Shown: in pieces, positions 1-64,000 of the stretch
Layout: each line of letters starts with the position of its first letter
Position numbering within the stretch: position 1 is the stretch's first letter
Assembly: GCA_945883335.1 (NCBI GenBank)
Contig: CAMCXI010000006.1
Coordinates: forward strand, 25,343-89,342
Source: Candidatus Methylopumilus universalis
GTDB taxonomy: Bacteria; Pseudomonadota; Gammaproteobacteria; Burkholderiales; Methylophilaceae
Reading direction: 5' to 3'
DNA length: 64,000 bases
Translations under genes and position numbers: made by a program
Notes under the pieces: generated by a model
Database searches by the model: none
Told to the model about the DNA's origin: nothing
What the model saw: the letters and a program-made list of their open reading frames with translations, nothing else

Positions 1-1144
1 CTGATAGGTCTTGATTAAAAGCTAATTGGCCGTTTAAACCATAAGACTGTTGCTTTGTTCTACTTCTATTAAGTGCACCTGAGCAGGCATCATCAGCCTC
101 AACGCCTAATGGATAATTATCAGTTGAGCATGCAGTATTATTTGCGATTAGTGAAAGGCCATCATCGTAATCATCATTCACATCGCCATTCAAGGTCTTA
201 CGCTTTGAGTCACGATAGTAAGCATTTCCGCTAAACATCACATCATTGTTTAACCAGTGACTTCCTGATAGATTTAAGAACGAAAGCGTATTTTTAGTTT
301 GGTCAGGTCTAGTGTGAATTGCATTACGGCCAAGGGTTTGCATAAACTCGCGTTGTACCAAGCCATTACCAATCATATTGTTGTTGGCATGGGTATAGCT
401 TAAATCAATTTTAGTGGTTTCATTTTGCCAACCTACCTTACCAAAGAACTGACGAACGTCGGTTGGTGAAGCTTGACGCCAGCCATCTTCACTGAACATA
501 TTCGCTGAGAAGAAATAATCGACTGAACCGTCTTTGCTTACACCGCCGATTTCAGCTGAACCCGTTTTACGGCCCCATGAACCTGCTGAAAGCTCAGCCG
601 CACCGCCTTGGTGCGTGCGACCACTTTTGGTTTGTACTGAAATTGCACCACCCAATGTATTTAAACCAAAGAGCGGGTTAGTACCTGGGATCAATGACAT
701 ATTTGCAATTGCGTTCATTGGAATCAAGTCCCAATTAACTGCATCGCCAAATGATTCATTCACACGCACACCATCCACATACACTGACATGCCTTGTGGC
801 GTACCTAGCAATGGAGATGCTGTAAAGCCACGGAAAGTCACGTCAGGCTGGAACGGGTTATTTTGTGTATCCACAACGCTCACGCCCTGCAAATTATTGT
901 TCATATAATCCGCGATGGTGACGCTTTGTTGTTGTTTGAATTCTTCACCATTCACCAATTGAATATTGGCCGGCACTTTATTGATCGAAAGTCCAATGCC
1001 TGGCATTGGCGTGGTACTGACCACGTCTACTTTATCTGCGTTAATTTTATTTGTTTTAACCGTATCAGCCGCATAAGCTGAAGTTGCAGCAAGCACGCCA
1101 GCAACCGCTAAAACAATAGGCTTTAATTTTACGTTAACCATCAT
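1..1144 (-). CDS. TonB-dependent outer membrane receptor, N-terminal part (runs off window edge)
   Basis: Manual minus-strand translation from ATG at 1144: MMVNVKLKPIVLAVAGVLAATSAYAADT (signal peptide), then VSVVDTQNNPFQPDVTFRGFTASPLLGTPQGMSVYVDGVRVNESFGDAVNWDLIPMNAIANMSLIPGTNPLFGLNTLGGAISVQTKSG, a TonB plug domain. Missing from the ORF track because no stop lies inside the window. Confidence 0.93.
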   Translation of the reverse strand, partial: MMVNVKLKPIVLAVAGVLAATSAYAADTVKTNKINADKVDVVSTTPMPGIGLSINKVPANIQLVNGEEFKQQQSVTIADYMNNNLQGVSVVDTQNNPFQPDVTFRGFTASPLLGTPQGMSVYVDGVRVNESFGDAVNWDLIPMNAIANMSLIPGTNPLFGLNTLGGAISVQTKSGRTHQGGAAELSAGSWGRKTGSAEIGGVSKDGSVDYFFSANMFSEDGWRQASPTDVRQFFGKVGWQNETTKIDLSYTHANNNMIGNGLVQREFMQTLGRNAIHTRPDQTKNTLSFLNLSGSHWLNNDVMFSGNAYYRDSKRKTLNGDVNDDYDDGLSLIANNTACSTDNYPLGVEADDACSGALNRSRTKQQSYGLNGQLAFNQDLS

Positions 1145-1226
1145 ATCTCCAAGTAATTTCTTAGTAGGCGTTTTTAGACGCTTTTATAACGAATGAGACT
1201 TTATCAAAACTTGCGAGCCAAAACAC

Positions 1227-1250
1227 TAGGAAAAACTCCCGAATTTATGG
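1227..1250. promoter_or_regulatory. Shared regulatory motif, copy 1
   Basis: TAGGAAAAACTCCCGAATTTATGG (reverse complement CCATAAATTCGGGAGTTTTTCCTA). Confidence 0.5.
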
Positions 1251-1324
1251 CTTAAGTTTCCATTTCCAGCCCGCCAGCGCTATAGTGAGAAACTGTTTTT
1301 GCAAACCAACTTAGGCCATTTACC

Positions 1325-2668
1325 TTGACTTTGAAATTAAGACTCAACCTCATCATTACCGCGCTATTACTTTTGGTGATGTTTGCTGGCGCCTTTTTAT
1401 CGCTTAACAATGCCCGCCAAAACGCCCATGCAGAGGTCGCTTCGGCTGAAAAATTAGTGCTTTATCTATTTGATACCGCCATTCTCGACAACCCTAATTT
1501 AGGTCAAAGAAAGCTTGCAACTAAGGGGTTTCATCTTCAGCAGCTCAAGCACATGCGCCACTTAAAGATTGAGCTAATTGATAGCACAGGCAAGGTGATT
1601 GATAGCAACCAAACAAAGGATGACATCACCATTCAAAATGAAGCGCCAGCGTGGTTTGGACGCCTACTTAACGAGCTCACCGCAAAATGGGAGCCCTCTG
1701 TGCGCAAATTAGGATACCAGGGCATAGCACTGGGCCAGTTAGTAATTACGCCTGACCCAACTTACGAATATGCCGAGAAGTGGAAGCAGATTACCGAGCT
1801 ACTGACTTTGGTATTAGTGTTTTTTGTATTAGTAAATTTGATGGTGATATGGGCCGTATCTCAAGCGCTAAAGCCAACCACCAAGATTTTAGATGCGCTG
1901 AATGAACTTGAAAACGGTAACTTAGCCGCCCGTCTCCCAGCTTTCAAGCTACCAGAACTATCTCGCATCGGCGAAAAATTCAATCGCATGGTGGAAAAGC
2001 TTCAACTGAGCATTTTGCAAAATCACAAACTGACTCAGCAGCTCATTACCCTTCAAGAAGAAGAACGTAAAAATCTAGCGCGTGAGTTGCACGATGAGTT
2101 TGGGCAATGCCTCACCGCGATTAATACCGATGCCAGCGTAATTTCTAAAGTGGCCGATAAAAAGTATCCTGAAATTAAAGAAAGTGCACTTGCAATTAGC
2201 CAACTTTCACGGCACCTCATTGAAATGGTGAGCGGCCTTTTACAGAAACTTCGTCCTGGAATTTTAGATGAGCTAGGCTTATCACCAGCTCTTTTAGACC
2301 TTGTAGACACATGGAAATCCCGCAACAAAACCATTGTTTGCGATATCAACGTCAGTGTCATTCAGGACGAACTCAGCGAGGCCATGAGCGTAGCGATTTA
2401 TCGTCTGGTGCAAGAGGCCTTAACCAATGTTTCAAGGCACGCTGAAGCGACGAAAGTAGAAATCGAGGTTTACCACCTCACGCAACAAGGCAAAGAAGGC
2501 ATTAAAGTAATGGTGAAAGACAACGGAAAAGGCTTTGTGGTTCATCAAGCCAACGGCTTTGGCCTGCCAGGTATGCGTGAACGAGTTGAGGGTTTGGGTG
2601 GCCACTTCGCGATCAAGTCAGACAGCGGCACAGAAATTAAAGTATGGATACCTCACAATCCATATTAA
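1325..2668 (+). CDS. Sensor histidine kinase, NarX/UhpB type (TM-periplasmic-TM-HAMP-HisKA_3-HATPase)
   Basis: HisKA_3 motif LQEEERKNLARELHDEFGQCLTAI; HATPase motifs ALTNVSRHAEA, DNGKGF, GFGLPGMRERV; two TM helices. Confidence 0.93.
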   Translation: MTLKLRLNLIITALLLLVMFAGAFLSLNNARQNAHAEVASAEKLVLYLFDTAILDNPNLGQRKLATKGFHLQQLKHMRHLKIELIDSTGKVIDSNQTKDDITIQNEAPAWFGRLLNELTAKWEPSVRKLGYQGIALGQLVITPDPTYEYAEKWKQITELLTLVLVFFVLVNLMVIWAVSQALKPTTKILDALNELENGNLAARLPAFKLPELSRIGEKFNRMVEKLQLSILQNHKLTQQLITLQEEERKNLARELHDEFGQCLTAINTDASVISKVADKKYPEIKESALAISQLSRHLIEMVSGLLQKLRPGILDELGLSPALLDLVDTWKSRNKTIVCDINVSVIQDELSEAMSVAIYRLVQEALTNVSRHAEATKVEIEVYHLTQQGKEGIKVMVKDNGKGFVVHQANGFGLPGMRERVEGLGGHFAIKSDSGTEIKVWIPHNPY

Positions 2669-2693
2669 TGGGTGCATCAAGAAAGAATAGAAA

Positions 2694-3341
2694 ATGAGTG
2701 CTAACAATCCAATTAGAGTAATGCTCGTCGATGACCACGCTGTGGTGCGGTCTGGCGTTCGCCGTTTACTTGAACAAGACCCAAATTTTGAAGTGGTGGT
2801 AGAGGCAGAAACGGGGGAGCGCGCTTATCAAATCTTTGGTGAACATTTACCAGACATCACCGTACTTGATTTGAGTATGCCTGGCATGGGCGGCATGGAA
2901 ACCATCAAGCGCATTATCGCGCGCTACCCGACCGCTAAAATATTAGTGCTGTCCATGCACGAGAATGCGGCTTTTGCCAGCCAAGCATTAAAAGCCGGCG
3001 CCAAAGGCTACCTTGCCAAAAGCGGCTTGGCCGAAGAACTCAGCAATGCCATTCAATGGGTGATGACAGGACAAACTTATTTGGGCACAGAAATCTCGCA
3101 CAAAATCGCGTTACAGATGCACGAGTCGCAAGGCGACCCGATGCAAGTGCTTTCGGCCAGAGAGTTTGAGATTTTTAGAATGTTGGTCGATGGTGTGGAG
3201 CTAAGCACTATTGCGACAACGCTGAACATTAGCCTAAAAACAGTCGCAAACTATCAAACCATGATTAAACAAAAGCTAGGGGTAAGTAGCCCTGTGGAAA
3301 TGGTGCGCATGGCCATTAGATGCGGACTGATTGAGAGTTAA
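2694..3341 (+). CDS. NarL/FixJ-family response regulator (receiver + LuxR HTH)
   Basis: IRVMLVDDHAVVRSGVRRLLEQ, DITVLDLSMPGMGG, LSAREFEIFRMLVDG...LNISLKTVANYQTMIKQKLGV; 26 bp after the kinase. Confidence 0.95.
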   Translation: MSANNPIRVMLVDDHAVVRSGVRRLLEQDPNFEVVVEAETGERAYQIFGEHLPDITVLDLSMPGMGGMETIKRIIARYPTAKILVLSMHENAAFASQALKAGAKGYLAKSGLAEELSNAIQWVMTGQTYLGTEISHKIALQMHESQGDPMQVLSAREFEIFRMLVDGVELSTIATTLNISLKTVANYQTMIKQKLGVSSPVEMVRMAIRCGLIES

Positions 3342-3420
3342 TTTTTATTTCCTAAAACCCCTTCGCAATACCGCTACTAAATTTGTAGAAGTGAAAAAGG
3401 CAAAAAGCCAATCCTAAAAT

Positions 3421-3449
3421 TAGGAAAATTTCCCCCCATAAGTCGGGAG
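3421..3449. promoter_or_regulatory. Shared regulatory motif, copy 2
   Basis: TAGGAAAATTTCCCCCCATAAGTCGGGAG. Confidence 0.55.
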
Positions 3450-3517
3450 CATCTCACAAGACAGACAGAGCCAGCCCGAATAGTATTAACTAATTTTTTC
3501 CGTAGTGAATAGCTATT

Positions 3518-3985
3518 TTGGCGATTGTATTCAAAGAACAATTTACTGGCTTCTGCCCTTACTGCGACAAATCCACCTTAGAGAAGGCTGACTATTGCCA
3601 TCACTGTGGAAAATCGCTTTCCCCTGATCCAGCCCACACCCAATCTTTGAGAGTCCCTTTAAGCGGAACTGAGCTTAATACCCTCGTGAAAGAAACAACT
3701 CACCTATTTTTAATTTGGTGTTGCTCTATCTCACTTCTAGGCGCGGCGGCTTTAATCAATTATTTTTACCATAGTATTAGCCCCATTATTATTGCCACAG
3801 TTGGATTTGTTTATGCTCAGATCTTCTTTACGGCCAAATTAGATGAGCTATCAACCGCGATCGAATACTCGCCTCAGCCGATTGCTTTCTTCAGCTTGCT
3901 GCTTCCAGTTCTTGGCACTATTCTGTGCTATCAAAGCTTGAGCAATTTAGCGCATCGGGAAATTCGGGGACAAAGCCTTGCCTAA
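3518..3985 (+). CDS. Membrane protein with N-terminal zinc ribbon (CPYC...CHHCG)
   Basis: GFCPYCDKSTLEKADYCHHCGKSL followed by hydrophobic segments; TTG start. Confidence 0.7.
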   Translation: MAIVFKEQFTGFCPYCDKSTLEKADYCHHCGKSLSPDPAHTQSLRVPLSGTELNTLVKETTHLFLIWCCSISLLGAAALINYFYHSISPIIIATVGFVYAQIFFTAKLDELSTAIEYSPQPIAFFSLLLPVLGTILCYQSLSNLAHREIRGQSLA

Positions 3986-4523
3986 GTTTAATTTTCATCT
4001 CCATGAAATTAAGGTCAAAAAACTATTAGCTAAGTTGTGGCTTCCCATTACTTTTATTGTGATTTTGTTTCTTATCGATATCTCTTTAGACATCAACGAA
4101 AGAATCAACCCTAAGCATTTAGCCATTGAGTTTCTAATTTACCTCGTAATTATTTATATTGCTTATATTGGTTATGGTTTCTACAAGCTCGACAAAAAAA
4201 GCATTAATGCGGTGAAAGAAAATATTTCTGAAAACCATACTGAACTTAAGTTTTGGCAAAATCAAAACAAAACGCTGATTGATGGCTTATCCATTAAAAT
4301 TCATGAGCAGTTCAAGCAATGGGGCTTAACGCAAGCCGAAACAGATGTTGCGCTTTTAATCATCAAAGGCTTTAGTTTGGAGGAAATTGCTGGCCTACGT
4401 GGCACCTCGGAGCGAACGATCCGCGATCAGGCAGCATCCGTTTATCACAAAGCCAAGTTGAAAAATCGTATCGAACTTTCTGCCTACTTTTTAGAAGAGC
4501 TGTTAGCGCCCTTTCCTGATTAA
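3978..4523 (+). CDS. Membrane-anchored LuxR-type regulator without a receiver domain
   Basis: Two N-terminal TM segments, then WGLTQAETDVALLIIKGFSLEEIAGLRGTSERTIRDQAASVYHKAKLKNRIELSAYFLEELL; overlaps the 3' end of the previous gene by 8 nt; TTG start. Confidence 0.8.
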   Translation: MPKFNFHLHEIKVKKLLAKLWLPITFIVILFLIDISLDINERINPKHLAIEFLIYLVIIYIAYIGYGFYKLDKKSINAVKENISENHTELKFWQNQNKTLIDGLSIKIHEQFKQWGLTQAETDVALLIIKGFSLEEIAGLRGTSERTIRDQAASVYHKAKLKNRIELSAYFLEELLAPFPD

Positions 4524-4545
4524 AATTCCTTGCCAAGTCTGAAAC

Positions 4546-4576
4546 TTTTCCTATCCGTCATAAGTCGTATTCCTTA
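4546..4576. promoter_or_regulatory. Shared regulatory motif, copy 3
   Basis: TTTTCCTATCCGTCATAAGTCGTATTCCTTA. Confidence 0.5.
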
Positions 4577-4654
4577 ATAAAAAAAACCCACTTAATATGC
4601 CGCCCTGGCTTAAGACGTTTTATCCAATGAATACTATTAATTAAGGAAAAAGTT

Positions 4655-5158
4655 ATGAAGAAAATTTCACTCGCACTTGCAGCACTATTAGTTTCACTCC
4701 CAGCGTTTGCAGCACCTGCTCATAAAGGCGCCGTAGAAACCTGCTTGAAGGCAGCGCTAGTAAAATACCCAGGCCAAGTCATTTCATTAGAAGCTGAAAT
4801 TGAAAAAGGCAAACCTATCTATGAGTTCGATATTAAAGGTAAAGACGGTAAAGAATGGGAAGTGGAATGTGATACAAAAACAGGTAAGCTGACTGAGTCT
4901 GAAGAAGAAATTGACATGAAAGACCCACGCTTCGCTTCAAAAGCAAAAGTTTCTTTAGAAGAAGCTAAGAAAATTGCTTTGGCCGCTAAACCAGGTGAGA
5001 TTATTGAAGTTGAGACCTCCATTGAACCTGACGGCTCGATCTCATACGAATTTGATATTAAAGGCACTGACGGCAAAGAGTGGGAAGTTGAAGTCGATGC
5101 TGTGACAGGTAAAATCGTTGAAATCGAAGAAGAGATCTATCAAATCGGTTTAGATTAA
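4655..5158 (+). CDS. Exported protein with two PepSY-like repeats
   Basis: Signal peptide MKKISLALAALLVSLPAFAAPA; repeated YEFDIKGKDGKEWEVECDTKTGKL / YEFDIKGTDGKEWEVEVDAVTGKI. Confidence 0.85.
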   Translation: MKKISLALAALLVSLPAFAAPAHKGAVETCLKAALVKYPGQVISLEAEIEKGKPIYEFDIKGKDGKEWEVECDTKTGKLTESEEEIDMKDPRFASKAKVSLEEAKKIALAAKPGEIIEVETSIEPDGSISYEFDIKGTDGKEWEVEVDAVTGKIVEIEEEIYQIGLD

Positions 5159-5283
5159 TCCATGACATTTGTGTTTGGGAGTATCTCCTAGCGATTATCG
5201 GGAGCAATTCCGTTGGTGGCAAAAGAGTAACGAGTTAACATGAGGTCGTATCATGAAACTCCTAAAGACAAATCTTCATTTTA

Positions 5284-5310
5284 AACAGCGCCTTTGGGCG
5301 CTGTTTTTTT
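5284..5310 (+). terminator. Intrinsic terminator after the PepSY gene, between convergent genes
   Basis: AACAGCGCC TTT GGGCGCTGTT followed by a T run. Confidence 0.8.
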
Positions 5311-6646
5311 ATGTCTCAACCCTTACGTCAGTTATCCACCTAATCACCAAGCCCATGTCCCGCTCCGTGGCTTGCATCATGCAATCCACACCAACATGTG
5401 GCACCAAAGCCAGCGTATCATCTAAGTAAATCAGCGGCAATCTTTCACGTAACCAAGGCGGCATATTCGCTTCCTGGAGCAGATGTTTAAGCGTGCGTGT
5501 TGGCCTTGCTAGATCGGGCTTAAAGCGCTCGCCTCCTTGCCTGCTAGCGATGCGTAGCTTGTGCCCACCTAGCCGATCGATCGCCAAGCCCTCGCCTTGC
5601 TTGCGCTCAAAAAATAATTTAGTGCCATCGGGCATGGTTAAAGCGTCTTCACCCTGCCAAATCATAGCGATTTCAGTTGTATGTTGGGGATGATTGCATT
5701 CGATATAGGCGAAGCCTTGATACCGGCGTAAATAGGTGTCGCTCGCTTTATCAAGCAGGATTTTAAGCGCGGCATCGCCACTGGCATTGATAAGCTGCGT
5801 GAGCATGTCATCTAGCCTATTTTTACTCGGCGCTGAGAAAGCCATGCTCGCTAGCCACCAGCGGAATAAGTTCTTAGCGCGCGGCACACTCAATCTCTCT
5901 AACAACTCAACATTCATTCGACCTTCAACCACGCAAGCTTGGGCATCGATTTGCGCGAGATCATCGAGCAAATCAGCCGCTTCGGCAATGTGGGCTGCTG
6001 AGCGGGCTAACGTTACACTCGCTACCGGAAAACGTGCTTTAAGCACCGGCATCACTTCATGGCGACAGTAATTGCGATCGTACTGAATATCGCGATTACT
6101 TTCGTCTTCTACCCAAGCTAATTTAGCGGCTTCTGCGTAGGCCTCAATTTCTGCTCTTGGAATATCAAGCATAGGACGAAGCAATCTTCTATCCGCATCT
6201 TGGGCCGCCATTGCGGACAAGCCTTTCAGCCCTGCTCCGCGAAGCAGTTGTAGCAGTATGGTTTCCGCTTGGTCGTCCTGATGATGAGCAAGCAAGATGA
6301 AGTCTGCGTTAGCCCCAAATAAAGCTTGATAGCGGGCTTCGCGAGCCGCCGCTTCCAAGCCTAATCCAGCAGCCTTTTCTACCTTTACGTTTACAAGCTC
6401 AAATGGCACTTGATAGGTCTCACAAGTCTCGGCACAAAAGTTTGCCCACGCATCAGCATTGGGGCTTAAGCCATGATGCACATGGATGACCTGCAAATTG
6501 AAATTGAGCGTCTTTTTAGCTTGGGCTAATGCATGAAGCAAAACGCAGGAGTCAACGCCTCCGCTAAATGCGAGAAGCAGCGTTGGTGCTGTGTTTAAAG
6601 AGATTGCTTGGCTTAAGAATTGCGACACGTGGGCTTGAATACGCAC
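5309..6646 (-). CDS. tilS: tRNA(Ile)-lysidine synthase
   Basis: LLLAFSGGVDSCVLLHAL P-loop, HVHHGLSPNADAW, LLAHHQDDQAETILLQLLRGAGLKGLSAM. Confidence 0.95.
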   Translation of the reverse strand: MRIQAHVSQFLSQAISLNTAPTLLLAFSGGVDSCVLLHALAQAKKTLNFNLQVIHVHHGLSPNADAWANFCAETCETYQVPFELVNVKVEKAAGLGLEAAAREARYQALFGANADFILLAHHQDDQAETILLQLLRGAGLKGLSAMAAQDADRRLLRPMLDIPRAEIEAYAEAAKLAWVEDESNRDIQYDRNYCRHEVMPVLKARFPVASVTLARSAAHIAEAADLLDDLAQIDAQACVVEGRMNVELLERLSVPRAKNLFRWWLASMAFSAPSKNRLDDMLTQLINASGDAALKILLDKASDTYLRRYQGFAYIECNHPQHTTEIAMIWQGEDALTMPDGTKLFFERKQGEGLAIDRLGGHKLRIASRQGGERFKPDLARPTRTLKHLLQEANMPPWLRERLPLIYLDDTLALVPHVGVDCMMQATERDMGLVIRWITDVRVET

Positions 6647-6741
6647 AAAGCCCGCATCAGGCTTGTTGGCTTGAATACGGGCTTTGCGGAGTGCGTGGGT
6701 TGAAGCTTTTGTAATGTTGAAACCTTTTTGGGTTATGCCCC

Positions 6742-7731
6742 TTAGCGACGCTTAGGCGCCGCCGTTTTAACAGCAACTTCTTGGAACTTACCATAGCTCA
6801 TTAAGCGATCATAACGCTGCGCTAGCAGTTGATCAATCGGCTTGCTTTCAACTGCTTTTAATTCCTCACCCAAGGCTTTACGCAAGTTTTGCATCATCAA
6901 CTCCTGGTCACGATGTGCACCTCCCATTGGCTCAGCCACGATACGGTCAACCAAACCCGCTGTTTTGAGACGTGTTGCAGTAATGCCTAGGGTTTCCGCG
7001 GCTACCGATGCTTGGTCTGCGCTCTTCCACAAAATAGAAGCGCAACCTTCTGGCGAAATCACTGAGTAAGTTGAATATTGCAACATCAAGAGTTGGTCGA
7101 CCACACCTAGCGCCAATGCACCGCCAGAGCCACCTTCACCGATAATCACGCCAATGATCGGTGTTTTTAGTTCAGCCATGACATAGAGGTTACGTGCAAT
7201 CGCTTCTGATTGACCGCGCTCTTCAGCACCAATGCCAGGATACGCACCTGGGGTGTCAATGAGGGTGATGATAGGTAAACCAAATTTTTCGGCCATGCGG
7301 TATAAACGCAAAGCTTTACGATAGCCTTCAGGGCGTGGCATACCGAAGTTACGATATTGACGCTCTTTGACATCTCGACCTTTTTGTTGGCCAATCACCA
7401 TCACCGACTTGCCTTCAAAACGCGCTAAACCGCCAACAATAGCCGGGTCATCCGCAAATGCACGGTCACCGTGCAACTCTTGAAAGTCTGTAAATATATT
7501 TTGGATGTACTCTAATGTATAAGGGCGCTGCGGATGACGTGCGACCTGAGAAATCTGCCAGGCGGTGAGCTTGCCGTAGATGTCTTTCGTCATTTCTTGA
7601 TTTTTCTTTTGTAGACGATTGATTTCGTCATTGATATCAAGCGCGGAGCCATCTTGCACGTGGCGCAGTTCATCAATTTTCGCTTCGAGTTCAGCGATTG
7701 GTTGTTCAAAATCTAAAAAGCTTGTTTTCAT
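6742..7731 (-). CDS. accA: Acetyl-CoA carboxylase carboxyltransferase subunit alpha
   Basis: [23 protein letters not shown]...[29 protein letters not shown]...[13 protein letters not shown]; internal ATG at 7731 preferred. Confidence 0.97.
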
Positions 7732-7759
7732 ATCAAGATTGGTTCTTATCAAATTAGGT

Positions 7760-10700
7760 CTAATTATAGAGGATTTTTACGTTTTCTTCGCTTAACCAAG
7801 CTTTTAATCCGATTAATAAATCGTCATGAAGCTCTACTCGCCACTGATCGCCAAGCATCATCTCAACTTTAGCTTGGTTATTGTGATATTCCACTTTCAC
7901 CGCACAACCACGGTTATTTTGTTCTGAATTCGCGCGGCAATAAGGGCCTAAGAGCTCACGTAACTTGACGGCGTCTGCCTGACCATTACAAGATATTTTA
8001 AGCATATTGGCATACGCGCTTCGAGCAGATGCAATGTCGTAAATCTTACGGACATTCACTCGCACGCCGCCTGAGAAGTCGTCGTGACTCACGCGACCTT
8101 CAATGACCAACAGCTGGTCCTCTTTAATGAGCTGCGCATGTTGCGCGAGCATCTCACTACCCACCACCACCTCAACTCGGGACTTGGCATCATCAAGCGT
8201 CACTATCGCCATCTTGCCACGCTGAGTCATGCGAATACGCACCCCCATCACCACACCGGCCATCAGCTGCGGCTGATCCTGTGGTTTGATATTACCCAAA
8301 TCTGTATGCACAAATGTTGCCAACTCTTTTTGATAGGCCTGGTATGGATGGCCGCTAAAATAAAAACCGAGCGCGATCTTTTCTTGTTGTAGCTTTTCAG
8401 GCTCAGCCCAAGCGGGTACATTTGGCAATACATGCGCCGCGCTATCTGACACTGCACCAAACAAGCTATCTTGACCACTGGCGGCCCCGCTTTGCTCAGC
8501 CGCGCCAATCGCTAAATTCACACCCGCCAATAAAGCATTACGATTAGGTTCAAGCTTGTCAAACGCACCAGCGCGAATGAGAGATTCAATCACTCGGCGG
8601 TTTACCTTACGCAAATCTAAGCGTGCACAAAAATCGAATAAGTCCTTAAATGGACCGTCCTGATTACGCGCCGCAAGAATCACCTCAATCGCCGACTCAC
8701 CGGAGCCCTTCAAAGCCCCTAAGCCATATAAAACTTGCTTGTCGCTGATTGGCTTAAACTTGAATTCACTTTGATTAATATCTGGCGCTAACACTTCTAC
8801 GCCATTACCCACACAGTCATCATAAAAAATATGCACGCTGTCTGTGTTGTTCATATCAGCAGACAAAGTAGCCGCTAAGAAAGCCGCTGGATAGTGCGTT
8901 TTGAGATAGGCTGTGTGGTAAGCAACGAGGGCATAGGCTGCCGCGTGTGATTTATTAAAGCCGTAGCTCGCAAACTTTTCCATCAAATCAAATAAATCCG
9001 CGGCTTGTCTTTCAGGTGTGCCTTTTTGTTTTGCGCCGTCCACAAACACGGCACGCTGGGCATCCATTTCTTCTTTTTTCTTTTTACCCATCGCACGGCG
9101 AAGCAAGTCAGCGCCGCCAAGGCTATAGCCCCCAACGACCTGCGCAATCTGCATTACCTGCTCTTGGTAAACCATAATCCCATAGGTTTCTTTGAGGATA
9201 GGCTCAACCGCCGGATGCGGATACTCAACCCGCTGTAAGCCATGCTTACGGCGGCAGAAGTCTGGAATCAAATCCATCGGACCTGGGCGATACAAAGCGA
9301 CCAGCGCGATAATATCTTCAAAGCAATCAGGCTTCGCTTGTTTAAGCATGTCCTTCATACCGCGCGACTCTAACTGGAATACCGCTGTCGTATTCGCTGA
9401 TTTTAAGAGCTGATAAGTCGGCTTATCGTCAATCGGCAAGGTCTCAAAAGATAGTGGTGGCAGATTTTGCTCTGCACGCTGCGCGTTCGCATTGACCAAG
9501 GCCATTTGTAAAATCGTCAGTGTGCGTAAGCCCAAAAAGTCAAACTTCACTAAACCAACCGCTTCTACGTCGTCTTTATCGTATTGGCTCACCAAGCTAT
9601 CGCCATTGGCTTGACAGTAAATCGGAGAGAAGTCAGAAATTTTACTTGGTGAAATTAGCACCCCACCGGCATGCATACCGACGTTACGCGTTAAACCCTC
9701 AAGGCGAAGCGCTAATTCAAGTAGCTCTTTGACCTCTTCCTCTTGCTCTCGTCGCTCAGCTAATTGCGGCTCTTTCTCAAGCGCATCTTTAAGCGTAATA
9801 CCAAGCTCCAACGGAATAAGCTTTGCGATGCCATCCACAAAGTTAAAAGGCAAATCAAGCACACGCCCGACGTCGCGAATCACGGCCTTAGCCGCCATGG
9901 TACCGAAAGTGGCGATTTGAGAAACCGCCTCCAATCCGTACTTTTGCTTCACGTAATCAATAACGCGGTCACGCCCTTCTTGGCAGAAGTCGATATCGAA
10001 GTCGGGCATGGAAACCCGCTCTGGGTTTAAGAAGCGCTCAAATAGCAGGGCATATTGCAATGGATCAAGATCGGTAATGCCCAAGCTATAAGCCACGACA
10101 GAGCCCGCACCAGAGCCCCGACCAGGGCCAACAGGCACGCCGTTATGCTTAGCCCAGTTAATAAAGTCGGCCACAATTAAGAAGTAGCCAGGGAAGCCCA
10201 TTTGAATAATGATGCTGGTTTCAAAGGCAAGTCGCGCTTCATATTCTGGGGCTTTGGCGGCACGCTTTTCAGCATCTGGATAAAGCACTTCTAAGCGCTT
10301 AAGCAAACCCTCTTGCGCTTGTGTAACCAAATACTCATCCAAACCCTCGCCATTAGGTGTAGGAAATTGCGGCAAGAAGTTTTTACCCAAAGAAAGCGTT
10401 AAATTACAACGCTTGGCAATTTCCACGCTGTTCGCCAAGGCTTCTGGAATATCTGCGAATAACGCAGTCATCTCTGCTTGGGTTTTGAAATATTGGTCTT
10501 CGGTGAATGCTTTAGGACGCCGCGTATCAGCCAGCACATAGCCTTCCGCAATACACACCCGCGCTTCATGTGCTTTAAAATCTTCCGTCTCAATAAACTG
10601 CACAGGATGCGTTGCCACCACAGGCAAGGCCAGCTGAGAAGCCAGCGCCACAGCACGAGAAATATAAGCCTCTTGTTGCGCATGGCCTGCGCGTTGAAGT

Positions 10701-11221
10701 TCGATATAAAAACGGTTAGGGAATAAATCTGCCCAAGCTTGTGCAAGCTGTTTAGCACTTGCGGTATTACCCTGTAAAAGCGCTTGGCCTATATCACCCA
10801 TCATGCAGCTAGAGAGCATGATTAAACCTTCTGAACCAGCCTCAATCAGCCACTCGCGTTTAATTTCCGGTTTGCCACGATATTGATTTTCAAGATAAGC
10901 GCGACTGATCAGCGCGCAAAGTTTGGTGTAACCCTCTAATGTTTGGCAAAGCAACATCACCCTGTAGGGCTGGTCGCGATTCGTTGAATTTTCAAGCCAA
11001 AGATCACAGCCTAAAATCGGCTTAACGCCATTGCCGCGGGCTTCTTTGTAAAACTTAATCGCGCCAAATAAATTGCTTAAGTCTGTCAATGCCAAGGCTG
11101 GCATTTGGTCTTTTATGGCATGCGCTACGTAATCATCAATACGCACCGTTCCGTCCACAATGGAATACTCACTGTGGCAACGCAAATGAACAAATGAAGG
11201 TTGAGATAAATTGACTGACAT
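7760..11221 (-). CDS. dnaE: DNA polymerase III subunit alpha
   Basis: [18 protein letters not shown] start; [47 protein letters not shown]; start set at 11221. Confidence 0.98.
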
Positions 11222-11372
11222 AGGATTGAATTTTACCTGATTGAAGTACCCATGTCGCATGGTAATCAGATGCAAAATCCAAGTTTTTAGCTAGCTTATT
11301 GACTTACTTATTGACTTAAAAGCTTATTGACTTAAAAAGGAGTGGTTTTTTACAACAAGGAAAATAAAAAGC

Positions 11373-11457
11373 TGGTGCGAAAGGAGAGACTCGAACTCTC
11401 ACGCCTTGCGGCGCTGGAACCTAAATCCAGTGCGTCTACCAATTCCGCCACTCTCGC
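11373..11457 (-). tRNA. tRNA-Leu, anticodon UAG
   Basis: Minus strand GCGAGAGTGGCGGAATTGGTAGACGCACTGGATTTAGGTTCCAGCGCCGCAAGGCGTGAGAGTTCGAGTCTCTCCTTTCGCACCA: type II cloverleaf with variable arm and encoded CCA. Confidence 0.97.
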
Positions 11458-11623
11458 AGGTAGTCATGAGTAATGCTTCATGAGTTTGTTGGGGCATGAA
11501 CCCCAACGAGGCGTGCATTATAGCTGATCAAATTTCCGAAAACCATTAAAATTTGAAATGTCTATGTAAAAGCTTAAGTTTGAGCGAAAATCAGATAAGT
11601 ACAATCGAATTCAAGGATACAAA

Positions 11624-11872
11624 ATGCCACACACCATCAATCAAGAAGAAATCAACATGTTACGCAGCGAGCTTGAGATGCTTATGCGAGAACGCCAAGC
11701 ATTACTGAAAGTCACTGGCGTCGCTGCTGGCCTAGTTGCGGAGCTTGATAGCCATAGCTTGCCAAATGGCACTGAAGAAGCCGCTGAACTGTTGGCAGCA
11801 AGCATCAATGCGCTACCAGAAGAAACACTTAAAGATGCGCTAAGTGCGGCGCATGCTGAAATCGTTAACTAG
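11624..11872 (+). CDS. Small hypothetical protein
   Basis: 82-aa ORF with coherent helical composition; plausible coding. Confidence 0.55.
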   Translation: MPHTINQEEINMLRSELEMLMRERQALLKVTGVAAGLVAELDSHSLPNGTEEAAELLAASINALPEETLKDALSAAHAEIVN

Positions 11873-11957
11873 CCGAATCGAGGGCCTCAAAATTGCCTAA
11901 GTCTTGCATGGCATGTAATATCGCTACGCGGAAAAATTAGCTTATCGAGATCGACGT

Positions 11958-13394
11958 TTGAAACTAAAAGCATTCAATCACATCACCAGCATCATTAGCC
12001 TGTCCTTCATGGTCAGCAGTTGCGGCTTTCAATCTTATCTCCCCAAGCCGATTGAGCCAGCAAAAGTAGTAGCAAAGCTTGAGCAACGTGCAAACACTGA
12101 TACAGATTTTCAAGCTTACTTAATTGCGCAGGCCTTTCCAGCAGATCAGCTTCCAATTAGCGTATGGGGCGAAAATGAGCTGACCCTAAGTGCGTTATTT
12201 TTCCATCCCGACCTGAATCTAGCTCGCGCGCAGTGGCGTGCGGCACAAGCAGCGCAAATCACTTCGGCTCAGCGCCCAGAAATAGGCATTAAGGGCAATG
12301 CAGATAATCACAGCCAAGCCACAGACAAATCTCCATGGACTTACCAATTTGGCATTGATATTCCAGTAATAACTGCTGGCAAACGTGAGGCTAGAATTGC
12401 ACAAGCGGCTAGCTTATCTGAAGCCGCCCGCATTGAGATTGCACAAGCCGCATGGCAAGTGCATAGCCGTGTGGCAAAAAGCTTGCTGGCCTATCAATAT
12501 GCGTTGGCACAGTTAGCCACACTCAACAATGAAGTTGACCTGAGAACCTCCATTGTCGATATGCTCGTGAAACGTTTAGACGCCGGGATGGCATCTAACA
12601 TTGAAGTTAGTAATGCGCGCATTGCCTTACAAAAAGCCGAACAAACTTATACGACCGAAGCTGGGCGTATCGATACTTTACGTGCGGCACTTGCCAATGA
12701 TGCAGGCTTAAGTTTAAGTAAATTCAAACTACTCATCATCAAACCATTTGGGCAAACTGAGCCAGTCACCATAGACGCTTTACAATACGAAGCCCTGCTT
12801 AATCGCTTAGATATTCGCGCCTCTTTAGCTCGTTATGAAGCTGCAGAAGCGAAATTACGCTTGGAAATCGCCAAACAATATCCGGACATGACGTTTTCAC
12901 CGTCTAAAACTTTGGATCAAGGTGACAACATTTGGTCTTTAGGCTTTTCAAGTCTGCTGACACTGATCAACAAAAATCGCGGCTTAATCGCTGAGGCAAA
13001 CAGCCTACGTGAAGTTCAAGTTGCGCAATTTGAAGCCCTCCAAGCCAAAGTCATCGGCGATCTAAATCAAGCAAAAGCAAGCTACCAATCGGCGATCGCC
13101 TCTCGCGCAAAAGCGCAGACCTTACTAGAAAATCAACAAAAGCGCACCGAGCAAACTGAGCGACAATTTAATGCGGGACTTGCAGACCGTTTAGCCTTTA
13201 CGACGACGCTACTTGAAAATATTATCGCCAAACAGAGCGTATTGAACACGACCTATCTGACGCAAGTTGCGAAATTGAACCTTGAGGATGTGTTACAACG
13301 TCCATTAGATAATCGTCTAACGACGCCAAGCGATATCACCTCATTTAATGCAGACTCCACAAGCAACAAACCAACCAGGACTACCTCACCATGA
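11958..13394 (+). CDS. TolC-family outer membrane efflux protein
   Basis: Lipobox-like FMVSSCGF; OEP repeats; operon with adaptor and RND pump. Confidence 0.88.
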   Translation: MKLKAFNHITSIISLSFMVSSCGFQSYLPKPIEPAKVVAKLEQRANTDTDFQAYLIAQAFPADQLPISVWGENELTLSALFFHPDLNLARAQWRAAQAAQITSAQRPEIGIKGNADNHSQATDKSPWTYQFGIDIPVITAGKREARIAQAASLSEAARIEIAQAAWQVHSRVAKSLLAYQYALAQLATLNNEVDLRTSIVDMLVKRLDAGMASNIEVSNARIALQKAEQTYTTEAGRIDTLRAALANDAGLSLSKFKLLIIKPFGQTEPVTIDALQYEALLNRLDIRASLARYEAAEAKLRLEIAKQYPDMTFSPSKTLDQGDNIWSLGFSSLLTLINKNRGLIAEANSLREVQVAQFEALQAKVIGDLNQAKASYQSAIASRAKAQTLLENQQKRTEQTERQFNAGLADRLAFTTTLLENIIAKQSVLNTTYLTQVAKLNLEDVLQRPLDNRLTTPSDITSFNADSTSNKPTRTTSP

Positions 13395-14464
13395 ACCGTA
13401 AAGTTGCCTTAGTGATTGGGCTTCAAGCTTTTTTAATCATCGTACTCTTTTGGGTATTGGTGTTTTATGGAAAAGATGAATACGACACTTACAATCAAGC
13501 GCAAGAAGAGGAAGTCGCAACACCAAACCGCGTCAATGAGGTAAAAGGTGCGACGGTTGTTACACTGAGCCTCGAGGCACAGAAGCAAAGCGACATTCAA
13601 ACGGCAAGCCTGCATGTTAGCCAGCATCAAAAGACCTTAAATACACTTGGGAATGTGCTGAGTATTGATACGCTGATTGAGCTTCGTACGCGCTATTTAA
13701 ATGCGAAAGCGAATGCCACGATTGCACGGGCATCGCTTGCCAACAGCAAACTAGACTTTCAGCGTATGCAAGCCCTCAACAAAGATGATAAAAACGTTTC
13801 GGATCAAGTCATGTTAGCGGCACAAGCGGCTTTCAAAGCAGATCAAGCGAAAGTGCAAGCCGCTGAAACTGAGGCAAGTAATCTCAATGACACCATGCGT
13901 CAAACATGGGGTGAATCGCTCGCTAACGAAGCAACGAAGGAACCTGCAAGCGCAAACTTTCAGGCACTGCTCTTACATAAAGAAGTGTTACTGTTGATTA
14001 CACTGCCAACTGATAGCAACGTGAGCGCAGGTGAACGCATCAACGTTGTGCCGACCGGAGCGCAAACCAAGGTAATTAGTGCCCAACTTGTTGCCGCTGC
14101 ACCGCAAACTGACACGACCATACAAGGCCGCACCTATTATTTCCGGGCACCAGCTGAAAACTTACGTGCCGGTATGCGTGTAAGTGTTGAAATGAAGGCT
14201 ACTCCAAACAATACTAAAACAACCAATGGCATTATCGTACCTGCTAAAGCAGTGGTTTGGTACGCTGGTAAACCATGGGTGTACAAAAAGCAAAGCGAAG
14301 ACCGTTTTGTTCGATTGCCGATTAATACCGACAATGAAATAAACGGCGGTTGGTTTAACCAGAGTGCGAGCCTCGCTGATGGGGATGATTTAGTGATCAA
14401 TGGGGCACAACTTTTACTCTCAGAAGAGTTTAAGTACCAAATCAAAAATGAGAATCAGGACTAA
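13391..14464 (+). CDS. RND/HlyD-type periplasmic adaptor
   Basis: N-terminal TM; FRAPAENLRAGMRVSVEMKAT...GIIVPAKAVVWYAGKPWVYKK; overlaps upstream ORF by 4 nt. Confidence 0.85.
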   Translation: MNRKVALVIGLQAFLIIVLFWVLVFYGKDEYDTYNQAQEEEVATPNRVNEVKGATVVTLSLEAQKQSDIQTASLHVSQHQKTLNTLGNVLSIDTLIELRTRYLNAKANATIARASLANSKLDFQRMQALNKDDKNVSDQVMLAAQAAFKADQAKVQAAETEASNLNDTMRQTWGESLANEATKEPASANFQALLLHKEVLLLITLPTDSNVSAGERINVVPTGAQTKVISAQLVAAAPQTDTTIQGRTYYFRAPAENLRAGMRVSVEMKATPNNTKTTNGIIVPAKAVVWYAGKPWVYKKQSEDRFVRLPINTDNEINGGWFNQSASLADGDDLVINGAQLLLSEEFKYQIKNENQD

Positions 14465-14466
14465 TT

Positions 14467-17400
14467 GTGATGATGTCCGCCCTCGTTAGGTTCTCCATTC
14501 GTTTTAGCGGTGTCATTATTGGCATCGCCAGTTTAATTGTGATGTATGGCATTTATAGCCTGACACGTAGCAATCTAGATGTATTCCCTGAGTTCTCTCC
14601 TACACAGCTGGTGATCCAAACCGAGTCGCCAGGGCTTTCTACAGATTTAGTTGAATCCTTAGTTAGTCAGCCGATTGAGCATAGTATTGCGGGAACGGTA
14701 GGCATCGAGTTAATGCGATCACAATCTATTCCTGGGCTTTCTGTCGTCACCGTTATTTTTAAAGAAGGCACGGACGTTTATCGCAACCGCCAAGTGGTGG
14801 CCGAGCGCCTTGCCACCCTTGCCAATAGGTTACCGAATGGCATTACGCCAAACATCACCCCGCTGACCTCCGCGGCCAGCACCGTCATGGGTATCGGGAT
14901 CACCTCGGAGACCAAATCACTCATGGAACTGCGCACCATGGTGGATTGGACTTTACGTCCACACCTCATGGCTGTGCAAGGCGTGGCAGATGTAAACGTA
15001 TTTGGTGGTGATGTGAAGCAGTACCAAATTCAAGTGAATCCAGACAAACTAGTGCTGTACAACCTATCCATGCAGGAAGTCATGAATGCCGCGAGCAAGG
15101 CCACAGGCGTTCGCGGTGCAGGATTTATTGAAAACAACAACCAACGTATTGTCATCAATACCGAAGGTCAAGCCCGCACACCTGCAGAGCTTGCGAAAAC
15201 AATGCTCCTGCATCGTCACGGACAAACCGTGAGATTGGGCGACATTGGCCAAGTTGTCGAAGGCGCCGCACCATCGATTAGCGCCTCGGCGATTAATGGA
15301 AAACCAGGCATTTACCTTTCCGTGCAAGGCCAATTGGGTGCTAACACGCATGGCGTGACCCAGGCCTTAGAAAAAGCTATTCAGCAAATCAAACCATCGC
15401 TTGAGGCTGACCAGATCAAATTACACGAAGGCCTATTCCGGCCTGCTAACTTTATTGAAACCGCCATTAAAGGCGTGCGAACTGACATCTTAATTGGCTC
15501 CATTTTAGTCATCACGGTTCTGTTTTTATTTTTGTTTAATGCCCGTACAGCCTTTATCTCAGCGACCGCTATTCCATTATCATTACTCACTGCGATCGTG
15601 GTGATGAGTTACTTCAATATTGGTTTAAATATCATGGTGTTGGGTGGTCTAGCTATTGCACTAGGTGAGGTTGTGGATGACGCCATTATTGATACCGAAA
15701 ACATCTTTAGACGCTTGCGTGAAAACCGTTTATTGGCCATGCCACAGCCCATCCACAAAGTGGTGTTTAACGCTTCAATGGAGGTGCGTAGCTCAGTGGT
15801 TTACGCCACCATTATCGTTGCCTTGGTGTTTATGCCACTCCTCACCTTAACTGGCGTTGCAGGTAAATTATTTGCGCCGCTTGGCATTGCTTATATCTCA
15901 GCAATTTTGGCATCACTGTTAGTCGCGCTCACACTCACACCCGCACTCTGTTATTTAATGCTGGGTAAGGCAAAGCTCAGTGCAGAAGACTCGCCGATGA
16001 TTAGCTACATTAAAAAACGCTACGTCAGACTTTTGCATCGCGTTGAACAGCATTACAAAATGACGATTGCCATTAGTGTCGCTTTAATTGCACTTGGTCT
16101 TGGCGTGCTGCCACTCTTTAAAAGCCAATTCATTCCTGCCTTGCATGAAGGCCATTTTATTATGCACATGACGCTAGTGCCTGGCAGTTCTGAGCAAGAG
16201 TCATTGCGCGTGGGTCAAAAAGTCGCCGCTTCCTTGAGCGAAATTAAAGGCGTGCGCAGTATTGCGCAATGGGTGGGTCGCGCACCGAATGCCGCCGACA
16301 CTTTTGGCACGCACTACAGTGAATTTGAAATCGAAATCGGCACGCTTTCAGGTGAAGAACAAACCCGCATTCTTCAAGAAATCCGTGAGCATCTCTCTGG
16401 TATTGATGATGAAAATATCGATAAAGATGAGGATGGCCCAACCCCACCTGGCTTTGTTGGGGTTAACTTTGCCATTAACACTTTTTTAACAGAGCGTATC
16501 GAGGAAACCATTTCTGGCTATGCCGCCTCACAAGTCATCAATATTTATGGCCATGATTTAGATGCTTTAGATCGCGATGCACAAGCGGTGGCTGGCGTAG
16601 TAGCAGGCATGCAAGGCGCTGAAGATGTGCTCGTACAGTCGCCGCCTGGCACACCACAAATCTCTATTCGCCTGCGCTCAGAAAAGCTGTTGCAATGGGG
16701 CTTACAAGTAAGCGATGTGTTAGACACTATCCGCGCATCTTACGAAAGCGTGCCTGTTGCGCAGGTATATCAGGCGAGCCGCGTGGTTGGCGTGAGCGTC
16801 TTACTTGACACCGCCTCGCGCAACAATATCGGCCAAATTAGTACACTGCCGATCACGAACAATGAGGGCAAGCTAGTAAGGCTTGGCGACATTGCGGACA
16901 TTACTCAAGAAAACGGACGCTCAAAGATTTTGCATTCCGGCGCAAAACGTATTCAAACCGTGACAGCCAATGTCAGTGGTCGTGACATTCAAGGCTTCAC
17001 TGACGAGCTAAAAACCAAACTCCAAAAAGAAGTCCATCTTTCACCAGGTAACTATCTTGCTTTTACTGGTGAGGCGGAAGCCCAAGCCAAATCACGTGAA
17101 GATCTGATCGTGCACTCGCTACTCGCCACCGTCGGCATTTTCTTGATGTTGTATATCGCGTTTGGAAGATTGCGTAATTTATTGCTGACTTTTGCCAACT
17201 TGCCATTTGCGCTCATAGGCGGCGTATTTGCCGTCATGCTCACAGGGGGGTGGATTTCGCTTGGATCACTTGTTGGCTTCGTGACCCTATTCGGGATTAC
17301 CCTACGTAACTCGATTATGTTGGTTTCACACTACCAACACCTGATTGATGAAGAAGGCATGATATGGGGCTTAGAAACAGCGATTCAAGGCGCCTCTGAA

Positions 17401-17610
17401 CGACTCCCCTCCATCTTAATGACTGCGCTTGTGACAGCATTGGGTCTGTTGCCGCTTGCGGCAGGCAGTGGCCAACCTGGCCGTGAGATTGAAGGCCCAA
17501 TGGCCACCATTATTGTCGGCGGTTTAATTACCTCGACGATTTTGAACTTGCTCATTTTGCCAACGATTATGTTGCACTTCGGTAAGTTTGAAAAACATCA
17601 ACAAGTTTAA
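14467..17610 (+). CDS. RND-family efflux transporter permease (AcrB/CusA superfamily)
   Basis: SLTRSNLDVFPEFSPTQLVIQTESPGLSTDLVESLVSQPIE; GEVVDDAIIDTENIFRRLRENR; 12-TM pattern. Confidence 0.95.
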   Translation: MMMSALVRFSIRFSGVIIGIASLIVMYGIYSLTRSNLDVFPEFSPTQLVIQTESPGLSTDLVESLVSQPIEHSIAGTVGIELMRSQSIPGLSVVTVIFKEGTDVYRNRQVVAERLATLANRLPNGITPNITPLTSAASTVMGIGITSETKSLMELRTMVDWTLRPHLMAVQGVADVNVFGGDVKQYQIQVNPDKLVLYNLSMQEVMNAASKATGVRGAGFIENNNQRIVINTEGQARTPAELAKTMLLHRHGQTVRLGDIGQVVEGAAPSISASAINGKPGIYLSVQGQLGANTHGVTQALEKAIQQIKPSLEADQIKLHEGLFRPANFIETAIKGVRTDILIGSILVITVLFLFLFNARTAFISATAIPLSLLTAIVVMSYFNIGLNIMVLGGLAIALGEVVDDAIIDTENIFRRLRENRLLAMPQPIHKVVFNASMEVRSSVVYATIIVALVFMPLLTLTGVAGKLFAPLGIAYISAILASLLVALTLTPALCYLMLGKAKLSAEDSPMISYIKKRYVRLLHRVEQHYKMTIAISVALIALGLGVLPLFKSQFIPALHEGHFIMHMTLVPGSSEQESLRVGQKVAASLSEIKGVRSIAQWVGRAPNAADTFGTHYSEFEIEIGTLSGEEQTRILQEIREHLSGIDDENIDKDEDGPTPPGFVGVNFAINTFLTERIEETISGYAASQVINIYGHDLDALDRDAQAVAGVVAGMQGAEDVLVQSPPGTPQISIRLRSEKLLQWGLQVSDVLDTIRASYESVPVAQVYQASRVVGVSVLLDTASRNNIGQISTLPITNNEGKLVRLGDIADITQENGRSKILHSGAKRIQTVTANVSGRDIQGFTDELKTKLQKEVHLSPGNYLAFTGEAEAQAKSREDLIVHSLLATVGIFLMLYIAFGRLRNLLLTFANLPFALIGGVFAVMLTGGWISLGSLVGFVTLFGITLRNSIMLVSHYQHLIDEEGMIWGLETAIQGASERLPSILMTALVTALGLLPLAAGSGQPGREIEGPMATIIVGGLITSTILNLLILPTIMLHFGKFEKHQQV

Positions 17611-17626
17611 AAAAACTAACACAACA

Positions 17627-20356
17627 TTAAGCCATCAGCTTCGTCCACAAGGACTTTACTGACTCAACAAGATGCGCGACTTCATGGACACTCACTTGCG
17701 CCTTAGTGTGGCCTTGCAAGCGAAGCGCATGTTGTTTCTTACGCAGCTCACGATAAGCATTCGCCACCGCCTCGGCCTGTGCTTTTTCAATCACACCCAA
17801 ACTTGCAAGCCTTGCGAGCAAAGCAATATTCCCAATATTTTCAGTCAGCTCGGGATGTTGATGCGCGTGCGCTAATACTAAATATTGCACCATAAACTCC
17901 ACGTCAATAATGCAGCCTAAGCTTTGTTTGAGATCAAACACATCCGCAGGAATCACGTGCCCTGCACGCATTTTTTGGCGCATCTCGACCACTTCTTTAT
18001 TTAGCGTAGCCATGTCACGCTTTTGCGTCATCACATCGCAACGAATCTGCTCAAACGCTTTACCTATCTCTACATCACCAGCGCTAAACCTAGCACGAGT
18101 AATCGCCTGATGCTCCCAGACCCAAGCTTTGTGCTGCTGATAGGCCCTAAACGCATCCACAGTGCTGACTAACAAGCCACTAGCACCATCGGGACGGAGT
18201 TGCATATCCGTTTCGTAAAGCATGCCTGCTGAAGTAAGGCTATTCAGCCAATTGTTAATGCGTTGACCAAAACGCGCATAAATCTGCCCCGCATCAGGCG
18301 CTTCATCATCGTAGAGAAAAATAATATCCAAATCAGAGGCGTAGCCTATCTCTTTACCGCCTAGTTTGCCGTAGCCCACAATCGCAAATTGAGGGGCCTC
18401 TCGATGTTTACCCTTAAGTGTGGGCCATACTGTTTCAAGCGTAACCTGCAAAATAAGGTTGGCTAATTCACTGAGGTAATCAGACAGGGTTTCAAGTGGT
18501 AACTCCCCCGCCACATCTTTTGCCGCGAACCGAAATACCGCTGCATGCTTAAAGTGCCGCATGACATCCATTTGACGCTCAACATCGCCTTCTACTTCAG
18601 CCAACCGTCGCTTGAGTTCTTCGCGCATCAAGGCAAAATCAGGCACAGCGTATAAATGCTGCGTATCTAGCAGTTCATCCAATAAAACAGGATGTTGAGA
18701 TAGATATTGTCCTAACCAAGGGCTGGCAGACGTTAATCGAATCACTAAATTTAAAGCGGCAGGATATTCGGCCAGCAAAGCCAAATAACTGGCACGGCGG
18801 CAGATATTTTCCAGCAAGTCCGATACACGCAATAAGGCTGTATCCGGATCATCTTCCTTCACGGCCAACGCAATCACTAACGGCATCAATTGATCAAAGC
18901 GCTGACGGCTTAATTCTGGCAATTGCTTGTATTTTGCACTATGGGCTAATCCGCGCAAACGGCTTAGGGTTTGCGCTGCATCTAAATAGCCCAAGCTTTT
19001 AATCCGCGCGACGGCTTCTTCATCTGCGATTGTGCCCTGCCAAATTTCCACAATACGCAGATCTTCTGCCTGCTCACCTTTGGGGTCGCTAAACACCTCA
19101 CTAAAATGTTTATCCACCACGTGGCGATGCGCTTCTATCTTGGCATGCAAGGTATCCCAACTTTCGCAATTCATGGCTAACGCCAGCCGCGCCTGACCTT
19201 CTTCACTGCTTGGTAATGTTTGGGTTTGCTGGTCTTCGGCATACTGAAGCCTATGTTCTAAATCACGCAAAAATACATAAGCAGTACAGAGTTCATCCAC
19301 GGTATTTTCTGGCAATAACTTCTTATCGCGCAATAAAGCCATGACGGCAAGGGTAGGCCTAATCTGCAAACTCACATCTTGACCGCCACGGATCAACTGA
19401 AAAACTTGGGCGATAAATTCAATTTCGCGAATACCACCGCGACCTAGCTTGATGTTGTCATGCATATCACGCTTATTCACATCGCGCTGAATTTGCACTT
19501 TCAAGTCGCGCATGGAGGCAAAAGCCCCGTAATCTAAGTACTTACGGAATACAAAAGGACGAAGCAAATCTGCAATCACTTTTGCGGGGCCTGCGATCAC
19601 ACGCCCTTTAATCCAAGCGTAGCGCTCCCACTCGCGGCCTTGGTTTTGGTAATACTCTTCCAACATGGCCAAACTGCAAGCCAGTGGGCCTTCTGAACCA
19701 TAAGGGCGTAAACGCATATCCACACGGAACACAAAACCATCTTGGGTAATCTCATCAATCGCCGCAATCAGCTTCTTTCCAACGCGTGTAAAAAACTCAT
19801 GGTTGCTTAATGTTTGCTTTCCTTGCTCTCCAACACTAAGGCCTGCACCATTCGTTTCACCATCTTCTTCAAACGCAAAAATCAAATCAATGTCAGAAGA
19901 CACATTGAGTTCAAAGCCACCCAACTTACCCATGCCAATCACAATCAAAGATTGAGGCTTGCCGCTCTCGCCAATTGGCTCGCCATAAGTGTCTTTGAGA
20001 CTAGCTTCAATATAGGTTAATGCAATACTTACAACGACTTCTGCTAAATCACTCACCGACTGCACCACTTCGGCAAAGTCCGCCAAGCCATTTAAGTCAC
20101 GCACGATAATGCGCAACATCACACGCTGTCTTAGCTTACGTAGCGCACGCTTCAAACTTGCATCGTCAATAATCGATTGACCTGCAAGATAAGCCAGCAT
20201 TTCATCACGGCTATATCTCGTGGCTATTTTTTGCATCAGGTCAGGCAGCAATTCGCCATCACCCGCTAGCAAGCGGCTCACAAAGGGGCTACAAGCCATA
20301 GCATGTTGAACATAGGCGTATTGTGGTACTGATTCAAAAGCTGAAGGTGTGATCAT
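17627..20356 (-). CDS. glnE: Bifunctional glutamine synthetase adenylyltransferase/deadenylase
   Basis: IVIGMGKLGGFELNVSSDIDLIFAFEEDGET; FAIVGYGKLGGKEIGYASDLDIIFLYDD. Confidence 0.97.
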   Translation of the reverse strand: MITPSAFESVPQYAYVQHAMACSPFVSRLLAGDGELLPDLMQKIATRYSRDEMLAYLAGQSIIDDASLKRALRKLRQRVMLRIIVRDLNGLADFAEVVQSVSDLAEVVVSIALTYIEASLKDTYGEPIGESGKPQSLIVIGMGKLGGFELNVSSDIDLIFAFEEDGETNGAGLSVGEQGKQTLSNHEFFTRVGKKLIAAIDEITQDGFVFRVDMRLRPYGSEGPLACSLAMLEEYYQNQGREWERYAWIKGRVIAGPAKVIADLLRPFVFRKYLDYGAFASMRDLKVQIQRDVNKRDMHDNIKLGRGGIREIEFIAQVFQLIRGGQDVSLQIRPTLAVMALLRDKKLLPENTVDELCTAYVFLRDLEHRLQYAEDQQTQTLPSSEEGQARLALAMNCESWDTLHAKIEAHRHVVDKHFSEVFSDPKGEQAEDLRIVEIWQGTIADEEAVARIKSLGYLDAAQTLSRLRGLAHSAKYKQLPELSRQRFDQLMPLVIALAVKEDDPDTALLRVSDLLENICRRASYLALLAEYPAALNLVIRLTSASPWLGQYLSQHPVLLDELLDTQHLYAVPDFALMREELKRRLAEVEGDVERQMDVMRHFKHAAVFRFAAKDVAGELPLETLSDYLSELANLILQVTLETVWPTLKGKHREAPQFAIVGYGKLGGKEIGYASDLDIIFLYDDEAPDAGQIYARFGQRINNWLNSLTSAGMLYETDMQLRPDGASGLLVSTVDAFRAYQQHKAWVWEHQAITRARFSAGDVEIGKAFEQIRCDVMTQKRDMATLNKEVVEMRQKMRAGHVIPADVFDLKQSLGCIIDVEFMVQYLVLAHAHQHPELTENIGNIALLARLASLGVIEKAQAEAVANAYRELRKKQHALRLQGHTKAQVSVHEVAHLVESVKSLWTKLMA

Positions 20357-20496
20357 GTAATGCTTCTTAATCCTTAAGTCTCAACCATTAAAATGCCATC
20401 AGGTGGCTAGAAATCGACCTTGAAAATGTTATTATCCCTCTTATAAGTTGTAAATTGATCATATAAAAATAATTAAGCTTTATCGGGGGAAATGCA

Positions 20497-22461
20497 ATGT
20501 CATCAATCGAGTCTGTGCTCACGGAAAATCGGGTATTTGCGCCCATTCCGGCATTCAAACAAAACGCCACTGTTTCTGGATTAGCCGCTTATCAAGCCTT
20601 GTGCCAACAAGCCGAGCAAGATTACACAGGCTTTTGGGGCAACCTAGCCCGCACCGAACTTGACTGGCATAAACCCTTCACCCAAATTTTAGATGAAAGT
20701 AAGGCCCCTTTTTACCGCTGGTTTCATGATGGCGAACTCAACGCCTCATACAACTGTATCGATCGCCACCTTGCGACTAAAGGCGACAAAACTGCGATTA
20801 TTTTTGAAGCAGACGACGGCTCAGTTACTAAGCTCACATACCAACAATTACACCAACTTGTTTGCCGTTTTGCCAATGCGCTGAAAGACCAAGGCATAAC
20901 TTTAGGCGACCGCGTGATTATTTACTTGCCGATGGGCATTGAAGCGGTCGTTGCTATGCAAGCTTGTGCACGTGTTGGTGCTATTCATTCAGTCGTGTTT
21001 GGCGGCTTCTCAGCCAAAAGTCTGCACGAACGCATTACCGATGTTGGCGCTAAATTAGTCATCACCGCTGATGCTGGCATGCGCGGTGGTAAAGCCGTTG
21101 TGCTTAAAACCGCAGTGGATGAAGCCTTGGCTTTAGGTGGCTGTGAAGCGGTGACCAAAGTTATTGTTTGCCAACGCACCAAATCAGAAGTCGCTTGGAC
21201 TGAAGGTCGTGACCTTTGGTGGCACGACCTTGAAAGTGCGGCTTCTGACGTTTGCGAACCAACTTGGGTGAATGCAGAACATCCGCTATTTATCCTTTAC
21301 ACCTCAGGCTCAACAGGCACACCAAAGGGCGTACAACATTCTACAGGTGGCTATTTGCTTGGCGCCTTGATGAGTATCAAATGGGTATTCGATTACAAAG
21401 ACAGCGACGTATTTTGGTGTACTGCAGATGTGGGCTGGATTACCGGCCACAGCTATGTGGCCTACGGCCCGTTGTCATTAGGCGCAACACAAGTCATTTT
21501 TGAAGGCATCCCCACTTACCCAGATGCTGGTCGTTTCTGGCAAATGATAGAAAAACACAAAGTCAGCGTGTTCTACACTGCGCCAACAGCAATTCGCTCA
21601 CTCATTAAGTTAGGCGGCGACCTGCCTAAACAATACGATCTTTCAAGCTTACGATTATTAGGCACGGTGGGCGAACCAATCAATCCAGAAGCTTGGATGT
21701 GGTATCACACCGTGGTCGGTAATGAGCGTTGCCCGATTGTGGATACTTGGTGGCAAACAGAAACTGGCGCGCACATGCTTGCGCCACTTCCTGGCGCGAT
21801 TGATGCTAAGCCAGGTTCATGCACGATGCCTCTTCCTGGCATCATGATGGATATCGTTCACGAAGATGGCGCGCATATTGAAGGCACGGGTGGCGGATTG
21901 CTCGTCGCTAAAAAACCTTGGCCTTCGATGATACGCACCATCTGGGGCAACCCTGAACGCTTTAAGAAGTCTTATTTCCCAGAAGAGCTCAATGGCTTAT
22001 ACCTCGCCGGCGACTCAGCCCACCGCGATGCGGATGGCTACTACTGGATTATGGGGCGTATTGATGATGTGCTTAACGTATCAGGCCATCGTCTCGGCAC
22101 GATGGAAATTGAATCTGCCTTAGTCGCCAACTCATTAGTCGCAGAAGCGGCCATTGTGGGCAAACCACACGACATCAAAGGTGAGTCTATCGTCGCTTAT
22201 GTCGTGCTAAAAGGCGTCCGTCCAGAAGGCGAAGTTGCCAAGAAGATTGTGGCTGAACTCCGCGACTGGGTAGGCAAAGAGATTGGCCCAATTGCCAAGC
22301 CGGATGAAATTCGCTTTGGTGATAACTTACCCAAAACACGTTCAGGCAAAATCATGCGCCGATTATTGCGTAGCTTGGCGCGAGGCGAAGAAATTACCTC
22401 TGATATTTCAACGCTTGATAACCCAGCTATTTTGGAACAACTTAAACAGCCTATCATTTAG
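20497..22461 (+). CDS. acs: Acetyl-CoA synthetase
   Basis: [53 protein letters not shown]. Confidence 0.96.
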
Positions 22462-22495
22462 GCTACTCAGACAAACCCAGCTTTGCCTTCGGATT

Positions 22496-22527
22496 AAGCG
22501 CTATTTCGGATAGAATAGCGCTTTTTT
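22496..22527 (+). terminator. Intrinsic terminator after acs
   Basis: AAGCGCTATT-TCGGATAG-AATAGCGCTT followed by TTTT. Confidence 0.75.
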
Positions 22528-22545
22528 CGCATCTAGATTTTGGCC

Positions 22546-24120
22546 ATGTCATCCTTACCAGAAGAAATTACCCGCCGTCGCACCTTTGCCATTATTTCGC
22601 ATCCTGATGCGGGTAAAACGACACTGACCGAAAAACTTTTATGGTTCGGTGGCGCGATTCAAGTCGCTGGTGAAGTGCGTGGCCGGAAAGCCGCACGTCA
22701 TGCAACGTCGGACTGGATGGAACTAGAGAAACAACGTGGCATTTCAGTGACTTCATCGGTGATGCAGTTCCCATACCGCGAACACATGATTAATTTGCTG
22801 GATACCCCAGGCCATGATGACTTCTCAGAAGACACTTACCGCACATTAACGGCAGTGGACTCTGCTGTGATGGTGATCGATTCAGTGAACGGTGTTGAGG
22901 CGCAAACCATCAAGCTACTCAATGTCTGCCGTATGCGCGATACGCCAATTATCACCTTCATCAACAAACTAGACCGCGAAAGTCGTCCGCCCATCGAACT
23001 CTTAGATGAAATCGAATCTACATTGGGCATGGAATGCGCGCCGATGACTTGGCCGATTGGCATGGGCAAGGGCTTCCGCGGCGTATACCACCTATACAAC
23101 GACGTGGTTTCGTTCTTTGATCCACGTGCTGAAAAAGGCACATCCGAGGTGATTGAGGGCTTGGATAATCCGCGCCTTGATGAGCTACTTGGTCGCCAAG
23201 CAGAAGAGCTGCGGGTTGACATTGAGTTAGTCCGCGGCGCATCAAACACCTTTAATAAAGAGCGCTATTTAAGTGGCAAACAAACCCCTGTGTTTTTTGG
23301 CTCAGGGATTAACAACTTTGGTGTGCAATCGCTATTAGATGCTGTGGTTGAGTTATCCCCTGCTCCATTAGCACGCAAAACTGCGACACGCGAAGTGGCG
23401 CCAAATGAAGCAAAGTTCTCAGGCTTTGTGTTCAAGATTCAAGCCAACATGGACCCAAAACACCGCGATCGTATTGCGTTCTTGCGTGTATGTTCAGGTC
23501 GCTTTGAGCGTGGCATGAAAATCAAACAAGTGGCGACAGGCAAACAAATTTCGGTTAATAACGCCATTACCTTTATGGCACAAGACCGCACTACGATGGA
23601 CGAAGCATACTCAGGCGACATTATCGGCATTCCTAACCACGGCACTATCAAACTCGGCGATACTTTCACTGAAAGTGAGAACTTAAAATTCATTGGCATC
23701 CCTTCTTTCGCCCCTGAATTTTTCCGCCGTGCACGGATTAAAAATCCGATGAAGATGAAGCAGTTACAAATCGGCCTCAAGCAACTATCGGAAGAAGGCG
23801 CAGCCCAATTATTCCGCCCACTCCTCTCTAATGACTTGATTTTGGGTGCAGTGGGTATTTTGCAGTTTGATGTGGTGGCACATCGTCTAGAGCACGAATA
23901 CGGCGTTGACATGATATTTGAGCCTTACGACTGCCATACTGCGCGCTGGCTAAAAGGCAGCGACGCTGATCTAAAAGCAATCGCTGACAAATACGGCTTT
24001 AACGTGGGCTTTGATAGCGCGGATGATTATGTGTATCTCGCGCCAAATCGCGTGAACTTACAAATGGCACAAGAACGTTACCCAGAGATTGAATTTAAAG
24101 AAACGCGCGAGATTGCCTAA
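22546..24120 (+). CDS. prfC: Peptide chain release factor 3
   Basis: [65 protein letters not shown]. Confidence 0.97.
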
Positions 24121-24502
24121 GCCAGTTATCAAAATTGATTGTCCCTGCGGTAGCGGCGCGCTTTATCAAGATTGTTGCGAGCCTTATCATCTGAGTACTG
24201 ACGCACCCAATGCTGAAAAGCTGATGCGCTCTCGCTACAGCGCTTATGTGTTGGGTTTAGAAGAATACCTACTCAATACTTGGCACCCCAATACCAGACC
24301 AAAATACCTCAACCTCGCCAACGACCGTACCAAATGGCTAGGGCTTGAAGTAAAGCGCTTTGAGCCTAACGACGAGCAAGCCATTGTCGAGTTTATTGCC
24401 AGCTACAAGGAAAATGGCAAAGCCGAAAAACTCCTCGAAATTAGCCAATTTAGACGCATTGCTAGGCGCTGGTACTATGTGGATGGCGAGTATCAAGCCT
24501 AA
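24116..24502 (+). CDS. YchJ-family protein with SEC-C zinc-binding motif
   Basis: [17 protein letters not shown]...[26 protein letters not shown]; probable TTG start overlapping the prfC stop. Confidence 0.88.
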
Positions 24503-24513
24503 CGAAAAAATAG

Positions 24514-25089
24514 TTAAGCAAACGCCTCACACAGCATACTCAAGAAAGCGCCTAGCACAGGAATCAATTCTTCTTTCTCAAACGGCGCCGCATCATCAGT
24601 GCCGGCAACCAAGAACGCAATCACAGCTTTATCAAAATCTTCACGGAAGTGCGTCCAATGCTCAGCATCTGCATCGCCAATTAAATGGAATTTACGCATG
24701 CCTGATTCCACAATATCCGCGAGTTCTTCATTCGTAAGTTCTACAAAGAGAGATTTAGCAATCACGATTTGATCTTGTTCTAAATCTGCGACCACATCCT
24801 CAGCACCTAACGGCAAGACCAAATAGGCGTAAACCATCAAAGCAAATGCTTGATAAACGCTGAGCATATCGAAGTTGTCATAACGCTCATCGGCTGGCGA
24901 ACGCGAAGCTTCTTTAATCGCTTTAGCTGTGATGTAACACGCCAAATAGCTAGCCGCTTTCACTGGATCGTAATCTTCCAAATTACTGCTGAGCGGTGCA
25001 TCTTGTTCCTTGCGCCCTTCCGCCAAACAAAGTGCGTGTAGCAGGCTTAAGTTTTTAGAATATTGGTTTGTAGATTGTTGGTCTGCCAT
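24514..25089 (-). CDS. Hypothetical protein
   Basis: 191-aa ORF between convergent and co-directional conserved genes. Confidence 0.65.
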   Translation of the reverse strand: MADQQSTNQYSKNLSLLHALCLAEGRKEQDAPLSSNLEDYDPVKAASYLACYITAKAIKEASRSPADERYDNFDMLSVYQAFALMVYAYLVLPLGAEDVVADLEQDQIVIAKSLFVELTNEELADIVESGMRKFHLIGDADAEHWTHFREDFDKAVIAFLVAGTDDAAPFEKEELIPVLGAFLSMLCEAFA

Positions 25090-25119
25090 TTTTCGTTCTC
25101 TATCTTCAATTAAGTTGTT

Positions 25120-27030
25120 TTATTGGATTGCTGGCAACGCTTCTAACATTTCTTGCAGCTCTAGCCAGCGCATCTCTGCCGTTGCTAATTGTTGAACCAG
25201 TTCAGCTTGATGCTTGAGAAAATCTTGCAAAATGCTTTTATCGCTTTGGGTATATAAATCAGGATCAGCCAGCTTATGATCCAAAGCGGTTTTATCTTGC
25301 TCCCACTTCGCCATATTGGTTTCTATTTGCTCGGTCTCTTTAAGCAAAGGCCGACGCTCAGCAATTCTTGCTTGCCTATCCGCCTTACTTTGCGCGCGCT
25401 CAACTTTATTTGATCCAACTGGTGCTTCTTTATTGGATTCTAAGCTTTGTTTATCGGCGAGCTTTTGGGCGTTAAGCCAATCTTTATAGTCGTCTAAATC
25501 GCCATCAAATACTTCTGCCTTACCATGCGCCACCAACATAAACTTATCGCAAGTGGCTCTTAGCATGGCCCTATCGTGTGAAACAATCACCACACCGCCT
25601 TGATAGTCTTGGAGAGCAACAGTCAGTGCGTGGCGCATTTCCAAATCTAAATGGTTGGTCGGCTCATCCAGTAATAGCAAATTTGGACGCGTCCAAATCA
25701 GCAAAGCCAAAGCCAAGCGCGATTTCTCTCCACCTGAAAATGGACCGCATGGTGAGCTTGCCATATCACCTTTGAAATCAAAGCCACCCAAGTAATTACG
25801 ATGCTCTTGCTCGCGCGTTTCGGGGTCTAACTTTTGCATATGTTCAAGCGGCGATTCATCAAGACGCAATTGCTCTAACTGATGCTGAGCAAAGTAACCA
25901 ACTTTTAAATCTTTGCCCTCTACGCGTTTGCCAGACTTCATGGAAAGTTCACACGCAAGTAGCTTAATGAGTGTTGATTTACCCGCACCATTGCGGCCAA
26001 GCAAACCAAGCCGTTCACCAGGACGCAACGCCAGCTCTATTTTGCTGAGGATGGTCGTATCGCCATAACCCACGCTGACATCATCGATTACCAGCAGTGG
26101 ATCTGGCACGTTTTGCATTTCTCTAAAGCTAAAATCAAAAGGCGTATCAATATGCGCAGCAGAAATCATTTCCATACGCTCAAGGGCTTTGATGCGGCTT
26201 TGGGCTTGGCGAGCCTTGGTAGCTTTTGCACGGAATCGTTCAATATAGCTTTGCAAATGCGCAACGTTGCGCTGTTGACGTTCATACATCGATTGTTGCT
26301 GAGAAAGGCGTTCGGCTCGTTGACGCTCAAAATCCGAGTACCCGCCTTTGTAAAGCGTTAGGCGCTGCTGTTCAATGTGCGCGATATGATTCACAATCGC
26401 GTCTAAGAAGTCTCGGTCATGCGAAATCAGCACTAAAGTACCCCGATAGTCATTTAGCCAGGTTTCTAGCCAAATGACGGCATCTAAGTCCAAATGGTTT
26501 GTCGGTTCATCTAATAACAACAAGTCTGAACGGCACATCAGCGCACGTGCTAAATTAAGTCTTACCCGCCAACCACCTGAAAAGTCCGAAACTGGACGAC
26601 TTAAGTCTGCATTCTTGAAGCCAAGACCGTCCAGCAGCTCCGCAGCTCTTGCACGGGCAGAATAACCGCCAATTTCGCTAAAGCGCGCATGTAGCTCACC
26701 TATTTTTTCGCCTTCATGCTTGGCTTCCGCCTCAACCAAAGCCGACTCTATGGCGCGTAGTTCAAAGTCACCATCCAAGGTAAATTCAATGGCAGCTTGA
26801 GATAAGGCAGGCGTTTCTTGCGCTACATGGGCAATGACCCAATTTGGTGGCATTTCCAAATCGCCATGTTCAGGCTGCAACTCACCACGCAACATCGCAA
26901 ACAGGCTGGATTTACCTGCGCCATTTGCGCCAGTTAAACCGACCTTATGTCCTGGATGAAGCTGGAGTGATGCCCCTTCGATCAGTATTTTCACACCACG
27001 CGTTAAGGTGAGATTTTTGAATTGAATCAA
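25120..27030 (-). CDS. yheS: ABC-F family ATP-binding protein (YheS-like)
   Basis: Two Walker A (GLTGANGAGKSSLF, GLLGRNGAGKSTLI) and two DEPTNHLDL motifs; no TM domain. Confidence 0.85.
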   Translation of the reverse strand: MIQFKNLTLTRGVKILIEGASLQLHPGHKVGLTGANGAGKSSLFAMLRGELQPEHGDLEMPPNWVIAHVAQETPALSQAAIEFTLDGDFELRAIESALVEAEAKHEGEKIGELHARFSEIGGYSARARAAELLDGLGFKNADLSRPVSDFSGGWRVRLNLARALMCRSDLLLLDEPTNHLDLDAVIWLETWLNDYRGTLVLISHDRDFLDAIVNHIAHIEQQRLTLYKGGYSDFERQRAERLSQQQSMYERQQRNVAHLQSYIERFRAKATKARQAQSRIKALERMEMISAAHIDTPFDFSFREMQNVPDPLLVIDDVSVGYGDTTILSKIELALRPGERLGLLGRNGAGKSTLIKLLACELSMKSGKRVEGKDLKVGYFAQHQLEQLRLDESPLEHMQKLDPETREQEHRNYLGGFDFKGDMASSPCGPFSGGEKSRLALALLIWTRPNLLLLDEPTNHLDLEMRHALTVALQDYQGGVVIVSHDRAMLRATCDKFMLVAHGKAEVFDGDLDDYKDWLNAQKLADKQSLESNKEAPVGSNKVERAQSKADRQARIAERRPLLKETEQIETNMAKWEQDKTALDHKLADPDLYTQSDKSILQDFLKHQAELVQQLATAEMRWLELQEMLEALPAIQ

Positions 27031-27246
27031 GCTTGCCTTTCCATTTAACGTAAATCTTAATTACTTACGTCAGCCATATTTTAACTAAGGCGTTATTCTA
27101 AAGCATCTAGCTTCAGTTCATCATTTGTTTGTTCGATAAGTAACAGATACTCAAGCACTGCATATAGTAGAATAGTGCTTGTGAATTAAAAGCCAAGCCA
27201 AAGGTTAGGCTAGCCCAATATTCAAATACCATTAGAATATAAATTA

Positions 27247-30200
27247 ATGATTAAAAAATCGCTTTTATGGTCATATCGAATTGCTTCTATTGCGCTAGGA
27301 ACGCTTGTGTTTCTGGGCATGCTTTCGATCATCGTTTTGCGATTTTTTGTGCTGCCGCATATTGATGACTACAAACCCAAAATCGTTCAAGGCATTTCAG
27401 AAGTACTTGGTCAAAAAGTAGTTATCGGCAATATCTACGCTAACTGGGATGGGTTAAATCCGCATATTGCTGTGTTTAATGTTGATATTTATGATCAAGA
27501 AAACCGCGTAGCACTCAGTCTGAATCACGTTGAAGGCAGCCTCTCTTGGTCCAGCATTCCATTACTTTCCCCTCGCCTCGCGTCTTTTTCTATCTACCAA
27601 CCTGAACTGACTATTCGCCGAGAAAAAGATGGCACGGTTTATGTCGCTGGCGTGTCAATGAGCGGTGCATCCAAGCCCGCATTTCCGAATTGGTTGCTCA
27701 AACAAGCAAGGGTGAACGTCATCGATGCCAATATTGTTTGGCAAGACGATTTGCGCGGCGCGCCTCCACTGAACCTCGACAAACTCAATTTACAACTTGA
27801 AAATCCTGTGTGGGACGGCTTTCGAGGACAACATGCGTTTAGTTTACGTGCCACGCCATCTGCGGGCACATCTAAGCCTATCGATATTCGCGGCAAGGTA
27901 TTTGGACATGACGTGAGTCAAATAGAGCAATGGTATGGCAACTTGTATGCCAAAGTTGAAGGCACAGACATTGCGGCTTGGCGTAATTGGTTAGATTACC
28001 CCTTGGATTTGCGTGAAGGCGAAGGGGCGGCCCAACTTTGGGTAGATTTTTCAGATAACCAAATCGATAACTTTACAACCGATCTTGCTTTTAACAAAGT
28101 AGTGACACGCCTTCCGTATAACGGAGTTGAAAATAGCTTTAATCGTATCGCTGGCCAACTCAAATGGATACGACATGCCAATGGCCAGGAAATCCAAGGT
28201 GAAGGCATCAAGATCGTCACTTCAGACGACTTGAATATGCGCAGCGGTAAATTCTCAATACGTGAGCGCACCATCAAGCAAGGAAAAATTGTGCAAGGCG
28301 ATGTATTGCTCGATGAGATTCAACTCGAAACCCTCAACAAACTAACGCCATACTTTACTTTGCCTGCCACTGCCACCAAAGCAATCGAGGAAACAGCGCC
28401 GCTGGGCAAACTTAACAATCTGCACCTGACTTGGCAAAGCAAAGGTGAAACACTGCCAAAATATGCGCTAAGCGCTGACTTTTTGCACTTGAGCCTACTT
28501 CCCTTCCCCAAGTATTCATTGCCAGGGTTCACCAACCTTAGCGGCAGACTTGATATAGACCAAAACAAAGGCAGGCTGACTTTAGATTCAAGCGCTGCTT
28601 CGCTCAATTTTTCACCAGTCTTGCGCTGGCCCTTAGCTGCCGACAAATTAACAGGAGAAGTGGACTGGAAAATTAACAACCAAAACTTGTCGATAGACGT
28701 GAAAAACTTATCTCTAAAAAACGAACATTTGGATGCTGAGTTAGCGGGGAGCTTTAGTTCTGATGGCGCACAAAAGCAATTATTGGATCTGACGGGACAC
28801 GTGAACAAAGTCGATCTTAAGTATGGACGCCTCTATTATCCAAACCGCCTTGGCAAAGATACGATCGACTGGCTTGATCGTTCGATTTTGTCAGGCCGCG
28901 GTGAAGATGTGAGTGTACGTATCAAAGGCGATCTGAAAGATTACCCATTTGTTGATGGAAAAAAAGGCATCTTAAAAGTGACTGCCAATCTAAAAGATGC
29001 CGTACTTGAATACTCCGAAGGCTGGCCTAAGGTTGAGGGTGTAAATCTTGCGATGTTGTTTGAAGGCAAGCGTATGGAGTTAAACGCGAGTGCTGGCCAT
29101 TTGTTTGGCAATGAAATTAAGAAAGCAAAAATAACGGTTCCAGATCTAGAAGCAGATGAGAGCATGCTCGATATTGTTGGTGAATTACAAAGCCCGGTCA
29201 GTGAGGGTGTTAGATTTATTAACGCAAGCCCTATCGCAAAGTTAGCCAACGGCTTTACCGAAACACTTAAAACAACAGGCAATGGAAAACTCAATCTCAA
29301 TTTACACATTCCACTTAACCACAGCGCCGAAACAACAGTGAGAGGGATTTACCTTATTAGCAATGGCAGTATGCTAAGCGACAGCATACCCGAGCTTACT
29401 AAGCTTAATGGCACAATAGAGTTCACCGAATCGACAATCAATGCCAATAACGTCAACACATGGGCATACGGTGCACCTGCAGTATTTAGTGTCAACACTG
29501 ATAAAAATCATGCGATCCAGATTTCTGCGCATGGCCGAGCAACAGATGCCGGCTTGAGAAAGTCCTTTGACAACTTTTTACCGAGCACTGTTTCTGGCAG
29601 TACTGAATGGGTTGCGAAAGCAAAAATTCAACACAATCAATCCGAAGTCCTTATTCAATCTAGCATGGTTGGCTTGAGTTCAAAATTACCAGCACCACTT
29701 GGTAAAACAATGACCGAGGCTATGCCTTTGGTCATTGAGAAAAAACCAATCAATGAAACACAAGATGTGGTCAAAATTAGTTTAGGTAAAAGCATCACCG
29801 CAAAACTCGTTCGCACCTCTCAAAATGGCATGACAACCATTGATAAAGGCGATATTGGCATCAATGCTTTACCAGAAGTAAGTCCTCAAAAAGGACTATC
29901 ACTTCGCGCTAAGCTTGATAACTTGGATATTGATGAGTGGTTGGCACAATTCAATAAGTCAACAGCTAGCGATGCAAACACCAATCAAAATAGCAACATA
30001 GCGCTCAATCGAATTGAGCTGACAACGCAACATCTTGATATTTTCGACCGCCGTATTAATGCCCTTAAGCTTAGTGCTAGGTCGACAGATAATGCCTGGA
30101 TCATGAATTTAAAAAGTGACGAGGTCACGGGTGATTTAAAATGGAGCAAAGATGGTAACGGCAAAATTAGTGGCAATCTTGCCAATTTTATTTTCCCATC

Positions 30201-31107
30201 GCCCACGCCTGATGCAGTGAAAATACCTACCCATGTTGCCGCAAAACAACTGAATCTAAAATACCCAGCACTTGACATTACTGCTGACAACTTTGAAATC
30301 GGTAAGAAAAAATTTGGTCGGCTAGAGCTTCAAGCGAAAGAACAACTTGGTAACTGGGGCATCGATAAGCTTCGCCTGACTTCAGCAGATGGTGTGATTA
30401 ATACCAATGGCGAGTGGAATAATTGGAAAAATCGTCCGAATACCAAGCTGCGTTTTAATTGGGAAATCAACGATATGGGTAAGGCTTTAAAACGCCTTGA
30501 TATTGGCGACGTGATTAAGGGGGGAACAGCGGAAATCACAGGCCAATTAAAATGGGCTGGCAGTCCCCATGAGTTTGACATCCCTAATCTTTCAGGCAGC
30601 TTGCACGTCGATGCTAAAAAAGGGCAAATTCTTCAACTAGAACCCGGTGTTGGAAGGCTCTTCAGCGTATTAAGTTTGCAAAATTTACCCCGACGCTTAA
30701 CACTCGATTTTAAGGATTTATTTAGCAGCGGCTTCACATTCGACAAAATCAATGCCGATGTCAATATTGAACGCGGCATTATGTATAGCGACAACTTTAA
30801 AATGGTCGGTCCAACGGCCCAAGTGGAAATTAAAGGCGAGACAGACCTTGAAAAAGAAACGCAGCATTTATATGTCAAAGTGAAACCATTTATCAGCGAC
30901 ACGCTGTCATTAGCGGCTTTTGCTGGCGGCCCCGCCGTGGGAGCAGCCGCTTATATTGCACAAAAGATTCTGAAAGATCCGCTCAACAAAATCGCCGAAT
31001 CGCAATATGAAATTATCGGCACTTGGACCAATCCTCAAGAAAGAGGGCAAGAGAAGGATGAAAAATCACCCGTTAAAAACCCTGCGCCAGGGCCTCTTGG
31101 CAGGTAG
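27247..31107 (+). CDS. yhdP: YhdP-family AsmA-like envelope protein
   Basis: ~1286 aa; N-terminal TM anchor; YANWDGLNPHIAVFNVDIYD; C-terminal DUF3971/AsmA-like features. Confidence 0.88.
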   Translation: MIKKSLLWSYRIASIALGTLVFLGMLSIIVLRFFVLPHIDDYKPKIVQGISEVLGQKVVIGNIYANWDGLNPHIAVFNVDIYDQENRVALSLNHVEGSLSWSSIPLLSPRLASFSIYQPELTIRREKDGTVYVAGVSMSGASKPAFPNWLLKQARVNVIDANIVWQDDLRGAPPLNLDKLNLQLENPVWDGFRGQHAFSLRATPSAGTSKPIDIRGKVFGHDVSQIEQWYGNLYAKVEGTDIAAWRNWLDYPLDLREGEGAAQLWVDFSDNQIDNFTTDLAFNKVVTRLPYNGVENSFNRIAGQLKWIRHANGQEIQGEGIKIVTSDDLNMRSGKFSIRERTIKQGKIVQGDVLLDEIQLETLNKLTPYFTLPATATKAIEETAPLGKLNNLHLTWQSKGETLPKYALSADFLHLSLLPFPKYSLPGFTNLSGRLDIDQNKGRLTLDSSAASLNFSPVLRWPLAADKLTGEVDWKINNQNLSIDVKNLSLKNEHLDAELAGSFSSDGAQKQLLDLTGHVNKVDLKYGRLYYPNRLGKDTIDWLDRSILSGRGEDVSVRIKGDLKDYPFVDGKKGILKVTANLKDAVLEYSEGWPKVEGVNLAMLFEGKRMELNASAGHLFGNEIKKAKITVPDLEADESMLDIVGELQSPVSEGVRFINASPIAKLANGFTETLKTTGNGKLNLNLHIPLNHSAETTVRGIYLISNGSMLSDSIPELTKLNGTIEFTESTINANNVNTWAYGAPAVFSVNTDKNHAIQISAHGRATDAGLRKSFDNFLPSTVSGSTEWVAKAKIQHNQSEVLIQSSMVGLSSKLPAPLGKTMTEAMPLVIEKKPINETQDVVKISLGKSITAKLVRTSQNGMTTIDKGDIGINALPEVSPQKGLSLRAKLDNLDIDEWLAQFNKSTASDANTNQNSNIALNRIELTTQHLDIFDRRINALKLSARSTDNAWIMNLKSDEVTGDLKWSKDGNGKISGNLANFIFPSPTPDAVKIPTHVAAKQLNLKYPALDITADNFEIGKKKFGRLELQAKEQLGNWGIDKLRLTSADGVINTNGEWNNWKNRPNTKLRFNWEINDMGKALKRLDIGDVIKGGTAEITGQLKWAGSPHEFDIPNLSGSLHVDAKKGQILQLEPGVGRLFSVLSLQNLPRRLTLDFKDLFSSGFTFDKINADVNIERGIMYSDNFKMVGPTAQVEIKGETDLEKETQHLYVKVKPFISDTLSLAAFAGGPAVGAAAYIAQKILKDPLNKIAESQYEIIGTWTNPQERGQEKDEKSPVKNPAPGPLGR

Positions 31108-31195
31108 CTATTTTGATTTGATCAATATTTAACATTTGCCAAATCGGGTATGATGTCGAAGAACCCCTCAACCATTGTTTACTCGGAAATTTGGC

Positions 31196-32053
31196 ATGGC
31201 AATTAAATCGCGCATCAACCACACAAAAGCCAGCCCAGCCGCCGCTGGTATCGTCAAAATCGCTGGCATTCAAATGGCATCAGGGCCGATCGTTTCGGCG
31301 AATCTTAGCGAGGCTGAGCGACTGATTAAAATTGCAGTGGATCAAGGTGCCAAGCTAATCGTACTGCCTGAATACTTTGCGATTATGGGCATCAAGGATA
31401 CCGACAAATTAAAAGCCAGCGAAAAAGAAGGTAACGGCCCGATTCAGAAATTTCTCTCTAGTTCTTCAAAAAAACATGATGTTTGGATTGTCGCTGGATC
31501 TATTCCACTTCAATCAGACAGCAAAGACAAGATTTATAACGCCTGCATGGTCTATGACAACAAAGGTAAGTTGGTTGTGCGTTATAACAAAATTCATCTT
31601 TTTGGCCTGAACCTAGGCAACGAAAAGTACCATGAAGAAGCGACCATTGTGCCAGGCAATAAAGTGGTCACCGTCGATAGTCCGTTTGGCAAGATTGGCT
31701 TATCCATTTGCTACGACTTACGCTTTCCAGAACTCTATCGCGCCATGGGTGAAGTTGACTTAATTTTAGTACCCGCAGCATTTACCGAAACCACAGGGAA
31801 GGCTCACTGGGAAACCTTAGTGCGTGCCCGTGCGATTGAGAATCTATGCTATGTTTTAGCGCCAGCACAAGGTGGTTATCACGCCTCAGGCCGTGAAACG
31901 CATGGTGACAGTATGATTGTAGATCCATGGGGCGTAGTACTTGATCGACTGCCACGTGGCTCTGGTGTTGTTATTGCAAACATGAATCTAGATTACCAAG
32001 CCAGCTTACGCAAGAGTTTGCCAGCCTTGCAACATCGTACTGTTTTTAAATAA
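31196..32053 (+). CDS. Carbon-nitrogen hydrolase (nitrilase superfamily, Nit1/Nit2-like)
   Basis: KLIVLPEYFAIMG; RYNKIHLFGLNLG; GLSICYDLRFPELYRAMGEVDLILVPAAFT. Confidence 0.92.
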   Translation: MAIKSRINHTKASPAAAGIVKIAGIQMASGPIVSANLSEAERLIKIAVDQGAKLIVLPEYFAIMGIKDTDKLKASEKEGNGPIQKFLSSSSKKHDVWIVAGSIPLQSDSKDKIYNACMVYDNKGKLVVRYNKIHLFGLNLGNEKYHEEATIVPGNKVVTVDSPFGKIGLSICYDLRFPELYRAMGEVDLILVPAAFTETTGKAHWETLVRARAIENLCYVLAPAQGGYHASGRETHGDSMIVDPWGVVLDRLPRGSGVVIANMNLDYQASLRKSLPALQHRTVFK

Positions 32054-32153
32054 ACATGTTAGGTGAGTGACGTATTCAAGATTTTACTTAGCGGGGCAAT
32101 GCCCCGCTTCTGCTATATTGAACATATTAAATGCAATATTTGGAAGCCTTAGC

Positions 32154-33629
32154 ATGAAACCTGAACAAAATAATCCATCTCAAACCAATCACTTCAGCAC
32201 AGCCACTGAGGCCCTTCTTAACCCATCCAGTTTGGATGTGCCCGCATTACAGGGGGTATTGAACAACATCATGACGCACGATATTGATTATGCCGATTTG
32301 TACTTTCAATACAGCCGTTCAGAGAGCTGGGGCTTAGAAGAGGGTCAAGTAAAATCAGGCAACTTCAATATTGACCAAGGTGTGGGTGTGCGTGCAGTCA
32401 GCGGCGAAAAAACTGCTTTTGCTTACTCTGATGATATTAACTTACCTGCCTTACAACAAGCTGCAAATGCCACAAAGGCGATTGCCGACATGGGCAATGA
32501 CAGTTTTGAAGCCAATAAGACGGGGGTTATCCAGCATATTGAAGCACCGCAACTTTATATCCCGCAAGATCCAATTGCATCACTTAGTGCTGAAGCTAAA
32601 GTGAAATTGTTAGAACGACTTGAAACCTATGCACGTAAAGTAGACCCCCGCATTACACAGGTCACGGCTTCGATTGCTGGCGAGTACGAAGTCATGATGG
32701 TGGCGCGTCACGATGGCGTGATGGCAGCGGATGTTCGTCCTTTGGTGCGCTTATCGATCAATGTCATCGCAGAAAACAACGGACGTCGCGAACAAGGTTC
32801 AGCCGGCGGTGGCGGGCGTTTTGATTATGCCTATTTCACAGATGAAGTATTGCAAGATTACGCTGAAAAAGCCGTACACCAGGCCTTAGTGAATCTTGAT
32901 GCACGTCCTGCGCCAGCTGGCAATATGACAGTCGTATTGGGCGCAGGCTGGCCTGGCATTTTATTGCATGAGGCAATCGGTCATGGCCTTGAGGGTGACT
33001 TTAACCGCAAAGGAAGCTCAGCATTCTCAGGAAAAATCGGTCAACGCGTGGCATCTAAAAGCGTAACAGTCGTGGATGATGGCACCATCAGCAATCGTCG
33101 TGGTTCGCTTAGCTTAGATGACGAAGGCAACCCAACACAGCGCACCGTATTAATTGAAGATGGCATTTTGCGTGGATATATTCAAGACAGCTTAAATAGC
33201 AGACTGATGGGCATGCCGCTGACTGGCAATGGGCGTCGAGAGTCTTATGCGCACATTCCTATGCCACGGATGACGAACACTTATATGTTGAATGGCGACA
33301 TGCCACCAGAAGAGATTATTAAGTCGGTCAAAAAAGGCTTATATGCGGCTAATTTTGGTGGTGGTCAGGTGGACATCACCAGCGGTAAATTCGTATTCAG
33401 CGCAGCTGAAGCCTACATGATTGAAGATGGAAAAATTACTTATCCAGTGAAAGGCGCAACGCTTATTGGCAACGGCCCCGATGTTTTAACTCGCGTTTCC
33501 ATGATAGGCAATGACATGCAACTCGACAGTGGCGTTGGCACATGCGGCAAAGAGGGACAAAGTGTTCCTGTCGGCGTTGGTCAACCTACCTTAAAAATTG
33601 ATGGCCTGACAGTGGGCGGAACGGCATAA
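32154..33629 (+). CDS. tldD: Metalloprotease TldD
   Basis: [39 protein letters not shown]; start set at MKPEQNN. Confidence 0.96.
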
Positions 33630-33748
33630 AAAATTACGGCAGTTTGGCAAAAAACTTAAACTGTGTTTAACTAAGGTTTTGGCATTGATAAGTTTATGGT
33701 TATACGTGATTAACTAAAGAATTACTTCGAATTTAGAGAGGACTAAAA

Positions 33749-34093
33749 ATGGCAACAAATGAAACAACAACTGCAGTAAAAAAACCGGCGGCTAAGAAAC
33801 CAGTTGCCGCTAAAAAGCCTGCTGTGAAAAAACCTGCTGCTCCAAAAACAACGGCTGCAAAACCAGCTGCCGCTAAAAAGCCTGCTGCTCCTAAAACAAC
33901 GGCTGCAAAACCAGCTGCCGCTAAAAAGCCTGCTGCTAAGAAACCTGCAGCAGTAAAAGCAGCTGCGCCAAAAGCTACAGTAACAAAAACTACCCCTCCA
34001 AACTCAGTTGAAGTTAATCCAGTACCAAAAGCTGCGCCATCACTAGGCTTTTTTGGTCAGATTGGTGCGTTTTTTAAAAAATTACTTGGCTAA
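33749..34093 (+). CDS. Histone H1-like Ala/Lys/Pro-rich low-complexity protein
   Basis: Repeats of AAKKPAAPKTTAAKPA; distinctive C-terminus PSLGFFGQIGAFFKKLLG. Confidence 0.8.
   Translation: MATNETTTAVKKPAAKKPVAAKKPAVKKPAAPKTTAAKPAAAKKPAAPKTTAAKPAAAKKPAAKKPAAVKAAAPKATVTKTTPPNSVEVNPVPKAAPSLGFFGQIGAFFKKLLG
33847..33942 (+). repeat. Two-copy tandem repeat, 48-bp period, in the Ala/Lys/Pro ORF
   Basis: AACAACGGCTGCAAAACCAGCTGCCGCTAAAAAGCCTGCTGCT repeated at 48-bp spacing (anchors 33851 and 33899). Confidence 0.85.
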
Positions 34094-34115
34094 ACCTGTC
34101 ACGTTTTAAAGAAGC

Positions 34116-34150
34116 GCTAACAGTGCATTCAATGCACTGTTAGCTCTTTT
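34116..34150 (+). terminator. Intrinsic terminator after the Ala/Lys/Pro gene
   Basis: GCTAACAGTGCATTCAATGCACTGTTAGC (29-nt inverted repeat) then CTCTTTTG. Confidence 0.75.
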
Positions 34151-34270
34151 GTTGTTCTAAGCAATTAAACTAAATTCTGACCAAGCAGACTCGCTATCTT
34201 ATTGATAGCCGTTCCAACAAGGCTACGGCTATAATACGGCTTCTTTATTGATGACGCGTGGCAAGACTTC

Positions 34271-37200
34271 ATGCAGTTTTCCTTAGCCATTCCGGCACAA
34301 GGCAGCACCAAGAAAATAGACAAGACCTGCGCTGGTTTAGATAGCGCTGCGCTTGCTCAATTGGCGCTTGAATTAAGCGCCAGTAACAGGAAAACCCCGC
34401 TCACCATCATCACTGCCAATGCCTTTGATGCACAGCGCCTGCTTGAAGAAATTCCATGGTTTGCACCTAGCCTAGTCGTCAATCTATTGCCTGACTGGGA
34501 AACACTACCTTACGACCATTTTTCACCGCATCCTGATTTAATTTCCGAGCGTTTATCCACGCTCTACCAAATTAGCCAAAACAATTGCGATGTAGTCATC
34601 GTCCCAGCAGGCACGGCGATGATTCAATTACCCCCCATGGCTTATCTAGCTGCTAATACTTTCATGCTCAAAAAAGGGCAAAAGCTAGATTTAGAAGCTC
34701 TAAGAAAACAATGCGCCGAAGCGGGCTACCATCATGTGAGCCAAGTAGTGAGCCCTGGTGAATTTAGTGTGCGCGGCGGCTTAGTCGATTTATTTCCTAT
34801 GGGGAGCGGCTTGCCCTTCCGTTTAGATTTATTTGACGATGAAATCGAGACCATCCGTACCTTTGATGTCGATACGCAGCGCAGTCTTTATCCTGTCCCT
34901 GAAATTCGTCTTTTACCTGCGCGTGAATTTCCTTTAGACGAAAAAGGCATCGCCCTATTTAGACAAAATTTTCGTGAGCATTTTGAAGGTGACCCTTCAC
35001 GAAGCCGCATCTACAAAGATGTCAGCAAGGGCGTGGCAAGTGGCGGCATTGAATGGTATTTACCGCTGTTTTTCGAAAAGACGGCTACCCTACTTGATTA
35101 CTTACCTGAAAAAACCGTGCTCTGCATGCACGGCAATCTGGATAATGCCGCACAAAACTTTTGGTTTGAAGCGCAATCACGATATCGCTTACTAGCGCAT
35201 GATGTTGAACGCCCGATTCTGACCCCTGAAACCTTACTCATTAAAGCAGATGCGTTTTTTAGCCAAACCCATCACTACCCTCGCCTCACCATCAATCACG
35301 ACGAGGCCATTTCTGGATTGCCAGAGCTTGATATTGAGCGCCGCGCAGAAAAGCCACTGCATAAACTAGAAACCTTTATCAAAGGCTTTAAAGGCCGCAT
35401 ATTGATTGCCGCTGAAAGCCTAGGACGCCGCGAAACCATTTTGCAACTACTCACAGACCAAGGGATTAAACCTGCACTTTGTGAAAACTGGGAAGACTTC
35501 AACACCAGCAACGCTAAGTTTATGCTAGGTGTCACCACGCTGCATAGCGGCTTTCAATACAAAGATGTGGCTATCATCACAGAGGCTGAGCTATACGCCG
35601 CCACAGTTCGTCAGCAGCGTCGCCGTGAAAAAGAAAAAGCCCGCAGTACTGAGGGCATGCTTAAAGATTTGTCCGAGCTACGCGAGAACGACCCTGTCGT
35701 CCACGAACAACATGGGGTTGGGCGTTACCGGGGCCTCATTAACTTAGACTTTGGCGAAGGCGAAACCGAGTTTTTGCTCTTGGAATATGCTGGCGACGAT
35801 AAGCTTTATGTACCCGTGTCACAGCTATTTCTTATTTCACGTTACTCAGGTGGGCCACCAGAATCTGCACCACTTCACAGATTAGGTTCTGGTAACTGGG
35901 AAAAAGCCAAGAAAAAAGCTCTGAAACAAATTCGCGATACCGCCGCAGAATTGCTGAATCTTTATGCGCAGCGTGCTGCGCGCAAAGGCCATGCCTTTAC
36001 CTTAAGCCTGCATGATTATGAAACCTTCGCTGAGGGCTTTCCTTTTGAGGAGACGCCTGATCAGCTTTCCGCGATTGAAGCAGTCATTAGCGATATGCAA
36101 TCAGGCAGGCCAATGGATAGGTTGGTGTGTGGTGATGTCGGCTTTGGTAAAACAGAAGTGGCGTTACGCGCCGCCTTTGTTGCTGTCATGGGGGGGCGTC
36201 AGGTTGCTGTGTTAGTTCCAACGACACTCCTTGCTGAACAACATTACCAAAATTTTAGCGACCGATTTGCCGAATGGCCGATTAAAGTGGCTGAGATTTC
36301 TCGCTTCCGCACCGCAAAAGAGCAAGCCGAAGCGCTTAAAGGCTTGGCTGACGGTAGCATCGATATCATTATCGGCACGCATCGTTTAATCTCAAAAGAC
36401 GTGAAGTTTGATAATTTAGGTTTGGTGATTTTGGATGAGGAACACCGCTTTGGTGTGCGTCAAAAAGAACAGCTGAAAGCCCTGCGTGCAGAAGTCGACG
36501 TGCTAACCCTCACCGCCACGCCGATTCCACGCACACTTAGCATGGCGATGGAAGGCTTGCGCGAATTTAGTGTGATTACCACGCCACCACAAAAACGCTT
36601 AGCGATTAAAACATTTGCAACAGATTACTCCGAAGGCATTATCCGTGAAGCGGTGATGCGTGAATTCAAACGCGGTGGTCAAGTCTATTTCTTACATAAT
36701 GAAGTGGATACCATTCAATCGATGCGTGAAAAGCTAGAGCGCATTTTGCCTGAAGCGCGCATTAGTATTGCACACGGCCAATTACGCGAACGTGAGCTAG
36801 AACATGTGATGCGAGACTTCTACCATCAACGTTCTAATTTATTGCTTTGTACCACCATTATTGAAACTGGCATTGACGTACCAACCGCCAACACGATTAT
36901 TATGAATCGTGCGGATATGTTTGGCTTGGCACAGCTGCATCAATTACGTGGCCGCGTGGGTCGGTCGCATCACCAAGCCTATGCCTATTTACTCACTGAG
37001 CCTAACCGCAAAATTACACCACAAGCGCAAAAGCGTTTAGATGCGATTCAATTACTCGAAGACTTAGGCGCAGGCTTCCACCTTGCCATGCACGATTTGG
37101 AGATTCGCGGTGCAGGTGAACTCCTTGGCGACTCACAAAGTGGCGAGATGCAAGAGATCGGATTTCACCTCTATTCAGAAATGCTATCTCACGCTGTGAA

Positions 37201-37678
37201 GCGTCTTAAAGAAGGTAAAGAGCCAGATTTATCAGCGCCACTGGGCGTCACCACAGAGATTAATTTGCACACACCTGCTTTACTGACAAATGCGTATTGT
37301 CCTGACGTGCATGAACGCTTGGTGCTCTACAAACGCCTTGCCAACTGCGTCAACGATGATGAGCTAGATACCATGCAAGAAGAACTGATTGATCGCTTTG
37401 GCTTACTCCCAGAGCAAGGTGAAGCATTGATGGCCTGTCATCGTTTGCGAGTTGCGGCTAAACCGCTTGGCATTATTAAGATTGATGCAAGCGATAGCGC
37501 AGTTCAATTACAATTTAGTCAGCATGCGGATCTAGACCCAACCAAGTTAATTGCACTTCTTCAACGTGATCGCCGTTGCCGCATGAACGGCCCAGATAAA
37601 TTACGCATTACCGTGGCTTATGGTGAGATTGTTCACCGAGCTGATTTCATTAAAAACATCATGAAAGAGTTTATTTAG
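34271..37678 (+). CDS. mfd: Transcription-repair coupling factor
   Basis: VHEQHGVGRYRGLINLDFGEGETEFLLLEYAGDDKLYVPVSQL; RLVCGDVGFGKTEVALRAAF; DEEHRFGVRQKEQLK. Confidence 0.98.
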   Translation: MQFSLAIPAQGSTKKIDKTCAGLDSAALAQLALELSASNRKTPLTIITANAFDAQRLLEEIPWFAPSLVVNLLPDWETLPYDHFSPHPDLISERLSTLYQISQNNCDVVIVPAGTAMIQLPPMAYLAANTFMLKKGQKLDLEALRKQCAEAGYHHVSQVVSPGEFSVRGGLVDLFPMGSGLPFRLDLFDDEIETIRTFDVDTQRSLYPVPEIRLLPAREFPLDEKGIALFRQNFREHFEGDPSRSRIYKDVSKGVASGGIEWYLPLFFEKTATLLDYLPEKTVLCMHGNLDNAAQNFWFEAQSRYRLLAHDVERPILTPETLLIKADAFFSQTHHYPRLTINHDEAISGLPELDIERRAEKPLHKLETFIKGFKGRILIAAESLGRRETILQLLTDQGIKPALCENWEDFNTSNAKFMLGVTTLHSGFQYKDVAIITEAELYAATVRQQRRREKEKARSTEGMLKDLSELRENDPVVHEQHGVGRYRGLINLDFGEGETEFLLLEYAGDDKLYVPVSQLFLISRYSGGPPESAPLHRLGSGNWEKAKKKALKQIRDTAAELLNLYAQRAARKGHAFTLSLHDYETFAEGFPFEETPDQLSAIEAVISDMQSGRPMDRLVCGDVGFGKTEVALRAAFVAVMGGRQVAVLVPTTLLAEQHYQNFSDRFAEWPIKVAEISRFRTAKEQAEALKGLADGSIDIIIGTHRLISKDVKFDNLGLVILDEEHRFGVRQKEQLKALRAEVDVLTLTATPIPRTLSMAMEGLREFSVITTPPQKRLAIKTFATDYSEGIIREAVMREFKRGGQVYFLHNEVDTIQSMREKLERILPEARISIAHGQLRERELEHVMRDFYHQRSNLLLCTTIIETGIDVPTANTIIMNRADMFGLAQLHQLRGRVGRSHHQAYAYLLTEPNRKITPQAQKRLDAIQLLEDLGAGFHLAMHDLEIRGAGELLGDSQSGEMQEIGFHLYSEMLSHAVKRLKEGKEPDLSAPLGVTTEINLHTPALLTNAYCPDVHERLVLYKRLANCVNDDELDTMQEELIDRFGLLPEQGEALMACHRLRVAAKPLGIIKIDASDSAVQLQFSQHADLDPTKLIALLQRDRRCRMNGPDKLRITVAYGEIVHRADFIKNIMKEFI

Positions 37679-37779
37679 TAATAGTATTATTATAAATTCA
37701 ATAGTTTATATATTGTGTGTAACATTTGAGTAATTAAATTTTTAATAAGCATCTGATTTACATGTAAAATATTATCTAA

Positions 37780-37804
37780 AAAAAAAGCCACCATAGGGTG
37801 GCTT
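37780..37804 (-). terminator. Intrinsic terminator on the minus strand
   Basis: Minus strand GCCACCCTATGGTGGC followed by a run of T. Confidence 0.65.
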
Positions 37805-37817
37805 CTCTAGTTCTTGC

Positions 37818-37886
37818 TTATTCAGCTTCTTCGTTTTCTTGCTTTATTTCTTTTTCAGCAGGCGGGGCAGTCCACAGCAAGATGAA
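37818..37886 (-). pseudogene. Possible C-terminal gene remnant (ILLWTAPPAEKEIKQENEEAE*)
   Basis: Short in-frame minus-strand segment ending in TAA just before a minus-strand terminator; in-frame TAA immediately upstream. Confidence 0.35.
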
Positions 37887-38000
37887 TTAGCCCAGATTTG
37901 ATAGAAGAATCGGACTATTAAATAGTTGAACTTTTTATTGACTTAAATAATCCTAATTATTGATAGAATGCTATTATCTATCAAGCATAACGTGTTAATT

Positions 38001-38026
38001 GAGCGCCAACTAGGCGCTCTTTTTTT
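38001..38026 (+). terminator. Terminator-like hairpin in the nhaA leader
   Basis: GAGCGCC-AACTA-GGCGCTC followed by T7, 30 bp before the nhaA ATG. Confidence 0.75.
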
Positions 38027-38055
38027 GCTCATCAATTACTTAGCAAAGGTACTTA

Positions 38056-39210
38056 ATGATTAATAGTCGCTTTCAACTATCTGACACCTTCAATCAATTT
38101 TTTGAATCAGAAAAATCAGGTGGTTTAGCACTTATTGCGGTCACCCTCATTTCACTTTTTTTGGCAAACTCATCAATTGGCGCCAGCTATGTGAACTTTT
38201 GGGATAGCAAGCTATTAGGCTTAAGTATCTCAGAATGGATTAACGATGGCTTGATGGCAATATTTTTCCTGCTGATTGGTTTGGAACTGGAGCGTGAAAT
38301 ATATACAGGTGAATTATCAAGCCCAAAGAATGCATCTTTACCTTTCTTTGCCGCCTTGGGTGGCATGATTATTCCTGCTGTCATCCACTACTTTTTTAAC
38401 TATGGCACACCTACGCAAGATGGTGCTGGCATACCTATGGCTACTGACATTGCCTTTGCGTTGGGCGTATTGGCATTACTCGGAAACAAAACACCACCAG
38501 CACTGAAGGTCTTTGTTGTAGCTTTTGCTGTGATTGACGACTTAGGTGCGATTGTAGTGATTGGCATGTTTTATTCTCATGATGTTTTTGCTTACTACCT
38601 TCTCGCTGCGATGGCAGTTTGGGTAGGTCTCATAGTGCTTAACAATCGTCGTGTCATGTCTCTATATCCTTATGTGCTTGGTGGCATCTTGCTTTGGTTC
38701 TTAATGCTTAAATCAGGCGTACATCCAACTATCGCAGGCGTTATGCTCGCTTTCGCTATTCCATTTACCAGTCAACTTAAAGAGCAGACATCACCCTCTT
38801 ATAAGTTAGAAAAAATACTCCACAAACCAGCTGCTTTTTTAATTTTGCCACTATTCGCATTAGCCAATACAGCGATAATCTTTGAAGGAAATTTATCTGA
38901 TTACATCAACACAGCGAACTTTGTTGGAATTTCGTTAGGATTGATTATCGGTAAGCCTCTTGGCGTTATGCTTTTCAGCTTTATTGGAATTACGCTAGGC
39001 TTTTCTAAGCTACCCGCTGGAGTGAAATGGAGTCACTTATTAGGTGCTGGCATTTTGGGTGGTATCGGTTTTACGATGTCGATATTCATTACCAACTTAG
39101 CATTCCAAGATTTACAAACAACCATCAACGCTTCAAAAATAGCCATTATGTTTGCGTCTTTGACCGCAGGATTAATTGGTTTTATATGGCTAAAATACAG
39201 AACTAGTTAA
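38056..39210 (+). CDS. nhaA: Na+/H+ antiporter NhaA
   Basis: MATDIAFALGVLALLG; FAVIDDLGAIVVIGMFYS; GILGGIGFTMSIFITNLAF. Confidence 0.97.
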   Translation: MINSRFQLSDTFNQFFESEKSGGLALIAVTLISLFLANSSIGASYVNFWDSKLLGLSISEWINDGLMAIFFLLIGLELEREIYTGELSSPKNASLPFFAALGGMIIPAVIHYFFNYGTPTQDGAGIPMATDIAFALGVLALLGNKTPPALKVFVVAFAVIDDLGAIVVIGMFYSHDVFAYYLLAAMAVWVGLIVLNNRRVMSLYPYVLGGILLWFLMLKSGVHPTIAGVMLAFAIPFTSQLKEQTSPSYKLEKILHKPAAFLILPLFALANTAIIFEGNLSDYINTANFVGISLGLIIGKPLGVMLFSFIGITLGFSKLPAGVKWSHLLGAGILGGIGFTMSIFITNLAFQDLQTTINASKIAIMFASLTAGLIGFIWLKYRTS

Positions 39211-39223
39211 TGGGAGGAAAATC

Positions 39224-39598
39224 ATGAAGTCTGAACTCATAACATTGGCATCACTTTTACTTTTGGTTTTTTCACCCAAAATTGCTTACGCAGAATTGCT
39301 GACCTTTGAATGTGTTTTCACTGAGTATTCAGATGAACGAGGTAAACACAATTACAGCAAAGCGCATACCTTTAAGATTTTTTGGGATAAAGCAATAAAC
39401 AAAGCCTCTCAACAAACAAAATACAAATCGGTAAATCTTAGGGTAGCGGATGGGCAAGATATGGTAAGTTTTATTGATACAGCTAGTAATGGCGATGTTG
39501 TGGTTACATCAATATATAAGATAAAAGCTATGGCAGTCCAAAGTCGGAATGTTTTTGCTTTTCCCTCACAAGCATATGGTCAATGCGCTATTGACTAG
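39224..39598 (+). CDS. Exported hypothetical protein
   Basis: Signal peptide MKSELITLASLLLLVFSPKIAYA; 124 aa. Confidence 0.6.
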   Translation: MKSELITLASLLLLVFSPKIAYAELLTFECVFTEYSDERGKHNYSKAHTFKIFWDKAINKASQQTKYKSVNLRVADGQDMVSFIDTASNGDVVVTSIYKIKAMAVQSRNVFAFPSQAYGQCAID

Positions 39599-39665
39599 CA
39601 AACTTGAATCATGAAATTAAAAACAGCATTACTGGTGGCAATAATAACTATATTTTTAGTAACGA

Positions 39666-40175
39666 TTGGACTTCCCAAAGTTTCTGAAATCTCCATTAAA
39701 AACTTTCAAAAGAATCAGCTCTAATTTTTCAATGTCTAGAAATCATCCAATTTTATTTAAAAAACGTCATCACAAAGGTATGGATTTCGCAGCAAAAGCA
39801 GGTACAGAAGTAATGGCTGTTGCAGATGGAAAAGTTTTGGTTAAAGGACATTTAGGATCTTTCGGTAATTTAATATCTCTTTCTCATGAAAATAACAAAG
39901 AGACTCGGTATGGTCATTTATTGAAATTTTCACCAAATATTAAAATTGGCGACAAATTTAAAAAGGGTCAAGTGATAGGGTATGTAGGCATTACAGGATT
40001 AGCAACAGCACCTCACCTGCACTTCGAGTTTATTCAGAATGGAAAGCAGATCGACCCAAGAAAAATGCTCTCTGCAAAATACATATTTGATGTTGTTGAG
40101 AAGAAGAAATTTGATGAAAGTGTATCAAAATATTTTGAAGTAATTGATAACTTTAAAAGTTTCCAAAATATCTAA
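39666..40175 (+). CDS. M23-family peptidase domain, likely frameshifted at the N-terminus
   Basis: RISSNFSMSRNHPILFKKRHHKGMDFAAKAGTEVMAVADGKV...ATAPHLHFEF; no good start in this frame; an adjacent frame from 39611 supplies a TM/signal segment. Confidence 0.8.
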   Translation: MDFPKFLKSPLKTFKRISSNFSMSRNHPILFKKRHHKGMDFAAKAGTEVMAVADGKVLVKGHLGSFGNLISLSHENNKETRYGHLLKFSPNIKIGDKFKKGQVIGYVGITGLATAPHLHFEFIQNGKQIDPRKMLSAKYIFDVVEKKKFDESVSKYFEVIDNFKSFQNI

Positions 40176-40177
40176 AT

Positions 40178-41323
40178 TTAAGTCAAATCGAATTTGTATG
40201 GCTTTGGTAGTACCCATATTGGAATAAGCGTTGAAATACATGCGTAAATTAAAAGCCCCCCAAACAAGTCATCAGTTAGATCAAATCTTTCGTGAAGTAT
40301 TGTAGAAATAACTAAAGTGAAAATTAGGGTTGGTGTTAAAGCTGCGGAAACTCTAAAAGCACTTATCCATTGATCTCCGTGCATAATTACTCGTTGAATA
40401 GTAACTGATGCTATTCTTAGTGGAATTAACACGGCTGATATGGCTAAGCCTAGCCATAGGGCACTGAAGTTGAATGCACCATGTGGCACTTTCATACCAC
40501 TATAAAAAAAATAAAATGGAACAAAGAAAGTTGCAAAAAGTTTTACTGCATTAAGATTATTTTCAGAGGCTAAATTTGGTAGTCTTTCTCTTAATTGGCT
40601 GGCAACTATACCGGCAATAAAAGCGCCTACAAGGTAATAAACACCAATTTGTTTAGTGATGTATGCAGCAATAATTCCAACCACTATTAACAGTGAAAAT
40701 TCAGAGTTGGGAGCATAGGGGATTACATATTTATTTAGGAGTATAAAAAGGACGGGTAATCCAAAAATAATTAGTAAAAGAATCCCCATCGAGAAAGATA
40801 GGGTATTTAAGCTTTCAGATTTCAATATAAAAAAAAGTAGAGATAGGGCAAGAATCTCTCCCGCAATTGCTTTACTTGTAACCCAAAAACGCTCTTGCGA
40901 ATTCAAACCAATTGTTGGCAGAGAATCCAAAATGAAACCAGTTGATGGTGTTAATACAGCCAAAGCTATTAATCCAGATGTCTGCCAAGTTAAATTGAAA
41001 AAGTGAACTCCTATCCAAACCCATAAAGCTAAGATTAAGCTCCGTATAAGTAAGTGACTTATTAAAGCTTTTGCGGAAACTTTAAGGCTGGAAACATTTA
41101 CTTCAAGCCCAGCAAAAAGAAAAAGAGATGAAATACCTAGTATTGCTAATAAACCTATAACAGGGTCCTGAATATATTCTATTGAAGCAAAGCTTACTAA
41201 GATCCCGAGCCCAAAAGATGTAAGTGGAGCGGGCACTTTAAATCTCTGAATTATTTTAGGTATTAGAATTATTGTAAGAATGACTGAGATATACATCAGT
41301 TGTGATCTAACAATTGCGTCCAT
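40178..41323 (-). CDS. Cation:proton antiporter (CPA2/KefB-like membrane domain)
   Basis: ~12 TM segments; SFGLGILVSF, LFLFAGLEVNVSSLK, VLTPSTGFILDSL, YYLVGAFIAGIVASQLRERL. Confidence 0.85.
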   Translation of the reverse strand: MDAIVRSQLMYISVILTIILIPKIIQRFKVPAPLTSFGLGILVSFASIEYIQDPVIGLLAILGISSLFLFAGLEVNVSSLKVSAKALISHLLIRSLILALWVWIGVHFFNLTWQTSGLIALAVLTPSTGFILDSLPTIGLNSQERFWVTSKAIAGEILALSLLFFILKSESLNTLSFSMGILLLIIFGLPVLFILLNKYVIPYAPNSEFSLLIVVGIIAAYITKQIGVYYLVGAFIAGIVASQLRERLPNLASENNLNAVKLFATFFVPFYFFYSGMKVPHGAFNFSALWLGLAISAVLIPLRIASVTIQRVIMHGDQWISAFRVSAALTPTLIFTLVISTILHERFDLTDDLFGGLLIYACISTLIPIWVLPKPYKFDLT

Positions 41324-41680
41324 TTTTTACTTTCATTAATATGTGAATCGACCCGTTTAAGTTAGAGACTTTTGCGGATGTACTTGCGTTCTTTTTCAAG
41401 CCATAATCGGAAATGCCAATAGTTGCCACGCTTGTATATAATCTCGTCATCAAAAATAAGCACTTAATCTAATTTAAAATGTTGTTTTTTAAGTGTCATA
41501 ATTTATGAAAGTTACACAAAAATTGGCAAAAAAATCTGCGCGTAACTTCCTGTGTAACTGTAAATTCAAAAACCTTAAAAATCAATAACTTTAAAATAGC
41601 GTGAAACTTTTGTGTAACTAAATTTTGCAATAAAATCATAAAGTTATTAATAATAAAATATAATGAAAGAGTTCATATAA

Positions 41681-42289
41681 ATGCTAGAAAAAATCATGGC
41701 AATTTTAGCCACTTGGATTATGGGCGTGATTTCTTCACTAGGTTACAGCGGCGTGATCTTGCTCATGGCGATCGAGTCTGCCTGCATTCCACTCCCTTCT
41801 GAAATCATCATGCCATTTGCTGGTTTTTTGGTGTTTAAGGGTGAAATGACCCTTTGGGGCGTTGCTTTGGCTGGCGCATTTGGCTGTGTCGTGGGCTCAA
41901 TTCCTGCTTACTATTTAGGCATGTACGGTGGCAGACCTTTAGTAGAAAAATATGGAAAATGGGTGCTTATTTCAGCCAAAGATTTAAATTGGGCAGACCA
42001 AGCTTTTGCAAAACACGGTGAGATTATTATTTTCATCGGCCGACTACTGCCCGCTGTCCGCACTTTTATTGCGTTCCCAGCAGGGGTAGCGCGGATGAAT
42101 ATGACGAAGTTTATTACTTACACGTTTGTGGGCTCACTGATTTGGTGCTACTTATTAGCGCTGGCGGGTTTTACTGCAGGTGAGCATTGGGAAAGCTTAA
42201 AAGAATATTTCCACGAGTTTCATTATCTAATTGCAGGCGCTGGCTTAATCTTTGTGATTTGGTACGTTAGAAGACACTTTAAGGAATAA
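41681..42289 (+). CDS. DedA-family membrane protein
   Basis: ESACIPLPSEIIMPFAGFLV; FIGRLLPAVRTFIAFPAGVARMN. Confidence 0.93.
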   Translation: MLEKIMAILATWIMGVISSLGYSGVILLMAIESACIPLPSEIIMPFAGFLVFKGEMTLWGVALAGAFGCVVGSIPAYYLGMYGGRPLVEKYGKWVLISAKDLNWADQAFAKHGEIIIFIGRLLPAVRTFIAFPAGVARMNMTKFITYTFVGSLIWCYLLALAGFTAGEHWESLKEYFHEFHYLIAGAGLIFVIWYVRRHFKE

Positions 42290-42293
42290 CAAG

Positions 42294-45200
42294 CTACAAA
42301 GTCACTAGCCGGCCAATACTCACAAAGTAAATCGCTAGCTGGATACTTAAACCCTCATCAGCAAACAAGACCGCATAGCCCTCAATCTGCTGACGGTAAG
42401 CTTGAGCGGCTTGCTTTAGATTGGCTTCATCAAGGCTATTTTTGAAAGTGATAGTTTTGTAATCGACGATCCAGCGCACGCCATCTTCAATAAACGTACA
42501 GTCGATAATTTTTTTACGCACCTGCGCTGTATCATCTCCAATACTTTCAATTTCAAGCTCATTACTTGCAGTCTCTCGGCTTTGCAATACCCATTGCCCA
42601 TGGGGACTTTGTAAGGTGGTTTTAAGCAAAGCCAATACTGCATCTGCACCCTGATTAGCAGCACTCATGGCATAGCTCTGCCCTGTAAACCAGCGTTGCA
42701 TCGCAAGCTTTAATGGCTCAAGCCGGCTTAAAGGCCAGGCATCCAAGCCTTGCTTCGCAATTAACTCCAAATAGCGATGTGTCAGCGTGCCAATATCAGC
42801 CTCCAAGACTAGAACGTCATCATTTTCGTCTTCATCCGATTTGCTGCCAGATTGAATGCCAGCTTGGCTTTGCTGAGTTTCATACGTGACTTCAGCTTGC
42901 AATAGACTTGGCACCGCTGGATGGCTTAACCGGACTAATTTAGGCACAAAGTCTTGAAGTTGGGTGCTTAATTGGCTGCCTGATTGCTTAGGGCGTTCGC
43001 TTTGTTCTCGCGCTAATTTCTCTTTGCTAAATTCACCTGCGACCACCGGCCACAAAATCTCTAGAAATGTATTTTTCTTAGGAAGAAATTCACCATCTTT
43101 ATTGGGGCTGACAGCGCCTAAAAGATGTAAACACCGCTCAGCACGAGTCACTGCAACATAAAGCACGCGGGCGTCTTCATAATCGGCACGCTGTTTTTCT
43201 AACGATTTTAAATAGTCATAGATGCTGACTTGCTCAGCTTTATTTTTGGATTTTGGAATGAATGGCGCAACCACTAAATCGACATCCGCAACGTCATCCT
43301 CATGAGACTCCCTCGCCACTTCTTCCCACATCAACAATGGCTGCTCGCCGCCGCCCGTGGTCTTATCCAGCCCCGGCAGAATAACCGTATCAAACTCCAA
43401 GCCTTTGGATTTATGGATGGTCATAAATTGCAAAGTATCAGGCGCTTTTGCATTGGGCGCGGCGTAGAGCTTTTCAACTTCAATTGCTAATTGTTCAGTC
43501 GAGAACTGCCCCGCCGTTTCCATCTTATCGATACGCTCAAAGAACGCTTGCACATCGCGCACATCGCCCACATCCCACAAACAAGCCGGGCCGCCTAACA
43601 TGAGCCATACGCCGTGCACCCAGCGGCTAGTTGCCATGCGGCCGCGATGGTGCAAAGCTTCTTGCATCACATCACGCACATGTAATAAACGCTGACGACC
43701 ATCCTCGCTTAATTTATTCACATGCACTTCATCATGCATTAAATCGAGGACGGTACGATATTGATCACGCCCCACAAGATGATGCAAATCCTCTAAACTC
43801 AAGCCGCACCAAGGCGCACGCAAAATAGCTAACCAATGCACCCGGTCAGCCCGTTGATGTAAGGCGTTCGTGAGCGAAAGTAAATCTTGCACGACTTGGC
43901 GATTAGCGAGCTCTTCAATCTCAACCGCTTGAAATGGAATATCAGAATGATTACGGCGAATCTCGGCTACCAGTGCATGCAAATGGCGACGGGCGCGCAC
44001 TAATACGGCGATTTTTCGCGTTGGATTTTCAGCCCAAGTGGCTTTAATAATCTCAATAATTTTGTTAGCTTCTTGCTGACGAACATCCGTCAACGCAACC
44101 CCCTCGTCAAGGTCTTCATCTGTATCACTTTGGATACTACCATCGAGCATGGCGTGCACTTTAACGCCAGCACCCGCTGGCGGACGCTCTTTAGGAACAA
44201 ACCTGCGATACTTAATTGCCCCTCTTGAAACACTATCTTCAGCAGGAAATACTTGTAAGAACGCATCATTCACCCATTTAATCACGTCCTCATGTGAGCG
44301 ATTGTTTCGCCAAAGCTTGAGCGGTGTTAGGGATAAATCGCCTATGCCATGTTTGAGAACACGCAAAAACAGACCAACGTTCGCTTTGCGGAAGCGATAG
44401 ATCGACTGCATTGGATCGCCCACTAAAAATAAGGTGCGTCCATCGCCATCCATCCAGCCTGCGGTAAGCTTTTCTAATAATTTAATTTGGGTTGGGCTGG
44501 TGTCTTGAAACTCATCAACCAGCAGATGCTTAATGCGGTAATCGAGCTTAAGTGCTAAATCGCTAGGCACATCCTCTGCGCCGCCAAGCGCAGATAAAGC
44601 ATTTTGAGAGATCTGGACAAAATCGACTTCTTTATTGCGCTGAAATGCCATCCAAAGTTCGGCTGAGGCGATTTTAAGCAGCTCAGCAAAGACAGCAACA
44701 ATCTCGCTACTTTGTGCATCATATTTTGGATTGGGTAAGCGTCGAACTTGAGTTATCGCTGCATCAGCGCCGGAAATTTGCTGTAACTCTCCCACAAACT
44801 TTTCAAACATATCTTTAAATGCTTGACCTGCTTCACCCGCAGGAAAGCCTTCCGTTTTAGTCACCCTAGCTCTAAATGTGCCTGAACCAGTTAGCAGAAG
44901 TTCCGCCACTGCCCGCCACATATCAAGCGCCTCTGGCTTAAAGGGAATTGGCGTTTCCCAGTCGCGTAACAAGGCAACGGCCTTATCGCAAGTGAGGTGA
45001 GAAGCTGCATAGCGTGCAATTGGCATCAAGGCTTCTTGCACGGCTTTAGTCATCACCGTCGCAAGGGCTTGCATATCGCCCATGACCAATTGATATAAAG
45101 CGGCTTCAGCTAATGAAGCGTCATTGTGGTTCAACACGTTCTCTTGCCATTGGTCGCGCTTGGCGAGCATGTCTGCGAGCAGTTCATTTAACTTGCTATG

Positions 45201-45755
45201 GTTGTTATCAAAATAACGGAGTGCCTTTTCAATAACTTCACCATGGTCTTTTTCATCAAGATTGGCCAAGGTCTTGGTGGCAGCTTCTTGGTAATAAACC
45301 CTGGCATCATCACGCACCGCTGGTTGTGCGCCAAATCGGCTCAGCAAAGGCATTTGGCGCGCTAAATTTCCGCTTAATGAGTCGATGGTATAGATACGTA
45401 AACGAGATGGTGTAGACAGCAAATTCCATCCTAGCGCATCCGATTTTGCCAATGCTTGCCGGCCTAAATTGAAGGTGGTAATTTTGTGTGTCTCTGGTGG
45501 CTCAACTCCAGAGTTCGCCATGATTAAGCTATCCATAATGCGCTTCTTCATTTCTGAAGCGGCTTTATTGGTAAAGGTAATCGCAATGATTTCTTCGGGC
45601 GAATCAACCGTATCGAGTAATTTCAAATAGCGCTGGGTTAAGAGTTCAGTCTTACCCGCACCCGCTGGCGCTTCCACAATAAACGAGGTGAGATTAAGTG
45701 CAATTTCGCGGTTGGCGGTGTCTTCTAAAAGCAGGTCTTGAGTAAGCTGACTCAT
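42294..45755 (-). CDS. addA: UvrD-like helicase/nuclease, AddA-like
   Basis: VEAPAGAGKTELLTQRYLKLL; LLVDEFQDTSPTQIKLLEKL; FLVGDPMQSIYRFRKANV; TIHKSKGLEFDTVILPGL; C-terminal WIVDYKT nuclease motif. Confidence 0.85.
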   Translation of the reverse strand: MSQLTQDLLLEDTANREIALNLTSFIVEAPAGAGKTELLTQRYLKLLDTVDSPEEIIAITFTNKAASEMKKRIMDSLIMANSGVEPPETHKITTFNLGRQALAKSDALGWNLLSTPSRLRIYTIDSLSGNLARQMPLLSRFGAQPAVRDDARVYYQEAATKTLANLDEKDHGEVIEKALRYFDNNHSKLNELLADMLAKRDQWQENVLNHNDASLAEAALYQLVMGDMQALATVMTKAVQEALMPIARYAASHLTCDKAVALLRDWETPIPFKPEALDMWRAVAELLLTGSGTFRARVTKTEGFPAGEAGQAFKDMFEKFVGELQQISGADAAITQVRRLPNPKYDAQSSEIVAVFAELLKIASAELWMAFQRNKEVDFVQISQNALSALGGAEDVPSDLALKLDYRIKHLLVDEFQDTSPTQIKLLEKLTAGWMDGDGRTLFLVGDPMQSIYRFRKANVGLFLRVLKHGIGDLSLTPLKLWRNNRSHEDVIKWVNDAFLQVFPAEDSVSRGAIKYRRFVPKERPPAGAGVKVHAMLDGSIQSDTDEDLDEGVALTDVRQQEANKIIEIIKATWAENPTRKIAVLVRARRHLHALVAEIRRNHSDIPFQAVEIEELANRQVVQDLLSLTNALHQRADRVHWLAILRAPWCGLSLEDLHHLVGRDQYRTVLDLMHDEVHVNKLSEDGRQRLLHVRDVMQEALHHRGRMATSRWVHGVWLMLGGPACLWDVGDVRDVQAFFERIDKMETAGQFSTEQLAIEVEKLYAAPNAKAPDTLQFMTIHKSKGLEFDTVILPGLDKTTGGGEQPLLMWEEVARESHEDDVADVDLVVAPFIPKSKNKAEQVSIYDYLKSLEKQRADYEDARVLYVAVTRAERCLHLLGAVSPNKDGEFLPKKNTFLEILWPVVAGEFSKEKLAREQSERPKQSGSQLSTQLQDFVPKLVRLSHPAVPSLLQAEVTYETQQSQAGIQSGSKSDEDENDDVLVLEADIGTLTHRYLELIAKQGLDAWPLSRLEPLKLAMQRWFTGQSYAMSAANQGADAVLALLKTTLQSPHGQWVLQSRETASNELEIESIGDDTAQVRKKIIDCTFIEDGVRWIVDYKTITFKNSLDEANLKQAAQAYRQQIEGYAVLFADEGLSIQLAIYFVSIGRLVTL

Positions 45756-48517
45756 GCTTGCACCTCTTTTTCTAAGTCAGTCGCTTGCACGTGTTCAAAC
45801 TGCAGTTGGCGCTCTGCAAGTCTCAGCAAAGGTAATACTTCGCAATAAGCGAAGTGTTTTTCATTCTCAAACTTCACCGCTGCATCACCCGCTTTAATCG
45901 ATTGCGCTGTGGCGACAATACTGGCTTTCCAATGCGCAATCACGCTTGGCCAATCAGGGAAGTCCGCCTCATTAAATACATTACGGCCTTTCGCTTCATC
46001 CAGCACCAACGGGCCCTTAATCACATCTTTGCTGGCGGCCATCCCCGCAAAACCTGCTTTATCTGTGGTGACCTTCGCAAAACACACGGCAGCGACTTTG
46101 GCATCCCCCATCAAAAAGGCGGCATAAATCGGCAATTGCGGCTCCGTGATATTGGCCTTAGCCCAATTTTTAAAATCAATGGTACTACCCGTTTTGTAGT
46201 CCATCACCAACAAACGACCATCCTCAAGCTGATCTACCCTATCCACTGCCAGCGTTATCAAAATATTCTCAATCGGGATCGTTTGCTTACGTTCAACCGC
46301 TTGCACGGTAAAGCCCATAGGACGCGCACGTTCGATATCAACTAACCAAGCTGTGACGAGTTTTACCAAACGTTCTTTTTCTAGCTGAATAAAGGTCGCC
46401 GAGAACGCTTCATCATGCGCTTGGTTAAATAGCGCTAATACTTTATCCGCTACCTCACCAAGTGCGGCATCCATGTCCTCAGCACTTAAGTTTTTCAAAT
46501 ACTCAGAATCTCGCCCCTCCCAAAAACCTTCGAGCACTTGATGCACTAAATTACCTCTATCCATGGCATCCAAACCATCAACAGGTTCTTTGAGGGCTCT
46601 AGCGTGTAAGCGATATTGGTAAAAAGCCCAAGCAGGACATGTCGCCTGCGCCTTGAGTAAGCCCGTACCACCAGAGACATGACCGCCCTCTTCAACCGCA
46701 GGCGCTTGGTGGTCTTCCAACCATTCCCAAGGTTTGTTATTCACTTCTTCAGGCACTGCTTTAGCAAAGTGCTCCGCCAAAGTATCCGCAAATGAATCAT
46801 CATGTTCAGCCAAGGCAATATCTTGCATTAATGGGCTTGGTCGCAATTGGCGGTCACCATCTTGTTTGGCACTAGAGAAAATAATGCGGCGTGCGCTTTT
46901 ACTTAAACGCTCATGAATTGCATGAGCAAACTCAGCCTGTACTTCACTGCTCGCGTTAGGCGTTTTTGCATCACGTTGCAAGCTAGCGGATATGAGTGCA
47001 TTAGGCCGCGCCATCGGTGGCCAAATATGGTCATTCATGCCCATCACCCAAATGGCATCAAGCGGGCTAGCAGCCGCCTCCAGCATGCCCATGATTTGCA
47101 AACGCGGGATTTGTTTAGATTCTGGTTGGAATATTTTGGTCTGACAAAGCTTATTCAATTGTGAGATCGCTTGTGAGGCAGAAATGTTATTGAGCCAATC
47201 ATCTAGGTTTGCAAGCTCCGCCAACACACTGTTAAAAGATTTGGTCGCTTGGTACTCATAGCTCGATAAGCTTCTTTGCCCAGGCCAGCCGGCTTGCTTT
47301 AAAGCTGTTTGGAAGATGTTCGCCCAAGCAGATGGCGGCTGATTCGCTTCATTTTTGTGCGCATAAGAAAATAGTGTTTGTAGCGCTTGGCTTGTGGCGG
47401 GCAAACGCATTGCCCCGTCGCCTGTGGTTACTTTTTGCACATAATTTTGTAAACGATTTACCTTAAAGCTTAAAGGCAAATCCCGTCGCATCCGCGCATC
47501 AAGCAAAGCCCTCGCATCAGCCTCGACCAAGCTTTCAGACCAATATGGGCTGTGCAATAGGTAAGCGATATCTTGCTGCAAAATATTTCCGCGATGCCAA
47601 GCAAGACGAATAAGGCTCAATGCATCTGAAATAATGGTTTGAGTGCTCAGCGACACACCCAAAGAAAAGTCATAACAACGCTGTGTTTCACTTAAAGCCG
47701 GCCTAGCTGTTTGGGGATGCAATATATCATCGAGCATGGCGGATAATTTACTCCGCAATACTTGAAGCTCCGGCACCACAATCGCGATATTGGCCTCACC
47801 ATTATCCTCCAATTGTTGCTTAGCCCAAAGCACCGCGGCTCTAACTTCAGCATCTTGATCAGTCAATATGCGATGCTCGCATGGCTGAGACGTATCAAAT
47901 GTCAGTAATGTATTGCTCACTTGAACGCCAAGGTCGGTCAGGGCTTGTTGGAGTTTTTTAAGTTGAGGGTTGATACGATCAAACCCTGCAAACTCGATAT
48001 GATTAGGCAATAGGTCTTTGCATTTTGCCAACACGTCCAAACGCCAATTGGCATAACGTGCCGCTTCCTGATGCCCCGTTTTTTTGCATAGCGCTTGAAA
48101 CCGTTTGCGCCAATCTAAGAAGTTATTGGTTTCGTCCGTCACCTCGTCTGCATTGAGATTTAAATCCCACTCAATCACCAAACGATTCGCCTCCATCGCG
48201 GCGCTAGCCAAGCCTGAAATATCAAAAAATTCCTTGAGCGCTTCGGCTTTAAAAGTTTGCTCAATCGCCTTCTCCCACAGCAAACTCTCTTGGAGCGTGT
48301 TAAGCTCGCCCGCTGGCATGGTGGCAGTATCTGCATAACCCAGCATCACCGCATCATCCACAAACGTTTTAAGCCAAGCAGATAATGGCATCGCATTAAG
48401 CGGTTGCCATTGTGTAAGACCTTGCTTAATTTGCTCGCGCTGATATAAACGTTGCAAACTGCGTGCTAATCGCGGCGTAGAACATAAAATCAGGCTAGAA
48501 TTTGATGATGAGGTCAT
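45752..48517 (-). CDS. addB: PD-(D/E)XK nuclease/helicase-like protein, AddB-like
   Basis: GNLVHQVLEGFW...LLVMDYKTGSTIDFKNW; overlaps addA-like gene by 4 nt. Confidence 0.8.
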   Translation of the reverse strand: MTSSSNSSLILCSTPRLARSLQRLYQREQIKQGLTQWQPLNAMPLSAWLKTFVDDAVMLGYADTATMPAGELNTLQESLLWEKAIEQTFKAEALKEFFDISGLASAAMEANRLVIEWDLNLNADEVTDETNNFLDWRKRFQALCKKTGHQEAARYANWRLDVLAKCKDLLPNHIEFAGFDRINPQLKKLQQALTDLGVQVSNTLLTFDTSQPCEHRILTDQDAEVRAAVLWAKQQLEDNGEANIAIVVPELQVLRSKLSAMLDDILHPQTARPALSETQRCYDFSLGVSLSTQTIISDALSLIRLAWHRGNILQQDIAYLLHSPYWSESLVEADARALLDARMRRDLPLSFKVNRLQNYVQKVTTGDGAMRLPATSQALQTLFSYAHKNEANQPPSAWANIFQTALKQAGWPGQRSLSSYEYQATKSFNSVLAELANLDDWLNNISASQAISQLNKLCQTKIFQPESKQIPRLQIMGMLEAAASPLDAIWVMGMNDHIWPPMARPNALISASLQRDAKTPNASSEVQAEFAHAIHERLSKSARRIIFSSAKQDGDRQLRPSPLMQDIALAEHDDSFADTLAEHFAKAVPEEVNNKPWEWLEDHQAPAVEEGGHVSGGTGLLKAQATCPAWAFYQYRLHARALKEPVDGLDAMDRGNLVHQVLEGFWEGRDSEYLKNLSAEDMDAALGEVADKVLALFNQAHDEAFSATFIQLEKERLVKLVTAWLVDIERARPMGFTVQAVERKQTIPIENILITLAVDRVDQLEDGRLLVMDYKTGSTIDFKNWAKANITEPQLPIYAAFLMGDAKVAAVCFAKVTTDKAGFAGMAASKDVIKGPLVLDEAKGRNVFNEADFPDWPSVIAHWKASIVATAQSIKAGDAAVKFENEKHFAYCEVLPLLRLAERQLQFEHVQATDLEKEVQA

Positions 48518-48604
48518 GCCATGATTTTAACTTGGCTGAGCGTTTAAAACACTCAAAACTATGTAAAACATTTGAAACAAAGATAATCAAAAAAATAACA
48601 GTTT

Positions 48605-49102
48605 ATGGCAGATCAAAAAAACTATATCACCCCCCAAGGTCACGCCGCTTTAGAAGCTGAATTTACCCAGTTACTCAAAGTTGAGCGGCCGGAAGTGGTG
48701 CGTGTGGTTTCATGGGCAGCGGGCAACGGCGACCGCTCTGAAAATGGGGATTACATCTATGGCAAAAGAAGACTTCGCCAAATTGATGGGCGCTTACGTT
48801 TTTTAATGCAGCGCATGAATGCGGCTGTGATTGTCGACCCTGCCTCGCAAGTAGGCCTTGAAAAAGTATTCTTTGGCGCTTGGGTAACCTTGTACTCCCT
48901 AGATCGAGATTCTGAACACACCTACCGCATTGTCGGTCAAGACGAACTAGCACCAACGAAAGGCTGGATCAGCTGGGTTTCCCCACTTTCCAAAGCCATG
49001 CTGGGCAAGCAAGTGGGTGATGTGGTGCGCGTTCAAACCCCAACGGGTGAAGATGAGTATGAAATTCAGGAAGTTAGCTATAGAGAGCCTGTGAATAAAT
49101 GA
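48605..49102 (+). CDS. greB: Transcription elongation factor GreB
   Basis: NYITPQGHAALEAEFTQLLKVERPEVVRVVSWAAGNGDRSENGDYIYGKRRLRQID. Confidence 0.96.
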   Translation: MADQKNYITPQGHAALEAEFTQLLKVERPEVVRVVSWAAGNGDRSENGDYIYGKRRLRQIDGRLRFLMQRMNAAVIVDPASQVGLEKVFFGAWVTLYSLDRDSEHTYRIVGQDELAPTKGWISWVSPLSKAMLGKQVGDVVRVQTPTGEDEYEIQEVSYREPVNK

Positions 49103-50184
49103 ACAGACGCTGGGACATCTTTTGCCGCGTGGTGGACAACTTCGGCGACATCGGCGTCTGCTGGCGCTTAGCCAAGCAACTGCAAGATGAATACGCGCTT
49201 GATGTTCGGTTATGGGTGGACGATTTAAACGTTGCCAGCAAAATCGTCACGGACTTAGATGCAGAAGCGCATAGCCAAAAAATCTATGGCGTTGAGGTTT
49301 GTCTATGGCGTGATGAGGCAAGCTTTGTAAATGTCATGCCCGCCGATGTGGTGATCGAAGCTTTTGCTTGCGAATTACCTAGCCCGTTCATACGAAACAT
49401 GGTGGCTAATAAACCGATTTGGCTCAATTTAGAATATTTATCCGCAGAAGCTTGGGTGGATGAATTTCATGCGCTAGGCTCTGTTCATCCGGCCACCGGC
49501 TTACATAAAACCTCCTTCTTCCCTGGCTTTACCCAAAAAACGGGCGGCTTAATCCGCGAGCAACACTTAATCACCAAAAGAGAAGCCGCAAAAGCGGAAT
49601 TTAAACGCTTACCTAGCCTGCAAGTGTCGCTATTTTGCTACCCGCACGCACCGTTACAAAGTCTGCTCCACGCGATGGCAGAAGGCGAACATTCCGTTGA
49701 ATGCTTTGTACCAACAGGCAGCGCTATTGGCAAAATCGCTGAGTTTTTTGGACGAGCCCAAATTGAAGTGGGCGACACGCTCAATAAACAACAAATGACC
49801 CTGACCGTCTTACCATTTTTGACTCAAGACGAATATGACCAGCTACTCTGGTGCTGCGACCTTAACTTTGTACGTGGCGAAGATAGTTGGATACGTGCTT
49901 TGTGGTCAGCGCAGCCTTTTATTTGGCAAACCTATCCGCAAGAAGAAAAGCACCATCTTAAAAAACTAGACGCCTTTTTAGAAAAGTATGAAGTGAAACA
50001 GAACGAGGTCTTAAGCGAGTTTCACCATGCTTGGCTGGATACTGAAATCACGCCTAAGCTTTGGAATCAATTAATAACCGAGCTGCCAGCGCTCAAGGAG
50101 CACGCCGAATTACAAACACAGAAATTTGAGCAACATACCGATTTGGCGGCCAAGTTGGTGATTTTTACCAAAAACAGGGTATAA
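49099..50184 (+). CDS. earP: EF-P arginine rhamnosyltransferase EarP
   Basis: [26 protein letters not shown]; next to efp. Confidence 0.96.
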
Positions 50185-50225
50185 TTCTCCCCTTTTTTAC
50201 ACTCTCATTTTTTGCAGGACATCAC

Positions 50226-50783
50226 ATGAAAACAGCAATGGAACTCCGCGTCGGCAACGTAATCATGATCGGTAACGATCCATTGGTTGTGCAAAAGGCC
50301 GAATACAATAAATCAGGCCGTAACTCAGCCGTGGTTAAAATGAAATTCAAAAACTTGTTAACTGAAGCGCCTAGCGAAACCGTTTACAAAGCTGACGACA
50401 AGTTTGAATTAGTTGTCCTTGAGAAAAAAGATGTCACTTACTCATACTTCGCAGACCCAATGTATGTATTCATGGATGAAGAATACAACCAGTTCGAAGT
50501 GGAAGCTGAAAACATGACAGACGCGCTTAACTTCTTAGAAGATGGTATGACATGTGAAGTCGTGTTCTACAACGGCAAGGCCATTTCAGTTGATTTGCCA
50601 AACTCAGTGGTACGCGAAATCACTTACACAGAACCAGCAGTTAAAGGGGATACATCAGGTAAAGTGATGAAGCCAGCACGTATCTCAACTGGCTTCGAAT
50701 TGCCAGTGCCATTATTCTGCGCAACTGGCGACAAGATTGAAATTGACACACGCACATTGGAATACAAAAACCGCGTTAAGTAA
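50226..50783 (+). CDS. efp: Elongation factor P
   Basis: [41 protein letters not shown]; Arg at the modification loop, consistent with EarP. Confidence 0.97.
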
Positions 50784-50810
50784 CAGTTAAACAAAGTTAG
50801 GTGTTGCGTT

Positions 50811-50838
50811 AAAAAAGGAGCCCTCGGGCTCCTTTTTT
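50811..50838 (+). terminator. Intrinsic terminator after efp
   Basis: GGAGCCC-TC-GGGCTCC followed by TTTTTT. Confidence 0.85.
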
Positions 50839-50854
50839 GTTACACGCACTTAGC

Positions 50855-52408
50855 TTATTGACGAATCAAGTAATCAAACGCGCCAAGTGAAGCTTTAGCA
50901 CCCTCACCCATCGCGATAATAATTTGCTTATAAGGCACGGTGGTCACATCGCCCGCCGCATAAACGCCTGGCATAGAGGTTGCCCCGTGTGAGTCAATCT
51001 CGATCTCACCAAACTTGCTCAAGTTAATTGGCCCCCCTTTGATAAAGTCTGTATTCGGCAATAACCCAATTTGCACAAACACCGCATCCAAATCTAAGTG
51101 ATGCATTTCACCACTTACGCGGTCTTTGTAATCTAAGCCGTTCATCTTTTCGCCATTACCCGTCACTTCAGTCGTTTGCGCATTTGTCACGATCGTCACA
51201 TTGCTGAGTGAACGTAACTTTGTTTGTAACACTGCATCTGCCTTTAATTCCGGGTCAAACTGAATCAAGGTGACATGCGCTACAATCCCCGCCAAATCAA
51301 TCGCCGCTTCAACGCCCGAGTTACCGCCACCCACCACTGCAACAGGCTTACCTTTAAATAAAGGGCCGTCACAATGTGGGCAATAAGCCACGCCTTTACC
51401 GCGATACTGCGCTTCACCAGGCACGCCTAACTCTCTCCAACGTGCGCCGGTGGCAATCACCAAGGCCTTACTTTTTAATACCGCGCCACTTTCTAATTCC
51501 ACTTCAAGCAAATCACCTTGCTTAACCGATTTTGCGCGTTGCAAATTCATAATGTCCACGTCATAAGACTTCACGTGTTCCTCAAGCGCCATCACTAATT
51601 TAGGCCCTTCGGTTTCTTTTACTGAGATAAAGTTTTCAATGCCGAGCGTATCCATGACTTGACCGCCAAAGCGTTCAGCCACAATGCCTGTGCGAATACC
51701 TTTACGGGCTGAGTAAATCGCTGCTGAAGCGGCTGCTGGGCCGCCGCCAATAATCAATACATCGTAAGGGGCTTTTGCATCGAGCTTCTTCGCTTCACGG
51801 GCCACAGCACCTACATCTACTTTGGCTAAAATCTCATCAAGCTCCATACGACCCACGCCAAACTGTTCCCCGTTAAGCATCACAGTTGGCACAGACATAA
51901 TCTTTTTGTCTGCTACTTCTTGTGGGTAGACACCGCCGTCAATCATCACGTTGGTGATGTTGGGATTGATGACTGCCATCAAGTTTAGCGCCTGCACCAC
52001 GTCAGGGCAGTTATGGCAACTTAACGAGATATAAATCTCAAAATGGAAGCTACCTTCAATCGCTGCAATTTGCGCGATTTTTTCAGCTTCTAGCTTCAAA
52101 GGATGGCCGCCCACTTGGAGCAAAGCCAAAATCAATGAAGTAAATTCATGCCCCATGGGGATGCCTGCAAAGCGAATTCCCACGGGTGCAGCACCCGCCT
52201 CAAAGCGTTTGATCGCAAAAGATGGCGTGCGCTTGTCTTGTTCTTCAGTCAGACGAATCTTGTCTGACATGGCGGCGAGTTCAGTCAGCAAGTCCATCAT
52301 CTCATTGGATTTAGCGCTGCCATCCACAGATGCGACAATCGCAATCGGATGCACCAGCTTTTCCATGTAAGCTGAGAGTTGGTTTTTAATATTACTGTCT
52401 AATGCCAT
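50855..52408 (-). CDS. ahpF: Alkyl hydroperoxide reductase subunit F
   Basis: [63 protein letters not shown]. Confidence 0.96.
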
Positions 52409-52510
52409 GATATTTTCTAACCCTTTATTTTGGATCAAATTAGGCGCGGCACACGCCGCACCTAACCGGACAACATTACTTACTTAAACTTCTTATTGAA
52501 TACCTAACGC

Positions 52511-53074
52511 TTAGATCTTACCTACTAAGTCTAATGATGGTGTCAATGTTGCTTCACCTGGTGTCCATGATGCAGGACATGCTTCGTTAGGATGGGCAGC
52601 AACGTATTGTGCAGCTTGTGCCTTACGTAACAAGTCAGCAGCAGAACGGCCAATCCCTAGATCGTTAATTTCAGCCGCTTTAATCACGCCTTCTGGGTTG
52701 ATGATGAAAGTACCGCGCAATGCCAAACCTTCTTCTTCAATCATCACGTCAAAGTTACGTGTGATTGTGCCTGTTGGGTCAGCAAGCATTGGGTATTTAA
52801 TCTTCTTGATGGTGTCAGAAGCATCTGCCCAAGCTTTGTGCGTGAAATGTGTGTCTGTAGAGACTGAGTAGATTTCTAGACCAATTTTTTGGAAATCAGC
52901 GTACATATCCGCTAAATCGCCTAACTCTGTTGGGCAAACAAATGTGAAGTCAGCTGGATAGAACACAAACGCTGACCATTTACCTTTTAGGTTGGCTTCT
53001 GTGATTTCAACAAACTTACCGTTATGGAAAGCTTGTGCTTTGAAAGGCTTAATGGTTGTATTGACTAATGACAT
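52511..53074 (-). CDS. ahpC: Peroxiredoxin, alkyl hydroperoxide reductase subunit C
   Basis: [44 protein letters not shown]. Confidence 0.97.
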
Positions 53075-53390
53075 AATAAAACTCCTTATTTTATTGATAA
53101 AAAAACGACTTTAAATAACACTACATTAAAAACAAATTCACTATAAATCAAATTAGTTACAAAATAATTTCTCGAATCTTTTGTTCACAATCCTTTTCGA
53201 GTGAATGCATTTTAGAGAGTCAATGTTAAGAAGTAAAATCAATTGTTTTTATTGACACGATAAGTTTTACTTAATTAATTTGGGTTCGTTTGGCAAAAAG
53301 CATGTTTTTGAAAATTTTATTCTCCAAAAGAGTGATTGTTATAAAAATGCAGGCTAAGATTAAGCAGAAAAACTAAAAGGTAAAATCACG

Positions 53391-54296
53391 ATGTCCTCTG
53401 ATGCCAAAATCAATGCCAATCGAAGCAATGCTGACAAATCAACGGGACCAACCACAAGCACGGGCAAAGCGATAGCAAGCCAGAATGCAATCAAACATGG
53501 TGCTAGGAGCCAGAAGCTAGCAACTCATGAGACGCCGAATTACCAGCAGATGATAGATGAATTAAAAAAATCTTACCCCTCAAACAATCCCCTGGTCAGC
53601 CTTCAAATTGAAAGGATTGCTAAAATCAAAGTACAGTTAGATCGGGTTCAATTATTGATTGAAAATACGTTTGAAGAGGCTGATCTCAAAACAGCCATTG
53701 ATGATCATCTCATGGATCTATTTGAACTCGATGATCAGCAGCGCAGCAAAATGGGCCAGTCTGACAGCCTTAATCACGTGAATGTGATCGATATCGAAAA
53801 ACTTAATCTTGCTAGCGCTCTCTTGAAGTCTGATGCCATTCATTGCGAAACACACGAAGCGTTTATGGACGCATGCCCTGAGTTTTGTGATTACCTCATC
53901 AAACAAGCCAACAAGAATAAAATTAGCTTGGAAAGCTATATTTCTCACCTCGAAAGCAGCGCTTTTTCATTAGAAGCTTTAGATACAGAACTCTCAATAA
54001 TGCTTCAAAAACTCCTCCATGATCCCAAAGAAGATGCAATCAATCAAAGCGAGATTCAAAACATTTCTTTTGAGCGCCTATTAACCGCAGCAAAGGCTAT
54101 TATGCATTACCCGACGCTTCTTAAAACAATCGATTTAAAGTTAGCGATCTGCAAGCTCATCGAAAAGACCTCGCTTGTAAAAGGACAGCCAGATTTTGAA
54201 ACCCTAAACAACCTGTATCGGTATCAGACAAGTCTTCAAAAGCAACTCTCAACCACCATGGGAGAGTTGCTTGCGCTGGATGCAAAAGCAAGCTAA
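53391..54296 (+). CDS. Hypothetical protein with N-terminal NANRSNADKSTGP...GK..SQNAIKHG motif
   Basis: 301-aa ORF; N-terminal motif familiar from a dispersed family of unknown function. Confidence 0.7.
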   Translation: MSSDAKINANRSNADKSTGPTTSTGKAIASQNAIKHGARSQKLATHETPNYQQMIDELKKSYPSNNPLVSLQIERIAKIKVQLDRVQLLIENTFEEADLKTAIDDHLMDLFELDDQQRSKMGQSDSLNHVNVIDIEKLNLASALLKSDAIHCETHEAFMDACPEFCDYLIKQANKNKISLESYISHLESSAFSLEALDTELSIMLQKLLHDPKEDAINQSEIQNISFERLLTAAKAIMHYPTLLKTIDLKLAICKLIEKTSLVKGQPDFETLNNLYRYQTSLQKQLSTTMGELLALDAKAS

Positions 54297-54417
54297 GCAC
54301 TGCTTAACGACCCGAGTCTAATATTATTTAATATACTTATCAATGAGTTAGTGTTAATATAATTGACTTTCTAAAGAAACCTAAAATACCTTGGTTTCTT
54401 GTCAATTGGATAAAAAA

Positions 54418-54666
54418 ATGTACACCCAGCAAGTATTCGATTACCTCAAAAAATCCGGTCAAGAATTGGATAGAAAAATTGCACTTGAGACCGGTATCTC
54501 CTTAATTCAAGTACACGACTCATTAAAAGAGCTAGAAAAAGCTAAGAAAGTATTCACCTGTAGCGTGACCACTTATGAATATGGCGAATCCACGCAGGGC
54601 TTGATGTGCAGAATTTCAGGATACATTCCACCGGCAACGCCAGGCAGAAAAACTGCCAACAAATAG
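54418..54666 (+). CDS. Small predicted winged-helix/HTH protein
   Basis: MYTQQVFDYLKKSGQELDRKIALETGISLIQVHDSLKELEKAKKVFTCSVTTYE. Confidence 0.6.
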   Translation: MYTQQVFDYLKKSGQELDRKIALETGISLIQVHDSLKELEKAKKVFTCSVTTYEYGESTQGLMCRISGYIPPATPGRKTANK

Positions 54667-54749
54667 GGCAAGACTAACCAACGTTATTTCATCTAACAAA
54701 AAAGCCCGACCCCTTGTGAGAGTTGAGCTTTTAGTACTTCTTGATACAT

Positions 54750-54787
54750 TGTGATACTTCAAAATGGTGGGCTGGGGTCAATCGAAC
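54750..54787. repeat. Putative distal att copy (degenerate ssrA 3' end)
   Basis: TGTGATACTTcAAAATGGTGG-GCTGGGGtcAATCGAAC versus TGTGATACTT...AAAATGGTGGAGCTGGGGggAATCGAAC at 58924-58970. Confidence 0.7.
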
Positions 54788-54837
54788 AATGATCTATGAG
54801 CCTTTATCTAAGCCAATTTAGCTTATTCAAGCTATAA

Positions 54838-54860
54838 AGTTATACACAAAGTTATACATA
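54838..54860 (+). repeat. Left-end pair of AGTTATACAYA sites
   Basis: AGTTATACACA (54838) and AGTTATACATA (54850), 12-bp spacing. Confidence 0.8.
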
Positions 54861-55052
54861 ATTTTACAACCCACTATCTTAACTTGGCTCACTTAGAACT
54901 CTAAGGCCAACAATTCCGCAGGCTCTATAAGCAGAAACAGCCAATCCAGCATTCATCCGCCCCCAGCGCGTTTAATCGCATCAAACCAGTTACGCGCAAA
55001 CTGAGAAGCCCGTCTTGGATTATTAGCCTTCCCTGTAGTTTTTGATGTTAAT

Positions 55053-55451
55053 TTATGGCTTCTTGAGCTGACTTGGCCAACAACCTACAAGACCTTCGTT
55101 AACCCATGCTTCAAAGACAGGCACTTTGCTTTTTTGTGCCTTAAACGTAGAGTAAAAAGTGGCCTTTGAAGCGCCAGCCTTGTCATCTTCAATATCAACA
55201 CTCCACGCAGTTACTCCACGAGCAGAAAAAGTAACGTTAGCCAATTTTTGATCAGGATAAATGACGCTAGATATATTCTCAGGCGGCTCACAACCTCGCA
55301 TACCTTCACTAATAATTCTATAAGCAACCTGATAGTCAGCGTTTAAGTGAAACTGAACACCATTCTCAGAGCGATGAACCTCGCTGTAAGGAATGCCACA
55401 GCTTGATAGAGCAGCTAGAGAAAGAATTAAAACATATTTCGCGTAGGCCAT
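55053..55451 (-). CDS. Predicted lipoprotein, island cargo
   Basis: MAYAKYVLILSLAALSSCGIPYSEV: hydrophobic signal with lipobox LSSC; start set at 55451. Confidence 0.7.
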   Translation of the reverse strand: MAYAKYVLILSLAALSSCGIPYSEVHRSENGVQFHLNADYQVAYRIISEGMRGCEPPENISSVIYPDQKLANVTFSARGVTAWSVDIEDDKAGASKATFYSTFKAQKSKVPVFEAWVNEGLVGCWPSQLKKP

Positions 55452-55718
55452 GATTGTCCTTATTAGTGTAATTAACGTCTTATTAAAGCTATATATCATA
55501 GCAATCCAAAAGCCCTGACAAATTTACACATCAAATGTTATTTTGACAAACTATTAAGGCAACAAAGCCCAGCATAAAATTTATCTTTTCTTCGCGCGCG
55601 CGCGTGAAGGCAGAAAAATAAAATTCAAAAGGGCTTTTTTCGGACTAACGCTAATAGAAAGTTTAGTGAGCGATGTTAGGTAGAAAGGTAGTCTAGTTTC
55701 AAACCGCCCCTAGTCATT

Positions 55719-55886
55719 TTATTTTCTAGAGTCCTCATATATCCCCCATAACTGCTGCTCTGTTAAAGGCTTTAAAAACCTCTCCAAGTCTTCACTGGTC
55801 GCCAGCCGTAAAAGAAAGTTCTGCCATTCATCGCTATCTAACACCAACAAAGTATTCAACTCCAACTCTTCCCTCCCTTTATTCAT
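55719..55886 (-). CDS. Small ORF (55 aa), hypothetical
   Basis: Manual translation MNKGREELELNTLLVLDSDEWQNFLLRLATSEDLERFLKPLTEQQLWGIYEDSRK*; not in the supplied ORF track. Confidence 0.55.
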   Translation of the reverse strand: MNKGREELELNTLLVLDSDEWQNFLLRLATSEDLERFLKPLTEQQLWGIYEDSRK

Positions 55887-55920
55887 ATTCAGTCCTTGGC
55901 TAATGGTAATATTACATAGT

Positions 55921-56035
55921 GTTCACTCAGTGAACCTTACTAACAGCTAAAAATAATGAAAATGGGTTCACATACCGAACCTAGAAATACCCCCCAAGTT
56001 CATCCACCGAACCTACTTAGGTTCAACTACTGAAC
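55921..56035. repeat. Cluster of four 15-bp inverted repeats (iteron/operator-like)
   Basis: GTTCACTCAGTGAAC (55921), GTTCACATACCGAAC (55966), GTTCATCCACCGAAC (55998), GTTCAACTACTGAAC (56021). Confidence 0.85.
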
Positions 56036-56486
56036 AGTCATTTTTTTGCTCAGCTTTAATATTTTTTGGCTGTGGTCTTTTAGGTGTTGGCGGAGCATTG
56101 CATAACCTGTAAGCGCCCTGCCTAAAACCCTTGATAGGGATTATGTCTAATCCTAGTTTGTTCGATATTGGTAACCAAGTTACCGCATAAAGTTTAGCTC
56201 CCTTACGCATACCTCCATTTTTAGTTTGTTGTATTAGCTCACGTTCTTCAAGCTCTCTTTTGGCCTTTACGTTTAAAGGCCTGCTTGTAAAGCCGTATCG
56301 TTTAAGCCATGTATGCGTTAACTGATAGTGCCCATTGTTTGTGCCGTCATATTGACGGCAAAGCATAATTAACATCGAGCGAGCATAATGAGTTAAACCT
56401 ATAAAAGCTTGACTATCTATAACGCTAAATGGAAGCGGGGCATAGCTCCCGCTTACCTGCTCTGGACGTTTTTTTGACCTTGACAT
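56013..56486 (-). CDS. Hypothetical HTH-like, possible replication-initiation protein
   Basis: IDSQAFIGLTHYARSMLIMLCRQYDGTNNGHYQLTHTWLKRYGFTSRPLNVKAKRELEERELIQQTKNGG; winged-helix-like; in cluster with AlpA-like gene. Confidence 0.55.
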   Translation of the reverse strand: MSRSKKRPEQVSGSYAPLPFSVIDSQAFIGLTHYARSMLIMLCRQYDGTNNGHYQLTHTWLKRYGFTSRPLNVKAKRELEERELIQQTKNGGMRKGAKLYAVTWLPISNKLGLDIIPIKGFRQGAYRLCNAPPTPKRPQPKNIKAEQKNDCSVVEPK

Positions 56487-56490
56487 AGCA

Positions 56491-56760
56491 TCAAGTCCCT
56501 AGAATTTTTCGAGCTTTTTCCCTATCTACCTCTTTCAACCAGTAGCGCTTACATTCAGTTTTCCCACCAAAAGCATTAGGCACACTTTCCATCTTACGCA
56601 AAAAAACTAGCCCATACTTGCGCTGAATATCGGAGACTGTAGTTCGCAAAACGTAATCATGGTGAAAGTTTGCTGCTTCAAAGCAATTTAAACCTGCCTC
56701 GCCTTTCTCAACAAATAAATTCAACATAGAAGTTTGTTTAGTTTTTAGACATTCACGCAT
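56491..56760 (-). CDS. Predicted winged-helix DNA-binding protein
   Basis: GEAGLNCFEAANFHHDYVLRTTVSDIQRKYGLVFLRKMESVPNAFGGKTECKRYWL. Confidence 0.6.
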   Translation of the reverse strand: MRECLKTKQTSMLNLFVEKGEAGLNCFEAANFHHDYVLRTTVSDIQRKYGLVFLRKMESVPNAFGGKTECKRYWLKEVDREKARKILGT

Positions 56761-56762
56761 AA

Positions 56763-56948
56763 TTAAGCCCCGATTTTAGAGTTAATAAAGCGCGCAAGTT
56801 CAACTTCACTTACTGTGGTAGTTCTTGTAGTTAATTTATTTGTTTTGATTTCACCGTTTTTGACTAAACGCCAAAAAGTCGAAATTGATATGCCGAGGCT
56901 ATCGGCTACTTGAAGTGGGCGATATTGCTTAGTAACTTGATTTTGCAT
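56763..56948 (-). CDS. AlpA/excisionase-like HTH protein
   Basis: YRPLQVADSLGISISTFWRLVKNGEIKTNKLTTRTTTVSEVELARFI. Confidence 0.8.
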   Translation of the reverse strand: MQNQVTKQYRPLQVADSLGISISTFWRLVKNGEIKTNKLTTRTTTVSEVELARFINSKIGA

Positions 56949-57017
56949 TTTAGAATTCCATAAATTGTTAAGGAGTTCTAATAATGTTCAATTTTATTTC
57001 ACGTTATAACCCGCCAG

Positions 57018-57557
57018 CTAGATGACGGGGTTAAGTTTTTTAGCTTTCTTTTTTAAATTTGTGACAAGCTCATCAATACTCTCAATCCTCTCAATTTCCG
57101 GATACTTGCCTGCCATTTCATCAATAAAAGCTTGTTTGTAGCCATGCTTACCATCAATTATTAGAAGTCGTTTTGGATGACTAGGCCAGTCCATATTGGC
57201 TATTTTATAAAGGGCTTTGCTGGCAGGATTGTTTTTAGCACGCTGTTTTCCACCCTTACTTTTTTCTTGCTTTATTGCATAAGAGGCAACATCTCTAGCA
57301 ATCTGCTCCACCAAGCAAAAAACAGTTAACCCATCAACATTCTTTAGCTCTAAAAAATTTAGAAATGCTGGTTTTTGGCCTAGTAGTTTTATTATCTTAT
57401 TTGCTTCAGAGTTTGCTTCAGGGTATCTCTCAATAAATTCTTCGATTGATTTTCTTAGTCGCGCTGTCTTTTCAGGATTATCCTGACTGTTAACCAGCAC
57501 TTCCAAGACCTCAAAAGGCCTTATAGCGTCAGGTAATTCTATCTTTTTGTTGCCCAT
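57018..57557 (-). CDS. Hypothetical protein of the island, next to the integrase
   Basis: 179-aa ORF, co-directional with int, 11 bp downstream. Confidence 0.6.
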   Translation of the reverse strand: MGNKKIELPDAIRPFEVLEVLVNSQDNPEKTARLRKSIEEFIERYPEANSEANKIIKLLGQKPAFLNFLELKNVDGLTVFCLVEQIARDVASYAIKQEKSKGGKQRAKNNPASKALYKIANMDWPSHPKRLLIIDGKHGYKQAFIDEMAGKYPEIERIESIDELVTNLKKKAKKLNPVI

Positions 57558-57568
57558 ATACTCACCCT

Positions 57569-58786
57569 TTAAGCCTGATTAAATGGAAGCACTATTGCAT
57601 CTGCTTTTAGCTCATCTAGGTAGTCTGCCCATATTTGCATCATTGATTGACGCTGTTCTAAAAATTTAGTGCGGTTGTAGGCTCTTCCCAAAGCGTCAGG
57701 CACTTTGTGGGCTAATTGATGCTCAATTATGGCAGGGTCGATGTTTAATCTTTCATGAAGAAGCGTTCTAGCCATAGCTCTAAAACCGTGCCCAGTGATT
57801 TGAGTCTTAGTATCGTAACCCATGCGCTTTAAGGCCGCGTTAATAGCGCTCTCACTCATAGGCTTTTGGGGGTCGTGTCCGCCCTGAAAAACAAATACCC
57901 CCTCCCCACTGAAAGGATGGATTTGTTTAAGTATGTTAAGGGCTTGGTTTGATAAAGGCACAATATGGTCTGTTTTAGTTTTACTAACACGATAAGCCCA
58001 AATTGCATTATCAAGGTCAATATCTCCCCATTTAGCACGCCTTAGCTCGCTAGGGCGAGTAAAAACCAGCGGGGCAAGACGGAGAGCACTCTCAACTGTA
58101 AAAGTCCCTTGAAAGCCATCTATTGCGCGTAATAATTCGGCAACTTGCTGAGGTTCAGTAAATGAAGCCATGTGTTTAACTTGCGGTGAAGGTAAAGCCC
58201 CCCTCAAATCGCCTGTAACATCTCGCAATGCCTTGCCATTTTGCACCGCGTATCTAAAAATTTGTCCGATTGCTTGCAAAGCTCTATGGGCGGTTTCCAA
58301 CTTGTTCTGATTTTGAGGGCGCTGTATAACTTGCAATACATCGGGAGCGGTAATGTCTGAAATGGGCTTCTTACCCAACCAAGGAAAAATATAAATTTCC
58401 AATCGTCTTACAGTGCGTTCTTTATGAGATAAAGATTTTGTAACGAAATAACTTTCAGCCCATTCACGCGCTAACGCCTCAAAAGTATTTTCATATTTAC
58501 CGTAAAGGGCTTGTTTTTGAGCCTTTTTTACATCGACTGGGTCAACGGGAGGAGTCTGAGCGAGAAGTTTTCTTGCGTTGTCTCGCCTAGTCCTTGCTTC
58601 AGCCAAAGTTACTTCAGGATAAGTCCCAAAAGACAATAATTTTGCTTTACCAGCAAAACGATAGCGATATCGCCACCACTTACCGCCCTTAGCTTTAATC
58701 AGAATTGACAAGCCTTGCCCATCGGCAAGTGTGTAATCTTTATCACTTGGTTTTGCATTACGAAGAACTGTATCTGTTAGCGACAT
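57569..58786 (-). CDS. P4-type tyrosine integrase (DUF4102 N-terminus)
   Basis: LADGQGLSILIKAKGGKWWRYRYRFAGKAKLLSFGTYPEVTLAEARTRRDNARKLL; catalytic HGFRAMARTLLHERL...EHQLAH...YNRTKFLEQRQSMMQIWADYL. Confidence 0.96.
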   Translation of the reverse strand: MSLTDTVLRNAKPSDKDYTLADGQGLSILIKAKGGKWWRYRYRFAGKAKLLSFGTYPEVTLAEARTRRDNARKLLAQTPPVDPVDVKKAQKQALYGKYENTFEALAREWAESYFVTKSLSHKERTVRRLEIYIFPWLGKKPISDITAPDVLQVIQRPQNQNKLETAHRALQAIGQIFRYAVQNGKALRDVTGDLRGALPSPQVKHMASFTEPQQVAELLRAIDGFQGTFTVESALRLAPLVFTRPSELRRAKWGDIDLDNAIWAYRVSKTKTDHIVPLSNQALNILKQIHPFSGEGVFVFQGGHDPQKPMSESAINAALKRMGYDTKTQITGHGFRAMARTLLHERLNIDPAIIEHQLAHKVPDALGRAYNRTKFLEQRQSMMQIWADYLDELKADAIVLPFNQA

Positions 58787-58836
58787 GTGTATAACTCACT
58801 TTTTGGATAACTCAGTTATACATAAAGTTATACACA
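58786..58836. repeat. Right-end AGTTATACAYA sites (one inverted over int start, two direct)
   Basis: TGTGTATAACT (58786-58796, inverted), AGTTATACATA (58814), AGTTATACACA (58826). Confidence 0.8.
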
Positions 58837-58947
58837 TTACAGTGGCATGTCAATGAAGTTTATAACACTAAATGAAACGAATGGACAACAAAAACCCTCA
58901 TGGTTAGCGGGTTTATGAGGTTTTGTGATACTTTATAATTTTAAAAA

Positions 58948-59311
58948 TGGTGGAGCTGGGGGGAATCGAACCCCCGTCCGCAAGCCCTCCACAGACAGTT
59001 CTACATACTTAGCTGTGTTGTTTGATTTAACTTATTCCACACCAACGAGCAAGCAAGAAATAAGCGAGTTACCTTAGGGTTAATGAGGTGCTAAGTAACC
59101 CAACACTTCACGTATCCCATGTATATGACACTGCCATGACTTTCGTCATCCACCCCATGGGAATGATGGTGCAGCGTCCAGCCGGATTAAGCGGCTAGAG
59201 AGTAAGTTTCGTCGTTTGCGACTATACTTTTTTCAGCTGTATTTACGAGGGAACTGAGCCTCGGTATGCCCTGCACTGCTTTGCAACCCACGTCGAAACC
59301 TGGTCAGCCCC
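58948..59311 (-). ncRNA. ssrA: tmRNA
   Basis: 5' GGGGCTGACCAGGTTTCGACGTGGG and 3' GGGGGTTCGATTCCCCCCAGCTCCACCA; tag ORF GCA AAC GAC GAA ACT TAC TCT CTA GCC GCT TAA = ANDETYSLAA at 59187-59219. Confidence 0.97.
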
Positions 59312-59414
59312 GGGTAGTTTGTATTTCAGTCATTACTAGATGGTGCTAGATTTTCAAAATGCAAGCCCTGCATATTTCAAGGCCCACCACCAGCAACAAT
59401 TTCAATTATACGCG

Positions 59415-59864
59415 CTATTTGTTGTGGGCACGCACAATCCTTCCGCGCTCACGCTCCCAATCACGCTCTTTCTCTGCATCGCGTTTGTCATATTGCTTCT
59501 TACCCTTAGCAAGACCAATCTGCACTTTGACGCGACCATCCTTAAAATGAAGATCAAGCGGCACCAGCGTGTAACCTGCCCGTTCTACTTTGCCAATTAA
59601 CTTGGCGATTTCTTCATTATGCAAAAGTAGCTTACGTGTACGAATGGCATCGGGACGAATATGCGTGGATGCAGCCCCCAGCGGCGTGACATGACAGCCA
59701 ATCAAATACACTTCCCCACGCTGAATAATCACGTAGGCTTCTTTGATGTTGGCGCGGTTGTCACGAATGGCTTTCACCTCCCATCCTTCAAGGACGATCC
59801 CTGCCTCGTACTTTTCTTCGATGAAAAAGTCGTGAAACGCTTTTTTGTTTTGGGCAATACTCAT
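59415..59864 (-). CDS. smpB: SsrA-binding protein
   Basis: [47 protein letters not shown]. Confidence 0.97.
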
Positions 59865-59970
59865 CAATACACGCGGACTTAAATAGCTTAAAATAGGCAT
59901 TTTACTCTACTTGCCTTTGAAAATATTTAATCTCACATCAAAGACTCATTCACAAAAGCATAAATAAACC

Positions 59971-60402
59971 ATGGTAAAAGTTGATAAAACCGTTTTAGTC
60001 CAACACTCTGCGGCGCAGATGTTTCAATTAGTAGACGATGTTGAGCATTACACCGAGTTTTTGCCTTGGTGTGGTGGCGTAGATTTGATTAAGCGCTCTG
60101 AGGCCACTACAACCGCGACAATCCATATTGATTTTCATGGACTAAAACAAAAATTTACTACAGAAAATCAAAAACACTTTCCTAATGCCATGGATATGAA
60201 GTTCAAAGATGGTCCATTTAAACATTTTGAGGGCAATTGGAGATTTACTGAGCTTGGTGATGAATCATGCAAAATTGAATTTCATTTGGAGTATGAGTTT
60301 TCGAATTTTTTTTTAAGTCAATTAATTTCGCCTGTGTTTAGCCATATTGCCAATACCTTTGTTGACTCTTTTGTCACGCGTGCCGACAATATCCTTAAAT
60401 AA
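59971..60402 (+). CDS. ratA: Type II toxin-antitoxin RatA family / START-like ubiquinone-binding protein
   Basis: VLVQHSAAQMFQLVDDVEHYTEFLPWCGGVDLI. Confidence 0.9.
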   Translation: MVKVDKTVLVQHSAAQMFQLVDDVEHYTEFLPWCGGVDLIKRSEATTTATIHIDFHGLKQKFTTENQKHFPNAMDMKFKDGPFKHFEGNWRFTELGDESCKIEFHLEYEFSNFFLSQLISPVFSHIANTFVDSFVTRADNILK

Positions 60403-60419
60403 CAAAGGAAAGCTTTTTT

Positions 60420-60746
60420 GTGAATACAGATACGCAAGACATCATGGTTGAAGTGGCTTACGCCCTTCCTAGCAAGCAAGTCATTCTCCCTGTTAAGGTG
60501 GCATTAGGCACCACGGCTGAAGCGGCTATTCAAGCATCCGGCATACTCACCAAATTCTCGGAGATCGATTTAGCTGTGAATAAGATCGGCATATTTGGTA
60601 AGCTCAGCCAACTCGATATCAAGCTACGCCACTTGGACCGCGTTGAGATCTACCGCCCTTTAATTGCTGACCCGAAAGAAGTTCGCCGCCAACGCGCCGC
60701 TGAAGGTAAAATTATGAAAAAAGGCGGCGGCGATATCGCCGAGTAA
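60420..60746 (+). CDS. rnfH: RnfH family protein
   Basis: VEVAYALPSKQVILPVKVALGTTAEAAIQASGIL...VEIYRPLIADPKEVRRQRA; GTG start; follows ratA. Confidence 0.92.
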   Translation: MNTDTQDIMVEVAYALPSKQVILPVKVALGTTAEAAIQASGILTKFSEIDLAVNKIGIFGKLSQLDIKLRHLDRVEIYRPLIADPKEVRRQRAAEGKIMKKGGGDIAE

Positions 60747-60800
60747 TTGATCTATCCTCATTCAATCAATCGATATCTCCTGACAAAACAAGTTTCCTGA

Positions 60801-62318
<1,518 letters not shown>

Positions 62319-62337
62319 TTCTTAACCGACTTTTGTT

Positions 62338-62378
62338 GGGCAAACCGCTTTGATATTTCACTTCAAAGTCGTTTGCCC
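62338..62378 (+). terminator. Long imperfect hairpin between guaB and guaA
   Basis: GGGCAAACcGCTTTGA ... TCAAAGtcGTTTGCCC. Confidence 0.5.
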
Positions 62379-62413
62379 TTCGTTATTTTTAGCGTATAGG
62401 CTTTTTACTTCTT

Positions 62414-64000
62414 ATGTCTCATCAAAAAATTCTGATTTTAGATTTCGGCTCACAAGTCACGCAATTGATTGCTCGCCGTATTCGGGAGGCACACGTCTAT
62501 TGTGAGGTGCATCCTTGCGACGTTTCTGACGAATTTGTGCGCAACTTTGGCGCGCAAGGCATCGTACTTTCAGGTAGCCACGCCAGCGTTTATGAAGAAG
62601 ACACCGACAAAGCCCCTGATGCTGTATTTAGGCTAGGTGTCCCAGTGTTAGGCATTTGTTACGGCATGCAAACCATGGCGCAACAATTAGGCGGTAAGGT
62701 AGAAGCTGGCACAAAACGTGAGTTTGGCTTTGCCGAAGTGCGCGCACGTAACCACTCAGCGCTTTTTGATGGCATTCAAGACAGCACGAATGCTGAAGGC
62801 CACGGCTTGCTTGACGTATGGATGAGCCATGGCGATAAAGTGACTGAATTACCTGTTGGTTTCAAAGTAATTGCCAGCAATGACACCACGCCGATTGCTG
62901 CGATGGCTGACGAAGCACGTCAATTCTACGCTGTCCAATTCCACCCAGAAGTGACACACACCAAGCAAGGCGACGCGATGTTGCGCCGTTTTGTACTAGA
63001 CATCTGCAAAACAAAAGCCGACTGGGTGATGGGCGATTATATTGAAGAAGCTGTTGCTAAAATCCGCCAGCAGGTAGGCAACGAAGAGGTGATTCTTGGT
63101 CTTTCAGGTGGCGTAGACTCTAGTGTTGCCGCCGCATTGATTCACCGCGCCATAGGCGACCAACTCACTTGCGTTTTCGTTGACCACGGCTTGCTTCGCC
63201 TTAACGAGGGCAAAATGGTCATGGAAATGTTTGCTGGCCGCTTACATGCCAAAGTCATTCACGTCGATGCGGCAGAGCAATTCATGGGCGAATTGACTGG
63301 CGTCTCCGACCCTGAAGCAAAACGTAAAATTATTGGCAAAGCGTTTGTCGAAGTGTTCCAATCAGAAGCTAAAAAGCTCGCGAATGCAAAATGGCTCGCA
63401 CAAGGTACGATTTACCCAGACGTCATTGAGTCAGGCGGCGCAAAATCTAAAAAAGCTGTGACGATTAAAAGCCACCACAACGTGGGCGGCTTGCCTGAGA
63501 AATTAGGCTTAAAACTCTTAGAGCCACTCCGTGATTTATTCAAAGACGAAGTCCGTGAACTCGGTGTGGCGCTTGATTTGCCACACGACATGGTGTATCG
63601 CCATCCATTCCCAGGCCCAGGCCTTGGCGTGCGTATCTTGGGCGCAGTGAACAAAGAGTTTGCTGACCTACTCCGTTTAGCTGATGCTATTTTCATTGAA
63701 GAGCTACGTAATACTAAGGATGAAGCGACAGGCAAAACTTGGTATGAATTAACCAGCCAGGCATTCACGGTGTTCTTGCCCGTGAAATCCGTTGGGGTAA
63801 TGGGTGATGGCCGTACTTATGACTATGTGGTCGCACTGCGCGCTGTCGTGACGAGTGACTTTATGACGGCGCACTGGGCTGAATTACCTTACAGTCTGCT
63901 TGGCAAGGTCTCTAACCGCATCATTAATGAAGTGCGTGGCATTAACAGAGTGGTGTATGACGTATCTGGAAAACCACCCGCAACAATCGAGTGGGAGTAG
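62414..64000 (+). CDS. guaA: GMP synthase (glutamine-hydrolysing)
   Basis: [68 protein letters not shown]. Confidence 0.98.

Follow-up and report, generated by a model that had tools for sequence, protein, structure and literature searches.

A compact satellite-like integrative element with a putative iteron origin at the ssrA gene of Candidatus Methylopumilus universalis

A stretch of 64,000 nucleotides from Candidatus Methylopumilus universalis, hereafter the window, was analyzed; it belongs to an assembly of 1.6 Mb in 12 contigs. It carries a site-specific integrative element at the 3' end of ssrA, which is confirmed by a tyrosine integrase, direct repeats at both ends and an empty site in a relative. 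The element extends from the ssrA 3' end to position 54765, a span of about 4.2 kb. Its ends, the empty site, the arm repeats, the gene order and an iteron array conserved in relatives are read from the sequence. The best explanation, with a probability of roughly 60%, is a minimal integrative replicon resembling PICMIs and PICIs, packaged by a phage.

Insertion at ssrA

The features of the element are listed in Table 1. The start codon of the integrase gene lies 161 bp from the tmRNA 3' end, and all seven open reading frames, from the integrase to the lipoprotein-like gene, are on the same strand. Both the distance (given as about 160 bp) and the set of ORFs agree with the first-pass annotation.

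Table 1. Features of the element and its boundaries in the window
Feature	Positions	Strand	Remarks
ssrA (tmRNA), attachment gene	58948..59311	-	tag ANDETYSLAA; ARAGORN
attL core CCACCATTTT	58944..58953	-	last ssrA bases + 4 nt; common to attR and to the empty site (G006, contig C59)
Three arm-type repeats AGTTATACA, int end	58788-58796; 58814-58822; 58826-58834	-; +; +	
Tyrosine integrase, 405 aa	57569..58786	-	Arm-DNA-bind_3, Phage_int_M, Phage_integrase; R-HxxR-H-Y motifs present
ORF179	57018..57557	-	starts 11 bp after int; occupies PICMI iolg/icg slot
AlpA/excisionase-like HTH_17 protein, 61 aa	56763..56948	-	Pfam HTH_17, PHROG excisionase
ORF89, small protein	56491..56760	-	winged-HTH inferred from HTH_39 proteins in the same slot in relatives
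Rep157, putative replication initiator	56013..56486	-	weak PHROG O-like and PDB 4pta profile matches
Putative origin, four GTTC-N7-GAAC iterons	55921..56035	-	iterons at 56021, 55998, 55966, 55921
ORF55	55719..55886	-	no confident family match
Accessory lipoprotein-like ORF	55053..55451	-	signal with LSSC lipobox by eye; start MAYAK
Two arm-type repeats AGTTATACA, distal end	54838..54858	+	
Probable element-derived attP half mimicking the ssrA T-arm/acceptor stem	54771..54788	-	GTTCGATTGACCCCAGC, one T missing
attR core CCACCATTTT	54761..54770	-	native chromosomal flank begins to its left in the window
Displaced native ssrA terminator	54698..54735	-	now apart from ssrA; homologous to the terminator directly after G006 ssrA

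The empty site was found in a relative (G006), where ssrA is directly joined to the 90 bp that flank the distal end of the element in the window. In this genome, CCATTTTAAAGTATCACAATGTATCAAG and a strong terminator (z = -3.9) come after ssrA, and this stretch corresponds to window positions 54698-54787, 4.2 kb away from ssrA (88% identity over 90 bp). The sequence at 54698-54770 is present there as the true ssrA 3' flank, as was anticipated for element-free relatives. The stem of the displaced terminator is predicted to be weaker than that of G006 (-13.9 vs -20.3 kcal/mol by folding). A terminator supplied to ssrA by the element was considered and rejected, as the fold was not clearly better than shuffles (z -1.1).

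In a pattern search of 187 family genomes, the exact empty-site sequence was found in G006 and the window alone; G006 is the one close empty-site relative, and the genomes compared are drafts. In a genome of another genus (G115), the site sequence follows ssrA with a single mismatch, and an integrase match is absent. In G008, whose genome is a single contig, a match to window position 53277, beside ahpC, lies about 0.5 kb from ssrA, and no integrase separates the two.

The surroundings of ssrA are partly rearranged in the genus, the gene not being next to smpB in G002, G006 and G007, so that synteny was usable for some relatives and not for all.

When the genomes of the genus were searched, ORF179, ORF89 and the lipoprotein gene had no relative elsewhere, and Rep157 had one distant relative, beside a different integrase (G006, contig C157). 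The insert therefore behaves as a unit. Genomes lacking the integrase while keeping the remaining genes at the locus, which the first-pass annotation had named as evidence against a single element, were absent from the element-free genomes of the genus.

A degenerate second copy of the ssrA 3' end had been noted at the distal end of the element. The copy is real (54761-54788, 28 alignment columns, 89% identity, one gap), but it is probably not a product of decay, to judge from an alignment of the two ends of ten elements. To the left of CCA, the distal copies of the window, L078, L079, L087 and L088 read GTT.GATTGACCCCAGC or GACGCC, without the T of GCTCC. The altered form GATTGAC.CC.GC, without the T, is common to five Methylophilaceae ssrA elements, several of them in other genera, and the tRNA-Leu elements L091 and L092 have an analogous pattern. 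On the right-hand side of CCA, 31-34 of 34 positions agree between the two ends of L078, L079, L086, L088 and L092. Because the altered form recurs across genera, the distal copy is probably DNA of the element, its own attP half; a decayed and displaced ssrA end was rejected as the main source of the repeat, since the same changes recur in other elements. The comparison argues for a crossover at or just after CCA, which would leave ssrA itself unchanged; it could instead lie within the AAGTATCACAA block. The chromosomal part of attR would start about at CCA/TTTT. The match of host-variable positions (CCCC vs CGCC, AGC vs TGC) in the mimic is not fully explained by the attP-half reading.

The sequence AGTTATACA occurs at six sites in the 64 kb, with 0.27 expected in the whole window, and five of the six are at the two ends of the element. 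In several relatives, too, the two ends share repeats, each relative having its own repeat sequence; on the side of the RNA gene they are about 110-125 nt away from it, and the others are close to the distal end. Together with the arm-binding domain of the integrase (PF13356), these repeats have the anatomy of a lambda-type integrase system.

Gene content and related elements

The best named relatives of the integrase are in Methylophilaceae (Methylotenera versatilis, 65%), which fits a host from that family. The AlpA-like protein matches Pfam HTH_17 with an E-value of 1.4e-5, just under the cut-off, and the PHROG excisionase family with an E-value of 4e-4. The L078 protein in the position of ORF89 matches PF14090. 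A single weak relative of the lipoprotein-like ORF was found, in G044. Relatives of Rep157, of the Rep of a related element, of ORF179 and of the lipoprotein were absent from IMG/VR, and ORF179 had none in the family genomes either. Structures of Rep157 and ORF179 predicted without alignment had a mean pLDDT below 50 each and were uninformative.

Searches that included Pfam, PHROG and PADLOC revealed no structural, terminase or conjugation homologue in the seven ORFs. With the G006 empty site, this gives good support to the earlier description of a compact ssrA element devoid of structural and conjugation genes, and an autonomous prophage was rejected for want of structural and terminase genes in the element. 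A primase with DUF3987 (PF13148) or DUF5906 (PF19263) was absent from the seven ORFs in the Pfam scan. Within the element there was likewise no primase or helicase gene, no Pri-Rep type replication protein, and none of the P4-like alpha primase-helicase, psu, sid or delta; no ORF matched a relaxase or mobilization gene. A defence system was also rejected, as the PADLOC match was to the HTH of AlpA alone.

Relatives of Rep157 are encoded in 17 of the 187 genomes of the family. For the order, the count is 36 of 399 (33 of 159 genera), mostly beside a tyrosine integrase. Twenty loci of the order sample were inspected; 17 had an integrase match, and 12 of these 17 adjoin a tRNA or tmRNA gene. In other Methylophilaceae, related integrases are at ssrA or tRNA genes, and distal direct repeats delimit elements about 5-12 kb long; lengths of 4.8-5.6 kb are found more than once elsewhere. 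The cluster of int, AlpA, winged-HTH and Rep genes sought in related genomes was found in Methylophilaceae, at ssrA or tRNA genes, but the small winged-HTH protein is usual rather than universal, and the cargo differs. It consists of a type I restriction-modification system in L092, with a homologous cluster in L081; a type ISP/IIG enzyme and a GGDEF/EAL protein in L084; and UmuD/UmuC-like genes in L093. A gene termed 'cl3' follows rep in many relatives and is missing from the element of the window.

An ssrA element of the same genus (G003) resembles that of the window in its related integrase (61%), its site and its int-ORF-AlpA start; it differs in its size of about 12 kb and in a VapE-type helicase/primase that takes the place of Rep157. 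The combination of a related integrase with this helicase/primase indicates that the replication module is exchangeable. A relative of Rep157 is also found on a conjugative plasmid of Cupriavidus, in an element that encodes a phage major capsid protein and a helicase as well, and another in a 16-kb record named Pseudomonas phage vB_Pae_U1, which has no annotated virion gene.

Rep157 and the putative origin

The first-pass annotation had listed two small ORFs of DNA-binding type and, separately, a cluster of inverted repeats. Both are present, the cluster as the four palindromes of Table 1, but Rep157 and the cluster appear to form one replication module. Rep157 weakly matched the PHROG O-like replication initiation family (E = 0.006), and its 19-row profile weakly matched the replication initiator of PDB entry 4pta (E = 0.009). 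Together with the iterons, these weak matches suggest that Rep157 is a replication initiator, weakly akin to lambda O.

The motif GTTC-N7-GAAC occurs just four times in the 64 kb, all within the cluster, with 0.58 expected and none of 100 shuffles reaching four. The iterons are spaced by 23-32-45 bp. Three of them are followed, 3' of rep, by a spacer of 73% AT containing an A/T tract, and then by the fourth.

An unbiased scan for four similar 15-mers at any spacing of 20-50 bp found, in the majority of loci, arrays around nucleotide 450 of rep, with spacings of 23-33-45, 33-33-45 or 32-43-44. Four iterons with near-identical spacing (23/33, 33/43, 44/45 bp) were found in 28 of 38 related loci and in none of 135 control segments, a fit being a score of at least 60, with the spacing set fixed after both samples had been seen and the controls scored under the same definition. 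In the second, order-wide sample, the spacing combinations of the first sample were found at 10 of 20 loci, and those of the full set at 13 of 20. Between alternative spacings, the difference is close to one helical turn. The iteron sequence varies from element to element (GTTC..GAAC, TACG..CGTA, ACCG..CGGT, TCCG..CGGA, GGTAAATTTTACC). In the last spacer, positions 14-17 form a tract of 93-96% A/T, and TTTT is found at positions 10-19 in 19 of 28 loci (at most 8 in shuffles).

The rep gene of close relatives is longer and contains the iterons. That of the window ends earlier (157 vs about 218 aa) and the distance of the iterons from the rep start is unchanged, which favours a functional origin over a coincidence of coding. 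The cluster is thus very probably a replication origin at a fixed distance from the start of the initiator gene. No description of this origin family was found in the open literature; older or subscription papers may hold one. We tentatively propose, as a possibility somewhat short of even odds, that these elements make up a family of compact satellites that has not been described before and is distributed across the order. Its members would have an O-like initiator, four palindromic iterons with a spacing fixed to helical turns, and an iteron sequence that changes between elements and gives each its own replication specificity. Such specificity would possibly allow coexistence or exclusion at shared ssrA or tRNA sites.

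The short Rep157 also bears on the main alternative, that the element descends from a larger ssrA element or prophage and is now immobile, its replication and integrase genes being relics that survived the loss of most others. The very small size, the shortened Rep, the missing 'cl3' gene and a 10-nt insertion in attL, right after the core, relative to the G006 empty site would fit this reading. It is nevertheless unlikely: the core ORFs are all intact, with the catalytic motifs of the integrase present, as are the iterons and arm sites; the shortening of Rep left the iterons where relatives have them; and other elements are of nearly as small a size.

Proposed way of life and comparison with known systems

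We infer excision, replication, phage induction, packaging and a role for the lipoprotein as follows. The integrase would recombine the attP core, consisting of the ssrA T-arm mimic and CCACCATTTT, with the ssrA 3' end, assisted by the arm sites at both ends, and AlpA would act as an excision factor, an activator or both. After excision, Rep157 would bind the four phased iterons at the end of and just after its own gene, open the adjacent A/T tract and recruit the helicase and primase of the host, or of a helper, so that the circle is amplified. A phage would then package the DNA of the element. The lipoprotein may be accessory cargo.

The first-pass annotation had suggested a helper-dependent satellite or a mini-integrative element. 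The architecture agrees with a satellite, as PICMIs and Gram-negative PICIs have the same unidirectional int-x-alpA-x-rep-ori order followed by an accessory gene. For the element of the window, however, neither a helper nor a cos/pac site nor a small terminase was found. Helper-dependent transfer we infer from the absent genes and by analogy, including with tmRNA islands carried by a jumbo phage. The terminase PF03237 was not found in the host assembly, which is incomplete, and helpers can be virulent.

An integrative mobilizable element, transferred by conjugation through a helper plasmid from an unrecognized oriT, appears improbable. The lack of packaging genes, the difficulty of recognizing oriT-only elements and the Rep relative on the Cupriavidus plasmid are compatible with it, but no ORF has a relaxase or mobilization homologue, known satellites share the layout with int, AlpA and an origin of their own, and relatives carry cargo for defence against phages. 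More improbable still is a defence or cargo island of the tycheposon type, driven by its integrase, moved by vesicles or phage particles and with an incidental replication module: Methylophilaceae have flexible islands associated with tRNA and tmRNA genes, one of them described as a tycheposon (PMC10872708), and larger relatives carry restriction systems, but an origin architecture that is conserved while the cargo varies makes incidental replication unlikely.

A phage-packaged minimal replicon would imply that about 4.2 kb and seven ORFs may be enough for a satellite-like element; few satellites have been described in this bacterial family. The origin signature offers a testable way to find such elements from sequence alone, irrespective of what they carry or where they integrate, and initiators paired with element-specific iterons offer a natural data set on the evolution of initiator specificity.

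Among known systems, PICMI115 of Vibrio has the order int-iolg-alpA-up1-prim-up2, in which all genes except up1 and up2 are needed for transfer (PMC10803314). The order int, ORF179, AlpA, ORF89, Rep157, then ORF55 and the lipoprotein parallels it; int and alpA are colocalized and capsid genes absent in both, with 6.1 kb in PICMI115 and 4.2 kb here. PICMIs differ in their DUF3987/DUF5906 primase and their site, fis, whereas the element of the window has an O-like initiator with phased iterons at ssrA. PICMIs are further characterized by excision and by concatemeric packaging through a virulent helper phage, and Gram-negative PICIs by att sites that prophages do not use and by induction and packaging that depend on a helper. 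In Gram-negative PICIs, the genes all point one way and the origin follows rep on its 3' side, with an AT-rich stretch between sets of iterons; some lack TerS (PMC6092414). The element has in common with EcCICFT073 an integrase, AlpA, genes in a single direction and an origin right 3' of rep, and its iteron sets also flank an AT-rich stretch; typical PICIs are larger and use Pri-Rep, whereas neither Pri-Rep nor a cos/pac site was found here. The element is therefore filed as PICMI/PICI-like rather than as a member of either group, the PICMI primase and the PICI Pri-Rep being absent.

The Pseudomonas islands I23, I44 and I55 (PMC12595487) likewise lie at the tmRNA 3' end, with a tyrosine integrase, AlpA and direct repeats and without genes for autonomous transfer, and I55 is moved by a jumbo phage. 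Their defence cargo has counterparts in relatives of the element. They differ in being much larger, with AlpA at the distal end and YqaJ-type genes, and an O-like Rep/iteron module is not described for them in the text consulted. From lambda-type O/ori systems (PMC7466680), the family of the window differs in its wide and regular iteron spacing (23/33, 33/43, 44/45), in a sequence that varies per element, in the position of the A/T tract between iterons 3 and 4 and in having no recognized P-type helicase loader; it resembles them in a putative initiator whose gene contains or adjoins four iterons, close to an AT-rich tract.

The ahpC–attR segment and the location of ssrA

The chromosomal segment between ahpC and attR, the distal end of the element, is rearranged, since relatives of ORF91 sit in differing neighbourhoods: near tRNA-Lys in the relative genomes G006 and G007, near tRNA-Met in G002, and near pyruvate kinase/cbpA-like genes in G005.

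The attachment gene ssrA, too, has apparently changed position within the genus. It is not adjacent to smpB in G002 (loci L127, L128, L129), G006 (L130, L131) or G007 (L132, L133). Two ssrA-like genes are found at separate locations in G002, one of them with an altered 3' end.

Features within and beside the element (window positions)
Feature	Position	Remark
ORF301	53391-54296	short and partial matches only
ORF91	54391-54666	adjoins attR
Near-perfect palindrome CTTCGCGCGCGCGCGTGAAG	55590-55609	between ORF55 and the lipoprotein gene

Gene content of related elements

A conserved protein of about 200 residues (motif QANI..G.QQVNN) is encoded immediately 3' of rep in six related elements (L078, 8124-8729; L079, L080, L084, L086, L088) and is missing from the window element. 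The L078 copy had no match in Pfam or PHROG.

The deposited record of Pseudomonas phage vB_Pae_U1 (L072; PP003913.1, 16,187 bp) describes it as a complete phage, but its annotation lists no virion gene. Given that, and given its int, cox, O-like rep and primase, it may instead represent a satellite or island. Palindromes GGTACAGAAACTGTACC lie close to its rep.

A satellite-like element (L073) is carried by the conjugative plasmid NZ_CP032520.1 of Cupriavidus oxalaticus. It encodes an integrase, an HTH protein, a toprim protein, a relative of the putative initiator Rep157, a helicase and a major capsid protein, and a group II intron reverse transcriptase gene is inserted within it.
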